Origin: Sphingobacteriaceae bacterium
GTDB lineage: Bacteria > Bacteroidota > Bacteroidia > B-17B0 > Aurantibacillaceae
DNA: 63,293 nt
Direction: 5' to 3'
Assembly: GCA_023251775.1 (NCBI GenBank)
Contig: JAHEYC010000002.1
Coordinates: 20,416 to 83,708 of the forward strand
Part shown: positions 1 through 63,293 of the stretch, in pieces
Numbering within the stretch: position 1 is the stretch's first letter
How the letters are laid out: the number at the start of each line of letters is the position of its first letter
Translations under genes and position numbers: made by a program
The notes under the pieces: model-generated
What the model saw: the letters and a program-made list of their open reading frames with translations, nothing else
Told to the model about the DNA's origin: nothing
Database searches by the model: none

Positions 1-20
1 GGCGGGGGCACGCCCAAATT
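1..20 (-). repeat. End of a GC-rich dispersed repeat, cut by window start
   Basis: The first bases, read on the minus strand, give TTTGGGCGTGCCCCCGCC. This matches the left end of the GC-rich element at 55919-56182. Only the end is visible here, and the rest would lie outside the window. It is in the opposite orientation to the 56-kb copy. Confidence 0.7.
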
Positions 21-127
21 TTAATTAACTCATAATCTTTACCCTAAAATATCCCAAATTTTAGCCCAATTCCCCCTAAACTACTGATAGAGAGCCTTTA
101 AATACTGGTTTTATAGCAAAATAGTTG

Positions 128-135
128 TATCTTTG
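128..135 (+). promoter_or_regulatory. -7 box TATCTTTG upstream of typA
   Basis: TATCTTTG fits the Bacteroidota -7 consensus TAnnTTTG and lies 20 bp before the typA start codon. A convincing -33 box was not found. Confidence 0.6.
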
Positions 136-155
136 CGCGCTTAAATAAGTACATA

Positions 156-1967
156 ATGCCTCAAATTAGGAACATCGCTATTATTGCCCACGTTGACCAC
201 GGAAAAACTACCCTTGTAGATAAGATCTTGCATACCTGTAAATTATTTCGCGATAACCAAGAAACAGGCGAACTCATTTTAGATAACAACGATCTTGAAC
301 GTGAACGCGGCATCACTATTTTAGCGAAAAATGTTTCGGTACAATATAAAGGAACTAAAATTAATATCATTGATACACCGGGCCACGCCGATTTTGGCGG
401 AGAAGTTGAACGTGTGATGAACATGGCCGATGGTGTTATTTTATTGGTGGATGCGTTTGAAGGACCAATGCCTCAAACACGTTTTGTTTTGCAAAAAGCA
501 ATTTCGGCCGGAAAAAAAGCTGTGTTGGTTATTAATAAAGTTGATAAACCAAATTGTCGCCCCGATGAAGTGCATGATAATGTATTTGATCTGTTCTTTA
601 ATTTAGATGCAAGCGAAGATCAATTGGATTTTCCAACAGTGTATGGATCAAGCAAACATGGATGGATGGGTCCTGATTGGAAAAAACCAACTACAGATAT
701 TACGTATTTATTGGATGTTATTCTTGAAAAAATTCCTATCGCACCAAAACGTGAAGGAACTTTACAATTGCAAATTACATCTTTGGATTATTCATCATTT
801 ATCGGACGTATTGCTATTGGTCGTGTTTTCCGCGGCATCATTAAAGAAGGAATGCCGGTGAGTGTTGTAAAACGTGATGGGAAAATTCAAAAATCACGCA
901 TAAAAGAATTATTTATTTTCGACGGTTTAGGAAAAGTAAAAGTTGCGGAGGTTGAAACCGGCGATATTTGTGCCTTCACTGGTATTGAAGGTTTTGAAAT
1001 TGGGGATACCATTGCTGATTTTGAAAATCCGGAAGGACTTCCAACAATGACCATCGATGAACCAACGATGAGTATGTTGTTTACCATTAACACTTCACCA
1101 TTTTTTGGTAAAGATGGAAAATATGTAACCTCACGTCACTTACGCGATCGTTTATATAAAGAGTTAGAAAAGAATTTAGCCATGCGCATCGAAGAAACTG
1201 GTTCGCCTGATTCGTATTTGGTGTTTGGTAGAGGTATTTTGCACTTATCGGTTTTAATTGAGACCATGCGCAGAGAAGGATATGAATTACAAGTGGGACA
1301 ACCTCAAGTGATCATTAAAGAAATTGATGGCGTAAAACATGAGCCAATAGAAGTATTGATAGTGGATGTGCCACAAGAATCATCAAGTAAAGTAATTGAT
1401 CTTGTTACTCAACGTAAAGGTGATATGTTGATCATGGAACCAAAAGGTGATCTTATTCATATTGAATTCGCTATTCCAAGTAGAGGTATAATTGGTTTAC
1501 GTAATAATATGTTAACCGCAACGCAAGGTGAAGCTATTATGGCGCATCGTTTTAAAGCGTTTGAACCTTGGAAAGGACCAATCCCTAGTCGTATTGCAGG
1601 TGTTCTATTAAGCAAAGAAAGAGGAACTTCGGTTGCATATAGCATTGATAAATTACAAGATCGCGGAAAATTCTTTATCGATCCGGGTGAGGAAATTTAT
1701 CCAGGCATGATCGTGGGTGAGCATATTCGTCCTGATGACCTTGTAATTAATTTATGCGGCGAGAAAAAATTAACCAACATGCGCGCGAGTGGAACTGATG
1801 AAAAAACGCGTATTGCTCCAAAAGTGCGCTTTAGTTTGGAAGAAGCGATGGAATATATCCAACGTGATGAGTACGTTGAGATCACTCCAAATCACATTCG
1901 TATGCGTAAGATCATTTTAGATGAGAATGAGCGTAAGCGTGCAGAGAAATCGTTGGAGGCTCAATAA
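156..1967 (+). CDS. typA: Ribosome-binding GTPase TypA/BipA
   Basis: Translational GTPase of the EF-G/LepA superfamily that binds the ribosome and helps 50S assembly and stress adaptation in other bacteria. The G1 motif AHVDHGKTT is at residues 11-19, RGITI at 51-55, DTPGH at 73-77 and NKVD at 127-130. The rest fits the EF-Tu domain 2, EF-G domain V and the TypA-specific C-terminal domain. At 603 residues it is the usual full length. It is a single gene facing right with its own -7 box, converging on the GSCFA gene with only 6 bp between the stop codons. Function and start are secure. Confidence 0.97.
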   Translation: MPQIRNIAIIAHVDHGKTTLVDKILHTCKLFRDNQETGELILDNNDLERERGITILAKNVSVQYKGTKINIIDTPGHADFGGEVERVMNMADGVILLVDAFEGPMPQTRFVLQKAISAGKKAVLVINKVDKPNCRPDEVHDNVFDLFFNLDASEDQLDFPTVYGSSKHGWMGPDWKKPTTDITYLLDVILEKIPIAPKREGTLQLQITSLDYSSFIGRIAIGRVFRGIIKEGMPVSVVKRDGKIQKSRIKELFIFDGLGKVKVAEVETGDICAFTGIEGFEIGDTIADFENPEGLPTMTIDEPTMSMLFTINTSPFFGKDGKYVTSRHLRDRLYKELEKNLAMRIEETGSPDSYLVFGRGILHLSVLIETMRREGYELQVGQPQVIIKEIDGVKHEPIEVLIVDVPQESSSKVIDLVTQRKGDMLIMEPKGDLIHIEFAIPSRGIIGLRNNMLTATQGEAIMAHRFKAFEPWKGPIPSRIAGVLLSKERGTSVAYSIDKLQDRGKFFIDPGEEIYPGMIVGEHIRPDDLVINLCGEKKLTNMRASGTDEKTRIAPKVRFSLEEAMEYIQRDEYVEITPNHIRMRKIILDENERKRAEKSLEAQ

Positions 1968-1973
1968 TAAGCT

Positions 1974-2918
1974 TTAGAATTTTAAGAAAGAGAATTTAGT
2001 TTTAAGTTCTCTTTTTTTATGCTCAATACTTTCTTTGAACTTCTTTGCATCCTCGCTTTCAGGAAATAAAAGTTTATGACCCTCTGAGGTATTTATTGAA
2101 TGCAATTCTGAATTGAGTTTTTTTGTTTCTTCAGTAAAATATGTATCCGAGAATTTTTCCCAAACATATTTAATAGCCTCGTCGTTTGGATGAGCAAGAT
2201 CTTCTTTATAAAAACGATAGTCGCGAAGATCATCGATCACTAATTCGTAAGCGGGGAAATATTCTACGTCAAATTTCTTTTTTAATTCGTTGATGGCCAG
2301 AAGAAGAGTTGCTTTGCTGAGGTTATTTTCTTCAACCCCGTCTTTTAAATATTTAACGGGGGAAACGGTGAAAATGATCTTTAGTTTTGAATTGAAGTTT
2401 TGGAGTTTATCGATGAGGTCAGAAAGATCGCGAATGATGTCATTTACCGATAAAAGTGTTTTCTCAAAGGTATCTGAAGATTGTTTGTGGCAATTTGCAA
2501 CCGTGATTTGATGTTCTTTATGAATGTACGAATAGGCTGTTCCAAGGGTTAAGATCAACACATCTGCTTCTTTTAAAAAATGATGGGCTTCGTTCTGCTT
2601 TTTAATTAATTCCGTTCTTAATTTATCTTTATCATTCTCAAAAATACTACTGTGATGAAGAAAGGATAAATAAATACCGTTGCGCTCTAAGATATAAGAA
2701 GTAACCTCTTTATCATTCTCCATAAATAACAACAAGGAGTGATAAATGCTTGAAGGATTAAAAAGGATGCCATTGGGATTAATGAGTGTGTTAAAATGGA
2801 ATTTCTCTAATATGCTTCCAATTTCTTCAGCAAAACACGAACCGATCAACATTGTTTTTTGGTGGTGATCTATCTTAATTGCAGAAGATCTTGGCTTATA
2901 ATTTAAATGGAATTGCAT
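1974..2918 (-). CDS. GSCFA family protein
   Basis: The signature GSCFA is at residues 26-30, in the context LIGSCFAEEIG, which defines this SGNH-hydrolase-like family. It has no signal peptide, so it is probably cytosolic. The family is common in Bacteroidota and some alphaproteobacteria; its substrate is not established, though the fold predicts ester hydrolysis. The 314-residue length is normal. It overlaps the upstream CCA-adding enzyme gene by one base, so the two are probably co-transcribed leftward. Confidence 0.88.
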   Translation of the reverse strand: MQFHLNYKPRSSAIKIDHHQKTMLIGSCFAEEIGSILEKFHFNTLINPNGILFNPSSIYHSLLLFMENDKEVTSYILERNGIYLSFLHHSSIFENDKDKLRTELIKKQNEAHHFLKEADVLILTLGTAYSYIHKEHQITVANCHKQSSDTFEKTLLSVNDIIRDLSDLIDKLQNFNSKLKIIFTVSPVKYLKDGVEENNLSKATLLLAINELKKKFDVEYFPAYELVIDDLRDYRFYKEDLAHPNDEAIKYVWEKFSDTYFTEETKKLNSELHSINTSEGHKLLFPESEDAKKFKESIEHKKRELKTKFSFLKF

Positions 2919-4318
2919 TATTTCTTTAACACGCTAAATTTTTTATCCAAAAAAGCTTTGGCGCTATCATAATTATTTTCAACAATGCCATCAAGTATAG
3001 CATCCTTTAATGCATTCTTTAAAATACCGATTTCTCTTCCTGGTTTTAAATTATACAAACTCATGATCTCTTCTCCGCCAATGGGTGGTTGCCAATTGCG
3101 AAGGTGATCTTTCTCTTCGATCTCGACCAGTTTTTTTCGCACGATCTCGAAGTTTTGCATATAGCGTTTTACTTTGTTCGGATTTTTGGTGGTGATATCC
3201 GCTTCACACAAAGCCATCAAGTCATCCACATCGTCGCCTGCTTCAAATAAAACCCGTCTTACAGCGCTATCCGTAACTTCTGTTTTTGCTAAAACAATGG
3301 GACGTAAATGTAATTGAACTAATTTTTGAACGTATTTCATTTTTTCATTCAAGGGCAATTTTAAATTCGCAAATATCTTTGGCACCATGCGCGAGCCTTT
3401 GTCTTCGTGTCCGTGAAACGTAAATCCTTTTCCCTCTTCAAAACGTTTTGTGGCTGGTTTTGCAATATCGTGCAAAATGGCGCTCCACCTGAGCCACAGG
3501 TCGTTTGTTTTTTTAGAAAGATTATCCAAAACTTCTAATGTATGGTAAAAATTATCTTTATGCGATAAACCTTTAATGGTATCAACGCCTTGCAATTTTA
3601 CCATCTCCGGAAATATCAAATGCAATAAGCCTGTATCAAATAATAATTTAAATCCGTACGATGGTGTAGGGGAAAGAATAATTTTATTCAATTCATCTGT
3701 AATACGTTCTTTACTTACAATGTCGATGCGTTGTTTATTCTCGCTAATGGCTTTAAATGAATTTTCTTCAATAGTAAATCCTAATTGCGAAGCAAAACGG
3801 ATTGCACGCATCATACGCAAAGGATCATCGCTATATGTAATAGCAGGATCAAGCGGTGTGCGAATGATCTTGTTTTCAATATCATTCATCCCATTAAATG
3901 GATCTAATAATTTTCCGAAATTTAGTTTGGAAACGCCAATTGCTAATGCGTTAATTGTAAAGTCCCTGCGCAATTGATCATCTCTCAAAGTTCCATTTTC
4001 AACAACGGGTTTGCGCGAATTACGATCATAACTTTCTTTTCGTGCGCCCACAAATTCTATTTCAAGATCTTTGAACTTAATTTGTGCAGTTCCAAAATTC
4101 TTGAAAATAGATAAGTGTGCATCGTCGCCTAATTTTTCTTTTACTTTTGTGGCCAGATCAATTCCTCTACCTACAGCAACAACATCTATATCTTTACTTT
4201 GTCGTTCTAAAAAAATATCGCGCACAAAACCGCCAATTAAATAAGCTTCCACGCCAAGTTCATCGGCACATTTGCTTATCAATTGATAAATGGGTTCGTT
4301 TAAAAACGCGAATTGCAT
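2918..4318 (-). CDS. cca: CCA tRNA nucleotidyltransferase with HD domain
   Basis: Class II poly(A) polymerase/CCA-adding enzyme that builds or repairs the 3' CCA of tRNAs. The N-terminal nucleotidyltransferase motif GGFVRD is at residues 29-34 with the metal-binding pair DID at 43-45. An RRDFTINALA motif follows, then a neck domain. The C-terminal half carries an HD phosphohydrolase domain (HTLEVLDN and ILHDIAKP). The 466-residue length suits the HD-containing type. It is consistent with the tRNA-Lys gene here lacking an encoded CCA. It forms a two-gene unit with the GSCFA gene and has a TATCTTTA box just before its start. Confidence 0.95.
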   Translation of the reverse strand: MQFAFLNEPIYQLISKCADELGVEAYLIGGFVRDIFLERQSKDIDVVAVGRGIDLATKVKEKLGDDAHLSIFKNFGTAQIKFKDLEIEFVGARKESYDRNSRKPVVENGTLRDDQLRRDFTINALAIGVSKLNFGKLLDPFNGMNDIENKIIRTPLDPAITYSDDPLRMMRAIRFASQLGFTIEENSFKAISENKQRIDIVSKERITDELNKIILSPTPSYGFKLLFDTGLLHLIFPEMVKLQGVDTIKGLSHKDNFYHTLEVLDNLSKKTNDLWLRWSAILHDIAKPATKRFEEGKGFTFHGHEDKGSRMVPKIFANLKLPLNEKMKYVQKLVQLHLRPIVLAKTEVTDSAVRRVLFEAGDDVDDLMALCEADITTKNPNKVKRYMQNFEIVRKKLVEIEEKDHLRNWQPPIGGEEIMSLYNLKPGREIGILKNALKDAILDGIVENNYDSAKAFLDKKFSVLKK

Positions 4319-4322
4319 AGGT

Positions 4323-4330
4323 TAAAGATA
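4323..4330 (-). promoter_or_regulatory. -7-like box TATCTTTA upstream of cca
   Basis: Read on the minus strand this is TATCTTTA, one base off TAnnTTTG. It lies 4 bp upstream of the cca ATG, so the leader would be extremely short or absent. Confidence 0.4.
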
Positions 4331-4353
4331 AGATTTTGCAAGGAAATGGGGAA

Positions 4354-5559
4354 TTAGTCCTTCGACTTTAACCAGCTGAAACCAAGGGCTGTAAAGCTTA
4401 GCAGGCCTCCAAGCGCCATGAACATCACATTAAAACTACTGGCCTCCACTAATTTTGAGCAAGCGTAAGGACCAACGGTTTGCCCTGTGCTCCAAGCAAT
4501 AGTTACAAGGGCTGCATATTGTCCGCGGTTCTTATTTGTAGCGCGTGCCGACCAATACGTATTCATAAAAGGCATAGAGGTTATTTCACCAACGGTGAGC
4601 ATTAAGATCATAAAAATGGAAATAAGTTTTCCGGGAAGTGGTAATAGCAATAAGAGAAAAGCGATGGCGCATAACAAAGTTCCAAAAGAAATATAGATCA
4701 TTACATGTCGTTTGCCTTCTAAAAAATTTATCAATACCATTTCTATTAATACGATCAACAATCCATTGAGCGCCATAATGAGTCCGATGTATTGCTCGCT
4801 TAAATGCAGACTGTCTCTAAAAAAACTTGGAACGGTTGAGAACATTTGGAAGAAACAAAAGCCAAAAAGTGCCACAAGAAAAACAAAGATCATGAAATAT
4901 TTATCTTGGTAAACAGAACGTGTTACAGGTTGCAAAATTACTTCTTCAGTTTTAGTTTCCTTTGTAACCGGAATTGGTCGTAAAAAATAAAATAAACTTA
5001 AAGCTGCAAGAACGTTGGTAAGACCATCCACCCAAAATAAGAGTTGGTAACTGTAAGTTGCAATAACTCCTCCAATAGAAACACCAACTGCCCAACCTAA
5101 ATTAATTGCCAATCTATTCAACGAATTAGAACGCGTACGATTTTCGGGTTTGCTGTAAACCGCTATGGCCGTGGCATTGGCGGGTCTAAAGGCCTCGTTG
5201 ACCATACTTAAAATGAACGTGAACAAACAAATAAGCGGATACGATCGCATTTGTCCTAACACAATAAAAAATACACCGCCTAAAAGTAAAGTGATAAGTT
5301 GCACTTTATGAAATCCAATTTTATCGGTAAGTCGTCCGCCAAAAAAAGCGCCAACGATAGCGCCCATTCCCCATAATCCAACAACGGTTCCTGCTTCGCT
5401 TAATGTTCGGTCAACTCCTTTGCTGGTTAAATAAAGCGTCATAAATGGCAATACCATCGTTCCACTTCGATTAATAAGCATTATAATTGAAAGCAGCCAA
5501 GTTTCACGAGAGAGACCGGTAAAAGAAGATCTGTATAAATTTAAACCGCGTTTGAACAT
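4354..5559 (-). CDS. MFS transporter
   Basis: Major facilitator superfamily membrane protein with about twelve hydrophobic helices. The loop between helices 2 and 3 reads GGRLTDKIGFHKV, matching the MFS motif A pattern. At 401 residues it has the typical size of a drug or metabolite exporter. The substrate cannot be inferred: no partner gene nearby suggests one. The gene is transcribed leftward and ends 35 bp before the cca start. A DUF2461 gene precedes it with a 10-bp gap, so these two may form a unit. Confidence 0.9.
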   Translation of the reverse strand: MFKRGLNLYRSSFTGLSRETWLLSIIMLINRSGTMVLPFMTLYLTSKGVDRTLSEAGTVVGLWGMGAIVGAFFGGRLTDKIGFHKVQLITLLLGGVFFIVLGQMRSYPLICLFTFILSMVNEAFRPANATAIAVYSKPENRTRSNSLNRLAINLGWAVGVSIGGVIATYSYQLLFWVDGLTNVLAALSLFYFLRPIPVTKETKTEEVILQPVTRSVYQDKYFMIFVFLVALFGFCFFQMFSTVPSFFRDSLHLSEQYIGLIMALNGLLIVLIEMVLINFLEGKRHVMIYISFGTLLCAIAFLLLLLPLPGKLISIFMILMLTVGEITSMPFMNTYWSARATNKNRGQYAALVTIAWSTGQTVGPYACSKLVEASSFNVMFMALGGLLSFTALGFSWLKSKD

Positions 5560-5569
5560 TCGTAAAATT

Positions 5570-6259
5570 TTAAACGGTTAAAATGCCGTTCACATCGGTT
5601 GTAAGTGTTTCGCTCATATAATTTAAAAAAGGACGCATGCTACGAAAAGTTTCGTTAACTAATTTAATAAAATTGGGACCTAATACTTCTTTATCTGTAA
5701 AGTCTTTAATGAGTAAGAATTGTTTGTAACGTAAAAGATCAATAGCGGGATCTTCGGCATTAAAACCTTTTGGTGTTGTTTTTATTTGGTCGCCGGTTAA
5801 AGTGCCGAAGTTTTTTATAAATGTTTTATTTTTTAAGATCTTTCGAAAAGATTTGGCATCAAAGGCAAATTCATCGCGAATACGTTTCAGATCTGCTGGT
5901 TCGGGTCCCCAAAAACCCCCGGCAATAAAGGAATTGCCCGGTTCAAGATGAAAATAGTACGAGCCTCTGCGAAGCTTGGTGGCTCTGCTAAAACTCCCTC
6001 CCCAATGGTTATTATAAGGTGTTTTATTTTTCGAGAAACGCACATCACGATAAATTCGGTGCAAACTTTTTTTTCCGCTTAAAGTTTCGATCACATCATG
6101 TTTATTCATTTGTGCTAATAATGCATCAGCAAATAATTCCACATGTTTTAGTTCTTGTAAATAGCGGTCTTTATGAGCATTGAACCAATCGCGATTATTA
6201 TTTTTTTTGAGGAGCTTTAAAAAGTCGAAACTGCTTTTAGGAAGAAGAGGGTAGCTCAT
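5570..6259 (-). CDS. DUF2461 family protein
   Basis: Matches DUF2461 (TIGR02453), a family of unknown function of about 220-230 residues. The N-terminal pattern FLKLLKKNNNRDWFNAHKDR and the central RIYRDVRFSKNKTPYN are characteristic. There is no signal peptide. It is followed by the MFS gene after 10 bp in the same direction and diverges from the methyltransferase-like gene at 6317. No biochemical role is known for the family. Confidence 0.88.
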   Translation of the reverse strand: MSYPLLPKSSFDFLKLLKKNNNRDWFNAHKDRYLQELKHVELFADALLAQMNKHDVIETLSGKKSLHRIYRDVRFSKNKTPYNNHWGGSFSRATKLRRGSYYFHLEPGNSFIAGGFWGPEPADLKRIRDEFAFDAKSFRKILKNKTFIKNFGTLTGDQIKTTPKGFNAEDPAIDLLRYKQFLLIKDFTDKEVLGPNFIKLVNETFRSMRPFLNYMSETLTTDVNGILTV

Positions 6260-6303
6260 GATCCAAAGTTAGTAAAAAAGCATGGCATAAAGCCTAAGTT
6301 ATG

Positions 6304-6311
6304 TATCTTTA
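6304..6311 (+). promoter_or_regulatory. -7 box TATCTTTA
   Basis: TATCTTTA, one mismatch from TAnnTTTG, lies 5 bp before the ATG of the gene at 6317. Its spacing implies a very short leader. Confidence 0.45.
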
Positions 6312-6316
6312 AACGG

Positions 6317-6982
6317 ATGAAAAAAGCACTAATTTTTATTTTCTTAACACTTGCTTTCACAACTTGCAGTGATAAAGTATGGGAAGGAAGATCTAACGAT
6401 CATAAAAAATGGTTGAAGGCATTCCCAACATTAGAAAAGGCAAAGGGAATTGACTATGTTAATACCCAAGTGCGCGTTTTTGATATAAAGAAACATGAAG
6501 TGGTTGCTGATGTGGGTGGTTATGATGGAACGTATGTGAGTTTATATGGATTGTATACTGATAGTGTGAATTATATTGTGGAAGATCCCGACACAAGTGG
6601 CTTTAAGAATCTTCCATTTTTTATTTCGCATTTTGAGAAATTAAAAGGTTCGCCTTACACTTGCACTTATAAAACAGTAAAAGGCGATTATAAAAAAACA
6701 AATTTAAAACCTTCCAGTTGTGATAAGATACTTATAATTGAAGCCTTTCATCATTTTAGTGATCCGGTTTCGATGTTGAATGATATAAAAAAAGCGTTGA
6801 AGGATAAGGGTATTTTATTTATTGAGGAACCTCTTGCCGAGAAAACAAAGTTAAAAGGAAGTGAGCCGCGTTATTGCCGAAGAGATTTTTTAGCCCTGGT
6901 AGAAACAAATGGTTTCAAATTGGTGTACGAAGAAAAGAGTAGAGGAAGATTTATCATCTTCAAGTTTTTAAAAACAATTTAA
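6317..6982 (+). CDS. Putative SAM-dependent methyltransferase, probable lipoprotein
   Basis: Class I methyltransferase fold: VVADVGGYDGTYVSLYG is a motif I-like glycine loop, and the later KILIIEAFHHFSDPVSML and IKKALKDKGILFIEEP match motifs III-IV of the Methyltransf_11 type. The N-terminus has a hydrophobic stretch ending FTTCSD, a possible lipobox, so the protein may be exported. That is odd for an enzyme needing cytosolic SAM and makes either the localisation or the activity doubtful. The 221-residue gene converges on the DUF480 gene with a 4-bp overlap of the 3' ends. Confidence 0.7.
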   Translation: MKKALIFIFLTLAFTTCSDKVWEGRSNDHKKWLKAFPTLEKAKGIDYVNTQVRVFDIKKHEVVADVGGYDGTYVSLYGLYTDSVNYIVEDPDTSGFKNLPFFISHFEKLKGSPYTCTYKTVKGDYKKTNLKPSSCDKILIIEAFHHFSDPVSMLNDIKKALKDKGILFIEEPLAEKTKLKGSEPRYCRRDFLALVETNGFKLVYEEKSRGRFIIFKFLKTI

Positions 6983-7623
6983 CCTAACAGATCACGAAGT
7001 TTTTCTTTTAATCCTGCCACTTCTGCTTCCAGAGCCAAAAGGCGAGCTTCTATATCACTGGATGAGCGACGCGCAGGTTCTTCGTGCGAACTACTATTCT
7101 CAGTTTCTACAGGTACTTCTCCAAGCAAATGAACAAAACGTGTTTCTTTTTGCCCGGCCATTCGCGGAAGTTCTTTTACAAAACCACTTCCATAAGTTCT
7201 TAATACGTCAAGTGCTTCGTGAACAGAGCCTAATGAACTGAATTCGTGTAAGCGACCTGAATTTGTATTTAATTCGCCCGGAGTTTGTGCACCGCGTAAA
7301 AGCAGCAAACAAATAATAGCTAATTGTCCTTCGGTTAAAGGATACACTGTTGTAAAATTGTGTTTGTATTTAGCAGTTCTAATACTTGCGCCAACGGCAG
7401 TAGAAACTAAACTTTGCGCTTTTAAACTATTAAGTGCATTCATCACAGTTTGTTCATCGTATTCAACTACGGGTTTGCGTGATGACTTTTGATTGCATGC
7501 AGCGGTGAGCGAATTCAATGTCATTGGATAATAATCCGGTGTGGCCACACTTTTTTCGATGAGTGATCCTAACACTCGTTGTTCAACCGCATTTAAAATT
7601 GGTAATTCCTTTGAATCGTCCAT
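6979..7623 (-). CDS. YceH/DUF480 family protein
   Basis: The DUF480 family consists of tandem winged-helix domains. The start LNAVEQRVLGSLIEKSVATP and the following YYPMTLNSL and ACNQKSSR are diagnostic. The C-terminal 40 residues form a predicted coiled coil (EARLLALEAEVAGLKEKL). Length is 214 residues, as in E. coli YceH. The role is unknown; the fold suggests protein or DNA binding. It starts 1 bp from the stop of the upstream Ala/Lys-rich protein gene and is probably co-transcribed with it. Confidence 0.92.
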   Translation of the reverse strand: MDDSKELPILNAVEQRVLGSLIEKSVATPDYYPMTLNSLTAACNQKSSRKPVVEYDEQTVMNALNSLKAQSLVSTAVGASIRTAKYKHNFTTVYPLTEGQLAIICLLLLRGAQTPGELNTNSGRLHEFSSLGSVHEALDVLRTYGSGFVKELPRMAGQKETRFVHLLGEVPVETENSSSHEEPARRSSSDIEARLLALEAEVAGLKEKLRDLLG

Positions 7624-7624
7624 T

Positions 7625-9082
7625 TTATTTTGGAGCTAAATTCTTATTGACGATCTCTAATTTTGAAGTAGCATAGGGATCATCTTTTTTAATAGTTAAA
7701 GCTTCTTCGTAAGCAGTTTTTGCTTCACTCCAACGTTTCATTTTAAATAATTCATCTGCACGTTTAATAGCGGTTTTATATTTATCAACTCCAAAAACTG
7801 TTTGAGGTACTGATACTTTGCCATTTCCTTTTCCCATTTCTCCTTGGGGATCAGTAGATTCTGTTTCGTAGCTTAATTTTTTTGCTTCCTCTTCCTTCGC
7901 TTTTCGTTCGGCTTCTCTTTTATCGGCAATAGCTTTTGCTTCTGCCTCATCTTCTGCCTTAGCTTTTGCCAAACCTTCTTTTTGCTTACGTTCTTTCTCC
8001 TTTTTTTCTTCCGCTTTAGCTTTTGCATTTGCTAACTCATCGGCTTTAGCTTTGGCAGCTGCTTCTGCATTCTCTTTTTCTCGTTGCTTTCTTTTTTCTT
8101 CGTCGGCTTTAGCCGCGGCATCATCTTCGGCCTTCGATTTTGCTAAACCTTCTTTTTGTTTACGTTCTTTTTCTGCTTTGGCTTCTGCTTTGGCTTTTGC
8201 TGCTGCATCTGCTTCCGCTTGCGCTTTTGCATTGGCATCTTTTTCCTCCGCTGCTTTTTGAGCCGCAGCTGCTTTGTCGGCTGCAGCTTTGTCTCCTGCG
8301 GCTAATTTATCTGCGGCTGCCTTATCAGCTGCTGCTTTTTCGGCCGCTGCTTTTTTTGCTGCTTCTTCAGCGGCTTTAGCTTGAGCATCGGATTGATTCT
8401 TTAAACATTCCCCAACTTTTTGCAACTGGATACCGGGATATGTTTCAAAAGGGATCATGGCCATGGCTTCCTGGTATAATTTTTTGGCAAGCGGACAATC
8501 AGGTTTTGCCAATGCAACATCGCCGGCTTTGTTTGTACTACAAAATTTCTTTATGAGCGCATCTTCCGATTCATATATTTTCATTACTGTATTCAATCCG
8601 CCCTGTGTCACAATATCATCATGATCAAATACTTTTTTCTTTTGTTTGAATTCTACCAATACTAAAGGCTTTTCTAAACCCGAATAATCAATACCGGGAT
8701 AAGCTCTTGCCATAATAAAACCGCCAATACTAAATGTTGGCTTCCAATTATCTTTTGCAAAATCGGCAGGAACATTGTTTGTATTCACCGAAAAACGTTT
8801 GGTATTAAAACCGGGATAAGAAACGGTAAGTAAGAATTCGCCATTTGGAGGAACATTAATTGTAAAATCACCTTGCCCATCTGATGTTGTTTGAGAGATG
8901 GTCTCATTGCCTTTTGTAAGTACAATTTTAGCTCCTCCTAAAGATTTTTCTTCTTTTTCATAAGTGCTGGTGAGTTTCCATGTGCGGATCTCCACATTAC
9001 TGCTTAATTTTAAGCTCCAATCCTGGCACCAAAAAGTGAGACTAAATAGCAAGCCTGCCGTAATAAATATGGGTCTTTTCAT
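7625..9082 (-). CDS. Secreted protein with Ala/Lys-rich coiled coil and C-terminal TPR
   Basis: After a signal peptide comes a CarboxypepD_reg-like beta domain (GGAKIVLTKGNETISQTTSDG), then a region with conserved cysteines. About 170 residues of Ala/Lys/Glu-rich coiled coil in AEKAAADKAAAD-type repeats follow, and a short TPR-like C-terminus (AKTAYEEALTIKKDDPYATSK). The start was taken at the ATG of MKRPIFITAG rather than 15 bp upstream, because a TAATTTGG box lies just before it and the signal peptide then begins normally. It resembles envelope-spanning TolA-like coiled coils in composition only. Function is unknown. Confidence 0.8.
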   Translation of the reverse strand: MKRPIFITAGLLFSLTFWCQDWSLKLSSNVEIRTWKLTSTYEKEEKSLGGAKIVLTKGNETISQTTSDGQGDFTINVPPNGEFLLTVSYPGFNTKRFSVNTNNVPADFAKDNWKPTFSIGGFIMARAYPGIDYSGLEKPLVLVEFKQKKKVFDHDDIVTQGGLNTVMKIYESEDALIKKFCSTNKAGDVALAKPDCPLAKKLYQEAMAMIPFETYPGIQLQKVGECLKNQSDAQAKAAEEAAKKAAAEKAAADKAAADKLAAGDKAAADKAAAAQKAAEEKDANAKAQAEADAAAKAKAEAKAEKERKQKEGLAKSKAEDDAAAKADEEKRKQREKENAEAAAKAKADELANAKAKAEEKKEKERKQKEGLAKAKAEDEAEAKAIADKREAERKAKEEEAKKLSYETESTDPQGEMGKGNGKVSVPQTVFGVDKYKTAIKRADELFKMKRWSEAKTAYEEALTIKKDDPYATSKLEIVNKNLAPK

Positions 9083-9097
9083 CATAGCGAACGCCAA

Positions 9098-9317
9098 ATT
9101 ACATATTCTATATAACTATTAAAAGTCTATATGTATGGGATGTCGCAAAACAGGGTTTTTCACAGTCAAAAAGTGCACAGTAATTAACACATGATGAACA
9201 TTTTAGCCAACCTGTTGATTACGTGTTGAATTAAAAGCTGTTATAAAACCCTAATTTAACCCTTTACTCACGTATACATTACTAAGCCATAACAAATTGG
9301 CACTAGTTTTGTTATGG
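9098..9317. other. Intergenic stretch upstream of the small RNA candidate
   Basis: This stretch is AT-rich with no ORF that looks coding. It holds the leftward promoter region of the 490-codon gene and, near its right end, the rightward -7 box of the small RNA candidate (TAGTTTTG, 9304-9311). Nothing else is recognisable. Confidence 0.5.
9304..9311 (+). promoter_or_regulatory. -7 box TAGTTTTG for small RNA candidate
   Basis: TAGTTTTG fits TAnnTTTG exactly. A TTG lies upstream at 9297-9299, closer than usual for a -33 box. Transcription would begin near 9315-9318. Confidence 0.5.
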
Positions 9318-9452
9318 TTACAGGTATATGCCTGCTTTTACCACACGCCGACACCATAAGCAGCAGCTAAGGTGGGATACGGTTTTTTGTTTTTGGGCAT
9401 ATTATTGGTTATAAATCATAAAGCCGGGTTAAGGGAACCCGGCTTTTTCTTT
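9316..9452 (+). ncRNA. Candidate structured small RNA (unrecognised family)
   Basis: About 135 nt between a good -7 box and a strong intrinsic terminator, with no ORF. Long-range pairing is visible: ATATGCC (9326-9332) with GGCATAT (9396-9402) encloses a second stem, TTTTACC (9336-9342) with GGTGGGA (9371-9377, using G-U pairs). The 3' end is a GC-rich hairpin plus T-run. The inner part AAGCAGC...CTAAGGTGG vaguely recalls the 3' side of SRP RNA domain IV, but the matching 5' side and GGAA loop are not found. The family therefore stays unassigned. Confidence 0.5.
9421..9452 (+). terminator. Intrinsic terminator of small RNA candidate
   Basis: AAGCCGGGTT / AACCCGGCTT stem with a short AAGGG-containing loop, followed by TTTTCTTTT. 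Confidence 0.85.
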
Positions 9453-9466
9453 TCAATTCCCATTAA

Positions 9467-9579
9467 GCCACTAATTACACGAATTTTCTCTAAGAACGGC
9501 ATTACTCAATATTACTCAAATCATTAGTGCAATAAATTTTATATATGAGAATTAGTGTTCAATTAGTGAAATTAGTGGC
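9467..9579. repeat. Palindromic intergenic repeat, CCACTAATT type
   Basis: The left arm GCCACTAATTACACGAATT and the right arm (read in reverse complement) GCCACTAATTTCACTAATTG are near-identical and flank a spacer of about 60 bp. Related palindromes occur at 20483-20572 and 60199-60301, and a looser one at 61930-62007. It sits between the small RNA and the TerB-DnaJ gene. Confidence 0.75.
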
Positions 9580-9601
9580 AAAAGAACCCACTGTTAAACC
9601 T

Positions 9602-9609
9602 TATATTTG
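9602..9609 (+). promoter_or_regulatory. -7 box TATATTTG
   Basis: A perfect TAnnTTTG box, 11 bp before the ATG of the TerB-DnaJ gene at 9621. Confidence 0.6.
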
Positions 9610-9620
9610 CAGCCAAATTT

Positions 9621-10385
9621 ATGTTCAAATTCATTGGGGCTATAGTAGGGTATTTTTTACTCGGACGGCATTTTTTTGGGATCATTATTGGTTTTGTAGT
9701 GGGATCGCTTGTTGATAGCTATGTTACTATTCAAGGCAAAATAAAGGCCGGAGCGAAACCGGAAGATATTTTCGAATATTATCGACAACATTCAAATCAA
9801 GGGAGAGGCGATTTTGCAACCATGCTTGTTACATTAGCAGCTGCAGTAATGCGCGCTGATGGAAAGGTATTAAAAAGCGAATTGGAATATTTGAAATCGT
9901 TTTTCACTCAGCAGTTTGGTCCGCAATTTACAAATGAGCATTTAAAAACCTTAAAACATTTTTTAGACGGTGGCACAATTCCTTTAGAACAAGTTTGCGC
10001 CGATATTCGTTTTAGAACTCAAGTGGAAGTTAGAATTCAATTATTGCATTTTTTATTTGGTATTGCAAGGGCCGATGGACATGTAGCAGAACAAGAATTG
10101 AATGTGATCCAAAATATTGCGCGATTGTTAGAGATCCCTAATTCCGATTTTGAAAGCGTGAAGAATATGTTTTACCGTAGCGTAAATTCGGATTATGCGG
10201 TATTGGGAATTGCAGCAACAGCAACAGAAGAAGAAATTAAAAAAGCCTATAGGCAAATGGCCATTCGTTATCATCCCGATAAAGTGGTGGCTATGGGCGA
10301 AGAATATCAAAAAGGCGCTAAAGAAAAATTTCAAATGATACAAGCCGCCTACGAGAATATCAAAAAAGCAAGAGGGATCGCTTAA
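9621..10385 (+). CDS. TerB-DnaJ (DjlA-like) co-chaperone
   Basis: Residues 4-30 form a glycine-rich hydrophobic membrane segment. Residues 65-175 form a TerB-like helical domain with the repeated acidic motif RADGKV/RADGHV. Residues 190-254 form a J-domain with the HPD tripeptide at 218-220. This order (membrane anchor, TerB, C-terminal J-domain) is that of DjlA, which recruits DnaK to the membrane. The HPD motif is intact, so DnaK stimulation is expected. It has its own promoter and converges on the patatin gene with a 4-bp overlap of stops. Confidence 0.9.
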   Translation: MFKFIGAIVGYFLLGRHFFGIIIGFVVGSLVDSYVTIQGKIKAGAKPEDIFEYYRQHSNQGRGDFATMLVTLAAAVMRADGKVLKSELEYLKSFFTQQFGPQFTNEHLKTLKHFLDGGTIPLEQVCADIRFRTQVEVRIQLLHFLFGIARADGHVAEQELNVIQNIARLLEIPNSDFESVKNMFYRSVNSDYAVLGIAATATEEEIKKAYRQMAIRYHPDKVVAMGEEYQKGAKEKFQMIQAAYENIKKARGIA

Positions 10386-11428
10386 ACTATAGTTTTATTT
10401 GCTAAGCCCGCTTTTACCAAGAATTTTTTTAGCTCATCCATTTTCTCAACTTTGTTAAGCACTTGTTTATTGGTTTCGTTAATGAGATAATCAGAGGCAG
10501 CTTTATCGGCGCGACTCATTTCGGCAAATTCTTCTTTTTCGATATTGATAGTAAGGCGAACATAATTTCCCGGAACCATCATCTCTTTCATTTCGTAATC
10601 GGTGGTTCTGTTCACACCACGCATCATCACATCGCTAATGCGCGTTGCCCAAAATAATTTTCCTTTATTCTTTGCTTCATCGGCGGTTATTTGTCCCGAA
10701 TAAGTTCCGGTGCCAATACTCAATACAAAAACCTGATCATAATCAATATCTCCTTTAACACTTGCATATCCATACTCGTTGTGGTTCTTAGAGAACTCTG
10801 ACAAAGCGCCCATCGAAGGATTATTGATGAACACACCCCCATCAATACACAAACGCTCCGGTTTTTCGCCATCATTTGGATAGTTCAGTTCAAATGCTGT
10901 GAGATAGGTTGGTCCGGCCGAAGTTGCGCGCGCAACCTGGTAAATAAGTATATTTTGATTTGGATCTTTTCGTGATGAACGAGATTTAAAAAATATGGGA
11001 ACGTTATTATTAAGATCGTACGCACAAACCATGATATTGGTAAGTGAATCATTTAATCGCGAATCTTTACACACATCTTGAAATACTGATTTAATACCAT
11101 CATCTTTGAACATTGGATGCAAAGCGCCATCAGCGGCTCCTAACATTCGTCCAAAAAATCCCGGAGGTGGAAAGATCTCTTTACCGCGATCAAGATAAAC
11201 GCTCATTAAATGATCGAGTGAATGTTTTGCGCCTGCATTTTTATCTTTTGGATCTTTAGGGATAGTGAGTGCGCTGGCGAGCAATCCGCCTGTGGATGTT
11301 CCTGCAATGAGATCAAAACTTTGCCAAATGGGTTTGCCGGTTAGTTCTTCAACTTTTTTTAGAATGGTAAGAGGCACTACGCCACGTAAACCGCCACCAT
11401 CAATGCTTAATATTTTAAATACTGCCAT
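10382..11428 (-). CDS. Patatin-like phospholipase
   Basis: Patatin/cPLA2-fold serine hydrolase. The oxyanion loop DGGGLRG is at residues 10-16, the nucleophile elbow GTSTG at 43-47 (Ser45) and the catalytic Asp in DGG at 196-198, so the Ser-Asp dyad is complete. There is no signal peptide. Close relatives act on membrane lipids, and some (CapV) are effectors of CBASS immunity. No cyclase or sensor gene is adjacent here, so a housekeeping lipid acyl hydrolase is the safer call. The small unknown gene at 11489 lies directly upstream in the same direction, 60 bp away. Confidence 0.9.
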   Translation of the reverse strand: MAVFKILSIDGGGLRGVVPLTILKKVEELTGKPIWQSFDLIAGTSTGGLLASALTIPKDPKDKNAGAKHSLDHLMSVYLDRGKEIFPPPGFFGRMLGAADGALHPMFKDDGIKSVFQDVCKDSRLNDSLTNIMVCAYDLNNNVPIFFKSRSSRKDPNQNILIYQVARATSAGPTYLTAFELNYPNDGEKPERLCIDGGVFINNPSMGALSEFSKNHNEYGYASVKGDIDYDQVFVLSIGTGTYSGQITADEAKNKGKLFWATRISDVMMRGVNRTTDYEMKEMMVPGNYVRLTINIEKEEFAEMSRADKAASDYLINETNKQVLNKVEKMDELKKFLVKAGLANKTIV

Positions 11429-11488
11429 ACGATCTGATTTTTGTTCAAACCAATATCCAAATAAAATTTTGCATGGACAAATTTTATC

Positions 11489-11800
11489 CTATAAATGATC
11501 AATGATAGCTTGGATAAGATCTGCCTTCGACTTTATTTGATCTTTTTTTATACGGCACGATTCAATAGAGCGTTCCAATTGCGTATCGCTGAGAGCGGGA
11601 ATATGTTTTCGCAAGCGAGCTGTCATGCTTTCAAAATCGAATGTATCAAAATCAAATTCTTCTTGTTTTAATTCAACTAATTCTTTCATGGTCTTTGTTT
11701 TTTTATGTTCTTGAATAGCATCATTGAGTTTGGTTGAATTATTGGCTTCAACAAACATCAAAATGAATTTTACGCTATCTTCTTTAAGCTCTATGGTCAT
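11489..11800 (-). CDS. Small hypothetical protein upstream of patatin
   Basis: 103 residues, acidic, helical and cytosolic, with no recognised domain. Its C-terminal half (RLRKHIPALSDTQLERSIES...) is a plausible helical bundle. It reads in the same direction as the patatin gene with a 60-bp gap and may be co-transcribed with it. The start ATG is well placed and no other candidate is better. Coding status is supported by a clean ORF and composition like its neighbours, not by homology. Confidence 0.6.
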   Translation of the reverse strand: MTIELKEDSVKFILMFVEANNSTKLNDAIQEHKKTKTMKELVELKQEEFDFDTFDFESMTARLRKHIPALSDTQLERSIESCRIKKDQIKSKADLIQAIIDHL

Positions 11801-11830
11801 AGATATGCGTAAAGTTATTGCTGCTTATTT

Positions 11831-11894
11831 TTGTCGTCAAGCGTAAAACTACCTGACTTTCATAGGTAGTTTTACCCTATTTTTTTGACGACAA
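11831..11894. repeat. Nested 64-bp inverted repeat
   Basis: Outer arms TTGTCGTCAA (11831-11840) and TTGACGACAA (11885-11894) enclose perfect 12-bp inner arms GTAAAACTACCT (11843-11854) and AGGTAGTTTTAC (11864-11875) around a 9-bp loop. On the plus strand a run of seven T follows the inner stem, but no rightward gene ends here. See findings. Confidence 0.8.
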
Positions 11895-11933
11895 GAGGAG
11901 GTTTTAGATTATTTAGTAAAAAGTGGGCAGGAA

Positions 11934-12350
11934 TTAAACGTCGATAAAGATCTCGGATATTTTTTGATTGTCGAAAAAAATGGTCACACCTGCTTCTTGA
12001 AACACCAATTGTTTTTCTCCCCAATCTTTATCCATTTCATGATCTTTGAATCCGTTCTTTGTAAAAAGATCGATCAGTTCGGACTCGTTAAGTTTAAAAA
12101 TTTCTTCTCCAAATAATTTAAAAGAAGGATCAGAAACTGCGATGCAAAGTAATTGTTGGACATTGAAAAAAAGAGTTAGATGAAGGCTGTTGAAATAATA
12201 AGTAAACGACTCTTCTCCGAAGTTGTTATTTTGATTCGATTCTATCTCATCGGGTTCTTGCAAAATTGAAATTACCGAAGAAGGCGTGATATCCTCTAAA
12301 GCCACGCCACACAAGCGTTTTGCGGGTTCAAATTCAAAAAAAATAGCCAT
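11934..12350 (-). CDS. Hypothetical protein, 138 residues
   Basis: Unrecognised cytosolic protein. The ORF can begin at a TTG at 12365, but the ATG at 12350 (MAIFFEFEPAKRLCG) looks better. It is acidic with mixed alpha/beta character; the sequence ELIDLFTKNGFKDHEMDKDWG suggests a compact globular domain. It stands alone between the nested hairpin and the tRNA-Lys, facing left. Confidence 0.6.
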   Translation of the reverse strand: MAIFFEFEPAKRLCGVALEDITPSSVISILQEPDEIESNQNNNFGEESFTYYFNSLHLTLFFNVQQLLCIAVSDPSFKLFGEEIFKLNESELIDLFTKNGFKDHEMDKDWGEKQLVFQEAGVTIFFDNQKISEIFIDV

Positions 12351-12439
12351 GTTCGTGTTGTTCAAAATGCGTTAAAAACTAAACGAAGTTAAGACTAAAA
12401 ATAAGCCCAAAATAATTTTTGTAGATTAAATAATGGTGG

Positions 12440-12447
12440 TATATTTG
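12440..12447 (+). promoter_or_regulatory. Promoter of tRNA-Lys
   Basis: A TATATTTG -7 box with TTTG at 12418-12421, an 18-bp spacer. This is the most complete Bacteroidota -33/-7 promoter in the window. The tRNA begins 25 bp downstream. Confidence 0.75.
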
Positions 12448-12472
12448 CACCCTCGATTTTAACAATCGTGAT

Positions 12473-12545
12473 GATTCCGTAGCTCAGCTGGTAGAGCATT
12501 ACACTTTTAATGTAGGGGTCCTGGGTTCGAATCCCAGCGGGATCA
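12473..12545 (+). tRNA. tRNA-Lys(TTT)
   Basis: A full cloverleaf can be drawn. The acceptor is GATTCCG/CGGGATC, the D arm GCTC...GAGC, and the anticodon stem TTACA/TGTAG with loop CTTTTAA (anticodon TTT). The T arm is CTGGG/CCCAG with loop TTCGAAT, and the discriminator is A. The CCA end is not encoded (the next bases are CGG), so it needs the CCA-adding enzyme. Confidence 0.97.
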
Positions 12546-12561
12546 CGGGTAAGACAAAAAA

Positions 12562-12586
12562 GGCCACACGCAGTGTGGCTTTTTTT
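12562..12586 (+). terminator. Terminator after tRNA-Lys
   Basis: GCCACAC (12563-12569), loop GCA, GTGTGGC (12573-12579), then TTTTTTT. Confidence 0.9.
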
Positions 12587-12637
12587 ATTTTGTACTGAAT
12601 CGTTGAAAGCTTGCTTTCAAACGGTGAAGTACAAAAT
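12587..12637. repeat. Imperfect hairpin between two terminators
   Basis: The arms ATTTTGTACT (12587-12596) and AGTACAAAAT (12628-12637) are perfect complements. They contain an inner pair, TTGAAAGC (12603-12610) and GCTTTCAA (12613-12620). It sits directly after the tRNA-Lys terminator. Confidence 0.8.
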
Positions 12638-12644
12638 AAAAAAA

Positions 12645-12666
12645 CGATCCCAAAGGGATCGACTTT
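12645..12666. terminator. Bidirectional terminator-like hairpin
   Basis: CGATCCC (12645-12651), loop AAA, GGGATCG (12655-12661). A T-run follows on the plus strand and a longer one on the minus strand. Confidence 0.65.
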
Positions 12667-12739
12667 TTGTATTGCAACCCTGACATGCCCTCTTGGGATC
12701 AGCGCAGCTAATCCATACATTCAAACCATTCAACAAAAA

Positions 12740-12763
12740 AACCGAACTCTTCCGAATTCGGTT
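12740..12763 (-). terminator. Terminator of the C10 peptidase gene
   Basis: On the minus strand AACCGAA and TTCGGTT pair and are followed by a run of T. It lies 22 bp past the stop of the leftward peptidase gene. Confidence 0.85.
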
Positions 12764-12784
12764 CTCTAAATAAAAATAACACTT

Positions 12785-14305
12785 CTAATTCCTTATCACC
12801 ATCAATTTCTTAGAATTCCCATTTATCTTCAAATAATACATTCCATTATTCAGCGAACTGATATCAATATGTTCTTTGTTCGATCTTATCACATCGTGTA
12901 ATAATATTCTTCCTAATTCATCTGTGATCGTGTAGGTATTCGTTATTAATTCATCTGATAACTCAACATCAACAAAATTAGTAGCAGGATTTGGATACAC
13001 CTTTAAACGAATGGCATTTTCTGAATTATAATTTTGTACAAACGTAGTAACCGTTGAAACATAAGCTGCTTGCGTTACAGGAATTGAATCGGTATACGCA
13101 TTTACTTTTACGATCACCCAACCATTTCTACTTACTGTTGCACTATTGGCTGAAGCAGTCACACTAAATGTAGCGTTACCCGAACCGGTTGTAGTTGATA
13201 AACTTAGCCAGCTATCAGGTGTTGTTACTGTCCATGTTCCAAAACTCGCGTAGGTAAGATTAGCTAATTGCGTTGCACCTGCCGCAATATAATTCAAAGG
13301 CGAAGGATTAACACTTAAAGGAGATGCATCTTGTTTTACAACAATAGTGCGTGTTGTACTTGCGTTTTGAATAACAATATAACCATAACGAATGGCGCCG
13401 TTATTTACTGAAGCGTTAAATGTTCCATTGTTGCTAAAATCATAATATCCCGGAGTTCCGGTTGTAATATTTGGTGATATCCATGCTTGCGCACTGTTCA
13501 CAGTAAAATTAGAAAGCGAGGTGAAGTCCATCGACTGATTGGTACATGAATTTGAACCGATCGAAATTGTATCTTTTGCCGATTCAAGTGTACCACTTAA
13601 TGGCATGATATTGAACATGAAATTACCCGGAGTAAAATTACCTGCCGCATTTGTTACAGATGTGATCGCATAATAGCCATTGTAAGTTCCACTCCATCCA
13701 AAATTCACATGAAATTGGTTAGAGGCATTGTAACCATCTATTACATAAAAATGCGCGCCGCCTTTGGTAAATACCGGTCGACCTGCATCCAATTCAGCTT
13801 TTAAAGCTATGATAAGATCACCGGTTGTTGCAAACATGAACGATGCGGTGTTGTACATTTTTGGAGAGTATGCAAAATATTTTTTCAAAATAGTACCGTC
13901 AAAAAATGAAGTTGAATTTGTATTACTCCATTGCATATCGCATGCTACTCCCAAATTGTACATTAATTTTGCAACTTCAGTATTGGCCGATGTTACATTA
14001 GTTGGCATGGCCGCAAAACTATAGGTTTGCGCTCCAAAATTTACACAGTTAGTTGTAAAATTGCTATTGCAATGCGTTCCGCCAATTCCATTCGCCGGCC
14101 AGCTATAATATTTGCATATCATGGCCAAAGCTGTTGCATTGCAGCCCGTATAGGCTCTTCCGCAACTACCGCCCGAAGAAACTGTTGGCGTTTGTGCGTT
14201 ATAATAGCAGGTTTGATTCCATGTTGCTGTTACAAATGGCGCTACCTGTGCGTTTACCGTAACTGTTGAAAAGATCAATAAAGTTATGAGGGCTAAAGCT
14301 TTCAT
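12785..14305 (-). CDS. Secreted C10 (streptopain-like) cysteine peptidase, T9SS cargo
   Basis: Signal peptide (1-19, ending VNA-Q), then a peptidase C10 domain. The nucleophile is Cys55 in TGCNATALAMICKYY, the catalytic His is His185 in GGAHFYVIDGY, and the conserved HVNFGWSG is at 199-206. Two BACON-like beta domains follow (about 240-430). A type A T9SS sorting domain with VYPNPATNFV ends in KKLMVIRN. The protein is predicted to be exported through the outer membrane and anchored or released. Unusually, the catalytic domain starts right after the signal peptide, with no recognisable propeptide. It has its own terminator and probably its own transcript. Confidence 0.92.
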   Translation of the reverse strand: MKALALITLLIFSTVTVNAQVAPFVTATWNQTCYYNAQTPTVSSGGSCGRAYTGCNATALAMICKYYSWPANGIGGTHCNSNFTTNCVNFGAQTYSFAAMPTNVTSANTEVAKLMYNLGVACDMQWSNTNSTSFFDGTILKKYFAYSPKMYNTASFMFATTGDLIIALKAELDAGRPVFTKGGAHFYVIDGYNASNQFHVNFGWSGTYNGYYAITSVTNAAGNFTPGNFMFNIMPLSGTLESAKDTISIGSNSCTNQSMDFTSLSNFTVNSAQAWISPNITTGTPGYYDFSNNGTFNASVNNGAIRYGYIVIQNASTTRTIVVKQDASPLSVNPSPLNYIAAGATQLANLTYASFGTWTVTTPDSWLSLSTTTGSGNATFSVTASANSATVSRNGWVIVKVNAYTDSIPVTQAAYVSTVTTFVQNYNSENAIRLKVYPNPATNFVDVELSDELITNTYTITDELGRILLHDVIRSNKEHIDISSLNNGMYYLKINGNSKKLMVIRN

Positions 14306-14415
14306 TTTGTATAGTTTTATTAAACAAATTTAAAGCGTCAAAAGGTACATTTCTTACATTTTATCCCAAGTGCAAAAATCCTATCCCAAATGCTTAAAAA
14401 CACCTAATTTTAGTC

Positions 14416-14423
14416 TAGATTTG
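14416..14423 (+). promoter_or_regulatory. -7 box TAGATTTG
   Basis: Fits TAnnTTTG and lies 9 bp before the chosen ATG (14433) of the sensor kinase gene. This supports that start over the upstream in-frame ATG at 14370. Confidence 0.5.
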
Positions 14424-14432
14424 AGTTTTACT

Positions 14433-16250
14433 ATGAATAAAAGGGTAATAATAGCGGTTTTGATGGTCCTTTTGGTAGGCATCACCTGTCCTTTATTTTC
14501 CTCAAATCCCATTGATTCGCTTTCAAAGGCCATCAAGTCTTGTTCGGTTGATAGTTTAAAATACAAACTCATCATGCGCTTAACGAGTGTGTATGTTTCC
14601 GAAAATAATTATCCCATGGCAAAACAATTAGCCATAGAAGCAAATCAGATAGCAATTAGGTCAAAAAATTCCGATCTTATTATTCAAAGTAATACGCGTT
14701 TGGGATTTGTATATCGCGAATTGAATATGTACGATTCGGCATTTACCTATTTGTTCAAAAATGTGGAGCTGGCAGAATCAAAAAAAGATGAAAAGTTAGA
14801 AGCAGATGCTTATACCAATGTGGGCGCTTTATTTTTGCGAATGAAGAATTATAATAAAGCAGATTTTTATTATAGCAAAGCCTTGAAACTAAAAGAGGGA
14901 ACAAAAGATGCGCGGGCAATTGCCGAGATCTACAGTAAACTTGGAACCATAAACGTAGCACAAAAAAAATACGATGAAGCGTTGACGTATTTGTCCAAAG
15001 CAGAAAAATTGATCGAAGGATTAAAAGAGCCCATGATGCTGGCAAATATTTATGGAAATCTCGGACGTATCCATTTGGATAAAGATGATCCGGATAAAGC
15101 CATTGCTTATTTTGAAAAGACCGAGAAACTCGGAAAACAATTCAATTCCGATCAGATCCTTACGCGATGTTATTCCTTTTTGTCGCGAGCTTACTTGGAT
15201 AAATACAAAAAAGACCAATCAAGTTCCTCTTTAAATAAAGCGCAATATTATGGCGAAGAGAATTATAAGATCGTTGATCGTGTGGAGGATGATAATGCCA
15301 AATGTGTGGCCGCAGGAAGTTTGTATAATATCCATAAACTCAAAGGGAATGCAAAAGAAGCATTAAAATATCACGAGATCTATACAACGCTCAATGATAC
15401 CTTAACTCAATCGGAAAATAATAAATACGTTGCAGATATTAATTTTAAATATGAAACGGATAAGCAAGATCGCATCATTAAACAAATAAATCTTGATCGC
15501 GAGAAAAAGGAATTGGAGTTGGAAGTTGAAAAACAACGGTCGCGCAATAATATGTATATCGCCTTGTTCATTATTGTTACCGTTGTTTTAGGCGGAGGAT
15601 TATTCTTTAATTCGTACAAACAAAAGCAACAAAGGGCTTTAATTCAATTGGAAAATGAGAAACTGATCTCGGATATTAATTTCTTAAAGGCGCAAGTGGA
15701 TCCTCATACCATATTCAATACCATCAATACAATTCACGGGCAGTTAGCGGTTGATGTAAAGAGTGGCAGAGATAATCTAGTGAAATTTTCGGAGCTGATG
15801 CATTATCAGCTGTACGAGTGTAATGATAAATTAGTGGATGTGGAAAAGGAGATCCAACATCTTGAAAAATATATTGATCTACAAAAATTAAGAAGATCGG
15901 GAAAAATAGAACTTGAGTGTTCCATTGATCCTAATTTGAAGGAACTATTTGTGGCACCACTGTTATTTATTCCCCTTGTAGAAAATGCTTTCAAATATGT
16001 AAGCAATAATACTTCGGGAAACTATTTCATTAAAATTGATCTTACGCGAAATGATAATAAAATAAGATTCACTTGTACGAATTCCTGTCTCAAAAAAAGT
16101 GATCAGCCGCAAATAAAACGAAAGAGTGGGGGAATTGGTTTAGATAATTTAAAAAAGAGATTGAACGCAACCTATAACGATAAACATACATTAGTGATCG
16201 CACATGGTGAAGAAACATTTACTACAGAATTAGAAATTTATGTCGACTAA
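14433..16250 (+). CDS. TPR-containing LytS-type sensor histidine kinase
   Basis: The start is taken at MNKRVIIAVLMVLLVG because it gives a normal signal peptide and sits just after a -7 box; an in-frame ATG lies 63 bp upstream. About 330 residues of periplasmic TPR repeats lead to one transmembrane helix near residues 374-393. The His_kinase (PF06580) domain has phospho-acceptor His about 425 in QVDPHTIFNTIN, N-box LVENAFKYV and G-box GGIGLDNLKKRL. It overlaps the response regulator gene by 11 bp and certainly forms a two-component pair with it. The signal sensed is unknown; TPRs suggest protein-protein sensing in the periplasm. Confidence 0.92.
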   Translation: MNKRVIIAVLMVLLVGITCPLFSSNPIDSLSKAIKSCSVDSLKYKLIMRLTSVYVSENNYPMAKQLAIEANQIAIRSKNSDLIIQSNTRLGFVYRELNMYDSAFTYLFKNVELAESKKDEKLEADAYTNVGALFLRMKNYNKADFYYSKALKLKEGTKDARAIAEIYSKLGTINVAQKKYDEALTYLSKAEKLIEGLKEPMMLANIYGNLGRIHLDKDDPDKAIAYFEKTEKLGKQFNSDQILTRCYSFLSRAYLDKYKKDQSSSSLNKAQYYGEENYKIVDRVEDDNAKCVAAGSLYNIHKLKGNAKEALKYHEIYTTLNDTLTQSENNKYVADINFKYETDKQDRIIKQINLDREKKELELEVEKQRSRNNMYIALFIIVTVVLGGGLFFNSYKQKQQRALIQLENEKLISDINFLKAQVDPHTIFNTINTIHGQLAVDVKSGRDNLVKFSELMHYQLYECNDKLVDVEKEIQHLEKYIDLQKLRRSGKIELECSIDPNLKELFVAPLLFIPLVENAFKYVSNNTSGNYFIKIDLTRNDNKIRFTCTNSCLKKSDQPQIKRKSGGIGLDNLKKRLNATYNDKHTLVIAHGEETFTTELEIYVD

Positions 16251-16938
16251 GTTAAAAGCCATAATTATTGATGATGAGCCTTTTGCTATTGAAGGACTCA
16301 AAGCATTGCTAACTGAAAATAACGATCTGGAATTTATAAGGTCTTTTGAAAATCCCTTAGAAGCCATGGCATTTCTTAAAACAGAAAAGGTAGATCTTAT
16401 GTTCTTGGATATTGAAATGCCGGAATTGTCGGGACTCGATCTTTTAAGATCCTTAGAAACACATCCGGTTACAATTATCACCAGTGCAAATCCTCAATAT
16501 GCCTTAGAAGGTTTTGAGTTGGATGTGCTCGACTATTTAGTTAAACCTATTTCGGGCGAGCGCTTAGCTAAAGCAGTTTCAAAAGCAAAGGAATATATTG
16601 AATTAAGAAAGAATAGCGCAGTATCAACAACGTATTTATTTGTAAAGTGCGAAAAAGTAATTGAGAAGATAATGCTGGATGATATTTTATATATTGAGAG
16701 TTTACATAATTACGTAGCGCTCCATACAAAAATGAAACGTTATGTCACCTATAATAGTTTAAAGAATTTGGAAGCCGAATTGCCTGAAGGTAAATTCATA
16801 AAAATTCAAAAATCGTTCATTGTGGCCATCAATAAAATTTCGGCTGTAGAGGATTCTCATGTGCTTATTGAAAAGATGAAATTGCCTATAAGCAGAGCAA
16901 AAAAAGAAGAAGTTTTGAGCATTATTCGCAAGGGATAA
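16240..16938 (+). CDS. LytTR response regulator
   Basis: N-terminal receiver domain with acidic pair IIDDEP and phospho-acceptor Asp57 in MFLDIEMPE; Lys in YLVKPIS completes the active site. The C-terminal LytTR DNA-binding domain runs from about residue 130 to 230, with the typical ILYIESLHNYV and FIKIQKSFIVAINKI. It overlaps the upstream kinase by 11 bp, indicating translational coupling. Targets cannot be read here. Confidence 0.95.
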   Translation: MSTKLKAIIIDDEPFAIEGLKALLTENNDLEFIRSFENPLEAMAFLKTEKVDLMFLDIEMPELSGLDLLRSLETHPVTIITSANPQYALEGFELDVLDYLVKPISGERLAKAVSKAKEYIELRKNSAVSTTYLFVKCEKVIEKIMLDDILYIESLHNYVALHTKMKRYVTYNSLKNLEAELPEGKFIKIQKSFIVAINKISAVEDSHVLIEKMKLPISRAKKEEVLSIIRKG

Positions 16939-16953
16939 TATCCTATTAAATCG

Positions 16954-16961
16954 TATATTTG
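16954..16961 (+). promoter_or_regulatory. -7 box TATATTTG
   Basis: A perfect TAnnTTTG box, 19 bp before the aminotransferase ATG. Confidence 0.65.
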
Positions 16962-16980
16962 TAGCACAAAAATTAATACC

Positions 16981-18189
16981 ATGCCGGGAACCGAATTATT
17001 TGGCGCCGAAGAGCGCAAAGAAATAAATGATGTAATGCAAACAGGGGTTTTGTTTCGTTACGGACACGATGCGCAACGCAATAACCATTGGAAAGCAAAA
17101 GATTTTGAAACGGAAGTTAAAAAGATAACCGGCGCAAAATTTGCACATGCCATGAGCAGCGGATCAACTGCTATTGCCACAGCGTTAGCAGCGAGTGGAA
17201 TTGGAACAGGTGATGAAGTTATTGTTCCCCCATTTACATTTATTGCAAGTATAGAAGCCGTGTTATTTGTTGGCGCTATTCCTATTTTTGCGGAGATAGA
17301 CGAAACATTATGTTTGAGTGCAGCAGGAATTGAAAAAGCTATTACGCCAAAAACAAAAGGCGTTTGTTTGGTGCATATGTGTGGAGGAAATGCCGACATG
17401 GATAGTATTATGGCGGTGATCAATAAACATAAATTAATTTTAGTGGAAGATGCAGGACAATCATTTGCTTCTTCGTACAAAGGAACGTATACAGGATTAT
17501 TTGGCAAAGCAGGAAGTTATTCCTTCGACTTTTTTAAAATTGCAACAGCAGGCGAGGGTGGAGTTTTGGTAACAAATGATGAAAGCATTTATAAAAAAGC
17601 AGATGTATATAGCGATCATGGGCATGATCATGTGGGAAATAATCGCGGAATGGAAGATCATCCGTATTTAGGATTCAATTACCGCATCTCTGAATTGCAT
17701 GCTGCTGTTGGTGTTGCACAAACTCGTAAAGTGCCGGGGATCAAAGAAAGCAATCGCAAGAATAAAAAATTCTTACAAAATTTATTATCGAAAAATAGCA
17801 ATATCTCTTTTGCAAAATTAGGAGATGAATCGGGGGACTCTGCAACTTTTTTAAACATATTTTTACCGGATACAGAAATTGCAAAACGCACCGTTGCCGA
17901 AATGAATGCTGCTGGAGTTGGTGGATTTAATTATTGGTTCACGAATATGTATCATTTCATTAACCAATGGGATCATCTAAAAAATTTGCAAACGGTTTCT
18001 AAATTACCTGTTCAATTAACCGGTTCTTCGCAAGATTATACAAAATTAAATTTACCAAAGTCGCAAGAAGTGGTTGGTCGTTTAATTTCATTTGGCGTAC
18101 GTTGTACATGGACAGAAGCACAAATGACGGACTTGGCTAAGAGTATTATTGCTTGTGTTGAGAAGGCGACAAGTACGGTGAAGGCTTAG
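16981..18189 (+). CDS. DegT/DnrJ/EryC1/StrS aminotransferase, KdnA-like
   Basis: PLP-dependent sugar aminotransferase. The cofactor lysine is Lys186 in SFDFFKIATAGEGGV, and ILVEDAGQSFAS supplies the PLP-binding Asp. The family makes amino sugars for surface polysaccharides. The N-terminus MPGTELFGAEERKEI and the GVLFRYGHD segment recall KdnA, which makes 8-amino-3,8-dideoxy-manno-octulosonate for LPS, so this is the preferred specific guess. No KdnB-like dehydrogenase is adjacent, so specificity is uncertain. It is a single gene with its own -7 box and terminator. Confidence 0.88.
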   Translation: MPGTELFGAEERKEINDVMQTGVLFRYGHDAQRNNHWKAKDFETEVKKITGAKFAHAMSSGSTAIATALAASGIGTGDEVIVPPFTFIASIEAVLFVGAIPIFAEIDETLCLSAAGIEKAITPKTKGVCLVHMCGGNADMDSIMAVINKHKLILVEDAGQSFASSYKGTYTGLFGKAGSYSFDFFKIATAGEGGVLVTNDESIYKKADVYSDHGHDHVGNNRGMEDHPYLGFNYRISELHAAVGVAQTRKVPGIKESNRKNKKFLQNLLSKNSNISFAKLGDESGDSATFLNIFLPDTEIAKRTVAEMNAAGVGGFNYWFTNMYHFINQWDHLKNLQTVSKLPVQLTGSSQDYTKLNLPKSQEVVGRLISFGVRCTWTEAQMTDLAKSIIACVEKATSTVKA

Positions 18190-18210
18190 AATATTTCAAG
18201 TATAAAAAGA

Positions 18211-18237
18211 AGCGGGATCTTTGGTCCCGCTTTTTTT
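18211..18237 (+). terminator. Terminator of the aminotransferase gene
   Basis: AGCGGGA (18211-18217) pairs with TCCCGCT (18225-18231), followed by T residues. Confidence 0.9.
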
Positions 18238-18286
18238 GTTTTCAATCAGATTGCGTTAAGTTAAGTTAAGTTAGTTTTAGTACAAT

Positions 18287-18889
18287 TTATGTATTTAAAA
18301 GATCAAAATATTTTGCAAACCAATTAATTTCTTTCGAAATATAATCGTCCTTGCTATCTTTAAATTCTCTTTTAGGCTCATCAGCTTCAAACTGAGCTTC
18401 TAGTTCTTTTTCTTTTAAGATCTTTTTGAAAGTTTTTTCTTTAAAACTTTCAATTTCCCCTTTTATTCCCGTCGAAAAATAATGTCTCACTTTACCAATA
18501 TCCACGCCATTAGCGTCTTTATTTTCAAAATGTTGAACTGAAAAATCCGGAAATTCACCTGAAAGTTCGCATTCCATTTTTTTGGTGTAGAAACAGTATT
18601 TTCCTTCTACTAGAACGTAATAAATTTCTTTTTCAAAAACACGCATTAGGTGATTTTGATACGTAAAATATTCAGAAGGAAATTCGCTTACTTTAACCCT
18701 ATCACTCTTTTTATTTCTTTCCAATTCAAGACTTTCTTTAAAAAAGTTATATCTCCAACTTCCGTCAATAACTTTCACACCTTTTATAGGCTTACCTGCT
18801 TTAAAGTCGTCAATTGATTTATAAAAATTTTGTCCAATTGAAAATAGCGTTATACCTGTAAGTATAGCTGTCATTAGTTGTTTTTTCAT
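18287..18889 (-). CDS. Secreted hypothetical protein, 200 residues
   Basis: Cleavable signal peptide (MKKQLMTAILTGITLFSIG-Q) followed by a charged globular domain rich in Lys, Glu and aromatic residues. No family is recognised. It lacks a T9SS sorting motif and a lipobox, so it is probably a soluble periplasmic protein. It is a monocistronic leftward gene. A small TTAAG triple repeat lies between its stop and the aminotransferase terminator. Confidence 0.7.
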   Translation of the reverse strand: MKKQLMTAILTGITLFSIGQNFYKSIDDFKAGKPIKGVKVIDGSWRYNFFKESLELERNKKSDRVKVSEFPSEYFTYQNHLMRVFEKEIYYVLVEGKYCFYTKKMECELSGEFPDFSVQHFENKDANGVDIGKVRHYFSTGIKGEIESFKEKTFKKILKEKELEAQFEADEPKREFKDSKDDYISKEINWFAKYFDLLNT

Positions 18890-18980
18890 GATTTTATGTT
18901 ATTTTAATAAATTCTAAAGTATTACCCTTAACTAACTTATAAGGATGATTTTTTCATCCTCATTTATAGATCAATTTCTC

Positions 18981-19018
18981 AATCCTCAAACCCCAAATGT
19001 CAAAGCACCGCCGTAGTT
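18981..19018 (-). pseudogene. Decayed copy of the 3' end of the M14 hydrolase gene
   Basis: About 38 bp closely matches the last codons of the M14 hydrolase gene at 19519-19557. The shared blocks are AATCCTCA, ACCCCAAATGT, CAAAGCA and CGCC, with a 2-bp deletion and several substitutions that break the frame. It lies on the far side of the VOC gene. See findings. Confidence 0.65.
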
Positions 19019-19058
19019 GATGTTAACGGTTTTTGTTTTTCTTTACTTAAACTTGCTC

Positions 19059-19484
19059 CTAATGTTTTGGCTCAAAATCTATCATCCATTCAATACCGTA
19101 TTTGTCTCTTAGCATTCCAAAATAATTACCCCAAGGACTGTCAACCATTGGCACTTCAATTTGTCCGCCCGCCGAGAGTCCATTAAATAGTTTGTCTGCT
19201 TCTTCTTTGCTTTCAGCGCTTATTGCTATTTTACTTCTATTTTCGTTTTCATTTGTGCGTCCCATACTTGCAGGAACGTCATTTGCCATTAAAAAATTTT
19301 TTCCAATTGGTAAAGCAATGTGCATTAGTTTATTTGCCTCATTTTCCGGTACCGGGAATTCAGCACTTGAAATGTCTTTGAAGCGCATAATTTTCACGAA
19401 CTCTCCGCCAAAAATTGATCTGTAAAATGTAAATGCTTCTTCGGCATTTCCGTTGAAGTTAATGTGGGGATTGATCTGTGCCAT
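19059..19484 (-). CDS. VOC family protein (PhnB/3-demethylubiquinone-like)
   Basis: Glyoxalase/VOC superfamily. MAQINPHINFNGNAEEAFTF and the ending DKYGIEWMIDFE match the PhnB-like subgroup (TIGR/cd06588 type), which is often annotated as 3-demethylubiquinone-9 3-methyltransferase-like. 141 residues is the usual size. Enzymatic function is unproven for most members. It appears inserted between the M14 hydrolase gene and a degenerate second copy of that gene's 3' end, suggesting a recent local arrival. Confidence 0.9.
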   Translation of the reverse strand: MAQINPHINFNGNAEEAFTFYRSIFGGEFVKIMRFKDISSAEFPVPENEANKLMHIALPIGKNFLMANDVPASMGRTNENENRSKIAISAESKEEADKLFNGLSAGGQIEVPMVDSPWGNYFGMLRDKYGIEWMIDFEPKH

Positions 19485-19516
19485 TTTATTATGATTTTAT
19501 GATGTCAAATTTAAAA

Positions 19517-20458
19517 CTAATCCTCATACCCCAAATGTATCAAAGCATCGCCTTGGTTCACTACGGGTTGATTATTGATCCCGATAATATATCCCGCTTC
19601 AGGTGCTAAGATCTTATCTTCAATATTTCCAAAGGGATTACAAACTACACCTAACAGATCATCTTTGCGAACATGAGAACCATTTGCTTTATTCATGTGA
19701 AATAAACCGCTTGAGTTTGCGCGGATCCACGTATCTTTTTTGATCTTAACGCCTGGCATTTTAGGAATATCAATATCTACCATTTTATGCGCCTTCATTA
19801 AACGCAAACAACCGTTAATGCCTTCGTTAATGGCCAAATAATCAAAACGCATACTTTCACCTGCTTCATAAACTAAAATCGGTTTATTTTTTTTCGCGGC
19901 TTCTTTTCTAAATGTTCCATCACGGTATTTGCTATTGATGATCAAGGGCGCGCCAAATTTTTCGGCCAATTCTAAATTACCTTCAAATTCAAATACACAA
20001 CGTAATTGGGGGTAATTATTTATTTTGGCACCACCGGTATGAAAATCAATTCCAAAATCAATCACAGGTAAAATATGTTTTACAAGATCGTGTGCAATTC
20101 TACTTCCAATAGATCCGTTTTTTGTTCCCGGAAAACAACGGTTAAGATCTCGCCCATCGGGAAGATCGCGACTGCCATACAAAAATGAAATGATATTAAT
20201 AACAGGTATGGCAATTAAGGAACCGCATTTTAATTCCAATACTTCTTTTCGGCGAATGATCTTGCGGATAATTTCAATACCATTGGTTTCTTCGCCATGC
20301 ATTCCGGCGCTCAGTAAAATAGTTGGACCCGGTTTTCCCGAATTGATCACATGCACCGGTATCTCGATGCGCGTTTTGGTGTGGAGCTCATAAGAATCCA
20401 AAATAATGGTCTTATTTTCTCCTGCATTGATGTCTTGTTTATTTATGGTGATCTTCAC
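19517..20458 (-). CDS. M14 succinylglutamate desuccinylase/aspartoacylase-family hydrolase
   Basis: AstE/AspA branch of the M14 zinc carboxypeptidase family. The zinc site motif H-x-x-E is seen in AGMHGEETNG, the third ligand His in FGIDFHTGG, and an RDLNRCFPG motif provides the substrate Arg. A C-terminal biotinyl-lipoyl-like beta barrel (about 235-313) is typical. It is the last gene of a leftward run headed by RimB-like and RimK genes, separated from rimK by a palindrome. The substrate may therefore be an N-acyl or glutamylated product rather than succinylglutamate; this is inference from context. Confidence 0.88.
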   Translation of the reverse strand: MKITINKQDINAGENKTIILDSYELHTKTRIEIPVHVINSGKPGPTILLSAGMHGEETNGIEIIRKIIRRKEVLELKCGSLIAIPVINIISFLYGSRDLPDGRDLNRCFPGTKNGSIGSRIAHDLVKHILPVIDFGIDFHTGGAKINNYPQLRCVFEFEGNLELAEKFGAPLIINSKYRDGTFRKEAAKKNKPILVYEAGESMRFDYLAINEGINGCLRLMKAHKMVDIDIPKMPGVKIKKDTWIRANSSGLFHMNKANGSHVRKDDLLGVVCNPFGNIEDKILAPEAGYIIGINNQPVVNQGDALIHLGYED

Positions 20459-20482
20459 AATTTAAATTTTGATTTATTCTTT

Positions 20483-20572
20483 TTTAACCACGAAAAACAC
20501 GAAACTTTTACACGAAAAGCACGAAATATTTTGTGGCTTTCGTGTAAAGATTTCGTGCCTTTCGTGGTTAAA
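20483..20572. repeat. 90-bp palindrome, CCACGAAA type
   Basis: Perfect 13-bp ends TTTAACCACGAAA and TTTCGTGGTTAAA flank an interior rich in repeated CACGAAA / TTTCGTG units that continue the pairing. It fills the gap between rimK and the M14 hydrolase gene and could act as a transcript-stabilising hairpin or attenuator between them. Confidence 0.85.
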
Positions 20573-20576
20573 GGGG

Positions 20577-21476
20577 TTAGTCCCCCGGTTTATTGAATTC
20601 ATTCCGCTCAACATACTCAATTATTTTTCCGGCAATGTCAAGTCCTGTGGCAGTTTCAATGCCTTCCAATCCCGGCGAAGAATTTACTTCCATTACTAAT
20701 GGTCCGCGCGACGATTGTAAAAGATCAACGCCCGCAATTCCTAATCCTAATTTTTTTGACGCTTTAATTGCGGTTGCTCTTTCTTCAGCAGTTAATTTAA
20801 TTACAGTTGCTGAACCACCTCTATGAATATTACTTCTAAATTCTCCATCTTTAGCCTGACGCTTCATGGCACCAACAACTTGTCCGTCGACCACAAATAC
20901 ACGAAGATCTGCACCTTTAGCTTCGCTGATGAATTCTTGCACCAACATATTTGCTTCTAATTTCAAAAAGGCTTCGATAACACTTTTCGCTGCTTTTCTG
21001 TTCTCTGCTAATATCACACCAATGCCTTGTGTACCTTCTAATAATTTTATGATGCAAGGTGCGCCACCAATAGCATCAATAACGCTATCAATGTCTTTAT
21101 CTTTTGGTGATGATGCAAATGCAGTTTTTGGAATTCCTAATCCGGCGCGAGCTAAAATTTGTAGACTTCTTAATTTATCGCGCGAACGAACCAATGCTTG
21201 CGATTCAACGGCGGTAAAAATTTTCATCATTTCAAATTGGCGAACAACAGCAGTGCCGTAAAATGTTGCCGAAGCTCCAATGCGTGGAATAACGGCATTT
21301 ACACCTTTGATCTCTTTACCGTCAAAATAAATATGCGGACGACCTTGTTCAATGGCCAAAACACATTTCATATGATCGATCACCATTACTTCATGACCTC
21401 TTTTTTCAGCAGCTTCGATCAATCTCTTTGTTGAATAGAGATTTTTATTGCGCGATAAAATAGCGATACGCATCAT
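20577..21476 (-). CDS. rimK: RimK-family ATP-grasp ligase
   Basis: ATP-grasp amino acid ligase. The [10 protein letters not shown]-terminal domain is followed by the ATP-grasp core ([14 protein letters not shown] glycine loop, and the metal-binding [14 protein letters not shown]). It is nearly full length at 299 residues. E. coli RimK adds glutamates to the C-terminus of ribosomal protein S6. It overlaps the upstream RimB-like gene by ATGA, giving strong translational coupling. Whether the target here is S6 or another peptide cannot be decided from this window. Confidence 0.93.
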
Positions 21477-21949
21477 TTTTTCAGAATTTGTTTTAAATAT
21501 AAGGAAAGTTTCTTACCATTCAAGTGCGCTTGTTTTACATCAATTATAAATTTTCCTTTAATGGCTTTTCGTCCAATTAATATAGGGTAACGCATACTTT
21601 TTCGATCCGAAAGAGAAAAATCGGCCATAATGGTCTTATGTCCAATGTGAATTTGAGTACGTATCACATAACGCTCTTCGGCTTCTCCGAACGAATTCTT
21701 TATTTTCTTTTGTGAATACTCTGAAGTTTTGTGATGTTGTGTTTTGTTTCCCGAATAATAGTCGGCCGGAAGTGTAAATGTTAAATATGAGATCCCATTT
21801 TCATTTATCACTTTCATATCTTCGCAATGAATGGCCGATGAAAAAGCACCGGTATCAATTTTGGCTTCTGTATTATGGATATGCAACAATGGAAGATCAA
21901 CAAACTCTCGTCGGCCAATAACTCTTGTTAGTTTTACTTTTTTATCCAT
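21473..21949 (-). CDS. RimB-like retropepsin-fold protease (ATP-dependent Zn protease family)
   Basis: PF05618 family, historically called ATP-dependent zinc proteases. The catalytic-type motif [11 protein letters not shown] (about residues 32-42) is the aspartic DTG[AS] signature of retropepsin folds. The [19 protein letters not shown] ending is characteristic. 158 residues is full length. In pseudomonads the RimB member works with RimK to control ribosomal protein modification. It overlaps the DAO gene upstream by 8 bp and rimK downstream by 4 bp. Confidence 0.9.
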
Positions 21950-22997
21950 TGTTGAATTTCGAATAAAAACGCTTTACATCCACTTCAGGATCCAAAGCCC
22001 CTTTATTTAAGTAGAAATGTACAAATTTTTTCGAGAAATAAGGCGCAAGCATCACACCTTTAGTGCCTAAACCATTGAATACAAAGAGGTTTTTATGCAA
22101 AGGATGCCGGCCAATAATGGGCCTGCGGTCGATGGTAGAAGGTCGCACGCCTGCTTTATGGGATATTATTTTGTAAGGCGTTTTAATAAGACCATTGAGT
22201 TTTTCAATTAATTCTTGTTTTCCTTTTTCGCTTGCATCATCACTTAATTCATTCCAATCATAAGTTGAACCCATTTTAAAACTTTTATCTTTCAACTTAA
22301 AAATAAAGGCGTTGTGATTCAAGATCTGTTTTTCTAGTTCAATTCCTTCGGCTTCAATGTCCAATATTTCTCCTTTAACCGAATTCATGGGGATCCAATT
22401 AAAAAATGGATTATTTTTTACAAGATAACCTTCGCAAAAAATAATATTCTTTGCTTTTATGTTCTTGTAAACAACATGATCTTCGTTGATCTGCAATTGT
22501 GAATGATCAAATACTTCGTTCTTATTTTCGGGATGCAAATGTTCGCATGAATTCAAAAAATTATGCATATCAATATTACCGCAATTATTTACTAGTCCGT
22601 ATGAATTTGGTATAACAAGACCATTGTGTTGTGAATTTGCAGCGTAAATTTGTTTATCAATAAATTGAGATAGATCGTCTTGCGATTTTTTAACCCAAAA
22701 ATTCTTTTCTTCTTCCGAAAAAAATGGTTTGATGATCACTCGCTCATTGTAAAATTGTGATCCCGTTCTTTTTTCAATAGAGGTATAGAATTCCTTTAAC
22801 TCTTTTATCAGTTCATCTGCTTTCCACGATAAGGTCATGCGTTTAAATACAATAGGATTCCATAAACCTGCTGCAATGCGCGAACAATTACTTAACGAAG
22901 GCTCGCCAATGATGCAATAATGAATTTGATGTTCTTGTAAACGCAAAGCAATTATATTTGCGGCAAGTCCTTTGCCAACAATAATAAGATCTAACAT
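21942..22997 (-). CDS. FAD-dependent oxidoreductase (DAO family)
   Basis: D-amino-acid-oxidase/GlyA-like flavoprotein. The N-terminal dinucleotide-binding motif is the variant LIIVGKGLAANIIALRLQ; a GxG pattern is kept and the third Gly is Ala. C-terminal RPSTIDRRPIIGRHP and NGLGTKGVMLAP are typical of the family. The 351-residue length is normal. Substrate is unknown. It shares one base with the upstream beta-barrel gene and 8 bp with the RimB-like gene, so it belongs to the same transcript. Confidence 0.88.
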   Translation of the reverse strand: MLDLIIVGKGLAANIIALRLQEHQIHYCIIGEPSLSNCSRIAAGLWNPIVFKRMTLSWKADELIKELKEFYTSIEKRTGSQFYNERVIIKPFFSEEEKNFWVKKSQDDLSQFIDKQIYAANSQHNGLVIPNSYGLVNNCGNIDMHNFLNSCEHLHPENKNEVFDHSQLQINEDHVVYKNIKAKNIIFCEGYLVKNNPFFNWIPMNSVKGEILDIEAEGIELEKQILNHNAFIFKLKDKSFKMGSTYDWNELSDDASEKGKQELIEKLNGLIKTPYKIISHKAGVRPSTIDRRPIIGRHPLHKNLFVFNGLGTKGVMLAPYFSKKFVHFYLNKGALDPEVDVKRFYSKFNNG

Positions 22998-23608
22998 TAT
23001 TTTCGTTTCGTTTTTACGTGTCGGTTATAGATCTTGGCTTTACCGCGGTATGCTCCTGAGAAAAATAATACGCCTTTGATACCTACGAATTGTTGTGTTT
23101 GATTTAATTCGGCAATGAGTTCAACGCCTATGCCAATATCGTAAGTTAATTTTTTAATATAGGAAGCGCTCAAATAAATACCGGGATTTCTATACAGCAA
23201 CTCCGGAATTGTATCGGTCCCATCAAGGTGTGCAGCAATACCTCCTTTGTTTTGTGAAACGCCTGCGGTAAAAGCAATATTCCTTCTTTCATCCTCAATG
23301 CGATAACAATACCCCAAATGCCCTGATAAATTATTATTGGCAAGAAATTTATCGCCACTCATTAAAAAACCCAATTGAAAATGCTGACGTTTTATATGAA
23401 AAACAAAATCGATCCCAATGCTCGATTGTTCTGTTTTACGAATGGTAGAACCTCCGAATCCTGCACCGGCTTGTAAATAATTATTGTGTAAGGCATAACG
23501 TTTATCGTTATCAATGATCTCTTCTAAACGGTCGTATTTACTTGTGTCTTTTTGCGAGAAACATTTTAAAGAGCTAAAAAAAATAAATATGACAAGGAAT
23601 TTTTTCAA
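22997..23608 (-). CDS. Probable outer-membrane beta-barrel protein, 203 residues
   Basis: Signal peptide (MKKFLVIFIFFSSLKCFS) followed by alternating hydrophobic strands ending in a Lys-rich tail. Segments such as LQAGAGFGGSTIRK and PGIYLSASYIKKL look like barrel strands. No specific family is recognised. It is coupled to the DAO gene downstream and lies 23 bp after the hydrolase gene upstream. Confidence 0.7.
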   Translation of the reverse strand: MKKFLVIFIFFSSLKCFSQKDTSKYDRLEEIIDNDKRYALHNNYLQAGAGFGGSTIRKTEQSSIGIDFVFHIKRQHFQLGFLMSGDKFLANNNLSGHLGYCYRIEDERRNIAFTAGVSQNKGGIAAHLDGTDTIPELLYRNPGIYLSASYIKKLTYDIGIGVELIAELNQTQQFVGIKGVLFFSGAYRGKAKIYNRHVKTKRK

Positions 23609-23631
23609 TGGTTTAATTTACAAATAAAGGA

Positions 23632-24270
23632 CTAGACTAAAAATGGATTATTTAGTTTTTCATAACCGGTAACTGTGGATGGTCCATGACCACTATACAC
23701 TTTAATATCATCTCCTAAAGGAAGTAATTTGTTCTTTATAGAGCGAATAAGTGTAGGATGATCGCCCCTTGGAAGATCTGTTCGGCCAATGCTTCCGTGG
23801 AATAATACATCGCCCGCGATCATTACTTTTTCTTTTTCAAAATAAAAGGTGATGCTGCCCGGTGAGTGACCCGGAGTGAAAATGCATTTGAATTTTAATT
23901 CTCCTAATTCTATCACTTGTTTATCTTCCAAGAATTTTTCGGGCTTTGGCGATTGTTCGTAGGGAACGCCATATAGCTCGGCAGTTTTTCCCATTACATC
24001 AATAAAATAAAGATCATCTTTATGCACTTCCGGTAACAAACCATATTCATCAAAAATAAAACTATTGCCTAAAATATGATCAATATGTGCGTGCGTTAAA
24101 AGTAAACGCTCTAATTTTAAATTATTTTCTGAAATAAACTTTTTGATCACTTGGTTCTCTAAATTATTTGAGTTCCCCGGATCAATTATAGCGGCAATAT
24201 TATTACTATCCCAAATGAGATAGGTATTTTGCTGGAAAGGATTTACTTCAAATGATTTTAATTTCAACAT
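23632..24270 (-). CDS. MBL-fold metallo-hydrolase (glyoxalase II-like)
   Basis: Metallo-beta-lactamase fold with the signature THAHIDH and the later ligands in FTPGHSPGSI, MIAGDVLF and YSGHGPSTV. All expected metal ligands are present. The 212-residue length fits the GloB-like small subfamily that hydrolyses thioesters such as S-lactoylglutathione, although the native thiol is unknown. It overlaps the upstream amidohydrolase by 7 bp. Confidence 0.93.
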   Translation of the reverse strand: MLKLKSFEVNPFQQNTYLIWDSNNIAAIIDPGNSNNLENQVIKKFISENNLKLERLLLTHAHIDHILGNSFIFDEYGLLPEVHKDDLYFIDVMGKTAELYGVPYEQSPKPEKFLEDKQVIELGELKFKCIFTPGHSPGSITFYFEKEKVMIAGDVLFHGSIGRTDLPRGDHPTLIRSIKNKLLPLGDDIKVYSGHGPSTVTGYEKLNNPFLV

Positions 24271-25409
24271 AGTACTTTTATTAAGGTAAGATCTTTTTTA
24301 TCATCTGTGATCAAATTACAACCGGTATTTTTTCCTTTTATGAAAGAGCCGAATCTATCTTCCAAACCTAATGCTTTTGCGCCATTATACGTTAAGCCTT
24401 TCAAACTTAATTCCAACTTATTGGTCTTCGAATAAAAAATACCTGCTTCTTTTACTATAGTAAGATCGGAATTACTTGCTAAAGAATCTGTACCAAAACA
24501 TATCTGTTGGGTATTTTTTAGCAACTGGTCGTAATTTGGTAACGTATCTTCAATATAAAGGTTGGCGCTTGGACACAAACACCAAAATACATTGGAATGA
24601 ACAGATCTTAGATCATCTTCGCTGCTAAATGTATTATGAACTAAAATATTTATCCCTGCATTCAATTCTTTAATATAAGCATCTAAGCCACTTTTAAATT
24701 TTGGTTTGAACCAACTGATATCTAACTGTAAAAATTTGTAGAGCTCATCAAAATCACTTTTCTCTCCACGTAAGAATTTATTTTCTTCCTCACTTTCTTG
24801 ATTATGAATGGAGGTTGGCAAATTGTTCTTTGCATTATGATCGGCAATGGCTTTTATTAATTGAACTGAACAACTATAAGGTGCGTGTGGCGCCAAACTT
24901 CCGGCGAGTCCCAAATTTTTTAATTCGTTCAGTAAACTAACGCCATAATAGATCATTGAAACAGATTTGGAAGGATCTAATCCTAAAAGTTCAACGAACG
25001 TATGATAAAAGATCTTGCTTTGTTTTTTTACATCGAAAGTGATATTGATATTACTGATATCGCCAACAGCAACAATTCCGTTTTGCTGCATGTGAATATC
25101 TCCTTGTTTAGCGGCTTCTATCATTTGTTCTATTGAAACAGAATTTCGGCGCGACATGATATTTTTTGCGAAATCTAAGAATCCGGTTTTTTGTGGGATC
25201 ATGTTAAGCATATGACTTAACTCTAAATGGCAATGTGAATTTACAAACCCGGGAGTGATAACGCCTTTATGGTGTTCTAGTTGAGAATTTTTAACTGCTG
25301 AAATGTCAACGCCTTCAACAAAAAGACCATTGTCGTCAAACACTAAAACAGAGTTTGGGTCAAGAAATTCTTTACCGTTAAAAATTCGATCTGCGCTTAA
25401 GTATCTCAC
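24264..25409 (-). CDS. Amidohydrolase-superfamily deaminase/hydrolase
   Basis: Chlorohydrolase/cytosine-deaminase branch. The HxH pair is in NSHCHLELSH, a conserved His in APHAPYSCS, HNQESEEE supplies another ligand region, and FGTDSLASN gives the catalytic Asp. It starts with GTG and has 381 residues. Relatives deaminate nucleoside-like compounds, including aminodeoxyfutalosine in menaquinone synthesis, but no other mqn gene is nearby, so the substrate stays open. It is the first gene of the leftward seven-gene run, divergent from rlmN with a 53-bp gap. Confidence 0.88.
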   Translation of the reverse strand: MRYLSADRIFNGKEFLDPNSVLVFDDNGLFVEGVDISAVKNSQLEHHKGVITPGFVNSHCHLELSHMLNMIPQKTGFLDFAKNIMSRRNSVSIEQMIEAAKQGDIHMQQNGIVAVGDISNINITFDVKKQSKIFYHTFVELLGLDPSKSVSMIYYGVSLLNELKNLGLAGSLAPHAPYSCSVQLIKAIADHNAKNNLPTSIHNQESEEENKFLRGEKSDFDELYKFLQLDISWFKPKFKSGLDAYIKELNAGINILVHNTFSSEDDLRSVHSNVFWCLCPSANLYIEDTLPNYDQLLKNTQQICFGTDSLASNSDLTIVKEAGIFYSKTNKLELSLKGLTYNGAKALGLEDRFGSFIKGKNTGCNLITDDKKDLTLIKVLC

Positions 25410-25462
25410 AAAACAAAGTTAGTTATTTACAACGTTCTTTGGTATCTTTACACAACAAAATA

Positions 25463-26521
25463 ATGGCAAAAAAAAACATACGAATTTTAACCTTGCAACA
25501 GATCACCGACCTTTTTAAAGAGCTTGGAGAGCCTGCATTTAGGGCAAAACAGCTGTATGAGTGGTTATGGAACAAACGCGCCATTGATTTTGACGAGATG
25601 AGTAATTTTTCGCTCGAATTGAGAGAAAAACTCAAAGAAAATTTTGAGATCCATGCTGTTGAGATCCATGATCTGCAAATAAGCAACGATAAAACCATTA
25701 AATGCGCCATGAAATTGCATGATAATTTTGTGGTAGAAAGTGTTCTTATTCCCCAAGGCGATCGCATGACGGCTTGTATCTCGTCGCAAGTGGGCTGTAG
25801 TTTAACCTGCAAATTTTGCGCCACGGCAAAATTAAAACGCATGAGAAATTTAACCGCCGATGAGATCTATGATCAAGTTGTTTTGGTTAAAGATACGGCA
25901 ATGCAAAAATATGGAGAGGCTTTATCAAATATTGTGTACATGGGGATGGGCGAACCTTTATTGAACTATAACGAAATGATGCTTTCGGTGGATAGGATCA
26001 CAAATCCAAAAGGATTGGGCATGTCGCCAAAACGAATTACTGTTTCAACTGCAGGTGTTGCTAAAATGATAAAGAAATTGGGCGATGATAAAGTGAAATT
26101 CAATTTGGCGCTTTCGTTGCATGCGGCCAATGATAAAAAAAGAGATCAGTTGATGCCAATTAACGAAACAAATTCATTGGATAATTTAGAAGATGCACTA
26201 AATTATTTTTATGAGAAAACGGGCACGCGCTGCACATTTGAATATATTGTTTTTAAAGATTTTAATGATACCACGCAAGATGCTTTGGAATTAGTGGCCT
26301 TTAGTAAAAAAGTAAAAAGCAAAGTAAATATCATTGAATATAATCCAATTGACGGCGGAGAATTTAAGCAAACTACGCCCGAGCGTTTAGAGAATTTTGT
26401 AAAAGTTTTAGAAGATAATAAGGTTATTGTAAATGTAAGAAGGAGCAGGGGGAAGGACATTGACGCGGCTTGCGGACAGCTGGCCAACAAGAATAAGTTA
26501 GCAGTTATAGAATATAAATGA
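25463..26521 (+). CDS. rlmN: 23S rRNA (adenine-C2)-methyltransferase RlmN
   Basis: Radical SAM enzyme that methylates A2503 of 23S rRNA and A37 of some tRNAs. The cluster motif CSLTCKFC is present, along with YMGMGEPLLNY and the C-terminal catalytic Cys in DIDAACGQLA. The start is placed at MAKKNIRIL (25463): a TATCTTTA -7-like box at 25443-25450 lies inside the 24 bp that a longer ORF would add. The resulting 352 residues is the usual length. Confidence 0.96.
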   Translation: MAKKNIRILTLQQITDLFKELGEPAFRAKQLYEWLWNKRAIDFDEMSNFSLELREKLKENFEIHAVEIHDLQISNDKTIKCAMKLHDNFVVESVLIPQGDRMTACISSQVGCSLTCKFCATAKLKRMRNLTADEIYDQVVLVKDTAMQKYGEALSNIVYMGMGEPLLNYNEMMLSVDRITNPKGLGMSPKRITVSTAGVAKMIKKLGDDKVKFNLALSLHAANDKKRDQLMPINETNSLDNLEDALNYFYEKTGTRCTFEYIVFKDFNDTTQDALELVAFSKKVKSKVNIIEYNPIDGGEFKQTTPERLENFVKVLEDNKVIVNVRRSRGKDIDAACGQLANKNKLAVIEYK

Positions 26522-26576
26522 CCACCTGTTGTAAGGGTTGTGAAATTAGAACAATAAGTATTAAATTAGACCCTAA

Positions 26577-27554
26577 GTGTCGACCACGGTAAATAAAATA
26601 AAGCATCCCATTGCCGAGAATATGGAGATCTTTGAAGATAAGTTCAGAGACTCAATGAAAAGTACTGTACCCTTACTCGACAAGATCACTAATTATATTG
26701 TAAAGCGTAAGGGAAAACAAATTCGTCCGATGTTTGTTTTTTTAAGCGCAAAATGTTTGGGAGAAATTAATGATAGCACTTATAGAGCAGCTGCCTTAAT
26801 AGAATTACTTCACACAGCAACTTTAGTGCACGATGATGTAGTAGATGACAGTAATGAACGTCGCGGTTTTTTTAGCGTGAATGCTTTATGGAAAAATAAG
26901 ATCGCTGTTCTGATCGGCGATTTTCTGTTGTCAAAAGGATTATTATTGAGTTTGGATAACGATGATTTTGAATTATTGAAAGTGGTGAGTCACGCCGTAA
27001 AAGAAATGAGCGAGGGCGAATTACTGCAAATTGAAAAGGCTCGTCGCTTAGATATCTCTGAGGAAATTTATTTTGATATCATCACAAAAAAAACAGCAAC
27101 GCTCGTAGCCGCCTGTTGCGCGTGTGGCGCGGTTTCGGTTGGTGCTGATAAGAAAATGGTATCAACATTCAAGGAGTTTGGTACACTTACAGGTATTGCT
27201 TTCCAAATAAAAGATGACCTGTTCGATTTCGGAACAGATGAACTTATTGGTAAACCAACGGGTATTGATATTAAGGAGAAAAAAATGACCTTGCCTTTGA
27301 TCTACGCGTTGAATAATAGTACTTGGCAAGAAAAAAGAAAGATCATCAATATCATTAAGAATCATAATAACGAAAGCGAAGAGGTAAAAAAGGTGATCAA
27401 TTTTGTGATCGCAAAGGGTGGATTGGAATACGCCAATAAAGTGATGAATGTTTATAAGGACAAAGCATTGGCCATGTTAGCAGATGTTCCTGCATCATCG
27501 TCAAAAGAAAGTTTAGAGGCATTAATAAAATATTCTATACAAAGAAAAAAATAA
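26577..27554 (+). CDS. Polyprenyl synthetase (long-chain isoprenyl diphosphate synthase)
   Basis: Trans-isoprenyl diphosphate synthase. The first Asp-rich motif is LVHDDVVDDS and the second QIKDDLFDF, with GKQIRPMF for substrate binding. It probably makes the octaprenyl-type side chain of menaquinone. The start is GTG at 26577, because relatives conserve the segment before the internal ATG (KIKHPIAENMEIFEDKF). Its 325 residues are full length. The lipoprotein gene follows 1 bp after its stop, so the two are co-transcribed. Confidence 0.93.
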   Translation: MSTTVNKIKHPIAENMEIFEDKFRDSMKSTVPLLDKITNYIVKRKGKQIRPMFVFLSAKCLGEINDSTYRAAALIELLHTATLVHDDVVDDSNERRGFFSVNALWKNKIAVLIGDFLLSKGLLLSLDNDDFELLKVVSHAVKEMSEGELLQIEKARRLDISEEIYFDIITKKTATLVAACCACGAVSVGADKKMVSTFKEFGTLTGIAFQIKDDLFDFGTDELIGKPTGIDIKEKKMTLPLIYALNNSTWQEKRKIINIIKNHNNESEEVKKVINFVIAKGGLEYANKVMNVYKDKALAMLADVPASSSKESLEALIKYSIQRKK

Positions 27555-27555
27555 T

Positions 27556-28056
27556 ATGTTCAAACGTTTGATAGTTTTTGGGCTTGCAGGTATATTGATC
27601 ACATCGTGTGGCAATAACGAAAAGAAGGAAATGAGCGATGCGGAACGCGCGGTAATGGATTCATTAAGTAAAGTGAGCCAACGACGAAGATCAGATTCAA
27701 TGAAAAAGCTGAATCCCCTATTGATATTACCACCCGATAGTACATTTACCGGTGAGTACAAGGATAAATATCCAAATGGCATCATTAAATACACGGGTTT
27801 TTTTAGGTTCGGAAAAAGACACGGGCAATGGGTATCGTTTTACGCTAATGGTATTCCGTGGAGCGAGCAAAGTTACGATAAGGGAAAACGTGAAGGCGCA
27901 AATGTGGTGTATTACGAAAATGCAAAGCTTCGTTACAAAGGTTATTTTAGAAATGATAAACGCGATAGTGTTTGGATGTTCTATGACTCAACGGGTAAGC
28001 TTATGAAAACTATTATGTTCAAGGAAGACAATGAAATTCCGATAGCAACGAAATGA
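27556..28056 (+). CDS. MORN-repeat lipoprotein
   Basis: Lipoprotein signal with lipobox LITSCGNN. The C-terminal two thirds holds MORN/YwqK-type repeats of the YPNGIIKYTGFFRFGKRHG and YENAKLRYKGYFRNDKRD form. Length is 166 residues. Function is unknown; MORN-like repeats are common in Bacteroidota surface and periplasmic lipoproteins. It is coupled to the polyprenyl synthase gene and ends at a strong terminator. Confidence 0.82.
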   Translation: MFKRLIVFGLAGILITSCGNNEKKEMSDAERAVMDSLSKVSQRRRSDSMKKLNPLLILPPDSTFTGEYKDKYPNGIIKYTGFFRFGKRHGQWVSFYANGIPWSEQSYDKGKREGANVVYYENAKLRYKGYFRNDKRDSVWMFYDSTGKLMKTIMFKEDNEIPIATK

Positions 28057-28060
28057 AAAA

Positions 28061-28090
28061 AGCCCCGCGATAATTCGTGGGGCTTTTTTG
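28061..28090. terminator. Bidirectional terminator between lipoprotein gene and clpP
   Basis: A 10-bp stem, AGCCCCGCGA with TCGTGGGGCT, and a short loop, with T-run to the right and A-run to the left. It serves the convergent genes on both sides. Confidence 0.9.
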
Positions 28091-28104
28091 ATTTAAAAAA
28101 TTAA

Positions 28105-28779
28105 TTAAACTCTTCTTTCTAATACTTCATCTATCATTCCGTATTCTTTTGCTTCGGAAGCTATCATCCAATAATCGCGATCGCTATCGGCCCAAACTTT
28201 ATCGTAGGTTTGTCCGCTGTGTTTTGCAATGATCTCGTACAACTCTTTTTTGAGTTTTTGGATCTCACGCGCAGTGATCTCGATGTCGCTTGCTTGTCCT
28301 TCGGCACCACCTAAGGGTTGGTGTATCATTACACGTGCGTGTTTTAAAGCGGTGCGTTTTCCTTTAGCGCCTGCGCATTGTAATACAGCGCCCATACTGG
28401 CGGCCATACCTGTACAAATTGTGGCTACATCAGGTTTTACAATTTGCATGGTATCGTAAATACCTAAACCGGCGTAAACACTTCCACCCGGAGAGTTGAT
28501 GTAAATTTGAATGTCTTTTTTAGCATCCACACTTTCAAGGAATAATAATTGTGCCTGAACAATATTTGCTACCTGATCGTTTATACCGGTACCTAAAAAT
28601 ATGATCCTGTCCATCATCAAACGCGAAAAAACGTCCATTTGTGCAACGTTTAACTGACGCTCCTCGATGATATATGGAGTGAGTGATGAGCTTATACGCG
28701 ATGAATAATTATCATACGTTAAACTGTTAATGCCCATGTGTTTTGTGGCATACTTTCTGAATTCATTGTTATCGAACAT
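28105..28779 (-). CDS. clpP: ATP-dependent Clp protease proteolytic subunit ClpP
   Basis: Serine peptidase S14 that forms the Clp proteolytic chamber. The nucleophile is Ser128 in GMAASMGAVL, the catalytic His is His153 in MIHQPLGG, and the Asp is about 165 in ASDIEI, so the triad is complete. The usual companion clpX is not in this window. The -7 box TATATTTG lies inside the left end of a long palindromic element (28801-28957), so the element may supply its promoter. Confidence 0.97.
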   Translation of the reverse strand: MFDNNEFRKYATKHMGINSLTYDNYSSRISSSLTPYIIEERQLNVAQMDVFSRLMMDRIIFLGTGINDQVANIVQAQLLFLESVDAKKDIQIYINSPGGSVYAGLGIYDTMQIVKPDVATICTGMAASMGAVLQCAGAKGKRTALKHARVMIHQPLGGAEGQASDIEITAREIQKLKKELYEIIAKHSGQTYDKVWADSDRDYWMIASEAKEYGMIDEVLERRV

Positions 28780-28800
28780 AGTGAGGATTTTTAAAATTAT

Positions 28801-28957
28801 TCCAAATATACATATAATTTAGTCCAATCTGCTTGTTCTTTTCCATCAATACTTCTTCAAAAAATAGTTCCGTAGCTATTGCTACGCAACGATTTTTGTT
28901 CATCGTCTTGATGAAAAATAACTTCGCATCTTTGAACTAAATCATATATACATTTGG
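28801..28957. mobile_element. 157-bp long palindromic element upstream of clpP
   Basis: The 26-bp ends (28801-28826 and 28932-28957) are inverted copies matching at 22 positions. The pairing then continues through imperfect matching arms (for example TTTTCCATCAATAC against TTTTTCATCAAGAC in reverse complement) to a central hairpin CGTAGC-TATT-GCTACG at 28871-28886. It has no ORF. Size and symmetry resemble a MITE-like or REP-derived element. Each end holds an outward-facing TAnnTTTG box. Confidence 0.7.
28803..28810 (-). promoter_or_regulatory. -7 box TATATTTG of clpP inside the palindrome end
   Basis: Read on the minus strand this is TATATTTG, a perfect consensus, 23 bp upstream of the clpP ATG. 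Confidence 0.6.
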
Positions 28958-29072
28958 AAGTATACCAAAATTACCTTTGTTTAATTACAATACAAATTCT
29001 AATCCAATTAGTTTTCAACGGGTTTGTCATGAAAAATCCTGACAAGCTAACATGATTTTGATAAAACCAGAC

Positions 29073-31139
29073 TTATTTTATACGGAAGCTTATGCCAAAA
29101 GAGGTATAGATACTCTTTAATGACAAAGAGATAGGCTGATCGCCGTTGTAAATAGACTGGTTGCGGAAGAAATAACCCTCGCGGATATACAACTGAGTTC
29201 TATTATTGATGTTATAGCCTATTTTGAGAGCAGCATTAAAGTAGAGGTTACTTCTAAGATCGGTCTTACGATTGGTATACTCAAATTTATAGGCATCTGT
29301 TGCAACCAAGTGAGATGATTTTAGTGGCATAGTATAAATGATACCTGCTTGCGGTTCAATGGAGAGTTTGCCACCGATCTTGAAATTATAACTAAGATTC
29401 AATGGGATGCTTAAATATCTTACTTTGTTCACAAAACTCAAAGTGCTAACAGAATCTCCGTTAACGGTTGCTTTTGCAGTGTTGTAGTTACCCGTTGCAA
29501 CTTGTTTGTATATGGTATCAACTATTTGTAAGGTAAGGGTGGATGAATCGGCTACCCAATTCCAAACAAAATAATCAATAGCCGTGGTGTATTGTGGTGT
29601 TTTAAAAGGCTGTATATCCACTTTGGTCTCTAAATTGAAATAACTTACTCCTGCGCTAATTCCTACACCTTCATTATATACGTAGCTTAATGAGGCAGCT
29701 CCGTTGAATAAGCTATGTTTTCCTTTACCCACAGCGTTGGCATAAGCAGTTGTAAATGCAGGATCTCCGGTGCTGAATTGTGATGGTGAATTAGGATTTT
29801 CTTTTGTGTTGAAGAAAAGAGTGCTGTAAGATGCTTCGGCCCCAATTAAGAATTTATGTTTGTTGCGCGGACTCACCGAGCCTGTTCCAATTACTCCCGG
29901 AATGTGATTTTCGGCATTGGCAGAATCAACACCTTCATTTTTGTTAGATGTTTGGTTTGCTTTTGTCACAGCAGTGATCTCAGCTTCAACCTTACCTTCT
30001 GTTGTTAAAGTTTGATCTGAACCTGCATTGGTGTTGGCATCTGTTTCATTCTTTACAATATCTTTTTCGGTCGCTGAGCCGTCGCCCTGAGCTTGTCGAA
30101 GGGTTGTCGAAGCGTCTTCTTTTGTAACATCGTTCTTCTTATTCTGATCATTAGACCCTGAATCTTCCTTTATTTTTTCTCCGTTTTGTTTTTCTTCATT
30201 AGAGGCTATTGGATCTTGTTTTTTAGCCTCCGTATTTTTAGTTTCATTTTTTACTTCAATTGCTGTTTTAGAATTTGCATTACCAGTATTCTCGTTAGAA
30301 TTTTTTGCAATTTCTTTTATTTCCGATCCTTTTGTATTAACAGAAGAATTCACATTACTTTTTGCTTCGTTAGAATTTTTATTAGAAAGCGCAACGTTAA
30401 GATCCTCTTTTTTGTTTGCAGGAACTGTATTAGTTATGCCTGTAGACCTTACTTTTCCTTTTGTAATAGGTTTATTCTCGCTATTTTTTGTTCTTGCTGC
30501 AAGTTCGTTGTTAATTGAGCTTGTATGATCAACCGGTTTGATCGTAGTAGTTTTTTTAGTTGACTTTTTTTCTTCGTTGTTTACATTTTGGGTCACTGAG
30601 CCTGTCGAAGTGTTTTTCTCGGACTTTATTTCTTTAGCAGCTGAGTTTTCTTTAGCAATTGCATTTGAATTATTCTTTAACGCGCTTGATGAGTTCTCAG
30701 ATGAAGTTTCTTTAACTTCTTTTGCAGTATTGCTTTCTTTCTTAACAGTTTCAACAACTGAGGTCTCAGAATTTTTACGCTCTGAAAATTTATCTTCGTT
30801 AGTAGTTCCAACCGAATGAATAGTGTTTTGATCTGAAGAAGTTGCCTCTGTTGCAGAATTATCTTTGGTAGAGGATGTTGATTGAGAGATCTGCGTTTCT
30901 GAAGATTCATTCAACGCCAATGTTTGGTCTGACCCCGAATTCAAAATAAAATAGGTTGATAAAAGAACAGCAACGCCAATACCCCCAATAATGGAGTATA
31001 AACCCCATTTATTGCGTGAGGTTTCTTTAGCTTTCTCGAAATTAGTTTTTACCTCTGCAAATTTTAACTTGCGAGGCTCAACACTAAGATCTGCCAGCTT
31101 GCGCTTAATAAGCTCATCATTATGCTTACTGCTTTCCAT
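29073..31139 (-). CDS. Inner-membrane anchored, long-linker outer-membrane barrel fusion; probable anti-sigma partner
   Basis: Residues 1-45 are a charged cytosolic segment and 46-66 one transmembrane helix (LYSIIGGIGVAVLLSTYFIL). Residues 67-427 form a low-complexity Ser/Asn/Lys/Thr/Glu-rich linker, and 428-688 an outer-membrane beta-barrel-type domain ending GISFRIK. The first 76 bp overlap the 3' end of the ECF sigma gene. The short N-terminus could bind the sigma factor, and the linker is long enough to cross the periplasm. This architecture is inferred from sequence. The linker also contains in-frame copies of a palindromic DNA repeat. Confidence 0.75.
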   Translation of the reverse strand: MESSKHNDELIKRKLADLSVEPRKLKFAEVKTNFEKAKETSRNKWGLYSIIGGIGVAVLLSTYFILNSGSDQTLALNESSETQISQSTSSTKDNSATEATSSDQNTIHSVGTTNEDKFSERKNSETSVVETVKKESNTAKEVKETSSENSSSALKNNSNAIAKENSAAKEIKSEKNTSTGSVTQNVNNEEKKSTKKTTTIKPVDHTSSINNELAARTKNSENKPITKGKVRSTGITNTVPANKKEDLNVALSNKNSNEAKSNVNSSVNTKGSEIKEIAKNSNENTGNANSKTAIEVKNETKNTEAKKQDPIASNEEKQNGEKIKEDSGSNDQNKKNDVTKEDASTTLRQAQGDGSATEKDIVKNETDANTNAGSDQTLTTEGKVEAEITAVTKANQTSNKNEGVDSANAENHIPGVIGTGSVSPRNKHKFLIGAEASYSTLFFNTKENPNSPSQFSTGDPAFTTAYANAVGKGKHSLFNGAASLSYVYNEGVGISAGVSYFNLETKVDIQPFKTPQYTTAIDYFVWNWVADSSTLTLQIVDTIYKQVATGNYNTAKATVNGDSVSTLSFVNKVRYLSIPLNLSYNFKIGGKLSIEPQAGIIYTMPLKSSHLVATDAYKFEYTNRKTDLRSNLYFNAALKIGYNINNRTQLYIREGYFFRNQSIYNGDQPISLSLKSIYTSFGISFRIK
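30070..30114. repeat. Nested palindromic repeat inside the linker coding region
   Basis: An outer unit, GGTCGCTGAGC followed later by TTGTCGAAGCG, is interrupted by an inner unit, CGTCGCCCTGAGC then TTGTCGAAGGG, 24 bp (8 codons) long. The inner unit carries the common TGAGC...TTGTCGAAG dispersed repeat. Read in the gene's frame it yields the peptide LRQAQGD. Confidence 0.65.
30590..30611. repeat. Second TGAGC/GTCGAAG repeat in the same coding region
   Basis: The sequence GTCACTGAGCCTGTCGAAG is another copy of the same repeat type, also in frame within the disordered linker. Confidence 0.6.
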
Positions 31140-31681
31140 TGAGTTCTTTTTGCTTCTTCTTTTTTATTTATTAATTCTATTAGGTATTGTCGTGCTTTGC
31201 TGTACTGACTTCTGCTCGTTGCCTCTTTTATTCCTAACTGATCGGCTATCTCTTTGTGACTAAGTCCTTCTACCAAATATAAGTTAAATATGGTTCGGTA
31301 TCCCATCGGCAGTTCATTTAAGCATTCAAGAACGTATTCTGCTTTAATGTCTTGATCGATCTCTGTCTCGGGTTCATCAACAATGTACAGTTTATCAGCC
31401 GATTCAAACTTTATCTTTTGTTTTTCTTTTAAATAAGTAAGGGCGGTGTTAACTGTTATGCGTTTCATCCATCCCTCAAAATTTCCTTCTCCCTTGAACT
31501 GATTTAAATTTAAAAATATTTTAATGAACGAATCTTGTAGTACATCTTCTGCGTCATCTCTATTCTTTATGTATCTGCAACAAATTCCATACAACGATTT
31601 AGAATAGGATGTAAAAAGGAGTTCCTGAGCTTTTGAGTCATTTTGTTTACAACGGTTAACTATTTCGTTAAGGTTCTCCAC
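31064..31681 (-). CDS. ECF-type RNA polymerase sigma factor
   Basis: Sigma-70 region 2 (CCRYIKNRDDAEDVLQDSF) and region 4 (YRTIFNLYLVEGLSHKEIAD with helix-turn-helix EATSRSQYSKARQ) are both present. The start is GTG. At 205 residues it is slightly longer than usual because of a hydrophobic C-terminal tail (WKAVSIMMSLLSASWQILVL). The downstream gene starts 76 bp before its stop, so the pair is tightly coupled and that product is the likely regulator. Confidence 0.95.
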   Translation of the reverse strand: MENLNEIVNRCKQNDSKAQELLFTSYSKSLYGICCRYIKNRDDAEDVLQDSFIKIFLNLNQFKGEGNFEGWMKRITVNTALTYLKEKQKIKFESADKLYIVDEPETEIDQDIKAEYVLECLNELPMGYRTIFNLYLVEGLSHKEIADQLGIKEATSRSQYSKARQYLIELINKKEEAKRTQWKAVSIMMSLLSASWQILVLSLAS

Positions 31682-31744
31682 TTTTTAACTAAGAACAAAA
31701 GCACACCTGAATTGGTATGCTTTTGTTTCTAAGTAAAGTTATGA

Positions 31745-33433
31745 TTATTCTTTTATTAAACGAACTGTCTTTTTAGCATTTCCACTGTTAATACTTACAA
31801 AGTACATTCCTTTTTTAAGGTCATTTACCGGAAGTTCAATTTCATTTACCCCTTGAAAGGTCTTACGATCTTGTTGAATTAAAAGTTTACCGGTGATCTC
31901 GTAAATAGACAGAGTAATATCGCCTCCGTTGGTCATGTTCACTCTTAAGTGACTCATATCTTTTGCCGGATTAGGATAAAGAACAACATCCGTCATAGCT
32001 TCATTAGCTGTATTCACTTTAACACCTGTAGGTGCACTGCTTGCTGCAACATTCACATGGTACATTGGCAATGGAGCTTCTGCACTTTTATTGATATAGG
32101 TATTTGAACAGAAGCTTGCAGTACCTGCACATGATACAGTAATAGTTACACAGATATTATAGAAACCTGATGCAGAGTAAGTGTGTGAAGGATAGAATCC
32201 GTTAGTACTGCTATTATCACCCCAACTCCAAACAGCGTTAGTTACGTTTGATGGATAGTTTGCAAAAGCCCACCATGTTAATGCTTGAGTGCTATCTTGA
32301 ACCATTACAAAATTAACGCTTGGGTTACAAGGTAGAGAAGGAATAAGAACTGTATCACAATAAGTGCTATAGCATAATGATGTAGAATCATAAATGGTTA
32401 AGCAAACATAATTGAAATAACTAGTGAATGTTTGATTTGTAGTAGGACCAGTAGCTGATGAACTGTTATTGAACGACCAGAAATAATTTGTTGAAGAGGT
32501 TGTTCCTGTTGAGTTACTTGCAAATGTTACATTACCACCGGTTCCAACTGTGAAGTTAAAGCTTGCATTACAAGTTGAACTGTTAGAAGCATTAGTGATC
32601 TGAATAGTATCGCAATAGCTGCTTGTGCAACTTGAATTGTTATCCGAAAGGAATAAACAAACAGTATACCATCCGTTGAATGCATAATTTGTACTTGCAT
32701 TAGCAGTATTAGCCGATTGATTATTTCCGAACCACCATGAATAATTTGTGCTCGCGGTTGTTCCGGTTGAAGTGCTTGTGAAATTAACGTTACCGTTACT
32801 TCCGATCACATAAGAGAAGTTAGCATTTATATTACAAGTGTTTGTAGAGTTGCTGATGAACACTGAATCGCAATACGAATCAAAACAGTTGTTAACTGAA
32901 TCGGTAACATTTAAACAAATAGTATAATAACCATTGCTTAAAGTAGTAGTTGGATTTTGTGCAGTTGAGAAGTAATTGCTGTTGATGGTCCAGTAGTAAT
33001 ACGTTAAAGTAGACGTATTGGTTGATGTATTAGTAAAATACACAGCGCCATTTGCGCCAACTGTTTTTGTGAAGCTTGCATTCAAGTTACATGTGCTCGT
33101 AGCGGCATTTGTAATTTGAATGGTTTGTTGCGCAGTTGCACTACAAGTTGTTGGAACATTCCAAGTAAAAAGTGTTACAGTATAAGTTCCATTTGCTGTA
33201 TATGTAGTAGAAGCATTTGGACCCATAGCATTTTGATTGTTACCAAACCACCATTGACAGCTAAGTGTTGATGGGTTTGATGTTGATTGAAACGAAACGT
33301 TTCCGTTAGCATTTACCGTATAGTTAAAACTTGCGGTACAAGCTTGAGCGTTTACATTCTTTCCTGCGAAAAGGAAAAAAGCTAACATTAATGTTGAAAG
33401 GATCGATCTTGTTGTTGTAATTGTTGTTTTCAT
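31745..33433 (-). CDS. PKD-like repeat protein, T9SS cargo
   Basis: Signal peptide (to VNA-Q) then several PKD-like Ig-fold modules of about 90 residues. They have repeating WWFGNNQ..TYT.NG.YTVCL and CDTIQITN patterns; four to five copies, one diverged. The C-terminal about 75 residues are a T9SS type A sorting domain (VVLYPNPAKDM ... KKTVRLIKE). It is a predicted cell-surface or secreted adhesin-like protein with no catalytic domain visible. It lies just upstream of the ECF sigma gene in the same direction, separated by 63 bp. Confidence 0.9.
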   Translation of the reverse strand: MKTTITTTRSILSTLMLAFFLFAGKNVNAQACTASFNYTVNANGNVSFQSTSNPSTLSCQWWFGNNQNAMGPNASTTYTANGTYTVTLFTWNVPTTCSATAQQTIQITNAATSTCNLNASFTKTVGANGAVYFTNTSTNTSTLTYYYWTINSNYFSTAQNPTTTLSNGYYTICLNVTDSVNNCFDSYCDSVFISNSTNTCNINANFSYVIGSNGNVNFTSTSTGTTASTNYSWWFGNNQSANTANASTNYAFNGWYTVCLFLSDNNSSCTSSYCDTIQITNASNSSTCNASFNFTVGTGGNVTFASNSTGTTSSTNYFWSFNNSSSATGPTTNQTFTSYFNYVCLTIYDSTSLCYSTYCDTVLIPSLPCNPSVNFVMVQDSTQALTWWAFANYPSNVTNAVWSWGDNSSTNGFYPSHTYSASGFYNICVTITVSCAGTASFCSNTYINKSAEAPLPMYHVNVAASSAPTGVKVNTANEAMTDVVLYPNPAKDMSHLRVNMTNGGDITLSIYEITGKLLIQQDRKTFQGVNEIELPVNDLKKGMYFVSINSGNAKKTVRLIKE

Positions 33434-33567
33434 TTTTATGTTTTTTTTATTAATTATTTTAAATTTTAAATGATCGGTTACATATATAAGAGGGTGACTT
33501 GAGCAAAACGCTGCCTGAAAACATTAAAAATTTTGTAACTAATTGACTATCAATTATAAAAAATGAA

Positions 33568-33593
33568 AAAGCCCTATGCTTAAATAGGGCTTT
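33568..33593 (-). terminator. Terminator of the rhodanese gene
   Basis: AAAGCCCTAT and ATAGGGCTTT pair. On the minus strand a T-rich run follows. It lies 23 bp past the rhodanese stop. Confidence 0.85.
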
Positions 33594-33615
33594 AAATGTT
33601 AAAAATAGGGGACTT

Positions 33616-34164
33616 TTAATTAGCCGGAACTGATGTCCCTTCGAACTTAATACGCGTATCATCCACGCTCACTAATTCAGATAGTTCGTAAACATTCTTA
33701 TAACCGTATCCATATAAATTAATATAGGTTGGAATATTTAAGGCTAAGGTTAATGCTTTTTCGTTACTCAGTTTAGGAACATAAGCCTTTGTAGGAAAAT
33801 TAGGTTCGTCCTTATCGAAATTATTATTGCAATAAATAAGGATCTTGGTGTCTTTTGATTTGATCAATCGCGCCAAGCTCGTTTGCGTAAAATCCGAAAA
33901 ATTCAGATGCACCGCGCCTTTTACATGTTTGCTTTTGTACATTTCGTCCGAACGCGTATCAATTATGATCACCTTTTCTTCTTTACTCATCTTTAAAAAC
34001 GTTTCGAGGTTAACCAATCTGCTTTTGCGATGCTCTTTTACTTCGGCAACTAATTTCTCGTACGCATCAAAATCTACTTTGGCAGGCGTAAAGTCTTGGG
34101 TTTGTGCCGTCATGCTCATGGCATTCATAGTTAATGCGGTTAACAGTAATTTTCCTTTTTTCAT
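33616..34164 (-). CDS. Exported rhodanese-like domain protein
   Basis: Signal peptide (MKKGKLLLTALTMNAMSMTA) then a rhodanese fold with VIIIDTRSDEMYKSKHVKGAVHLN. Cys112 sits in YCNNNFDKDE, where the active-site loop is longer and lacks the usual CxxGxR shape. The Cys is kept, so sulfur-transfer activity is possible but not certain. Length is 182 residues; it is monocistronic with its own terminator. Its role in the periplasm is unknown. Confidence 0.85.
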   Translation of the reverse strand: MKKGKLLLTALTMNAMSMTAQTQDFTPAKVDFDAYEKLVAEVKEHRKSRLVNLETFLKMSKEEKVIIIDTRSDEMYKSKHVKGAVHLNFSDFTQTSLARLIKSKDTKILIYCNNNFDKDEPNFPTKAYVPKLSNEKALTLALNIPTYINLYGYGYKNVYELSELVSVDDTRIKFEGTSVPAN

Positions 34165-34312
34165 GTTGGTTAGTTTATATTAGGATGCGAAACGAAGAGA
34201 TATTCCATAAACGCAATTATTATACCACCAAAGTACATAAAGTGAATTACGGCAGATGATAAAAAATGTAAAAAAGGGATAAGAGATGTGAAAGAGGTTA
34301 TAAGCATAAAAG

Positions 34313-34320
34313 TATATTTG
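34313..34320 (+). promoter_or_regulatory. -7 box TATATTTG
   Basis: A perfect consensus box, 16 bp before the ATG of the small protein gene at 34337. Confidence 0.6.
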
Positions 34321-34336
34321 CATAAATAAAGATCCT

Positions 34337-34660
34337 ATGACCGACAAAACTAAGAAACAACTCATGCAATACCTTCATAAATTGGCCGAACATTATCAGA
34401 TCCCAAATGCTACTTTAGTTTCATTCAAAAAAAGAAATTTGTTATTGGAATTATTAAGCACAAAGGACGAAACTGCATTTGAGATCATGAAAGATGTTAT
34501 TGAATCGGCCATGATCTTAGATCGAATCCAAAATGATACCGAAAAGCAAACAAAAAAACCTGAGCACTGGAATGAAGAAGTAGACATAGCAAAAAAAGTA
34601 GTAAGCTTTACGCAAGAAAAATTGAATGCTTTTATAAAGAGTGAGGGGATAAGTAATTAA
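34337..34660 (+). CDS. Small cytosolic hypothetical protein, 107 residues
   Basis: A helical, charged protein without signal peptide or transmembrane segment. No family is recognised. It has a well-placed -7 box and ATG, and composition like its neighbours. It precedes the TPR kinase gene by 168 bp in the same direction, but a separate promoter lies in that gap. Confidence 0.6.
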   Translation: MTDKTKKQLMQYLHKLAEHYQIPNATLVSFKKRNLLLELLSTKDETAFEIMKDVIESAMILDRIQNDTEKQTKKPEHWNEEVDIAKKVVSFTQEKLNAFIKSEGISN

Positions 34661-34797
34661 ATGTACTCATCACATCCGTCGAAGCATATTGTAATTTCGT
34701 CTTACCTTTAAAATAGCATTACTATTTAACCCGCAAATATGATCCGTTTTTACTTAGGGCAAAATGCTTATTGAAAGATCTTAATGATAAAATAAAC

Positions 34798-34805
34798 TAT
34801 ATTTG
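34798..34805 (+). promoter_or_regulatory. -7 box TATATTTG
   Basis: A perfect TAnnTTTG box, 23 bp before the GTG start of the TPR histidine kinase gene. Confidence 0.65.
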
Positions 34806-34828
34806 AATATCCTCTTATCTGATAACGC

Positions 34829-36814
34829 GTGAAACTAAAAGCAAAATATCTCCTTTTTATCGCTGTGCTTTTTATCGGCGCATCTTATTCTTCAAACGAT
34901 CGTCCTGTCGATTCCTTAACCGAACTCTTAAAAAAAACAACCACTAACGGAACAGCCAGAGTTGATCTGCTAAATGCGATTGCCGAAAAACTTATGGAGG
35001 ATGACCATCAACGTTCGCTCGTGAGCGCTTATGAAGCACTTGGGCTTGCTAAGAAGATAGGATACAAAAAAGGAATTTACAGTTCAAATTATTTGTTGGG
35101 TAAACTCCACACAAATTATACGCTAAGTTTTGGTACAGCCATCGCTTATTTTACGGAAGCAGCAAAAGCTTCGGACAAGAATAACTGGTTTGAACATTTG
35201 GATCTGTTAACGCAAATGGCTTTCATCCATAAAAGGCAAGGTGACTTTGAAAAAGCGAGCAATTATTATTTATTGGCCATAGAATTAGCAACTAAACATA
35301 ATGAAACAAAAAAGATCTCTAATCTCTATGGTTATTTATCTGAAGTATATGAAGCGGAAGGTAATGAGCAAGAAGCGATGGAGTGTTTGCAAAAGATCTT
35401 AGAAATTGAGAAGAGAACAAATTACAAAAATACAGAGCCAGCCGCTTTTATTGCAATTGCACACTATTATGAATTGCAAAAACAATTCGGTCCTGCCGAA
35501 TCGTATTTATTAGATGCACAACGTGTTTTTGAAACTACAGGCAATCATAGATGGGAATCATATACCAACTATCTATTGGCGAAACTTAATTTGCAAAAGA
35601 AGGACCATAAAGCGGGGATCAATTACGCAAAGAACGGATTGGAGCTTGCCAAGAAATTTCAATTGATCAAAGAGGAAGGTGATAATCATTACATCCTTGC
35701 GATACTTTACGATGCGGCCAATGATCATAAAAATGCGTATTTGCATCATAAAGCGCTTAAGCAAATTGATGATTCTATTTTCAATATGAATCGGGTGAAG
35801 GAAATGTCGCATGCCATGGCTATTTATGGAACCGCTGTTAAGGAAGAACAACTCGCAAAATTGGAAGCAGAAAAAAAATTAAGCGAATCTCAATTATATA
35901 GAACACAAATTCTGGCAGGTTCAATATTTGTTTTGTTAGTGCTTAGTATGGTATTAGCAATTGTGTTCTATAAGAATTATAAAGTGAAAAGAAATATCAA
36001 TAAGGAATTAGCCAATCGAATTGAATTAAGAAAATTGAAATTGGATGAGATCATTACGCAATTGAGTAAAGAAGTTGATGAGCATAGCCAAACCAAAGCA
36101 AAATTGGAAGTTATCAATGCAGAGTTAAGCAATTTCATGCAACGCTCTTCCCACGATCTTAGATCACCCTTGTCTTCGATAGTTGGATTAACTGATCTGG
36201 CAAAAGGAAGCATGAGCGAAAAGGAAAGAATGGATTATCTGTCGTTGATCTCTCAAAGCACAAAAAGACTTGAAATATTTATCGACGAATTAACTCAAGC
36301 TACTAAAGTTACACATGGCAATGTAGTTGTATCTCTTGTTAACTTATATGATCATGTGAAACAGATCACTGATGATCTAAAGAATAGTAAGAACTTTAGT
36401 GGCGTAAGAATAATTATTAGAATAGATAAAGACATCGATATCAATACAGATAAAAATCTTTTAAAAACAGTTTTGCACAACTTGATTGAGAATGCTGCCA
36501 AATACAAAAGCGCTGAAGGAAATAATCCATATGTTTGTATAAACGCCGAAAATATTGAGTCGTTATTGATGATAAGCGTTTCTGATAACGGCTTGGGAAT
36601 TGCCATGGAACATCAAGCAAAGATCTTTGATATGTTCTATAGAGCCAATAACACCACCGAAGGCAGCGGTTTGGGATTATACTTGGTTAAAAAATCAGTG
36701 ATCAAATTGGGTGGTAAAATTCGTTTAATAAGTAAGGAAGACGAAGGAACAACTATTGAGATCTCAATTCCTGATCTTGTGAATAGGCATATGCAGGGAG
36801 TCCTATTAACCTAA
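34829..36814 (+). CDS. TPR sensor histidine kinase (HisKA type)
   Basis: GTG start and signal peptide, then about 300 residues of TPR repeats outside the cytoplasm and a transmembrane helix near 358-383. A coiled coil follows, then HisKA with phospho-acceptor His about 442 in RSSHDLRSPLSSIVG. The HATPase domain shows LIENAAKYKS (N-box), DNGLGI (G1) and GSGLGLYLVKKS (G2). It differs from the LytS-type kinases in the window by having a classic HisKA/HATPase core. No response regulator is co-directional, so it is an orphan here. Confidence 0.93.
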   Translation: MKLKAKYLLFIAVLFIGASYSSNDRPVDSLTELLKKTTTNGTARVDLLNAIAEKLMEDDHQRSLVSAYEALGLAKKIGYKKGIYSSNYLLGKLHTNYTLSFGTAIAYFTEAAKASDKNNWFEHLDLLTQMAFIHKRQGDFEKASNYYLLAIELATKHNETKKISNLYGYLSEVYEAEGNEQEAMECLQKILEIEKRTNYKNTEPAAFIAIAHYYELQKQFGPAESYLLDAQRVFETTGNHRWESYTNYLLAKLNLQKKDHKAGINYAKNGLELAKKFQLIKEEGDNHYILAILYDAANDHKNAYLHHKALKQIDDSIFNMNRVKEMSHAMAIYGTAVKEEQLAKLEAEKKLSESQLYRTQILAGSIFVLLVLSMVLAIVFYKNYKVKRNINKELANRIELRKLKLDEIITQLSKEVDEHSQTKAKLEVINAELSNFMQRSSHDLRSPLSSIVGLTDLAKGSMSEKERMDYLSLISQSTKRLEIFIDELTQATKVTHGNVVVSLVNLYDHVKQITDDLKNSKNFSGVRIIIRIDKDIDINTDKNLLKTVLHNLIENAAKYKSAEGNNPYVCINAENIESLLMISVSDNGLGIAMEHQAKIFDMFYRANNTTEGSGLGLYLVKKSVIKLGGKIRLISKEDEGTTIEISIPDLVNRHMQGVLLT

Positions 36815-36823
36815 ACAAAATTA

Positions 36824-36860
36824 AATGCATGCTTATAGAGCCTTCCTCATGCATTATTTT
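36824..36860 (+). terminator. Possible terminator after the TPR kinase gene
   Basis: AATGCATG (36824-36831) pairs with CATGCATT (36848-36855), followed by ATTTTTC. The stem is AT-rich and the loop long, so this is weak. Confidence 0.4.
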
Positions 36861-36959
36861 TCATCCGAATTTCCCGGCATAATGACAAAGATCAGATGAA
36901 CTTCTGACACCCGTCAAGCTCCTCGGCAACGTAAAAGTGCAAAATCGTTAATAAACTTT

Positions 36960-37679
36960 TCACTTATTTTTTAGGATCTCAATTATTTCGGCGCGTTTGC
37001 GTCGCGATATTTCGAAAACGACACTGTTAGTTAACGTAATTGTATAGGGTGCAGACTTAGAGTAATTTTTAATATTATTCTTATTAATAATTACGCTTCT
37101 GTGAATTCGCAAAAAACAATTCAATGGTTTAACCAGTTCCTCAAAATCATTCAACACTTTTGCTACAATATATTTTCGTCCGTCAATTAACGTTAGAGTA
37201 GTATAATTATTTTGCGCCTCAAATGAGATCACGAGTTTTGCATTTACCTGTTCTACTAATTCATTATTATGAACCTTGATGTTAATTTCAGACGGAGGAG
37301 AATTAACTGACTTTATTTTCTTCTCCAGTACTTTCTCAACAGCCATCTTTAACTCCTCAACGTCATATGGTTTTAGAAGGTAATCTAAAGCATTAGCTTT
37401 TATTGCAGGTATGGCAAACTCGGCGTAACTTGTCGTAAAGATCACCTCAAAGTTTGGTTTTTCAAACCTTTGTAAAAGAGTAAACCCATTTTCTTTCGGC
37501 ATTTTTATATCCAAAAATACAAGATCGGGATGTTTAAGATTTATTAATTCAAAAGCTGTTTCCGAATCGCCGGCTTCGCCCAATAAATTTACCTCTTCAC
37601 AATGTTTAGCAAGAAGTAATTTAAGGAGTTCTCTTACTCCTTTCTCGTCATCAACAATTATAGCAGTTATCTTCTTCAT
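36960..37679 (-). CDS. LytTR response regulator paired with the Reg_prop kinase
   Basis: Receiver domain with IIVDDE and phospho-acceptor Asp57 in LVFLDIKMPK, and Lys in YLLKPYD. The C-terminal LytTR DNA-binding domain contains SFEAQNNYTTL and CFLRIHRSVIINKNNI. The ATG at 37679 is chosen over a TTG one codon earlier; it overlaps the kinase stop as TGATG, so translation is coupled. Confidence 0.95.
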   Translation of the reverse strand: MKKITAIIVDDEKGVRELLKLLLAKHCEEVNLLGEAGDSETAFELINLKHPDLVFLDIKMPKENGFTLLQRFEKPNFEVIFTTSYAEFAIPAIKANALDYLLKPYDVEELKMAVEKVLEKKIKSVNSPPSEINIKVHNNELVEQVNAKLVISFEAQNNYTTLTLIDGRKYIVAKVLNDFEELVKPLNCFLRIHRSVIINKNNIKNYSKSAPYTITLTNSVVFEISRRKRAEIIEILKNK

Positions 37680-40621
37680 CAATTTGCAGGTAGTTCAATT
37701 TTAACCGTAGTACCTACTGCAATATTTTTATCATACAGATCTACAACCTCAAAGAGTGTTGTTTGACCATTTCCTGAATTCATAATGTTCAATCGTTCGC
37801 TTGTGATGTTTTGCCCTAAAGATGTTTTTTGACCGCCTTCATTGTACAATTTACTTTTCTCTCTTCCTATACCATTATCTTTAATTTCGATCGTTATCTT
37901 ATCCTTTAAAGAATTGATTTTTAAAACTAACTCTTTTTCTTTTTTATCGGAATGTAGTAACCCATGCCAGATCGCATTTTCAATTATGGGTTGTAAAAGC
38001 ATGTATGGTATTTTTACATTGGTAATTTCAATTTTAGGATCTATATATTCAATATAATTGAATGAACCATCAAAACGTAACTGTTCTAATTGAATATATA
38101 AATTAATTACCTGCAATTCCTCGCTCAAGGTAGTTATGTTCTTATTTGAGTTCTCTAAAACAACTCTTAAAAGTTTGGAGAATTTTTGCAAGTATTCATA
38201 GGCTGTTTCAATTTGTTCTTTTAACATTAAAGCTTGGATAGAACTTATACAATTAAAAATAAAATGCGGATTGATCTGTGATCTCAAAGCGGTCATTTGA
38301 TAATCAGCTAACATTTTGTTTATTTCCGTTTTCTTTTTCTCTTTGTTTCTTATGGTCAAAACGTATATTCTTACAATAAGAATGATAATTGTAACTGTGA
38401 TAAGAACTTCAAGCAGAATAAACCACCATGCCAGCCAAAGTGGTTTCATAATATTCAAATCAATTACTTTTGTATCTGAAGACAAAAGACCTTTGATATT
38501 CATCCCTTTTATCTGTAATTGATAATTGCCTGAAGGCAAATTTGTGTAATCAATGATGTTCTCTCTGCCTGTACTGCGCCAAACCGTATCGTAACCTAAA
38601 AGTCTGTAGCTTAATCTTGCTGAACTACCTGGTAAATATGAAAGACATTTAGCCGAAACAGTTAGGTTGTTCTCATTGTATTTTAGAGCGTTAAGCATTC
38701 GCTTATTGGTGATAATATTATTAATTTTTATTTCTTCGATCTCGATCTTTGGCAGCACCTGAGTTCCAATCAATTTAGCTGGTTCGAAATAATATAATCC
38801 GCTCCGAGTGGTATGCCATATCAAATTCTTAAAACACAGTACGTGGTTAACCTCATTCGATTGTAATCCATCACTTTTGTCAATATAAGTAGCAATAAAA
38901 GAATTGTTTGTTCTTTGTAAATAAACTAGACCGCGGTTTGTTGCAACCCAAATATTATTTTCGGTATCTATTCCAATATCATTAATTAAAAGATCCTTAT
39001 CATAAAAAATTTGTCGGTATTTGTTTTCACTTTCTATATATAATCCATTTTGTTCGGTAGCTATTAGGTGTTTTTGAGGTTGGTACTTCAGAACCTTAAC
39101 AATGGAAGCCTCCTTTAAAACCAGATCGCCGGCAGCAAATAGGGTATCAAAGGAAACTATTTTATATAATCCCTTCTTTGTTGCAACATGTATCACTTGA
39201 TGAGTACTATCGTAGGAGAACGAAATAACTTTAACCGGTAAAGTGAATTTTATGGTAACATTAAGATCTTCAACCAAGGAAATACTGTAACCATCATTAA
39301 GTATGAATTTATTTTTATCTATAAATTTTACCTGCTTAAATGTTGCGTTAATTCCTGAACTCGGTAAAGGCATTTTAGTGTCCTTTATATGTGGAATTTC
39401 TTTTTTGTACTTTAAGTTTGCATCAAAGTATTTGAGTCCACCATATCCTGCTAAAAAATAGGTAGAAGCGTAATAGTTTATGTCATTAATAAAATACCCC
39501 GGCTGCGATTTTCCGAGTTCAACTTTTGTTGATATCAGGTTGGCGTCAATAGCAATTAAACCGGGTTTGTCTGTGCCAAGTAACAGTTTATCATTTTCTA
39601 TTTTGATAAAGCGTATGCTGGTTGATGTTTCCTTGCCTTCAAATTCATATGCATGATTATCTAAACTTCGCTTATAGTAAACCCCGTTTTCAAGGGTCGA
39701 AAACCACATCCCACCTTCAAAGTCCTTTAAAACAGAGGTTATAGTATAACCATTGAATAAATGAGATACCGGTTTTTCCGTATTGGTAACATCATATTTG
39801 TAGATCCCTTCTTTATAAACTGAAACCCAATATTGGTGTTCATTGACCTTAAAAACATCAATAACTCTGTTTTTAAAAAAAATATTCATTGTTTCATTCC
39901 CTTTTATCAAGATCACCTGATCTCCTGCAGTTGAAACTACAAAAACGCTGTCATTAATTAAGACCATGTTGCTAAATAAGCGAAAGGGTGCATGATCTAA
40001 ATTTAATTCTTTTGATCCTTTTCTATTCTTAATGTGTAAGATCTTTTTTTGAAGACCGATATCGTTTGTGGCCGAAAACAAACCTTCACTAGAATTATTT
40101 ATTTCAAAATACAATTCATTTTTGTTGCGTTCAATAAGCTTTGGTTCCTTATAATTATCGGCCTTTGGTATTATAATAATGTTTGTGGTTCCATATATAG
40201 TTAACCATAAATTATCTTTTTCATCTACATAGAGTTTTGAAATAATTCTCTTGTTTAATATTTTGGTTATTTTTGGGTTAGCCGCAATCTCATAAATAGT
40301 ATCATTGAAGCAATAACTTAAATTACCATTCGACGTTCTAAACCAAATACGTCCTTCCATATCTTCATACGTGCTAAAAACAACATTATCTTTCAAACCA
40401 TGAGCGCTTGTAAATAGTCGCATATCCTTACCGGTGTATCGAACAACTCCTTTATTGGTACATATCCAGATATATCCCTTGGTATCTTGTTTAATGTGAT
40501 AACACTCTGATGATGGCAATCCTTCGTCACTGTTTATATTCTTAAAATTCCCAACAGGTTGAGCTTTCAAAAAATTGAAACTAATACAAATAAATAATAT
40601 GATTGATTTATTGAAAAACAT
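37679..40621 (-). CDS. Reg_prop/Y_Y_Y LytS-type sensor kinase
   Basis: A 980-residue sensor. After a signal peptide come two-component-regulator propeller repeats (for example DTKGYIWICTNKGVVRY and DTENNIWVATNRGLVYL), then a Y_Y_Y domain (LPSGNYQLQIKGMNI) and a transmembrane helix at about 729-755. The His_kinase (PF06580) domain has His about 786 in QINPHFIFNCIS and N-box ENAIWHGLLH. It lacks the HisKA domain and AraC output of polysaccharide-utilisation hybrid sensors. It is divergent from the propeller adhesin operon with a 233-bp shared region and could control it. Confidence 0.92.
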   Translation of the reverse strand: MFFNKSIILFICISFNFLKAQPVGNFKNINSDEGLPSSECYHIKQDTKGYIWICTNKGVVRYTGKDMRLFTSAHGLKDNVVFSTYEDMEGRIWFRTSNGNLSYCFNDTIYEIAANPKITKILNKRIISKLYVDEKDNLWLTIYGTTNIIIIPKADNYKEPKLIERNKNELYFEINNSSEGLFSATNDIGLQKKILHIKNRKGSKELNLDHAPFRLFSNMVLINDSVFVVSTAGDQVILIKGNETMNIFFKNRVIDVFKVNEHQYWVSVYKEGIYKYDVTNTEKPVSHLFNGYTITSVLKDFEGGMWFSTLENGVYYKRSLDNHAYEFEGKETSTSIRFIKIENDKLLLGTDKPGLIAIDANLISTKVELGKSQPGYFINDINYYASTYFLAGYGGLKYFDANLKYKKEIPHIKDTKMPLPSSGINATFKQVKFIDKNKFILNDGYSISLVEDLNVTIKFTLPVKVISFSYDSTHQVIHVATKKGLYKIVSFDTLFAAGDLVLKEASIVKVLKYQPQKHLIATEQNGLYIESENKYRQIFYDKDLLINDIGIDTENNIWVATNRGLVYLQRTNNSFIATYIDKSDGLQSNEVNHVLCFKNLIWHTTRSGLYYFEPAKLIGTQVLPKIEIEEIKINNIITNKRMLNALKYNENNLTVSAKCLSYLPGSSARLSYRLLGYDTVWRSTGRENIIDYTNLPSGNYQLQIKGMNIKGLLSSDTKVIDLNIMKPLWLAWWFILLEVLITVTIIILIVRIYVLTIRNKEKKKTEINKMLADYQMTALRSQINPHFIFNCISSIQALMLKEQIETAYEYLQKFSKLLRVVLENSNKNITTLSEELQVINLYIQLEQLRFDGSFNYIEYIDPKIEITNVKIPYMLLQPIIENAIWHGLLHSDKKEKELVLKINSLKDKITIEIKDNGIGREKSKLYNEGGQKTSLGQNITSERLNIMNSGNGQTTLFEVVDLYDKNIAVGTTVKIELPAN

Positions 40622-40854
40622 TTTCTAAGATGAACACAATATACTCCCAAATTTACTAATTTGTTCAATAACCATTTCTAAATTGAAAATGGTACATAAA
40701 TCGAGTAAGCGGTTAAAATTTGCACTTTCGGCTTCATAAATTTGAATGTGTTTGCTCAATTGATGATACGAAAGTATTTACTTGAAGTATTGATCTGTAA
40801 ACACCAATATTTATTTTTTGATCGTAGATAAATTGTCAAATAAAAACAAAAACA

Positions 40855-43800
40855 ATGAAAAATCTTTTAAAACTTAGTATTCTGTTTAATTTCGTTCTAG
40901 TTTCTTTAAATGCTCAAACTTTCGCTTGGACTTTACCATTCGGGACTGGTTTTGGCGCCAACCATGGCTTTGCAATAACTACCGATGCGGCAGGTAATGT
41001 TTATACTACAGGCGACTTTGGTCAAATTATAGATTTTGATCCTGGGATAATTATTTATAATCTAAGTCCTAATGGGGCAAACGATGTTTTCATAAACAAA
41101 TTAGATGCCGCTGGTAATTTTGTTTGGGCAAAGAAAATTGGAGGTGCTACTGCTGATGCTGGACATGCAATTAATTTAGATGCGGCTGGAAACGTTTATG
41201 TTGGGGGCGCCTTTACGGGTACAGTAGATTTTGACCCAGGACCCGGAACATTTACTTTGGCATCTACGGGCGGACCAGCTGCTACCGATGCTTTTTTATG
41301 TAAGCTGGATGCTTCAGGAAACTTTTTATGGGCATGCAAATATGGTAATCTGGCTAATGACGATCTTGTTGATATTACAGTTGATGCTTCACTTAATGTA
41401 TACGCAACTGGAAGTTATAGCGGAACAGTTGATTTTGATCCGTCAGCGAGCACATACACGATGATGTCTAATGGTTTTAGCACATTCATTACAAAACTCT
41501 CGCCAGCGGGTAATTTTATTTGGGCGAAATCATTAGACGGTTCGCAACCAGCAGCAATAGAGTTCGACGGATCAAATAATGTAGTAACCTGTGGGGTATT
41601 TAGCGGAACACTTGATTGTGATCCGGGCCCTGGCACTTATACTTTAGCTTCTTTTGCCGTTTCTCAAGATGTATATATTGTTAAGCTGGATAACGCAGGG
41701 AATTTTGTTTGGGCCAAGCAAATTGGAGGAACAGCCACTGATGGAGTTAGTGATATGGATCTTGACGCGACGGATAATATTTATTTATCTGGTTCTTTCA
41801 ATACTACATGTGATTTTGATCCAAGTGCTGCTACGTTCAATCTAGTTTCGGCAGGCGGATACGATATTTTTATGAGTAAATTAGACCCGCTCGGTAATTT
41901 TGTTTGGGCAAAAAGAACCGGCGGAATTAATAATGATCTAGCTCACACAATTGGTATTGATCCAGTAGGAAACATTTATAGTTCAGGATACTTTACAACC
42001 ACAATTGATTTCGATCCGGGCCCCGGAGTTTTTAATTTAACTTCCGTTTTGCCTGCCGTCATCGATATTTACATTACAAAGTTTGATCTTTCAGGAATTT
42101 TTCTCTGGGCCGGGCAAATTGGAGGAACAGCCACTCAAAAATATACAACTAGCTTAGCTACCGATCCTTCGGGTAATGTATTTTATACTGGATATTTCAA
42201 TGGCCTGGTAGACTTTGATCCTTCTCCAGCAACCTTCACGCTTACTGCCTCGGTTCCTGCTATTCTTATTTCAAAACTTGGTGCCTGCTTTACGCCGACT
42301 ATTCCGAGTTCTATTAATGGTAATGCTACCATTTGCAACGGTACTCAACAAACTTATAGCGTGACACTGGTTGCAGGAAATAATTATACTTGGACATTAC
42401 CCGGAGGTTGGTCTGGAACCAGTACAACAAATATTATTACCACTACTGTTGGTGCAAGCAGCGGAACAATAAGTGTAGTTTCAGGTAATGGTTGCGGAAC
42501 CTCTCCTGCACAAACCGTTGCCGTAACTGTAAATTCTTCACCCGTGTTAACTATTACTCCAGCCAGCAATTCTATTTGCGTTGGTAATTCGGCAACTTTA
42601 AATGTTAGTGGTGCTTCTACGTATACATGGAGTACCGCGTCCAACGCAACTTCTATCGCGGTTTCTCCAACTATCACAACAACGTATTCGGTTACCGGAA
42701 CAAACGCTGCAGGTTGTATGGCAAGTGCTTCAAAAACTGTTACCGTTGTTGCGCTGCCTTCATTAACTGTAACAAGTAGTAGTAATACTATCTGTTCTGG
42801 GTCTTCTGTTACATTAACGGCAAGCGGAGCATCAACATATACATGGAATACGGGCCCAACAACTCCTGCTATATCTCCTTCTCCTACCGTTAATACTACA
42901 TATACAGTAACAGGAACTTCAGCTGTTGGTTGCACGAACACTTCAGTAAAAACTATTACTGTAAACCTTACACCAACTGTCTCGGTAAGCGGTGGTGCTA
43001 GTCCGGTTTGTGCAGGCACGCAAGTTCTTTTAACGGCAAGCGGGGCTATTACTTACAGTTGGAGTACAAGTGCGTTAACAGCTACTATTGCACCTTCTCC
43101 CACAATTACAACAAATTATACGGTTATTGGAACCAGCGCAGGTTGCAGTAATTCAATTGTAAAAACAATAACCGTAAATCCATTACCAACACTTACCATC
43201 GCTGTTAGCAATACGTTGGTGTGTTCAGGAAATACACTTGCATTAACCGCCAGCGGCGCATTAACATATACCTGGAGTGGTAGTGTTATAAATGCAGTGC
43301 CATTTTCTCCTACTATTACTACAAACTATACGGTTACAGGAACAAGTGCTGCAGGATGCAACAATACTGCTGCCATGACAGTTTCAGTAAATAATGTTCC
43401 AACAGCACCACTTTCTATTTCTGGTCCAACTGCATTATGTGCGGGATCATCAGCAACAACTTACAGCACCAACATTGTTGCAGGAGCTTCAAGTTATGTA
43501 TGGACACTGCCCGGAGGATGGGGTGGGGCGAGTACAACAAATAGTATTTCCGCAACGCCAGGGGCGAGTGGTGGAACTATTTCAGTTTTTGCAAGCAATA
43601 CTTGCGGTAATTCATCAACGCAAACTTTAGTCGTAGTTATTAATCCTGTGCCTTCTGTTACAGCAAATGGAAATCCACTTTCGGTTTGTCCTGCAGCAAA
43701 TGTAACACTTAGTGCAAGCGGCGCAAATACTTACACATGGAGTAGTGGACCAACAGTTGCCACAATTACAGTTAATCCATTAACCACAACAATTTATACG

Positions 43801-44322
43801 GTTACAGGCACTAACACTTTGGGATGTAATAATTTTACAACAATTACCATTGGTGTTTTTAGTAATCCAACTGTAAGCGCAGTTTCAAATAGCAATATTT
43901 TATGTGTTGGTCAAACTGCAACCTTAACAGCAGGCGGAGCAACTTCGTACACGTGGAATCCCGGTGGCGCAGCAACAAGCATTGTTGTTTCTCCAACCGT
44001 AACAACAACCTACACAGTTACTGGAACTGATGGAAACAGCTGTACAAGCTCAGTTGTGTATACGCAATCGGTTTCAACTTGTACAGGATTATTTGCTTTG
44101 AATTCGAAAGGATCAGAAATTAAGGTTTATCCAAATCCTTTCAATAATAAAATAACAATTGTTGTAAATGGAACCGAGCAGGTAAAACTGTTTAATGTAT
44201 TGGGTATGTTGGTTTATTCCGGAGATATTAAGGACAAATCAGAAATTGATCTAACTGAAAAACCAAATGGGATCTATTTCATACATATTGGATCTGTAAC
44301 TAAAAAAATAATTAAAGAATAA
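40855..44322 (+). CDS. Seven-repeat SBBP propeller/Ig-like T9SS protein, paralog A
   Basis: Signal peptide, then seven repeats of about 60 residues with the marker DFDP or DCDP and KLD..GNF.WAK, matching the SBBP beta-propeller family. Eight Ig-like modules of two types follow (one with LPGGW.G, one with CSGSSVTLTASGASTYTW-like cores), in the order A-B-B-B-B-A-B-B. A T9SS sorting domain with KVYPNPFNNK ends the protein. The DPGPG loops could bind calcium. It is a predicted surface adhesin or scaffold with no catalytic motif. The gene heads a run of at least three genes. Confidence 0.9.
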   Translation: MKNLLKLSILFNFVLVSLNAQTFAWTLPFGTGFGANHGFAITTDAAGNVYTTGDFGQIIDFDPGIIIYNLSPNGANDVFINKLDAAGNFVWAKKIGGATADAGHAINLDAAGNVYVGGAFTGTVDFDPGPGTFTLASTGGPAATDAFLCKLDASGNFLWACKYGNLANDDLVDITVDASLNVYATGSYSGTVDFDPSASTYTMMSNGFSTFITKLSPAGNFIWAKSLDGSQPAAIEFDGSNNVVTCGVFSGTLDCDPGPGTYTLASFAVSQDVYIVKLDNAGNFVWAKQIGGTATDGVSDMDLDATDNIYLSGSFNTTCDFDPSAATFNLVSAGGYDIFMSKLDPLGNFVWAKRTGGINNDLAHTIGIDPVGNIYSSGYFTTTIDFDPGPGVFNLTSVLPAVIDIYITKFDLSGIFLWAGQIGGTATQKYTTSLATDPSGNVFYTGYFNGLVDFDPSPATFTLTASVPAILISKLGACFTPTIPSSINGNATICNGTQQTYSVTLVAGNNYTWTLPGGWSGTSTTNIITTTVGASSGTISVVSGNGCGTSPAQTVAVTVNSSPVLTITPASNSICVGNSATLNVSGASTYTWSTASNATSIAVSPTITTTYSVTGTNAAGCMASASKTVTVVALPSLTVTSSSNTICSGSSVTLTASGASTYTWNTGPTTPAISPSPTVNTTYTVTGTSAVGCTNTSVKTITVNLTPTVSVSGGASPVCAGTQVLLTASGAITYSWSTSALTATIAPSPTITTNYTVIGTSAGCSNSIVKTITVNPLPTLTIAVSNTLVCSGNTLALTASGALTYTWSGSVINAVPFSPTITTNYTVTGTSAAGCNNTAAMTVSVNNVPTAPLSISGPTALCAGSSATTYSTNIVAGASSYVWTLPGGWGGASTTNSISATPGASGGTISVFASNTCGNSSTQTLVVVINPVPSVTANGNPLSVCPAANVTLSASGANTYTWSSGPTVATITVNPLTTTIYTVTGTNTLGCNNFTTITIGVFSNPTVSAVSNSNILCVGQTATLTAGGATSYTWNPGGAATSIVVSPTVTTTYTVTGTDGNSCTSSVVYTQSVSTCTGLFALNSKGSEIKVYPNPFNNKITIVVNGTEQVKLFNVLGMLVYSGDIKDKSEIDLTEKPNGIYFIHIGSVTKKIIKE

Positions 44323-44324
44323 AT

Positions 44325-47120
44325 ATGAAAAAAATAATTTACTTTTTTGTTATCACTTTTATAGTAACTGTGAATTGCAACGCTCAAGGTTTTATTTGGG
44401 CAAAAAAAGTAGGCGCCGGAAATAACGACGAAGCAACATGTGTAAAAGTTGATGGTTCCGGAAATGTTTATACAAGTGGATTTTTCCAAGGTACTGCCGA
44501 TTTTGATCCGGGTCCTGCCACATTTAATATGACATCTGCGGGCTTGCAAGATGCATTTATTTTAAAATTAGATCCTTCCGGAAATTTTTTGTGGGCGAAA
44601 CGTATTGGTGGAACAGGAGCAGATTTTGCTCAAGTATTGATACCTGATGCCGGTGGAAATATTATTATTTCAGGGAATTTCGCAAATATCGTTGATCTTG
44701 ATCCCGGGCCTGCCGTATCTAATTATACTTCCTTTGGTAGTAATGATATTTATGTTTTGAAATTGGACGGCGCCGGAAATTATTTATGGGCCAAACAAAT
44801 GGGTGGGGCTCAGTTGGAGGCGCCTTTGGGAATAAAGCTGGATGCCACTGCAAATATATTGATCTCAGGAAATTTTGATGGGATCCCTGATTTTGATCCC
44901 GGACCTTCGGTAACCACATTAACAGCTTCAGGAATATTCGATATTTTTATATTGAAGTTAGATCCCTCAGGAAATTTTACTTGGGTTAGAGGAATAGGTG
45001 ATGTAAATAATGATACCGGAGAATCTATTGCCTTGGATGCTGCCGGAAATGTGCATGTAACAGGAACATTTAACGGAACAGTTGATTTTGATCCGGGAGC
45101 AGCGGTCTTTAATTTAACCTCAGGGGGCTTTGATCCTTACATTTTAAAGTTGGATGCCGCTGGAAATTTTGTTTGGGCAAGAGTGTTGTACAACAACACA
45201 GCGGCCGATTATGGAATGGGTATTGCCGTAGATGCTTCAGGAAATGTTTATTCAACGGGACGTTTTGCTAATACCATGGATTTTGATCCGGGGCCGGGAA
45301 TTTTTAACCTAACAGCCGGCGGGACTTCAGACTCATATGTTTCCAAATTAAACTCGGCAGGTAATTTTGTTTGGGCAGCACAATTAGGCGGACCTTCCGC
45401 AGAATACGGTGAAGATATTGCGTTAGACGCGGTGGGTGATGTTTATAGCACAGGTTATTTTTCGGGTATTGCCGATTTTAATCCGGCCGCTGCTTCTTAT
45501 ACACTATCAGCTGCCGGAAGCGCTGATATTTATGTTTCAAAATTAAATTCAGCGGGTGCTTTTGTGTGGGCATCAAAAATGGGTGGAACAGCTTATGAGA
45601 TTGGATATTCAATTTATGTAGATGTTCCCGGGAATATTTATACTTGTGGACATTTTTCCGGAACCTGTGATTTTAATCCAACAGCAGGAAGTTATACACT
45701 CATATCTGCTGGACTAACAGATGCCTGGGTTCAAAAAATGGGTACATGTGCCGGTGCACCTGTAATATCGAGCACTATTACGGGAAGTACATCTGTTTGC
45801 CCGGGATCTACTTACATATATTCTATTACCGCTGCAGCAACTGCAACAAGTTATAATTGGATCCTTCCTTTAGGATGGATTGGTACTAGTACAACAAATA
45901 TAATTTCTGTAACGGCAGGTACCAGTGGAAATTTCAGCGTAACGGCAACTAGCTCTTGTGGTACGAGCTCCGCTCAAACCCTAAGCGTTACTGTAAACTC
46001 ATCGCCAACAATTACTGTAAATAGCGGAAGCATTTGCTCCAGTCAATCATTTACAATTATTCCTTCAGGTGCAAGTACCTATACAATTCAAGGGGGCAGT
46101 GCGATAGTTAGTCCAACAACAAATACGAGCTATACAGTGATTGGAACAAGTACTTCCGGATGTATTAGTAATATAGCTACATCAAATGTTACAGTGAATA
46201 CAATTCCAATTCAACCTTCGGCTATAACCGGTAATACTTTAATTTGTAGTAATACATCTCAAGCTTATAGTGTTTCATTGGTTGGAGGCAATTCATATAC
46301 TTGGACCTTACCGGGTGGATGGAGTGGAACGAGTACCAGTAATATTATTAGTACCACTGCAGGAATCACAAGCGGTGTGATAAGTGTTGCGGCCATTAAT
46401 GCATGCGGAACTTCACCAACGAGAACAATTGCTGTGACCGTTAACCCTGTACCAAGCATAACTATTTCACCAAGTAGCAATCCAATATGCAACTTAAATA
46501 CGGTTACCTTAACTGCGGCCGGCGCTTCAACTTATAGCTGGAATACTGGGCCAACTACAAATACGATAAGTCAATTCATTTCGTTCAACACTACTTTTAC
46601 GGTTACCGGAACGTTGGCAGGATGTTCTTCATCCTCAAGCATAGCTATCAATATTTTGACACTTCCACAGGTACTTGTTTCTTCAAATAGCGTTATGATC
46701 TGTGTTGGGCAAAACGCAGTGCTCACAGCAAGCGGTGCTGTAAGTTACACATGGTATCCTACAGGTTCAGGAAGCAGCATTTCCGTTTCACCAACGGTAA
46801 CAACCTCCTATACTGTTGTTGGTACCGGTGTAAATGGTTGTACCAACACATCAACATTTAATCAAGGGGTTTCACCATGTACAGGTTTAACTATTTTCAA
46901 TTCTCAAGAAGAAGAAATGTTGGTTTATCCAAATCCATTCAGTAATAAGATCACAGTGAGCATAGCAGGCGAATCATCCATAAAAATATATAACACCATT
47001 GGAATGCTTGTTTATTCTTCCGAAATAAAGAATAAAAAAGATATTGATCTTTCCGAGTTGCCTATTGGGATCTATTTTATTAGAACCGATCTCGAAACAA
47101 TAAAAATAATAAAGGAATGA
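44325..47120 (+). CDS. Seven-repeat SBBP propeller/Ig-like T9SS protein, paralog B
   Basis: Starts 2 bp after paralog A's stop. It has the same plan at 931 residues: signal peptide, exactly seven DFDP/DLDP/DFNP propeller repeats, five Ig-like modules (A-B-A-B-B) and a T9SS domain with VYPNPFSNK. The pair clearly arose by tandem duplication, with later gain or loss of Ig modules. Like its neighbour it has no visible catalytic residues. Confidence 0.9.
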   Translation: MKKIIYFFVITFIVTVNCNAQGFIWAKKVGAGNNDEATCVKVDGSGNVYTSGFFQGTADFDPGPATFNMTSAGLQDAFILKLDPSGNFLWAKRIGGTGADFAQVLIPDAGGNIIISGNFANIVDLDPGPAVSNYTSFGSNDIYVLKLDGAGNYLWAKQMGGAQLEAPLGIKLDATANILISGNFDGIPDFDPGPSVTTLTASGIFDIFILKLDPSGNFTWVRGIGDVNNDTGESIALDAAGNVHVTGTFNGTVDFDPGAAVFNLTSGGFDPYILKLDAAGNFVWARVLYNNTAADYGMGIAVDASGNVYSTGRFANTMDFDPGPGIFNLTAGGTSDSYVSKLNSAGNFVWAAQLGGPSAEYGEDIALDAVGDVYSTGYFSGIADFNPAAASYTLSAAGSADIYVSKLNSAGAFVWASKMGGTAYEIGYSIYVDVPGNIYTCGHFSGTCDFNPTAGSYTLISAGLTDAWVQKMGTCAGAPVISSTITGSTSVCPGSTYIYSITAAATATSYNWILPLGWIGTSTTNIISVTAGTSGNFSVTATSSCGTSSAQTLSVTVNSSPTITVNSGSICSSQSFTIIPSGASTYTIQGGSAIVSPTTNTSYTVIGTSTSGCISNIATSNVTVNTIPIQPSAITGNTLICSNTSQAYSVSLVGGNSYTWTLPGGWSGTSTSNIISTTAGITSGVISVAAINACGTSPTRTIAVTVNPVPSITISPSSNPICNLNTVTLTAAGASTYSWNTGPTTNTISQFISFNTTFTVTGTLAGCSSSSSIAINILTLPQVLVSSNSVMICVGQNAVLTASGAVSYTWYPTGSGSSISVSPTVTTSYTVVGTGVNGCTNTSTFNQGVSPCTGLTIFNSQEEEMLVYPNPFSNKITVSIAGESSIKIYNTIGMLVYSSEIKNKKDIDLSELPIGIYFIRTDLETIKIIKE

Positions 47121-47168
47121 AGCTTTGAATGACATCTTAAAATTAAATTATTATCACTTTGAAGTATT

Positions 47169-49256
47169 ATGAGATCTTGTTTCATTCTTTTTTTCATTCT
47201 GAATATTTCAAACTCTTTAGCGCAAAGCAAAAAAATAGATAGTTTAAACGCTGTCATTTCTTCAAACAAACACGATACAATTATTGGTTCGGCATTAAAC
47301 GACTTAACTAAATTTTACATCAATTTAGGAGATACTGCTAATTACTATTTATCTATTGATAAGTTCGGTAAGTTGTTTGAGAAAAGCAAGAATCAAAAAT
47401 TAGGCAGTTCTTATTATTTATTGCAGGCCACATTTGAGGAAAATATTCACGGAGATAAAGTAAAGACTCTTGAACTCTTTCAGAGGTCATATGATTGTTC
47501 TATTAAGGCCAATGACAAAACAACCGCAGGAAGAAGATTAAGTAAGATAGGAAAGTTATTTATGGACCTTGGAAAGTTCAAGGAAGCCATAGACATATTA
47601 TACAAATCGATAAAACTTAATGAGGAAATTGGAAATTTAGTTGGAGTAAGTTATTCCTATTTTGGTTTGGGTGAGGTTTTCCGACTTCAAAAAAACCCCA
47701 AAAAAGCACTTGAAAGTTATTACCGCGGATATGCACTTGCTCAGCAAACGCAGGATAAATTTGCATTATCGGCAAGTTATAACAATATAGGAATGATCTA
47801 TAATATGAATGAGCAAACTGATTCAGCCCTTTTTTATTTTAATAAAGCTGTAGATTTTAATACAAAAAATAATAATGAACCCGGAGTTGCATCTGCCCTA
47901 GAAAGAATTTCAACAATTTATATGCGTAAGAACCAACACCAGAAGGCAATTGAACTTTTGGAAAGGGTTTTAAAAATAAAACAAAAGTATGGTGATAAGC
48001 AACAGATGGCGGTAACCTATATTAATTTGGCTGAAGCATTTTTGGGGCTCAAAAAACACGCAGCCGCCTCTAAAAATCTTGAGCTTGCAATTGATATCTC
48101 ACGTCAATTAAACCTTGTCGAATTTCTTGAATATTGCTATAAATTGGAGGGCATTATTTACAAGGCGGAAGGTAAATACGAAAAAAGTGCAGAAAGTCTT
48201 TTTAAATATATACAGTTACACGATAGTTTGATCACAATGCAAACAAGCCGTTTGGCATCTGAACAGGAGGGGAAGTTTCAAAGTGAGCGGAAGAAGAAGG
48301 AGATCGAACTTTTAAATAAAGATAAGGTCATACAGGAGGCAGATCTTAAAAAACAAAAACAATTCTCTTATTTTGTTGTGCTTGTAGCCATTTTGCTTGG
48401 GTTAACCGTATTTGTGATCTTCAGAGGTTTAAAACAAAAGCAAAAAGATAATAAGGCATTGTCAGAAAAAAATGAGATCATAAATAAGCAAAAAATAGTC
48501 GTAGAGGAAAAAAACAAGGAAATAACAGATAGTATCAATTATGCCAAACGTATTCAATATGCTCTATTAGCTTCTGATAATTTCTTAAAAAAATACTTAG
48601 CTAAACATTTTGTGTTCTTTAAACCAAAGGATATTGTGAGTGGCGACTTTTATTGGGCAACTACTCACAATGAAAAATTTTATTTGGCTGTTTGTGATTC
48701 AACCGGGCATGGAGTACCTGGAGCATTTATGAGTCTTTTGAATATTGGTTTTTTAAGTGAAGCTATAAATGAAAAGGAGATAACGGAACCTAATTTAATA
48801 TTTGATCACGTTCGTCGTAGACTTGTTGAAACAATTAGTGCTGAAGGCCAAAAGGATGGTTTTGATGGTATTCTAATATGCTTAGATACAAATACCAAAC
48901 AAATATCCTACGCTGCAGCAAATAATGCACCGGTAATAGTTTCTAATGGTGTAGTGATTGATGGTGAGTCTAATAAAATGCCGGTAGGATATGGCGAGAA
49001 AAATGATCCATTTGATCTATATATTGCAAAGGGTAAACCCGGAGATATGCTGTATTTATTTACAGATGGATATCAAGATCAATTCGGCGGTCCCAAAGGT
49101 AAAAAATTCATGTCGAAAAAACTGAACGAATTATTAGTAAGCGTGAGTAGAGAAGTTCCTGATCAACAAAGGACCATCCTAAAAACAAACTTGCAAGAAT
49201 GGAAGGGCGAACTCGAGCAAGTTGATGATGTTTGCGTAATTGGGATCAAATTATAA
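47169..49256 (+). CDS. TPR-SpoIIE PP2C-type phosphatase
   Basis: Signal peptide (to LAQ), about nine TPR repeats in the periplasm, a transmembrane helix at about 398-418 and a coiled coil. A cytosolic SpoIIE PP2C domain has the metal-binding motifs GDFYWA, CDSTGHGVPGAFMS and the late TDGYQDQFGG and DDVCVIGIKL. All core Asp/Gly residues are present, so it is probably active on a phosphoprotein, for example an anti-anti-sigma factor; no such partner is adjacent. It follows paralog B by 48 bp in the same direction. Confidence 0.93.
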   Translation: MRSCFILFFILNISNSLAQSKKIDSLNAVISSNKHDTIIGSALNDLTKFYINLGDTANYYLSIDKFGKLFEKSKNQKLGSSYYLLQATFEENIHGDKVKTLELFQRSYDCSIKANDKTTAGRRLSKIGKLFMDLGKFKEAIDILYKSIKLNEEIGNLVGVSYSYFGLGEVFRLQKNPKKALESYYRGYALAQQTQDKFALSASYNNIGMIYNMNEQTDSALFYFNKAVDFNTKNNNEPGVASALERISTIYMRKNQHQKAIELLERVLKIKQKYGDKQQMAVTYINLAEAFLGLKKHAAASKNLELAIDISRQLNLVEFLEYCYKLEGIIYKAEGKYEKSAESLFKYIQLHDSLITMQTSRLASEQEGKFQSERKKKEIELLNKDKVIQEADLKKQKQFSYFVVLVAILLGLTVFVIFRGLKQKQKDNKALSEKNEIINKQKIVVEEKNKEITDSINYAKRIQYALLASDNFLKKYLAKHFVFFKPKDIVSGDFYWATTHNEKFYLAVCDSTGHGVPGAFMSLLNIGFLSEAINEKEITEPNLIFDHVRRRLVETISAEGQKDGFDGILICLDTNTKQISYAAANNAPVIVSNGVVIDGESNKMPVGYGEKNDPFDLYIAKGKPGDMLYLFTDGYQDQFGGPKGKKFMSKKLNELLVSVSREVPDQQRTILKTNLQEWKGELEQVDDVCVIGIKL

Positions 49257-49511
49257 TATTTCACTTTAGAAGCGTAGGTTCATAATTGAATTCAACTAAC
49301 GATAGGGCGATTTTTGAAGATTTTAAAAATGTGATTTGCAAACACAAGGTCAACTTTTATTAAAAATTTTATGAGGGAATAAAGATCGAGGCATATCTCT
49401 AAATTTCATACTCATCTATTAGATCATGATTTTTCAACATGGTACTTTTTCTTATTAAACGGTCTAGTTTTTAACCTTAAAAGTGACATATTGTGTAAAA
49501 TAATTAATTGC
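49257..49511. other. Intergenic stretch before the small T9SS protein gene
   Basis: 255 bp, AT-rich, no ORF and no clear hairpin. The TAGTTTTT-like sequence near 49465 could be a weak -7 box for the next gene. Nothing else is recognised. Confidence 0.4.
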
Positions 49512-50006
49512 ATGAGAAATTTAAATATCCTACTTGGTTTGTGTTTTGCCACTTGCGTCGTCAAAGCACAAACTGTAACACCAACTGTTTATTCAAATCA
49601 GGGAGGTTACAATGTAGCCGCTGGAGGATCTATATCCTGGACCATTGGCGAGCCCGTTAGCGAGACGTACACTACAAGTACAAACAAAACCACAATGGGT
49701 TTTCATCAACCCGAACTTGGTGTTGCTACTTTAATAAAACAACAAGGCAATGATGTGGAGTTACTCGTATTTCCTAATCCGGTAAGAGAATCACTTACTG
49801 TAAGTTTCAATGACCTTGAGAATGGGGTTTACAAAATGGAACTCTTTGATGATCTAGGGAAAATGGTTTTTAAAACTGAGACCGAAATAAAAGCGGACAG
49901 TAAAATGGTAAACCTTAATATGTCGCAATATGCGGCCGGTAATTATTACTTAAGAGTTGCCAATCCAAATTTGAACAAAACGGTGAAGATCATTAAAACG
50001 TATTAA
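49512..50006 (+). CDS. Small T9SS-secreted protein
   Basis: Start set at the ATG of MRNLNILLGLCFATCVVKA because it gives a clean signal peptide; an in-frame TTG 21 bp upstream is less likely. A short beta-rich domain (YSNQGGYNVAAGGSISWTIG) is followed by a T9SS domain with VFPNPVRES and ending KTVKIIKTY. The domain is a common short module in Bacteroidota secreted proteins; its role is unknown. The collagen-like gene follows after 15 bp. Confidence 0.85.
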   Translation: MRNLNILLGLCFATCVVKAQTVTPTVYSNQGGYNVAAGGSISWTIGEPVSETYTTSTNKTTMGFHQPELGVATLIKQQGNDVELLVFPNPVRESLTVSFNDLENGVYKMELFDDLGKMVFKTETEIKADSKMVNLNMSQYAAGNYYLRVANPNLNKTVKIIKTY

Positions 50007-50021
50007 TAATTAAACAAGAAA

Positions 50022-51956
50022 ATGAAAATGAAAAAACAATTACTATTCGCTTCTTTCTGTTTGCTGTTAGCATTGGGAATGAATGCACAAATACCTCAGT
50101 CGATAAAGTACCAAGGTATTGCACGTAATGCTGCGGGTATTGCGTTAAACAATCAAGTGATCTCGGTGAGGATTGCTATTCGCGATAACTCTGCAGCCGG
50201 TCCGGTTGTATATCAAGAAAATCATAATGTTACTACAAGTCCATACGGTTTGTATAATATTAATCTTGGTACAGGTTCTGTATTACAAGGCACATTCAAT
50301 GCTGTTAACTGGGGTGTAAATACAAAATTCATTGAACAAGAAGTTGATTTTGGCGCAGGTTATGTAAACATGGGCGCATCACAATTTCTAAGTGTTCCTT
50401 ATGCATTGTTTGCTGCTAACGGTCCTTCAGGCCCTGCGGGTCCTATAGGACCCACTGGACTAACTGGTCCGCAAGGTCCTATTGGAAACACAGGTCCTGC
50501 CGGTCCTACGGGCCCAACTGGCCCTACAGGAAATACTGGCCCACAAGGTCCAATTGGTATTACCGGTCCTGCTGGTCCTACAGGTCCAACTGGCCCTACA
50601 GGCCCAACCGGTCCTATTGGTCCTGCCGGTCCTACTGGCCCAACGGGTCCAACCGGCCCAACTGGTCCGATCGGCCCTGCCGGTCCTGCCATGTGGACAT
50701 TAACTGTTCCAACTTTTAATACTGCAGGACAATTAACTGTAAATGGTACTGCCGGTTCAGGTGGTCCCGTTTCAACTGTTGGTGGTGCATGGTTATATGG
50801 TGGTAATAATTTTGCCGGTAATGCGAACTGGGGTTTAACTACAAACAACAGTATTGATCTTTTAACTAACAATACGGTAAGAGGTCGTTATGAAAATACA
50901 GGACGTATGTTATATGGTTCAAGTATTTCTCCAACATATAGCAATGGCATTGCAGTTTTCACATCAAATAATGTAACCTATCCGCATACTGTTCTTGCAA
51001 ATCAAGGAACTACAGGTTCTGCATTAATTGGAATAACTACAGCAGGTTCTTCTTCAGGTTTCTCTTCGGTGGACGGTGAATATACAGGGACAGGAACCGC
51101 CGGTGGAGTATCGGGTGCATTTCTTGGTACAAATGCGTCTACTTTAATTTCTGCGGTTCAAGGCCAGTGGGGCGGTACTGCTACATCAGGCGGTATTGGT
51201 GTTTCAGGTCTAAACAATGCCACAACAGGTTATAATCGTATTGGAGTGTTTGGTGACTATGATTGGAACGCTTACGGTATTGGTATTATGGGTAGAGGAT
51301 ATAACGGTAATTTTCCTACTTCCACCACAAGTGATTATGCTGTAGTTGGTGTAGTTGGCAACAATTCTAACTATGCAGGATACTTTAATGGTAACCATGT
51401 AATTGCTAATGGTACAAAATCAGGATCAATTCCTACTACAAAAGGAAACCAATTATTGTATTGCGCAGAATCACCTGAAGTTTGGTTCGAGGATCTTGGT
51501 GGCGGTAAATTACAAAATGGTATTGCAACTATACAACTTGATGCATTGTTCTTAGAAACCGTTGTTATTGATGATAAACATCCAATGCGTGTTTTCATTC
51601 AAATGGAAGGTGAATCGCAAGAAGTGTTTGTCACAAAAACTAACACTTCATTTACTGTGAAAGAAAGAAACGGTGGTAACTCAAATGCTGAGTTCTCATA
51701 TCGTATCATGGCAAAGCGCGTTCATTTCCAAGATCACCGTTTTGGTAATGATCCTGTTTGGGGTCCCGGCGACACGCGCGCGTACTCTTCATATGCTAAG
51801 CCAACACCAATTGATTATAATGAGGCGGTACAATTTTGGGCAGATTTCAAAAAGAACTTCAAGCAAGGTCCTCTACCTGCGACATGGAAATCTGTAGACC
51901 CTAAAGAAATAAGAAACCAACTTCAAACAAAAGCGAATAACGTGGGAACTAAGTAA
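50022..51956 (+). CDS. Secreted collagen-like protein
   Basis: Signal peptide to NAQ. The N-terminal domain (about 23-133) is shared by secreted Bacteroidota proteins ([16 protein letters not shown]). Then 30 uninterrupted Gly-X-Y triplets (residues 134-223), mostly GPT, GPI and GPA. A long Ser/Thr/Gly-rich region and a C-terminal domain (about 470-640, with [18 protein letters not shown]) follow. No T9SS motif is visible, so export beyond the periplasm is uncertain. Trimerisation through the collagen-like segment is likely. A terminator follows. Confidence 0.9.
50421..50690 (+). repeat. Gly-X-Y coding repeat
   Basis: 270 bp of 9-bp-periodic sequence encoding 30 collagen triplets. The antisense frame is also open (GPVGPVGP), which explains a spurious minus-strand ORF here. 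Confidence 0.95.
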
Positions 51957-52228
51957 AAGATTCTACCAAAGTTTAAAAAGTCTCGGCTATTAGTCGAGAC
52001 TTTTTTGTTTTTGGTAAAAAGTGGAATGTCCCAAATAAAATATCCTTCCGAAGTCAATTTTCTTTCTTAATAAGTCAACTCTAACCCTTTTAAAAAGACT
52101 AGTCAATTCTAGGATTCGGGTCCTCCGAATTAGCCGGGTGACAGCAAAGTGAAACATTTTTGAGTTAATGATCGGGCTCATAATGTCGTCGATTTTCGTT
52201 TGTCAACTAAAACATAGCTAAAGCAAAA
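51957..52228. other. Intergenic stretch between the collagen-like gene and the tRNA-Glu terminator
   Basis: Contains the terminator at 51978-52007, then about 200 bp with a small hairpin ATTCGG/CCGAAT (52114-52130). A 63-codon minus-strand ORF is present but has no recognisable similarity or RBS. No gene is supported. Confidence 0.5.
51978..52007 (+). terminator. Terminator of the collagen-like gene
   Basis: AAGTCTCG (51978-51985) pairs with CGAGACTT (51995-52002), followed by TTTTTG. Confidence 0.9.
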
Positions 52229-52258
52229 AACCCTTGCATCTCAACGATAGCAAGGGTT
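52229..52258 (-). terminator. Terminator of tRNA-Glu
   Basis: AACCCTTGC and GCAAGGGTT pair. On the minus strand T residues follow, just downstream of the tRNA. Confidence 0.9.
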
Positions 52259-52268
52259 CTCTTTTTTT

Positions 52269-52343
52269 TGGTAGCCCGTACGGGAATCGAACCCGTGTTT
52301 CATCCGTGAAAGGGACGTGTCCTAACCCCTAGACGAACGGGCC
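52269..52343 (-). tRNA. tRNA-Glu(TTC), CCA encoded
   Basis: On the minus strand: acceptor GGCCCGT/ACGGGCT (first pair G-U), anticodon loop CTTTCAC with anticodon TTC, T arm ACGGG/CCCGT with TTCGATT. The 3' end reads ACCA, so the CCA is encoded, unlike in the tRNA-Lys of this window. Confidence 0.96.
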
Positions 52344-52474
52344 CTTTCTAACCTTTACCTAAAGGGAGCGCAAAAATACAAATTTTTTTACAAAAACAAA
52401 GAAAACAGTCCTATTTTAGGGCCATTTTGAGCCGTGTTTAAAAACTAAAAATTGCTTAAATGCCTTGATAAACC

Positions 52475-52482
52475 TATATTTG
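52475..52482 (+). promoter_or_regulatory. -7 box TATATTTG of the mutase gene
   Basis: A perfect consensus, with a TTG 20 bp upstream (52452-52454). The start codon is 28 bp downstream. No cobalamin riboswitch is recognisable in the leader. Confidence 0.65.
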
Positions 52483-52510
52483 AAGGTGTATTTATAAGAA
52501 CTAACACCAA

Positions 52511-55500
52511 ATGGAAACCACCCCGTACCAAAGCAAAAATAAGATCAGAATTGTTACCGCAGCGGCCCTTTTTGATGGACATGATGCCGCTATTAACATA
52601 ATGCGTCGAATTATGCAAAGCAGCGGTGCTGAGGTCATTCATTTAGGCCATGATAGAAGCGTTCAGGAGGTGGTAGATTGCGCTATTCAGGAAGATGCAA
52701 ATGCAATTGCTATTACGAGTTATCAGGGCGGACACGTAGAATATTTTAAATACATGCACGATCTTTTGAAAGAAAGAGGTTGCGGACATATCAAATTATT
52801 TGGCGGTGGGGGTGGTGTTATTTTACCAACCGAGATCGAAGAATTACATAAATACGGTATCACAAAAATTTATAGTCCCGATGATGGTCGCTCACTTGGC
52901 CTGCAAGGAATGATCAACGATCTTTTAAAACAATCTGATTTCCCTTTAGGTTTGAATTTGAATGGGGAGGTTGGTTATTTAAAAGAGAAAGATCACAAAT
53001 CGATCGCAAAACTTATTTCGGCAGCAGAGAATCAAAACGAAGAAAGTGTTGCCATGCTCAAAAAAGTAAAAGAGTTGGCAGCGGCTTCTAAAGTCCCCGT
53101 GTTAGGAATTACAGGAACAGGTGGCGCAGGAAAATCAAGTTTGGTAGATGAATTAGTGCGCAGATTTTTAATAGATTTTCCTGAAAAACAAATTGGCATC
53201 GTTTCTGTTGATCCATCCAAACGTAAAACAGGCGGCGCGCTTTTAGGCGATCGTATTCGCATGAATTCTATTCGTAACGATCGCGTATTCATGTGTAGTA
53301 TGGCAACGCGTCAAAGTAATTTAGCATTGTCTAAACACGTGCAAGATGCCGTTGATATTTTAAAAGCTTCGGGATTTGATCTTATTATTTTAGAAACTGC
53401 AGGTATTGGACAAAGCGATACGGAAATCACAGAACACAGCGATGTAAGTTTGTATGTGATGACACCCGAGTACGGCGCAGCATCTCAATTAGAAAAAATT
53501 GATATGTTAGAGTTCGCCGATATCATTGCACTCAACAAATTTGATAAACGTGGCGCATTGGATGCTATTCGCGATGTAAAAAAACAATTCAAACGCAATC
53601 GTAATTTATGGGATACTCCCGATGATAAATTACCTGTGTATGGTTCTATTGCTTCGCAGTTCAACGATCCGGGAATGAATCGCCTTTACATTGAAGTGAT
53701 GAATAAGATCGCCGATAAAACAGGTTCAAAGCTCACATCACATTTTGCTTCAACAAACGAAATGAGCGAGAAGATCTATATCATTCCTCCGGCTCGTACA
53801 CGTTATTTGAGCGAGATCTCTGAGAACAATCGCGGATACGATAAAAAAGCATTGCAACAAACCGAATTAGCAGATAAATTATATAGCATTAAAAACACAA
53901 TTGCTGCCATTAAAGATTCTAAGATGGCCGACAAAGATCGCTTAGTAAAATCACTGGAAGAAGAATATGGAAGAGTTGAATTGGACTTCGATGGACACAA
54001 CCGAAAAATATTAGATACCTGGGAAGAACTCAAAAAACAATATCAAGGCGACTATTATATTTTTAAAGTACGCGATAAGGAAATAAAAATTAAAGCGCAT
54101 TACGAATCACTTTCGCATACACAAATTTCAAAAATTGCAGTTCCACGCTTTAAAGGTTGGGGCGATATTTTGCAATGGAATTTACAAGAGAATTTCCCGG
54201 GAAATTTTCCTTACACTGCCGGCATCTATCCATTTAAACGCGAAGGGGAAGATCCTACGCGTATGTTTGCAGGCGAGGGCGGACCGGAACGCACAAACAA
54301 ACGTTTTCATTATGTAAGTAAAGGATTACCTGCAGCGCGTTTAAGCACAGCGTTCGATAGTGTAACACTTTATGGTAATGATCCTGATCACCGCCCGGAT
54401 ATTTACGGTAAAATTGGAAACTCAGGTGTTTCGGTTTGCTGTTTAGATGATGCAAAAAAATTATACAGTGGATTTAATTTAGCCGATCCAAAAACATCGG
54501 TTTCAATGACAATTAATGGTCCTGCTGCAATTATTGCCGCATTTTTTATGAATGCCGCTATCGATCAGCAATGCGAATTATACATTAAAGAAAAAGGATT
54601 AGAAAAAGAGATCGATAAAAAGATCAACGATATTTATAAAACAAAAGGCGTTGCTCGTCCAAAATATTTTGGCGATCTGCCCGATGGAAATGATGGCTTG
54701 GGTTTAATGTTACTTGGAGTAACCGGAGATCAAGTTCTCCCTAAAGACGTTTACGACAAAATAAAAATTCAAACACTTGCGCAAGTACGCGGAACAGTAC
54801 AAGCCGATATTTTAAAAGAAGACCAAGCGCAAAACACTTGCATTTTTAGCACAGAATTTAGTTTGCGCGTGATGGGCGATGTGCAACAGTATTTTATTGA
54901 TAATAACGTTCGTAATTTTTATTCTGTTTCCATTAGCGGTTATCATATTGCCGAAGCCGGTGCAAATCCTATTTCCCAACTGGCATTTACTTTATCAAAC
55001 GGATTCACATTTGTAGAATATTATTTAAGCCGCGGCATGAACATTGATAGTTTTGCGCCAAACTTATCGTTCTTCTTTAGTAATGGTATCGATCCTGAGT
55101 ATAGTGTTATTGGTCGCGTTGCCCGCCGAATTTGGGCCAAGGCCATGAAACATAAATACGGCGGCAACGAACGTTCGCAAATGTTGAAGTATCATATTCA
55201 AACTTCGGGTCGTTCGTTACATGCACAAGAAATTGATTTCAATGATATTCGCACAACCTTGCAAGCATTGTACGCTATTTACGATAACTGTAACTCATTA
55301 CACACTAATGCTTACGATGAAGCGATAACAACTCCTACAGAGGGTTCTGTTCGTCGCGCCATGGCCATTCAATTGATCATTAACCGCGAATTAGGTTTAG
55401 CAAAAAATGAGAATCCATTACAAGGATCATTTATCATCGAAGAATTAACTGACCTGGTTGAAGAAGCAGTGCTAAAGGAATTTGATAGCATTAGCGAACG

Positions 55501-55888
55501 CGGCGGAGTTTTAGGTGCCATGGAAACTATGTATCAACGTGGCAAGATCCAAGAAGAAAGTTTGTATTACGAAACATTAAAACATACAGGTGAATATCCT
55601 ATCATTGGTGTAAATACTTTTTTAAGTTCTAAAGGATCTCCAACTATCATTCCTCAAGAAGTTATTCGTTCAACTACCGAAGAAAAGGAATTTCAGATCA
55701 CAACAGTTCAAACTTTATGGAAAGCAAGCGGCGATAAAGGCCAGCAAATGCTTAAGGAAATTCAAGTGGTGGCAGTTAAGAACGGAAATCTTTTTAATTC
55801 GCTTATGGATGTTGTGAAATATTGCAGCCTTGGACAAATAACCAAGTCGTTATTTGAAGTAGGCGGACAGTATCGCCGCAATATGTAA
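52511..55888 (+). CDS. icmF: Fused acyl-CoA mutase with G-protein chaperone (IcmF)
   Basis: Coenzyme B12-dependent mutase in one 1125-residue chain. The N-terminal cobalamin-binding domain has lower ligand His24 in DGHDAA. The MeaB-like GTPase has P-loop GTGGAGKS at 202-209. The C-terminal mutase barrel contains [19 protein letters not shown]. This domain order defines IcmF, which interconverts isobutyryl- and n-butyryl-CoA and is often mis-annotated as methylmalonyl-CoA mutase. Specificity residues were not checked, so either activity is possible. It probably links branched-chain or propionate metabolism with the biotin carboxylase at the window end. Confidence 0.93.
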
Positions 55889-55918
55889 TTAACTATTTTT
55901 ATTCAAGAAATTTCTTTT

Positions 55919-56182
55919 TTATTTGGGCGTGCCCCCGCCGCTGGAATTAGCATGCGGGGTCGGGCTTTCGCCACTCGCTCTTTTTTATCTCAATGGAATT
56001 ACCCACGATAAAAAAGGAGCTCAAACAATGGCTCAATCCCTCACGCGGCAGTTTGGAAAGTTGGAGTGAAGCATGGAATTTCTTCAGGGATAATCCTTCG
56101 ACAAGCAGGCCTGTAGCGAAAAGCGCGGCGGCTAGCGAACTTCCATTAAGTTTTGAGTGAGCTCGCCGCCGCGCCCAAATAA
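55919..56182. mobile_element. GC-rich 264-bp element with inverted-repeat ends
   Basis: Ends TTATTTGGGCG (55919-55929) and CGCCCAAATAA (56172-56182) are perfect 11-bp inverted repeats. The interior is clearly more GC-rich than flanking DNA and holds a CCCCGC/GCGGGG hairpin near the left end and a 55-codon ORF. The left end recurs at position 1 of the window in the other orientation. It has no transposase, so it would be non-autonomous if mobile. Confidence 0.7.
55993..56160 (+). CDS. Small ORF inside the GC-rich element
   Basis: ATG to TGA, 55 codons, beginning MELPTIKKELKQWLNPSRGS and ending ELPLSFE. It is Trp-rich (three Trp in the first 30 residues) with Pro/Ser/Ala in its second half. 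It covers most of the element from just after the left hairpin to about 11 bp before the right inverted repeat. There is no clear promoter or RBS, and no family is recognised. It may be coding, a fragment of a larger gene, or chance. Confidence 0.35.
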   Translation: MELPTIKKELKQWLNPSRGSLESWSEAWNFFRDNPSTSRPVAKSAAASELPLSFE

Positions 56183-56284
56183 TTACATTAGAAATTGAAT
56201 GAGTAGCATAGAAATATACAATAGCTTTCCTATTTCTACACTTTAATTTATTTGAATGGCACTTGCATAGTGAAGTTCTATTAT

Positions 56285-56292
56285 TATATTTA
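56285..56292 (+). promoter_or_regulatory. -7-like box TATATTTA
   Basis: One mismatch from TAnnTTTG, 17 bp before the ATG of the SRPBCC/GyrI gene. Confidence 0.45.
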
Positions 56293-56309
56293 CTTAAAAT
56301 TTAAATATC

Positions 56310-57311
56310 ATGAAAAAAGTATTGTATGTAATTATCGGACTTGTTGTGGTGTATCTTATTTTATGTTTGATAGGCCCAAAAGATTCGAGTATCTCAAGAT
56401 CCATTGTGATCAATCAAAAACCTGAAGTGGTTAAAGCCCAATTATTGGATTTTAAATTCTTTAATGAGAAATGGTCGCCTTGGACCGAAAAAGATCCAAA
56501 CATGAAAATTGAATATTCCGGCGAAGTTGGAAAACCCGGTTGTAAATATGATTGGAGTGGAAATGATGAAGTAAAAAGCGGATCAATGGAATTTGTAGGA
56601 ATGATGGGAGATACCATCAAGCAAAAATTGACCTTTAAAGATTGGGGAATGATATCTGATATTTATTTGGTAACTACTCCTGAAGGTGAAGGTTGTAAAG
56701 TGAGTTGGAGCTTAAGCATGCCAATGGGTTTTATTTGGAGAGGAATGGGAATGTTTATGACAGGCGAAAAAGCAATGGGTGCTGATTTTGATAAAGGAAT
56801 TGCAAAAATGAAAACAGCAATGGAAAGTTTACAAGCAGTTGCCCCAACTGCAAATTACGAAGTAAAAGAAATGAACTGGGAAGCAAAAACATTTTACGGT
56901 ATAAGAGGTAAAATGGAATTTGTAAAACTCGCGGGTTTCTTTGGTGAAAGTTACGGAAAAATTGGTGCAGCCATGGGTAAAGCAAAACTACCTCAAAATG
57001 GTGCGCCAAAAGCTATTTATTTTTCGTTTGACGAAAAAACAATGACCGCTGACGTTGCAGCTGTGATGGAATTTGCCAACGGCACAAAATTAGCAGGACT
57101 TGAAAAATGGGAAACTCCTGCAAGTAAAGTTTTATTAATTGAATACTTTGGATCTTATGATAAATCAGGAGCTGCGCATTATGCTATGGATGCTTACATG
57201 AAGGAGAAAGGATTAACTCAGGGACTTGTATTAGAAGATTACATTACGGACCCTATAAACGAAAAGGATACAGCTAAATGGCAAACTAATATTTACTATA
57301 TGGTTAAGTAA
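56310..57311 (+). CDS. Membrane-anchored SRPBCC plus GyrI-like protein
   Basis: An N-terminal transmembrane helix (residues 4-22) is followed by a polyketide cyclase/START-like SRPBCC domain (about 28-170). A GyrI-like/effector-binding domain (about 180-333, YEVKEMNWEAKTFYGIRG ... YFGSYDKSGAAHYAM) completes it. Both domains bind small hydrophobic ligands in their families. 333 residues. It is a single gene with its own promoter and terminator. The role is unknown; a ligand-binding envelope protein is the cautious reading. Confidence 0.85.
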   Translation: MKKVLYVIIGLVVVYLILCLIGPKDSSISRSIVINQKPEVVKAQLLDFKFFNEKWSPWTEKDPNMKIEYSGEVGKPGCKYDWSGNDEVKSGSMEFVGMMGDTIKQKLTFKDWGMISDIYLVTTPEGEGCKVSWSLSMPMGFIWRGMGMFMTGEKAMGADFDKGIAKMKTAMESLQAVAPTANYEVKEMNWEAKTFYGIRGKMEFVKLAGFFGESYGKIGAAMGKAKLPQNGAPKAIYFSFDEKTMTADVAAVMEFANGTKLAGLEKWETPASKVLLIEYFGSYDKSGAAHYAMDAYMKEKGLTQGLVLEDYITDPINEKDTAKWQTNIYYMVK

Positions 57312-57335
57312 TAAACCAGGTCAGTATAAAATAAA

Positions 57336-57370
57336 AAATCCCTCACGGTGTTGTGAGGGATTTTTTTTAT
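57336..57370 (+). terminator. Terminator of the SRPBCC/GyrI gene
   Basis: AAATCCCTCAC (57336-57346), loop GGTGTT, GTGAGGGATTT (57353-57363), then more T. It also faces the stop of the leftward zinc-ribbon gene. Confidence 0.92.
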
Positions 57371-57386
57371 GATGAATAATTAATTT

Positions 57387-58160
57387 TTATTTTACCTCTA
57401 CGCCTGTATCAGGAATAAGCATTCCATCTACTAGAACTCTTCCGCAATGTTCGCAAACAATTATTTTTTTGTTTGTGCGGATGTCTAACTGACGTTGAGG
57501 TGGAATTTTATTGAAACAACCGCCACATGCATCACGTTCTACAGCCACAACAGCTAATCCGTTACGAGTGTTCGCACGAATGCGTTTGTAAGCGTTCAAT
57601 AAACGATCTTCGATCTCAGCAGAAGCAGTAGCACTGTCGATGATCAATTGCTTCTCGTCCTTTTCAGTTTCAGCAATGATCTCGTCCAATTCACTCTTCT
57701 TTACCTTAAGATCCTTTTTTCTTTCTTCAAATTCTTCGCGACTCTTCTCTAAAGTTTCGGTTTTGATCGTAACTCCAGCTTTAGCTTCCTTGATACGCTT
57801 TTCAGCTAATTGGATCTCTAGATTTTGGAATTCAATTTCTTTAGTGATCGCATCGTACTCACGATTGTTACGTACTTTATTTTGTTGCGATTCGTATTTT
57901 TTAATGTTCGATTGAAAATCCTTGATCGCTTGTTTTTTCTCGTTCAATTGATTCTCTAATTCTGCCAATTCTTCTTCCAAATTAACAACACGAGTTTCTA
58001 ATCCTGCTACTGTATCTTCCAGGTCGCTTACCTCTAAAGGTAATTCACCACGAATGATGCGTAAACGATCAATTTTAGTGTCAATTAATTGTAATGAGTA
58101 CAGAGACTTTAATTTTCCTTCAACTGAAGCATCAATTTTTTCTTTGATTTTTGCGCACAT
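57387..58160 (-). CDS. Coiled-coil C4 zinc-ribbon protein
   Basis: Residues about 15-190 form a long coiled coil. The C-terminus has a C4 zinc ribbon with CGGCFNKIPP and CEHCGR. This is the CT398/C4-type zinc ribbon (zf-RING_7) family, 257 residues. It starts 4 bp after the Nif3 stop, and this gene order (Nif3 then zinc ribbon) recurs in Bacteroidota. Binding partners are not established. Confidence 0.92.
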   Translation of the reverse strand: MCAKIKEKIDASVEGKLKSLYSLQLIDTKIDRLRIIRGELPLEVSDLEDTVAGLETRVVNLEEELAELENQLNEKKQAIKDFQSNIKKYESQQNKVRNNREYDAITKEIEFQNLEIQLAEKRIKEAKAGVTIKTETLEKSREEFEERKKDLKVKKSELDEIIAETEKDEKQLIIDSATASAEIEDRLLNAYKRIRANTRNGLAVVAVERDACGGCFNKIPPQRQLDIRTNKKIIVCEHCGRVLVDGMLIPDTGVEVK

Positions 58161-58163
58161 ATC

Positions 58164-59261
58164 TTAAAAATAATTTACCGGGTTAGTATTGGTCTTCGAT
58201 AAATGGATTGCGAATTTAGGGAATTTTTCTGTAATTATTTCATAAAAAAGCTCGGGTGTAAACTGCTCAGATTCATGATGTCCTATGTCTAAAAGCAGAA
58301 TTTTGCCCTCTGCATCAAAAAATTCGTGGTATTTAAAATCAGATGTTATATAACTATCTGCTTTTGAACCTATTGCATTTTTCAATAAAAACTGACCACT
58401 TCCCCCGCAAATAGCCACTTTTTTGATGTTTTTATTTGTTAAAGGGGTATGTTTTAGGGTTTTTAAATGAAAAGCCGTTTTTACATGGGTCATAAAGTCC
58501 TTTTCGGAGAGTTCTTTTTCCAATTCTCCAATAATTCCACTCCCAATTTTTAGATGGGTATTATTTAAGGGATAAATATCGTACGCAGCTTCCTCATAGG
58601 GATGGGCCGCGATCATGGCCGAAACAATTCGGTTTTGGTTATGTGCTTCAAAAATGGTCTCAATCCTTACTTCAGGTTCTTTATTTAATTTATTTGCTTC
58701 TCCTGTAAATGGTTTTGCATTTTCATTGCCTTTAAATGTTCCTGTTCCATCTGCATTAAAACTGCAATGACTATAATCGCCAATAGTTCCTCCGCCATTT
58801 GAAAAAATTGCTTCGCGAATTGCCTCGGCATGTGTGGCCGGTGCAAACACCACCAGTTTTTTTAAGAGTTCGGTTTTTGGAGAAAGTATTTTGATATTTT
58901 TCAATCCAAGTTTCTCGGCAATTTTTGCATTCACTCCGTCAATTACATTATCAATGTTGGTATGACAAGCATAAATAGCAATATCTTTTTTAATGGATGA
59001 AATAATTGTGCGCTCAACGTAATTACTTCCGGTTAGTTTTTTCAAACCTTTAAATACAATTGGGTGATGCGCAATAATTAAATTACATTTTTTTTGAAGA
59101 GCTTCTTCGATCACTGCTTCGGTGCAATCCAAGCTAAACAAAACACCGGCGCATTCGGCATTTGAATTACCGGTAATTAATCCGGCATTATCATAATCTT
59201 CTTGTAAATGGAGTGGAGCAAATGCTTCTATGGCATTTGTAATGTCTTTAATTAATGGCAT
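58164..59261 (-). CDS. Nif3-like dinuclear metal-centre protein
   Basis: Nif3/YbgI family (formerly GTP cyclohydrolase I type 2). Metal ligands are seen in IIAHHPIVFKGLKK, CHTNIDN and LLDIGHHESEQF. The central insertion (about 130-230) is the PII/CutA-like domain of the longer Nif3 type, giving 365 residues. Function is unresolved despite structures. It is 2 bp from the upstream coiled-coil gene's stop and coupled to the zinc-ribbon gene. Confidence 0.94.
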   Translation of the reverse strand: MPLIKDITNAIEAFAPLHLQEDYDNAGLITGNSNAECAGVLFSLDCTEAVIEEALQKKCNLIIAHHPIVFKGLKKLTGSNYVERTIISSIKKDIAIYACHTNIDNVIDGVNAKIAEKLGLKNIKILSPKTELLKKLVVFAPATHAEAIREAIFSNGGGTIGDYSHCSFNADGTGTFKGNENAKPFTGEANKLNKEPEVRIETIFEAHNQNRIVSAMIAAHPYEEAAYDIYPLNNTHLKIGSGIIGELEKELSEKDFMTHVKTAFHLKTLKHTPLTNKNIKKVAICGGSGQFLLKNAIGSKADSYITSDFKYHEFFDAEGKILLLDIGHHESEQFTPELFYEIITEKFPKFAIHLSKTNTNPVNYF

Positions 59262-59262
59262 A

Positions 59263-60150
59263 TTAATTAATACTGTCTAATTTCTTTTTTACTTCATCGC
59301 GATTCTTTTTCGCGGTCTCTATTTCTTCTTTTTTCTTTTTCTGATCTTCTTCGTTGGTCTTTATATCCTTCTCGGCTTTTTTGATCTTCTCTTTATAGTC
59401 TTCAATATCGTTCTTAAGATCTTTCTCATCTTTTTGAAGATCCTTTAACTGATCTTCCAATTTATCCAATATTTTTTTTGAAGATTTTGCTTGCTCACTC
59501 ACGGCATCGCTACTGGCGCTCACTACTTTCTTTTGCACATTTACTTCCCCTTCTTTCTTTTTTACTTCGGCTTGTTTGGTGATCAGATCTTTTTCGGCCT
59601 TTGTAATTTTAGCATTGTAATCTGTAATGTCATTGTGCAGGTCTTTGTTATCTTTCTCAAGATCTTTTTGTTTGTCTTCTTGCTTTGCTAATTCTTTTTC
59701 TGCATCTTTTAAACGTTGTTCAATTGGTTCCTTGGTCATTTTTATGGCGAACTCTTTCATCATCTTCTCAACAAATTTTACTTTGTCCGAATGTTCTCCG
59801 CCTTTCATATACATGCCGCCAAGATCAACGGCTGTACTCATTTTAATGGTCTTGTCTTTTTTGTTCTCGTCAAACTTGGTATAAAAATCAACGGTATTTG
59901 CGCCCCAATCTTTAATTAAGATATTATCTCCAAACACTTCGTTATTATCTTCTTTTACTTTATCGTATTTAAAATCCTTCAACACTTTTTTCCATTCGCT
60001 TATCACATCATCCAATTTGGCTTCCATAATTGTGGTAGTAACCGCATTTTGCGAACCGGTACTGAATTTTTCGTTAGACTCACTCACCGAAATTTTTTGC
60101 GCGCTAACTGAAAGCGCCAAAAAACAAATACATGTAATAATTTTCTTCAT
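59263..60150 (-). CDS. Secreted coiled-coil protein with internal duplication
   Basis: Signal peptide (MKKIITCICFLALSVSA) then a small globular domain (about 20-130) with DWGANTVDFYTKFDENKK. A Lys/Glu-rich coiled coil follows, in which a segment of about 50 residues occurs twice (KDLEKDNKDLHNDITDY... and KDLQKDEKDLKNDIEDY...). Unknown family, 295 residues. It precedes Nif3 by 2 bp in the same direction. Confidence 0.8.
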   Translation of the reverse strand: MKKIITCICFLALSVSAQKISVSESNEKFSTGSQNAVTTTIMEAKLDDVISEWKKVLKDFKYDKVKEDNNEVFGDNILIKDWGANTVDFYTKFDENKKDKTIKMSTAVDLGGMYMKGGEHSDKVKFVEKMMKEFAIKMTKEPIEQRLKDAEKELAKQEDKQKDLEKDNKDLHNDITDYNAKITKAEKDLITKQAEVKKKEGEVNVQKKVVSASSDAVSEQAKSSKKILDKLEDQLKDLQKDEKDLKNDIEDYKEKIKKAEKDIKTNEEDQKKKKEEIETAKKNRDEVKKKLDSIN

Positions 60151-60198
60151 ACTGTTATTTTAATTTGTCTCGGCTTCGCCTCGACTGTATTCTTTTTT

Positions 60199-60301
60199 GC
60201 CACGAATTACACGAATTTACACTAATCGAGACGTATAATAATTTCACTAAACTAAACCCACAAGTGCACACAGATTAGTGACAATTAGTGAAATTCGTGG
60301 C
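60199..60301. repeat. Palindromic intergenic repeat, CCACGAATT type
   Basis: 29-bp arms: GCCACGAATTACACGAATTT... at the left, and in reverse complement GCCACGAATTTCACTAATTG... at the right, with few mismatches around a 45-bp spacer. It is the same family as 9467-9579. Confidence 0.8.
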
Positions 60302-60334
60302 TAATTTTCACTAAAGTTCGCAGCGTAGCTGCGA

Positions 60335-60571
60335 TCAATCCAGATCCCAAACGCTTCTTCTCTTCTTGTAATAAAATGGTTTGAAATAATTTTTGTTCTC
60401 TAAAATAAAAGCCATGATGAAATAAATAATGATGGGGCTTCCGAACGTAAAAAACGAAAGATAAATAAAGTACATACGAACGGTTGTGGTTCTAATTCCT
60501 AATTTTTTACCCCACCATTCGCATACACCAAATGCTTTTTGTTCAAACCATTGTGCTATCTTGGTTACCAT
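60335..60571 (-). CDS. PspC-domain membrane protein
   Basis: Short PspC protein: MVTKIAQWFEQKAFGVCEWWGKKLGI followed by a transmembrane helix (YLSFFTFGSPIIIYFIMAFIL). The start at 60571 is chosen over a longer ORF because a perfect -7 box lies 3 bp upstream and the longer reading overlaps the DUF2851 gene. About 78 residues, typical for stand-alone PspC. Confidence 0.85.
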   Translation of the reverse strand: MVTKIAQWFEQKAFGVCEWWGKKLGIRTTTVRMYFIYLSFFTFGSPIIIYFIMAFILENKNYFKPFYYKKRRSVWDLD

Positions 60572-60574
60572 GCC

Positions 60575-60582
60575 CAAATATA
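60575..60582 (-). promoter_or_regulatory. -7 box TATATTTG for pspC inside the DUF2851 end region
   Basis: On the minus strand TATATTTG is followed by GGC and then the ATG, so the mRNA would be leaderless or nearly so. Confidence 0.5.
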
Positions 60583-60588
60583 ACGAAT

Positions 60589-61872
60589 TTAAGTCTTTGT
60601 TTGTAAGATAGAGGCTCCAATACCGCAATTCAAACAGCCCTTTTTTGAACAATAATTGTCGTTAAGGTTTATAAGTCCCTGGCTCACCAGGCCCGAGCGC
60701 CGTCCGCAATTTAAAGATGTGTAATGTTTGGTTTTCAGATTACTCTCAAACTTAACTTGCTCAAGGATCTCGAGGGCAAGATCTTGGTAATGCTCTTTGT
60801 TTAATTTTTTGCCATAAAAGAAAAAGAAATAACTGAAGGTATTAATAAGGATATTTTGAATTGAATCTTCTCCTAACCTTAGATCGAATGCACTTTTTTT
60901 ACCATCGGCTTTGTAGTGATCTTTCCAATAGCCAATTGGTTCAACATGCAATACCTTTTTTATGGAAGCGAAACTAACATAACTCTGTGGTTCGGAAATA
61001 AGTTTGGGATCTTTATGAATTAATTGCGCAAATTGTGCTAAACGTAAACCGGGAAAATTGGCGGGACGCAAACGCGAATGTTTAAAGATCTCTTTTTTAA
61101 GTGTGCTCAATTTGTATTTGTTCTTTAAAAATTCATATTCGCTTTGCAGATTGCGTAAATATTTATCGTCGAATTGATCGTCCAATAAACCTGCTGTGCC
61201 TAAAAGCAAAGCTTCTAATTGTTTAAGATCGTGCGTGTGCTTCAACAAGATATTCACGGTCAAATAATTTGCCAACAATTCAAATGGCAAAGCGTTCACT
61301 TTAAATCCAAAATTCTTCAATAATACTGCATAAAATGTTTGGGTAAAATCGTTATTAAAATTGGAGAACAACTTTTCAATACTCTCCATTTTAGTTTCTA
61401 AGCGCTCAATGGCCATGCGGCTTATCCACGACGAGCCTTTTAATTCATCAACATCTTTTAATTGATTTTGGCAGGGTAATTCTGTTTTTGAATCGATCAG
61501 TTTTTCATAATTCTCAATAAAATGATCTGGTAGAAGTTCTTTGAGTTCTAAAACTTCTACATTGTTATTAATGTTTTGCGGAATACTTTTATCGGCATTC
61601 AATACCACGTGCAAAATAATATTATCGTAACTCTTATCTTCTTGATGCTTGTGTTTTAACCAATCGCTGCTGTTCACGTGGATCTCAATATTTCCTGCAA
61701 GCGTTACATCATCAACTTTTATTTTAGCATTAAAAAAATCAGCACCTGCATCGCGGTTCAGTTCGCCTTGTTTAATAACTTCAATGCGTTTGCCACTCTT
61801 CGAAATTAAGGGAAGAGGCTTTAAAATTCTATACTGCCATGCAAATTGGAGTAGGTCTTCGTTTGGATTCAT
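60589..61872 (-). CDS. DUF2851 family protein
   Basis: Bacteroidota-typical DUF2851 family. The N-terminus NEDLLQFAWQYRILKPLPL, GAGADFFNAKI-like RDAGADFFNAKIKVDD and HVNSSDWLKHKH are diagnostic. The C-terminus has a CSKKGCLNCGIG cysteine cluster. It is 427 residues, cytosolic and of unknown function. Confidence 0.93.
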   Translation of the reverse strand: MNPNEDLLQFAWQYRILKPLPLISKSGKRIEVIKQGELNRDAGADFFNAKIKVDDVTLAGNIEIHVNSSDWLKHKHQEDKSYDNIILHVVLNADKSIPQNINNNVEVLELKELLPDHFIENYEKLIDSKTELPCQNQLKDVDELKGSSWISRMAIERLETKMESIEKLFSNFNNDFTQTFYAVLLKNFGFKVNALPFELLANYLTVNILLKHTHDLKQLEALLLGTAGLLDDQFDDKYLRNLQSEYEFLKNKYKLSTLKKEIFKHSRLRPANFPGLRLAQFAQLIHKDPKLISEPQSYVSFASIKKVLHVEPIGYWKDHYKADGKKSAFDLRLGEDSIQNILINTFSYFFFFYGKKLNKEHYQDLALEILEQVKFESNLKTKHYTSLNCGRRSGLVSQGLINLNDNYCSKKGCLNCGIGASILQTKT

Positions 61873-61929
61873 TCCTCAAAGTTACTGCACGAACTAAGGA
61901 TTGATTGCTATAAATTGTAGTAATTACTT

Positions 61930-62007
61930 AATTAGTGAGTTAGTGATTTGGTGAATTCGCGAGTTTGTGGATAAATCACCAACTAACTAATTCATAACTC
62001 ACTAATT
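61930..62007. repeat. Palindrome with TTAGTGAGTTA arms
   Basis: Perfect 13-bp ends AATTAGTGAGTTA and TAACTCACTAATT, with further TGATTTGGTGA/TCACC-type pairing inside. It is intergenic between DUF2851 and YdcF, and loosely related to the CCACGAATT family. Confidence 0.75.
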
Positions 62008-62009
62008 GA

Positions 62010-62792
62010 TCAGGCGTAGCCCTTCATCTTATAAATCAAATAGCCCACCCATTCGTGCAAGAGAAAACGAAGATTAAAAGCTGCATCGGTATTCGGAATA
62101 AAAAGATGATCCAAGGTAAATCGCCTTATGCCACTTATTCTATCGGTAGTATAAGCCGTGATATTTGTAAAACCTGCTTTTTTGAACACCGCCAAAGCTC
62201 GTGGCATATGATAAGCTGACGTTACCAATAAAAATTTAGAGTTCACTAAACTATCTCCCAAAAGCTTTTTTGTGAAAATGGCATTTTCGTAAGTGTTCCT
62301 GCTTTCGCTTTCGATCATCATAACGCTATCCGGGATCTGGATCTCGCGTAAATATTTTTGTACATACAATCCTTCTTTCTTTTCCGGAAATTCAATACTT
62401 CCCGATCCTCCTGTGTAAATGATCTTATCAATTCGTCCCGTTTTATAAAGCCTAATGGTTTGAAACAAACGATCGCCGCTGTGAGTAAAATTTATTTTCT
62501 TCAAACGCAGATCCACATCGCCAATTCCTCCCAAAACAATAGCGCCGGCATAATGTGTGGTTGTAAGATCATGATCGATCGTTTCAGTTTCGTAACTTCT
62601 AAATAATTCATCCACAATAAATGAATTGCACGAAATATATAATACAATTACTGCAGCGATGCGTAATTTTTTTGCACGCGTTTCAATTTTCGTAAAAAAC
62701 GAATACACCAATAAACCAAATACCCACATGAGTGGAGAAAGGATAAATCCTAATATTTTAGAAAGGATAAAAAACACGTTTAAAATTAGCAA
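62010..62792 (-). CDS. YdcF/SanA-like DUF218 membrane protein
   Basis: N-terminal transmembrane segments then a DUF218 domain with GAIVLGGIGD, IYTGGSGS, ESRNTYENA and LVTSAYHMPRAL, which are the ElyC/SanA/YdcF motifs. The family is linked to envelope polysaccharide metabolism in E. coli. Start is TTG at 62792 or GTG at 62777; no ATG is available after the upstream stop. 260 residues. Divergent from the biotin carboxylase gene. Confidence 0.9.
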   Translation of the reverse strand: MLILNVFFILSKILGFILSPLMWVFGLLVYSFFTKIETRAKKLRIAAVIVLYISCNSFIVDELFRSYETETIDHDLTTTHYAGAIVLGGIGDVDLRLKKINFTHSGDRLFQTIRLYKTGRIDKIIYTGGSGSIEFPEKKEGLYVQKYLREIQIPDSVMMIESESRNTYENAIFTKKLLGDSLVNSKFLLVTSAYHMPRALAVFKKAGFTNITAYTTDRISGIRRFTLDHLFIPNTDAAFNLRFLLHEWVGYLIYKMKGYA

Positions 62793-62836
62793 TTATTACC
62801 TGAAAAATCGCTGTTTATAGTTAGGCATTAAAGACT

Positions 62837-62844
62837 TATATTTA
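62837..62844 (+). promoter_or_regulatory. -7-like box TATATTTA
   Basis: One mismatch from TAnnTTTG, 17 bp before the biotin carboxylase ATG. Confidence 0.45.
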
Positions 62845-62861
62845 CGCTTTAACACAATTGT

Positions 62862-63293
62862 ATGAAAAAGATACTTATTGCAAATAGAGGGGAAATAGCA
62901 TTGCGTGTAATGAAAAGCGCTCGGGAAATGGGCATTAAAACAGTTGCCATTTATTCGGAAGCCGATAGGAATGCGCCCTTTGTAAAATATGCCGATGAGG
63001 CTGTTTGTGTTGGTCCGCCCCCAAGTTCGCAATCGTATTTACAAGGCGATAAGATCATTCAAATTTGTAAGGATCTTAAGGCAGATGGAATTCACCCCGG
63101 TTATGGTTTTTTAAGTGAGAATGCTGATTTTGCACGTAAGGTAAAAAAAGCAGGTATTATTTTTATTGGTCCTAGTGCCGAAAGTATGGACCTGATGGGC
63201 GATAAATTAAGTGCCAAAGCAACTGCAAAAAAATATAAAGTGCCAATGATCCCAGGATCGGATGGCGCAATAAGCGATGTAAAAGAAGCGATC
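62862..63293 (+). CDS. Biotin carboxylase subunit, 5' part only
   Basis: 144 codons from ATG to the window edge; frame open throughout. [32 protein letters not shown] and [15 protein letters not shown] are the biotin carboxylase N-terminal and early ATP-grasp motifs. It may be acetyl-CoA carboxylase AccC or a propionyl-/other acyl-CoA carboxylase alpha chain; the rest of the gene is needed to tell. Truncated by the window, not by mutation. Confidence 0.93.

Follow-up and report, generated by a model that had tools for sequence, protein, structure and literature searches.

A Dma-like sigma/anti-sigma gene pair with a predicted outer-membrane barrel in a Sphingobacteriaceae bacterium, and related partners that carry a T9SS sorting domain

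The window analysed here, a stretch of 63,293 nucleotides from a Sphingobacteriaceae bacterium, contains a gene for an ECF sigma factor and, directly downstream of it, a gene for a large partner protein whose first 76 nucleotides lie inside the sigma gene (Table 1). Both open reading frames are found where the preliminary description, which was made from the letters of the DNA, had placed them. The sigma factor matches Sigma70_r2 (E 4.7e-14) and Sigma70_r4_2 (E 6e-16), each above the Pfam cut-off, and among its 25 NCBIfam matches listed, only the general sigma70-ECF model exceeds its cut-off. It is 55% identical to the sigma factor of G009, a genome of the same genus, and 54% identical to the G032 sigma factor. 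The genome from which the window derives (3.6 Mb in 144 contigs, 98.5% complete) yields 15 matches to Sigma70_r4_2, 14 of them over the cut-off.

Table 1. Features of the sigma/anti-sigma locus, in window coordinates
Feature	Coordinates	Strand	Details and evidence
ECF sigma factor gene (Das-like)	31064..31681	(-)	205 aa, GTG start; Pfam Sigma70_r2 and Sigma70_r4_2
Dma-like anti-sigma gene with predicted C-terminal outer-membrane barrel	29073..31139	(-)	688 aa, ATG start; AlphaFold at full length
Overlap of both reading frames, 76 nt	31064..31139	(-)	About the last 25 sigma codons lie inside the partner gene
Predicted cytosolic anti-sigma domain, residues 1-46	31002..31139	(-)	N-terminal profile made without the window's clade, E 0.0026; helices in model
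Transmembrane helix, residues 47-65	30945..31001	(-)	Hydropathy; charge bias; lies within model helix 27-68
Disordered periplasmic tether, residues 69-428	29856..30935	(-)	pLDDT mostly <50 over 69-424; composition
Predicted C-terminal barrel, residues 428-688	29073..29855	(-)	AlphaFold; OmpA/NspA/OmpW matches; barrel profile made without the clade
Dispersed repeat, copy 1, inside tether	30085..30101	(-)	
Dispersed repeat, copy 2, inside tether	30594..30610	(-)	

In the region upstream of the pair (31500-31950), a promoter scan returned one promoter-like site against 1.5 expected, and a terminator scan returned no site by its rule. The upstream gene (31745-33433), which has PKD and T9SS features, was weighed as a possible part of the same operon and dropped, since the regions examined around L039 and L040, the closest relatives, gave no homologue of it. 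ClpXP often degrades fragments of anti-sigma factors, and the downstream clpP gene was therefore considered as a linked gene. It comes after the partner in a single syntenic fragment (L032); in L039 and L040 it does not, and it was likewise set aside.

The partner protein has a single hydrophobic segment by hydropathy, at residues 47 to 65. The residues before it include 12 K/R versus 8 D/E, and the 30 residues after it include 1 versus 4, a charge bias that makes a cytosolic N-terminus most likely. The segment is followed by a long region (residues 69-428) in which N, S, T, K and E account for about 62% of residues and hydrophobic residues for 13%. An AlphaFold model of the full chain, run with 21 relatives from the 80-locus sigma set described below, places helices at residues 5-16 and 27-68, assigns a pLDDT mostly below 50 to residues 69-424, and contains strands from 429 to 687. 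Its overall confidence is low (pLDDT 53, pTM 0.42), as expected for a chain with so long a tether. No Pfam barrel family reaches its cut-off in this protein, the best being OMP_b-brl (E 0.014, 16 bits versus 28.7). A match to the NCBIfam model for TraP over residues 48-201 scores 24.2 bits against a cut-off of 135, and was rejected as an identity for the partner and taken as compositional.

When the C-terminal 275 residues (414-688) are modelled alone, the mean pLDDT is 79.6 and the pTM is 0.74. The top Foldseek match of this model is OmpA (E 5e-8), and alignment with VIA-align gives Z-scores of 17.2 to an OmpA model, 16.6 to NspA (rmsd 2.8 over 155) and 16.3 to OmpW. Reading the DSSP assignment by eye, we count eight long strands (428-447, 474-488, 492-509, 567-584, 592-605, 631-643, 648-662 and 670-687), with a short extra hairpin within a loop. 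An even number of strands leaves both ends of a barrel on the same side of the membrane, so a periplasmic tether can join a barrel that ends in the periplasm. A barrel profile from which the window and its three nearest relatives were excluded recovers this reading frame with E 8.9e-13, as the sole match up to E 1 among the 196 stop-to-stop frames of the window. Among the 22 members of one set of such proteins (A4), Pfam searches at E 0.01 find OMP_b-brl_2 in 12 and OMP_b-brl in 11, and the window protein is in neither group. We predict from the model that the C-terminus is an OmpA-like outer-membrane barrel. The preliminary description had read from the sequence a short cytosolic start, one transmembrane helix, a disordered linker of about 360 residues and a barrel-like C-terminus, and had named a soluble periplasmic fold as one outcome that would count against it. 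Hydropathy and AlphaFold bear out this layout, with 46 residues in the N-terminal part, and the fold predicted for the C-terminus is OmpA-like instead of soluble.

The N-terminal part was compared with a profile made from the sigma-neighbour proteins of our survey, and not from the Dma protein of Bacteroides thetaiotaomicron. With the window and its three closest relatives left out of this profile, the partner ranks first of the 196 frames (E 0.0026), and the next frame has an E value of 1.3. The match is weak (11.4 bits), begins at the annotated ATG, and shows F at a position where the consensus of the profile is W.

Sigma factors related to that of the window are an unremarkable feature of its GTDB family, in which they occur in 87 of 87 genomes at E 1e-8. 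The whole 688-residue protein, by contrast, has matches in only four of these genomes, the window's own among them, with up to 13 candidates scored per genome. Because a whole-protein scan of the contig collection produced 83 pattern matches and no relative, the survey was anchored on the sigma factor. One sample consisted of 60 stretches around sigma genes of the window's family, hand-chosen among the matches listed. It contained 61 sigma hits including that of the window (the L038 sigma is not included), 58 with a downstream ORF and three with none. A second sample consisted of the best 80 of 585 confirmed sigma loci, 78 of which have a downstream partner. With one of two 351-aa L062 partners left out, there were 135 partners, from which the removal of five identical duplicates left 130, and the removal of two shorter than 160 aa left the 128 that are in the tree.

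Partners of the barrel type make up 66 of these 128 distinct proteins, a fraction that is no estimate of prevalence in these non-random samples. All 66 match an iterated barrel profile at E 3.5e-27 or better, and no other partner does better than 1.2; the profile was iterated on the same partner set, such that members match by construction, and the independent tests are those in which the clade was left out. L073 and L074 are counted as non-barrel, though their C-termini look barrel-like by eye. In 62 of the 66, a hydrophobic segment starts between residues 30 and 110; four lack one by this simple rule, one of which has a segment that starts at residue 25. The tether was measurable in 63 of the 66, with a median of 179 aa and a range of 84 to 341, and at 334 by the same profile, that of the window is near the long end of the relatives measured. 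Barrel-type partners are 365 to 688 aa long (median 479), and non-barrel partners 163 to 560 (median 281).

Of the 36 family genomes sampled, 28 carry barrel-type pairs, one to five each and 44 in total. In the window's own genome, the full protein matches nothing besides itself at E 1. The genome carries a second barrel-type partner (L037, contig C122, 511 aa) and a barrel-less cousin (L036, contig C32, 342 aa). Since matches to the whole protein are rare but barrel pairs are common, the sequence changes fast while the fold and the pairing persist. On the sigma tree of 128 rows, the barrel/other label requires nine changes, compared with 42.7 when labels are shuffled, and at least two of the changes are forced by well-supported branches. 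As judged from these sequences, the type of C-terminus tracks the sigma lineage, yet has been exchanged more than once. An N-terminal profile made only from 60 barrel-type partners matches 55 of the 62 non-barrel ones, with scores that exceed the highest among 1240 shuffled sequences.

Proteins of this kind have been described in B. thetaiotaomicron and named Dma, for dual membrane-spanning anti-sigma factors, with an anti-sigma domain, a transmembrane helix, a disordered tether and a C-terminal barrel (PMC13088901). Their genes adjoin ECF21 sigma genes, the pairs being Dma1/Das1 and Dma2 (BT_1558) with Das2 (BT_1559), and loss of Dma2 leads to more vesiculation in a Das2-dependent manner (PMC13088901). 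The window pair is likened to these by its architecture: adjoining sigma and anti-sigma genes, the same four parts, and a host within the Bacteroidota. It has the ECF sigma neighbour, the N-terminal domain (a weak match), one transmembrane helix, the long disordered tether and, by prediction, the barrel. The partner shows no FecR-type domain: up to E 1, no FecR family is among the models that match it in Pfam or NCBIfam. By every feature testable here, the pair is a member of the Dma group, and its kind is already known. By homology with the published Dma/Das pairs, residues 1-46 probably bind the sigma factor. The window pair differs from those pairs in its 76-bp gene overlap and in a tether near the long end of the relatives measured.

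The same architecture had already been described in Phocaeicola vulgatus in 2022 (PMC9308784), where the sigma gene of the M0N98_03760/03761 pair precedes the gene for a large anti-sigma factor that is predicted to cross the periplasm and to end in an outer-membrane barrel. Inactivation of the anti-sigma factor derepresses a protective, sigma-dependent regulon, which is partly known and includes longer O-antigen and partial protection against toxins (PMC9308784). A lipid A core-binding toxin raises the sigma gene 33-fold, and many of the other genes that it induces are induced by a BamA inhibitor as well (PMC9308784). The window pair resembles this system in having its sigma gene upstream of a large anti-sigma factor with a predicted outer-membrane barrel. 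The regulon of the P. vulgatus pair is partly known, whereas the window pair is known from sequence alone. The published studies considered here concern gut Bacteroidales, and the window pair takes the Dma architecture beyond that group.

In the FecI-FecR-TonB relay, FecR sits in the inner membrane and contacts a TonB-dependent receptor that is a protein of its own. The window pair would likewise carry a signal from the outer membrane to an ECF sigma factor, but unlike in that relay, its barrel and anti-sigma domain form one chain. The preliminary description had proposed just such a direct device and had thought it unusual. The proposal fits the anatomy of the protein, but the claim to novelty does not stand beside the P. 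vulgatus pair (PMC9308784) and the Dma proteins (PMC13088901).

We consider it very probable that the locus encodes a sigma/anti-sigma pair of the Dma kind, in which the N-terminus holds the sigma factor, the barrel resides in the outer membrane, and a disturbance of the envelope triggers release. Residues 1-46 would retain the ECF sigma factor on the cytosolic side of the inner membrane, helix 47-65 would anchor an uncleaved chain in that membrane, and about 360 disordered residues would bridge the periplasm. BAM would insert residues 428-688 into the outer membrane, where they would form an OmpA-like barrel of eight strands that starts and ends in the periplasm. Disturbance of the outer membrane, or failed assembly of the barrel, would then most likely lead to proteolytic cleavage of the tether or the helix, which would free the sigma factor and switch on an envelope programme.

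The 688-residue protein could instead be an ordinary outer-membrane protein whose N-terminal helix belongs to a long cleaved signal peptide and whose sigma neighbour is unrelated. Such a protein would agree with the observation that only the C-terminal domain resembles named families, and that its fold is common. However, 46 residues, predicted to be partly helical, precede the hydrophobic segment, and the N-terminal domain is shared by relatives, among them the 55 matched non-barrel partners, that have only this domain and the sigma neighbour in common with it. We therefore regard this explanation as extremely improbable. It is also hard to believe that the genes form a sigma/anti-sigma pair in which the barrel-like domain is a periplasmic ligand-binding domain and never enters the outer membrane. 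The eight long strands, the last of which ends at the C-terminus, and the OmpA/NspA/OmpW fold argue against it, as does the greater length of barrel-type partners, which a spanning tether would need, although the 62 of 128 partners that lack a barrel by profile indicate that the wider family can work without insertion.

A further alternative concerns the overlap of the frames, which might itself be functional if the sigma factor uses its hydrophobic tail (about residues 181-205) for some purpose, such as recruitment to the membrane. The two closest relatives carry a similar tail over their 55-bp overlaps, but this likeness can follow from the conserved frame of the partner. Codon-position counts in the overlap, which come from few sequences, reveal no clear position preference among the changes and do not single out either frame as the constrained one. 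With partner starts set by a first-ATG rule, the overlap of the window is the longest among the 66 barrel-type pairs, the next longest (55, 55 and 34 bp) all belong to its own clade, and the remaining 62 pairs overlap by 14 bp or less or are separated by a gap. The 76-bp overlap is not a trait of the family, and overlaps of such length are restricted to a small clade. It has the look of a local lengthening of the sigma reading frame, and a function of the overlap as such is very unlikely. It had earlier been taken to support a functional pair. Given how short or absent the overlap is in those 62 pairs, that argument is reduced to weak support for co-expression.

In at least 12 of the 128 partners, all among the 62 of the non-barrel type, a T9SS sorting domain that scores above a curated cut-off replaces the barrel. 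Ten carry the type B domain (PF13585) at 41 to 74 bits versus a cut-off of 27 (L118, L109, L121, L124, L130, L136, L146, L155, L174 and L134), all ten thus being over the cut-off of this Pfam model, CHU_C. The type A domain (TIGR04183, cut-off 23) is found in L128 and L106, at 31.4 and 26.8 bits, and L106, which passes this NCBIfam model, narrowly misses the type A model of Pfam (26.4 versus 27). Nine of the type B partners, L146 not among them, were also scanned with the NCBIfam type B model, and L109, L121 and L130 fall below its cut-off of 35 bits. In L124, L130, L136 and L155, the matches to both type B models break off with 6 to 12 profile positions left, and the Pfam type B match of L146 likewise falls short of the profile's end; the sorting tag may be degenerate in these five. 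The count of 12 is a lower bound: a scan of the first eight non-barrel partners gave a sorting domain in two and only PKD domains in one more, and further candidates were picked by eye from the 62 non-barrel C-termini, part of which were scanned. Of the others scanned, L168 (PKD only) and L062 (no match) have no sorting domain. All 12 tagged records are titled MAG.

The N-terminal profile made from barrel-type partners alone matches 11 of these 12 proteins. The exception is L121, whose start was probably set too far downstream by the ATG rule. This shared match indicates that a common anti-sigma stem bears a BAM client in some proteins and an end of the T9SS type in others. The T9SS-tagged form is possibly a new sister variant, as no report of an anti-sigma factor with a T9SS sorting domain was among the papers listed by literature searches. 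If the form is what it seems, it would couple T9SS function to a sigma factor directly, through one chain. The nearest published case is PorA of Porphyromonas gingivalis, which has been called the first T9SS CTD protein in the regulation of T9SS component genes, through PorXY (PMC7712824). In the PorA-PorXY-SigP pathway, a protein with a T9SS sorting domain acts ahead of an ECF sigma factor, and the T9SS-type cousins might do likewise. PorA, though, is a separate surface protein upstream of a two-component system, and is not an anti-sigma factor (PMC7712824).

A wider hypothesis, which we put forward tentatively and think less likely to hold than to fail, is that in a broad anti-sigma family of the Bacteroidota the C-terminus is an exchangeable client of an export route, either a BAM barrel or a T9SS tag, and reports on that route by being its substrate. 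When the end is properly taken up, the chain would be held and the sigma factor would stay bound, and a block or disturbance of the route would lead to cutting of the chain and release of the sigma factor. If so, the family would provide ready-made sensors for two export routes of the outer membrane, and feedback control of T9SS would become directly testable. Its odds are slightly lowered by the picking of candidates by eye, the MAG-only records, the models that fall below cut-off, the possibly degenerate tags and the failure of the profile to match L121. On the sigma tree, the T9SS label requires four changes, at least one of which is forced.

The barrel of the partner protein, the Dma-like anti-sigma factor encoded downstream of the ECF sigma gene, evolves faster than the products of the adjoining genes. 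L032:1-2116, a fragment that is syntenic with the window and belongs to the same genus, shares 95.5% identity with it in clpP and 66% in the next gene, of the MORN type, whereas identity in the barrel is 41%. At L042, another locus with a barrel-type pair, the pair is followed by a second, shorter gene whose product has a C-terminus like that of the barrel partner, and the two are possibly tandem duplicates.

In at least 12 anti-sigma-like partner ORFs adjoining sigma genes, among 128 partners examined, a type A or type B T9SS sorting domain replaces the C-terminal barrel (loci L106, L109, L118, L121, L124, L128, L130, L134, L136, L146, L155 and L174; candidates picked by eye). According to a profile search, 11 of the 12 have the N-terminal domain in common with barrel-type partners, and a transmembrane helix is also present in these T9SS-type proteins.

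The stretch encoding the disordered tether carries two copies of the repeat CTTCGACARGCTCAG in the coding direction. Exact copies of this sequence number 10 in the whole genome, compared with 0 for the reversed control, and thus one fifth of them lie within a single linker.

Where the upstream PKD/T9SS gene ends, a very stable hairpin (folding energy -25.7 kcal/mol, z -5.2, for the containing stretch 31670-31745) takes up most of the intergenic space before the sigma gene's GTG start codon. This hairpin may be the terminator of the upstream gene, or it may belong to a structured leader on the sigma transcript; it is not among the sites listed by a terminator scan. No homologue of the upstream protein is present in the stretches around the closest relatives, L039 and L040. 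Other genes of the window are included in the table.

Features of the window and of locus L042
Feature	Coordinates	Strand
Repeat CTTCGACARGCTCAG, within tether-coding stretch	30085-30101; 30594-30610	-
Hairpin upstream of sigma gene	31684-31737	
PKD-domain protein bearing a type A T9SS sorting domain, encoded immediately upstream of sigma gene	31745-33433	-
Large proteins of two neighbouring genes, containing PKD_6, SBBP beta-propeller repeats and T9SS sorting domains	40855-44322; 44325-47120	+
Collagen triple-helix repeat protein, 644 aa	50022-51956	+
Single 1125-aa chain with B12-binding domain, MeaB-type GTPase and methylmalonyl-CoA mutase domain	52511-55888	+
Shorter gene downstream of barrel-type pair	L042:2172-3419	-
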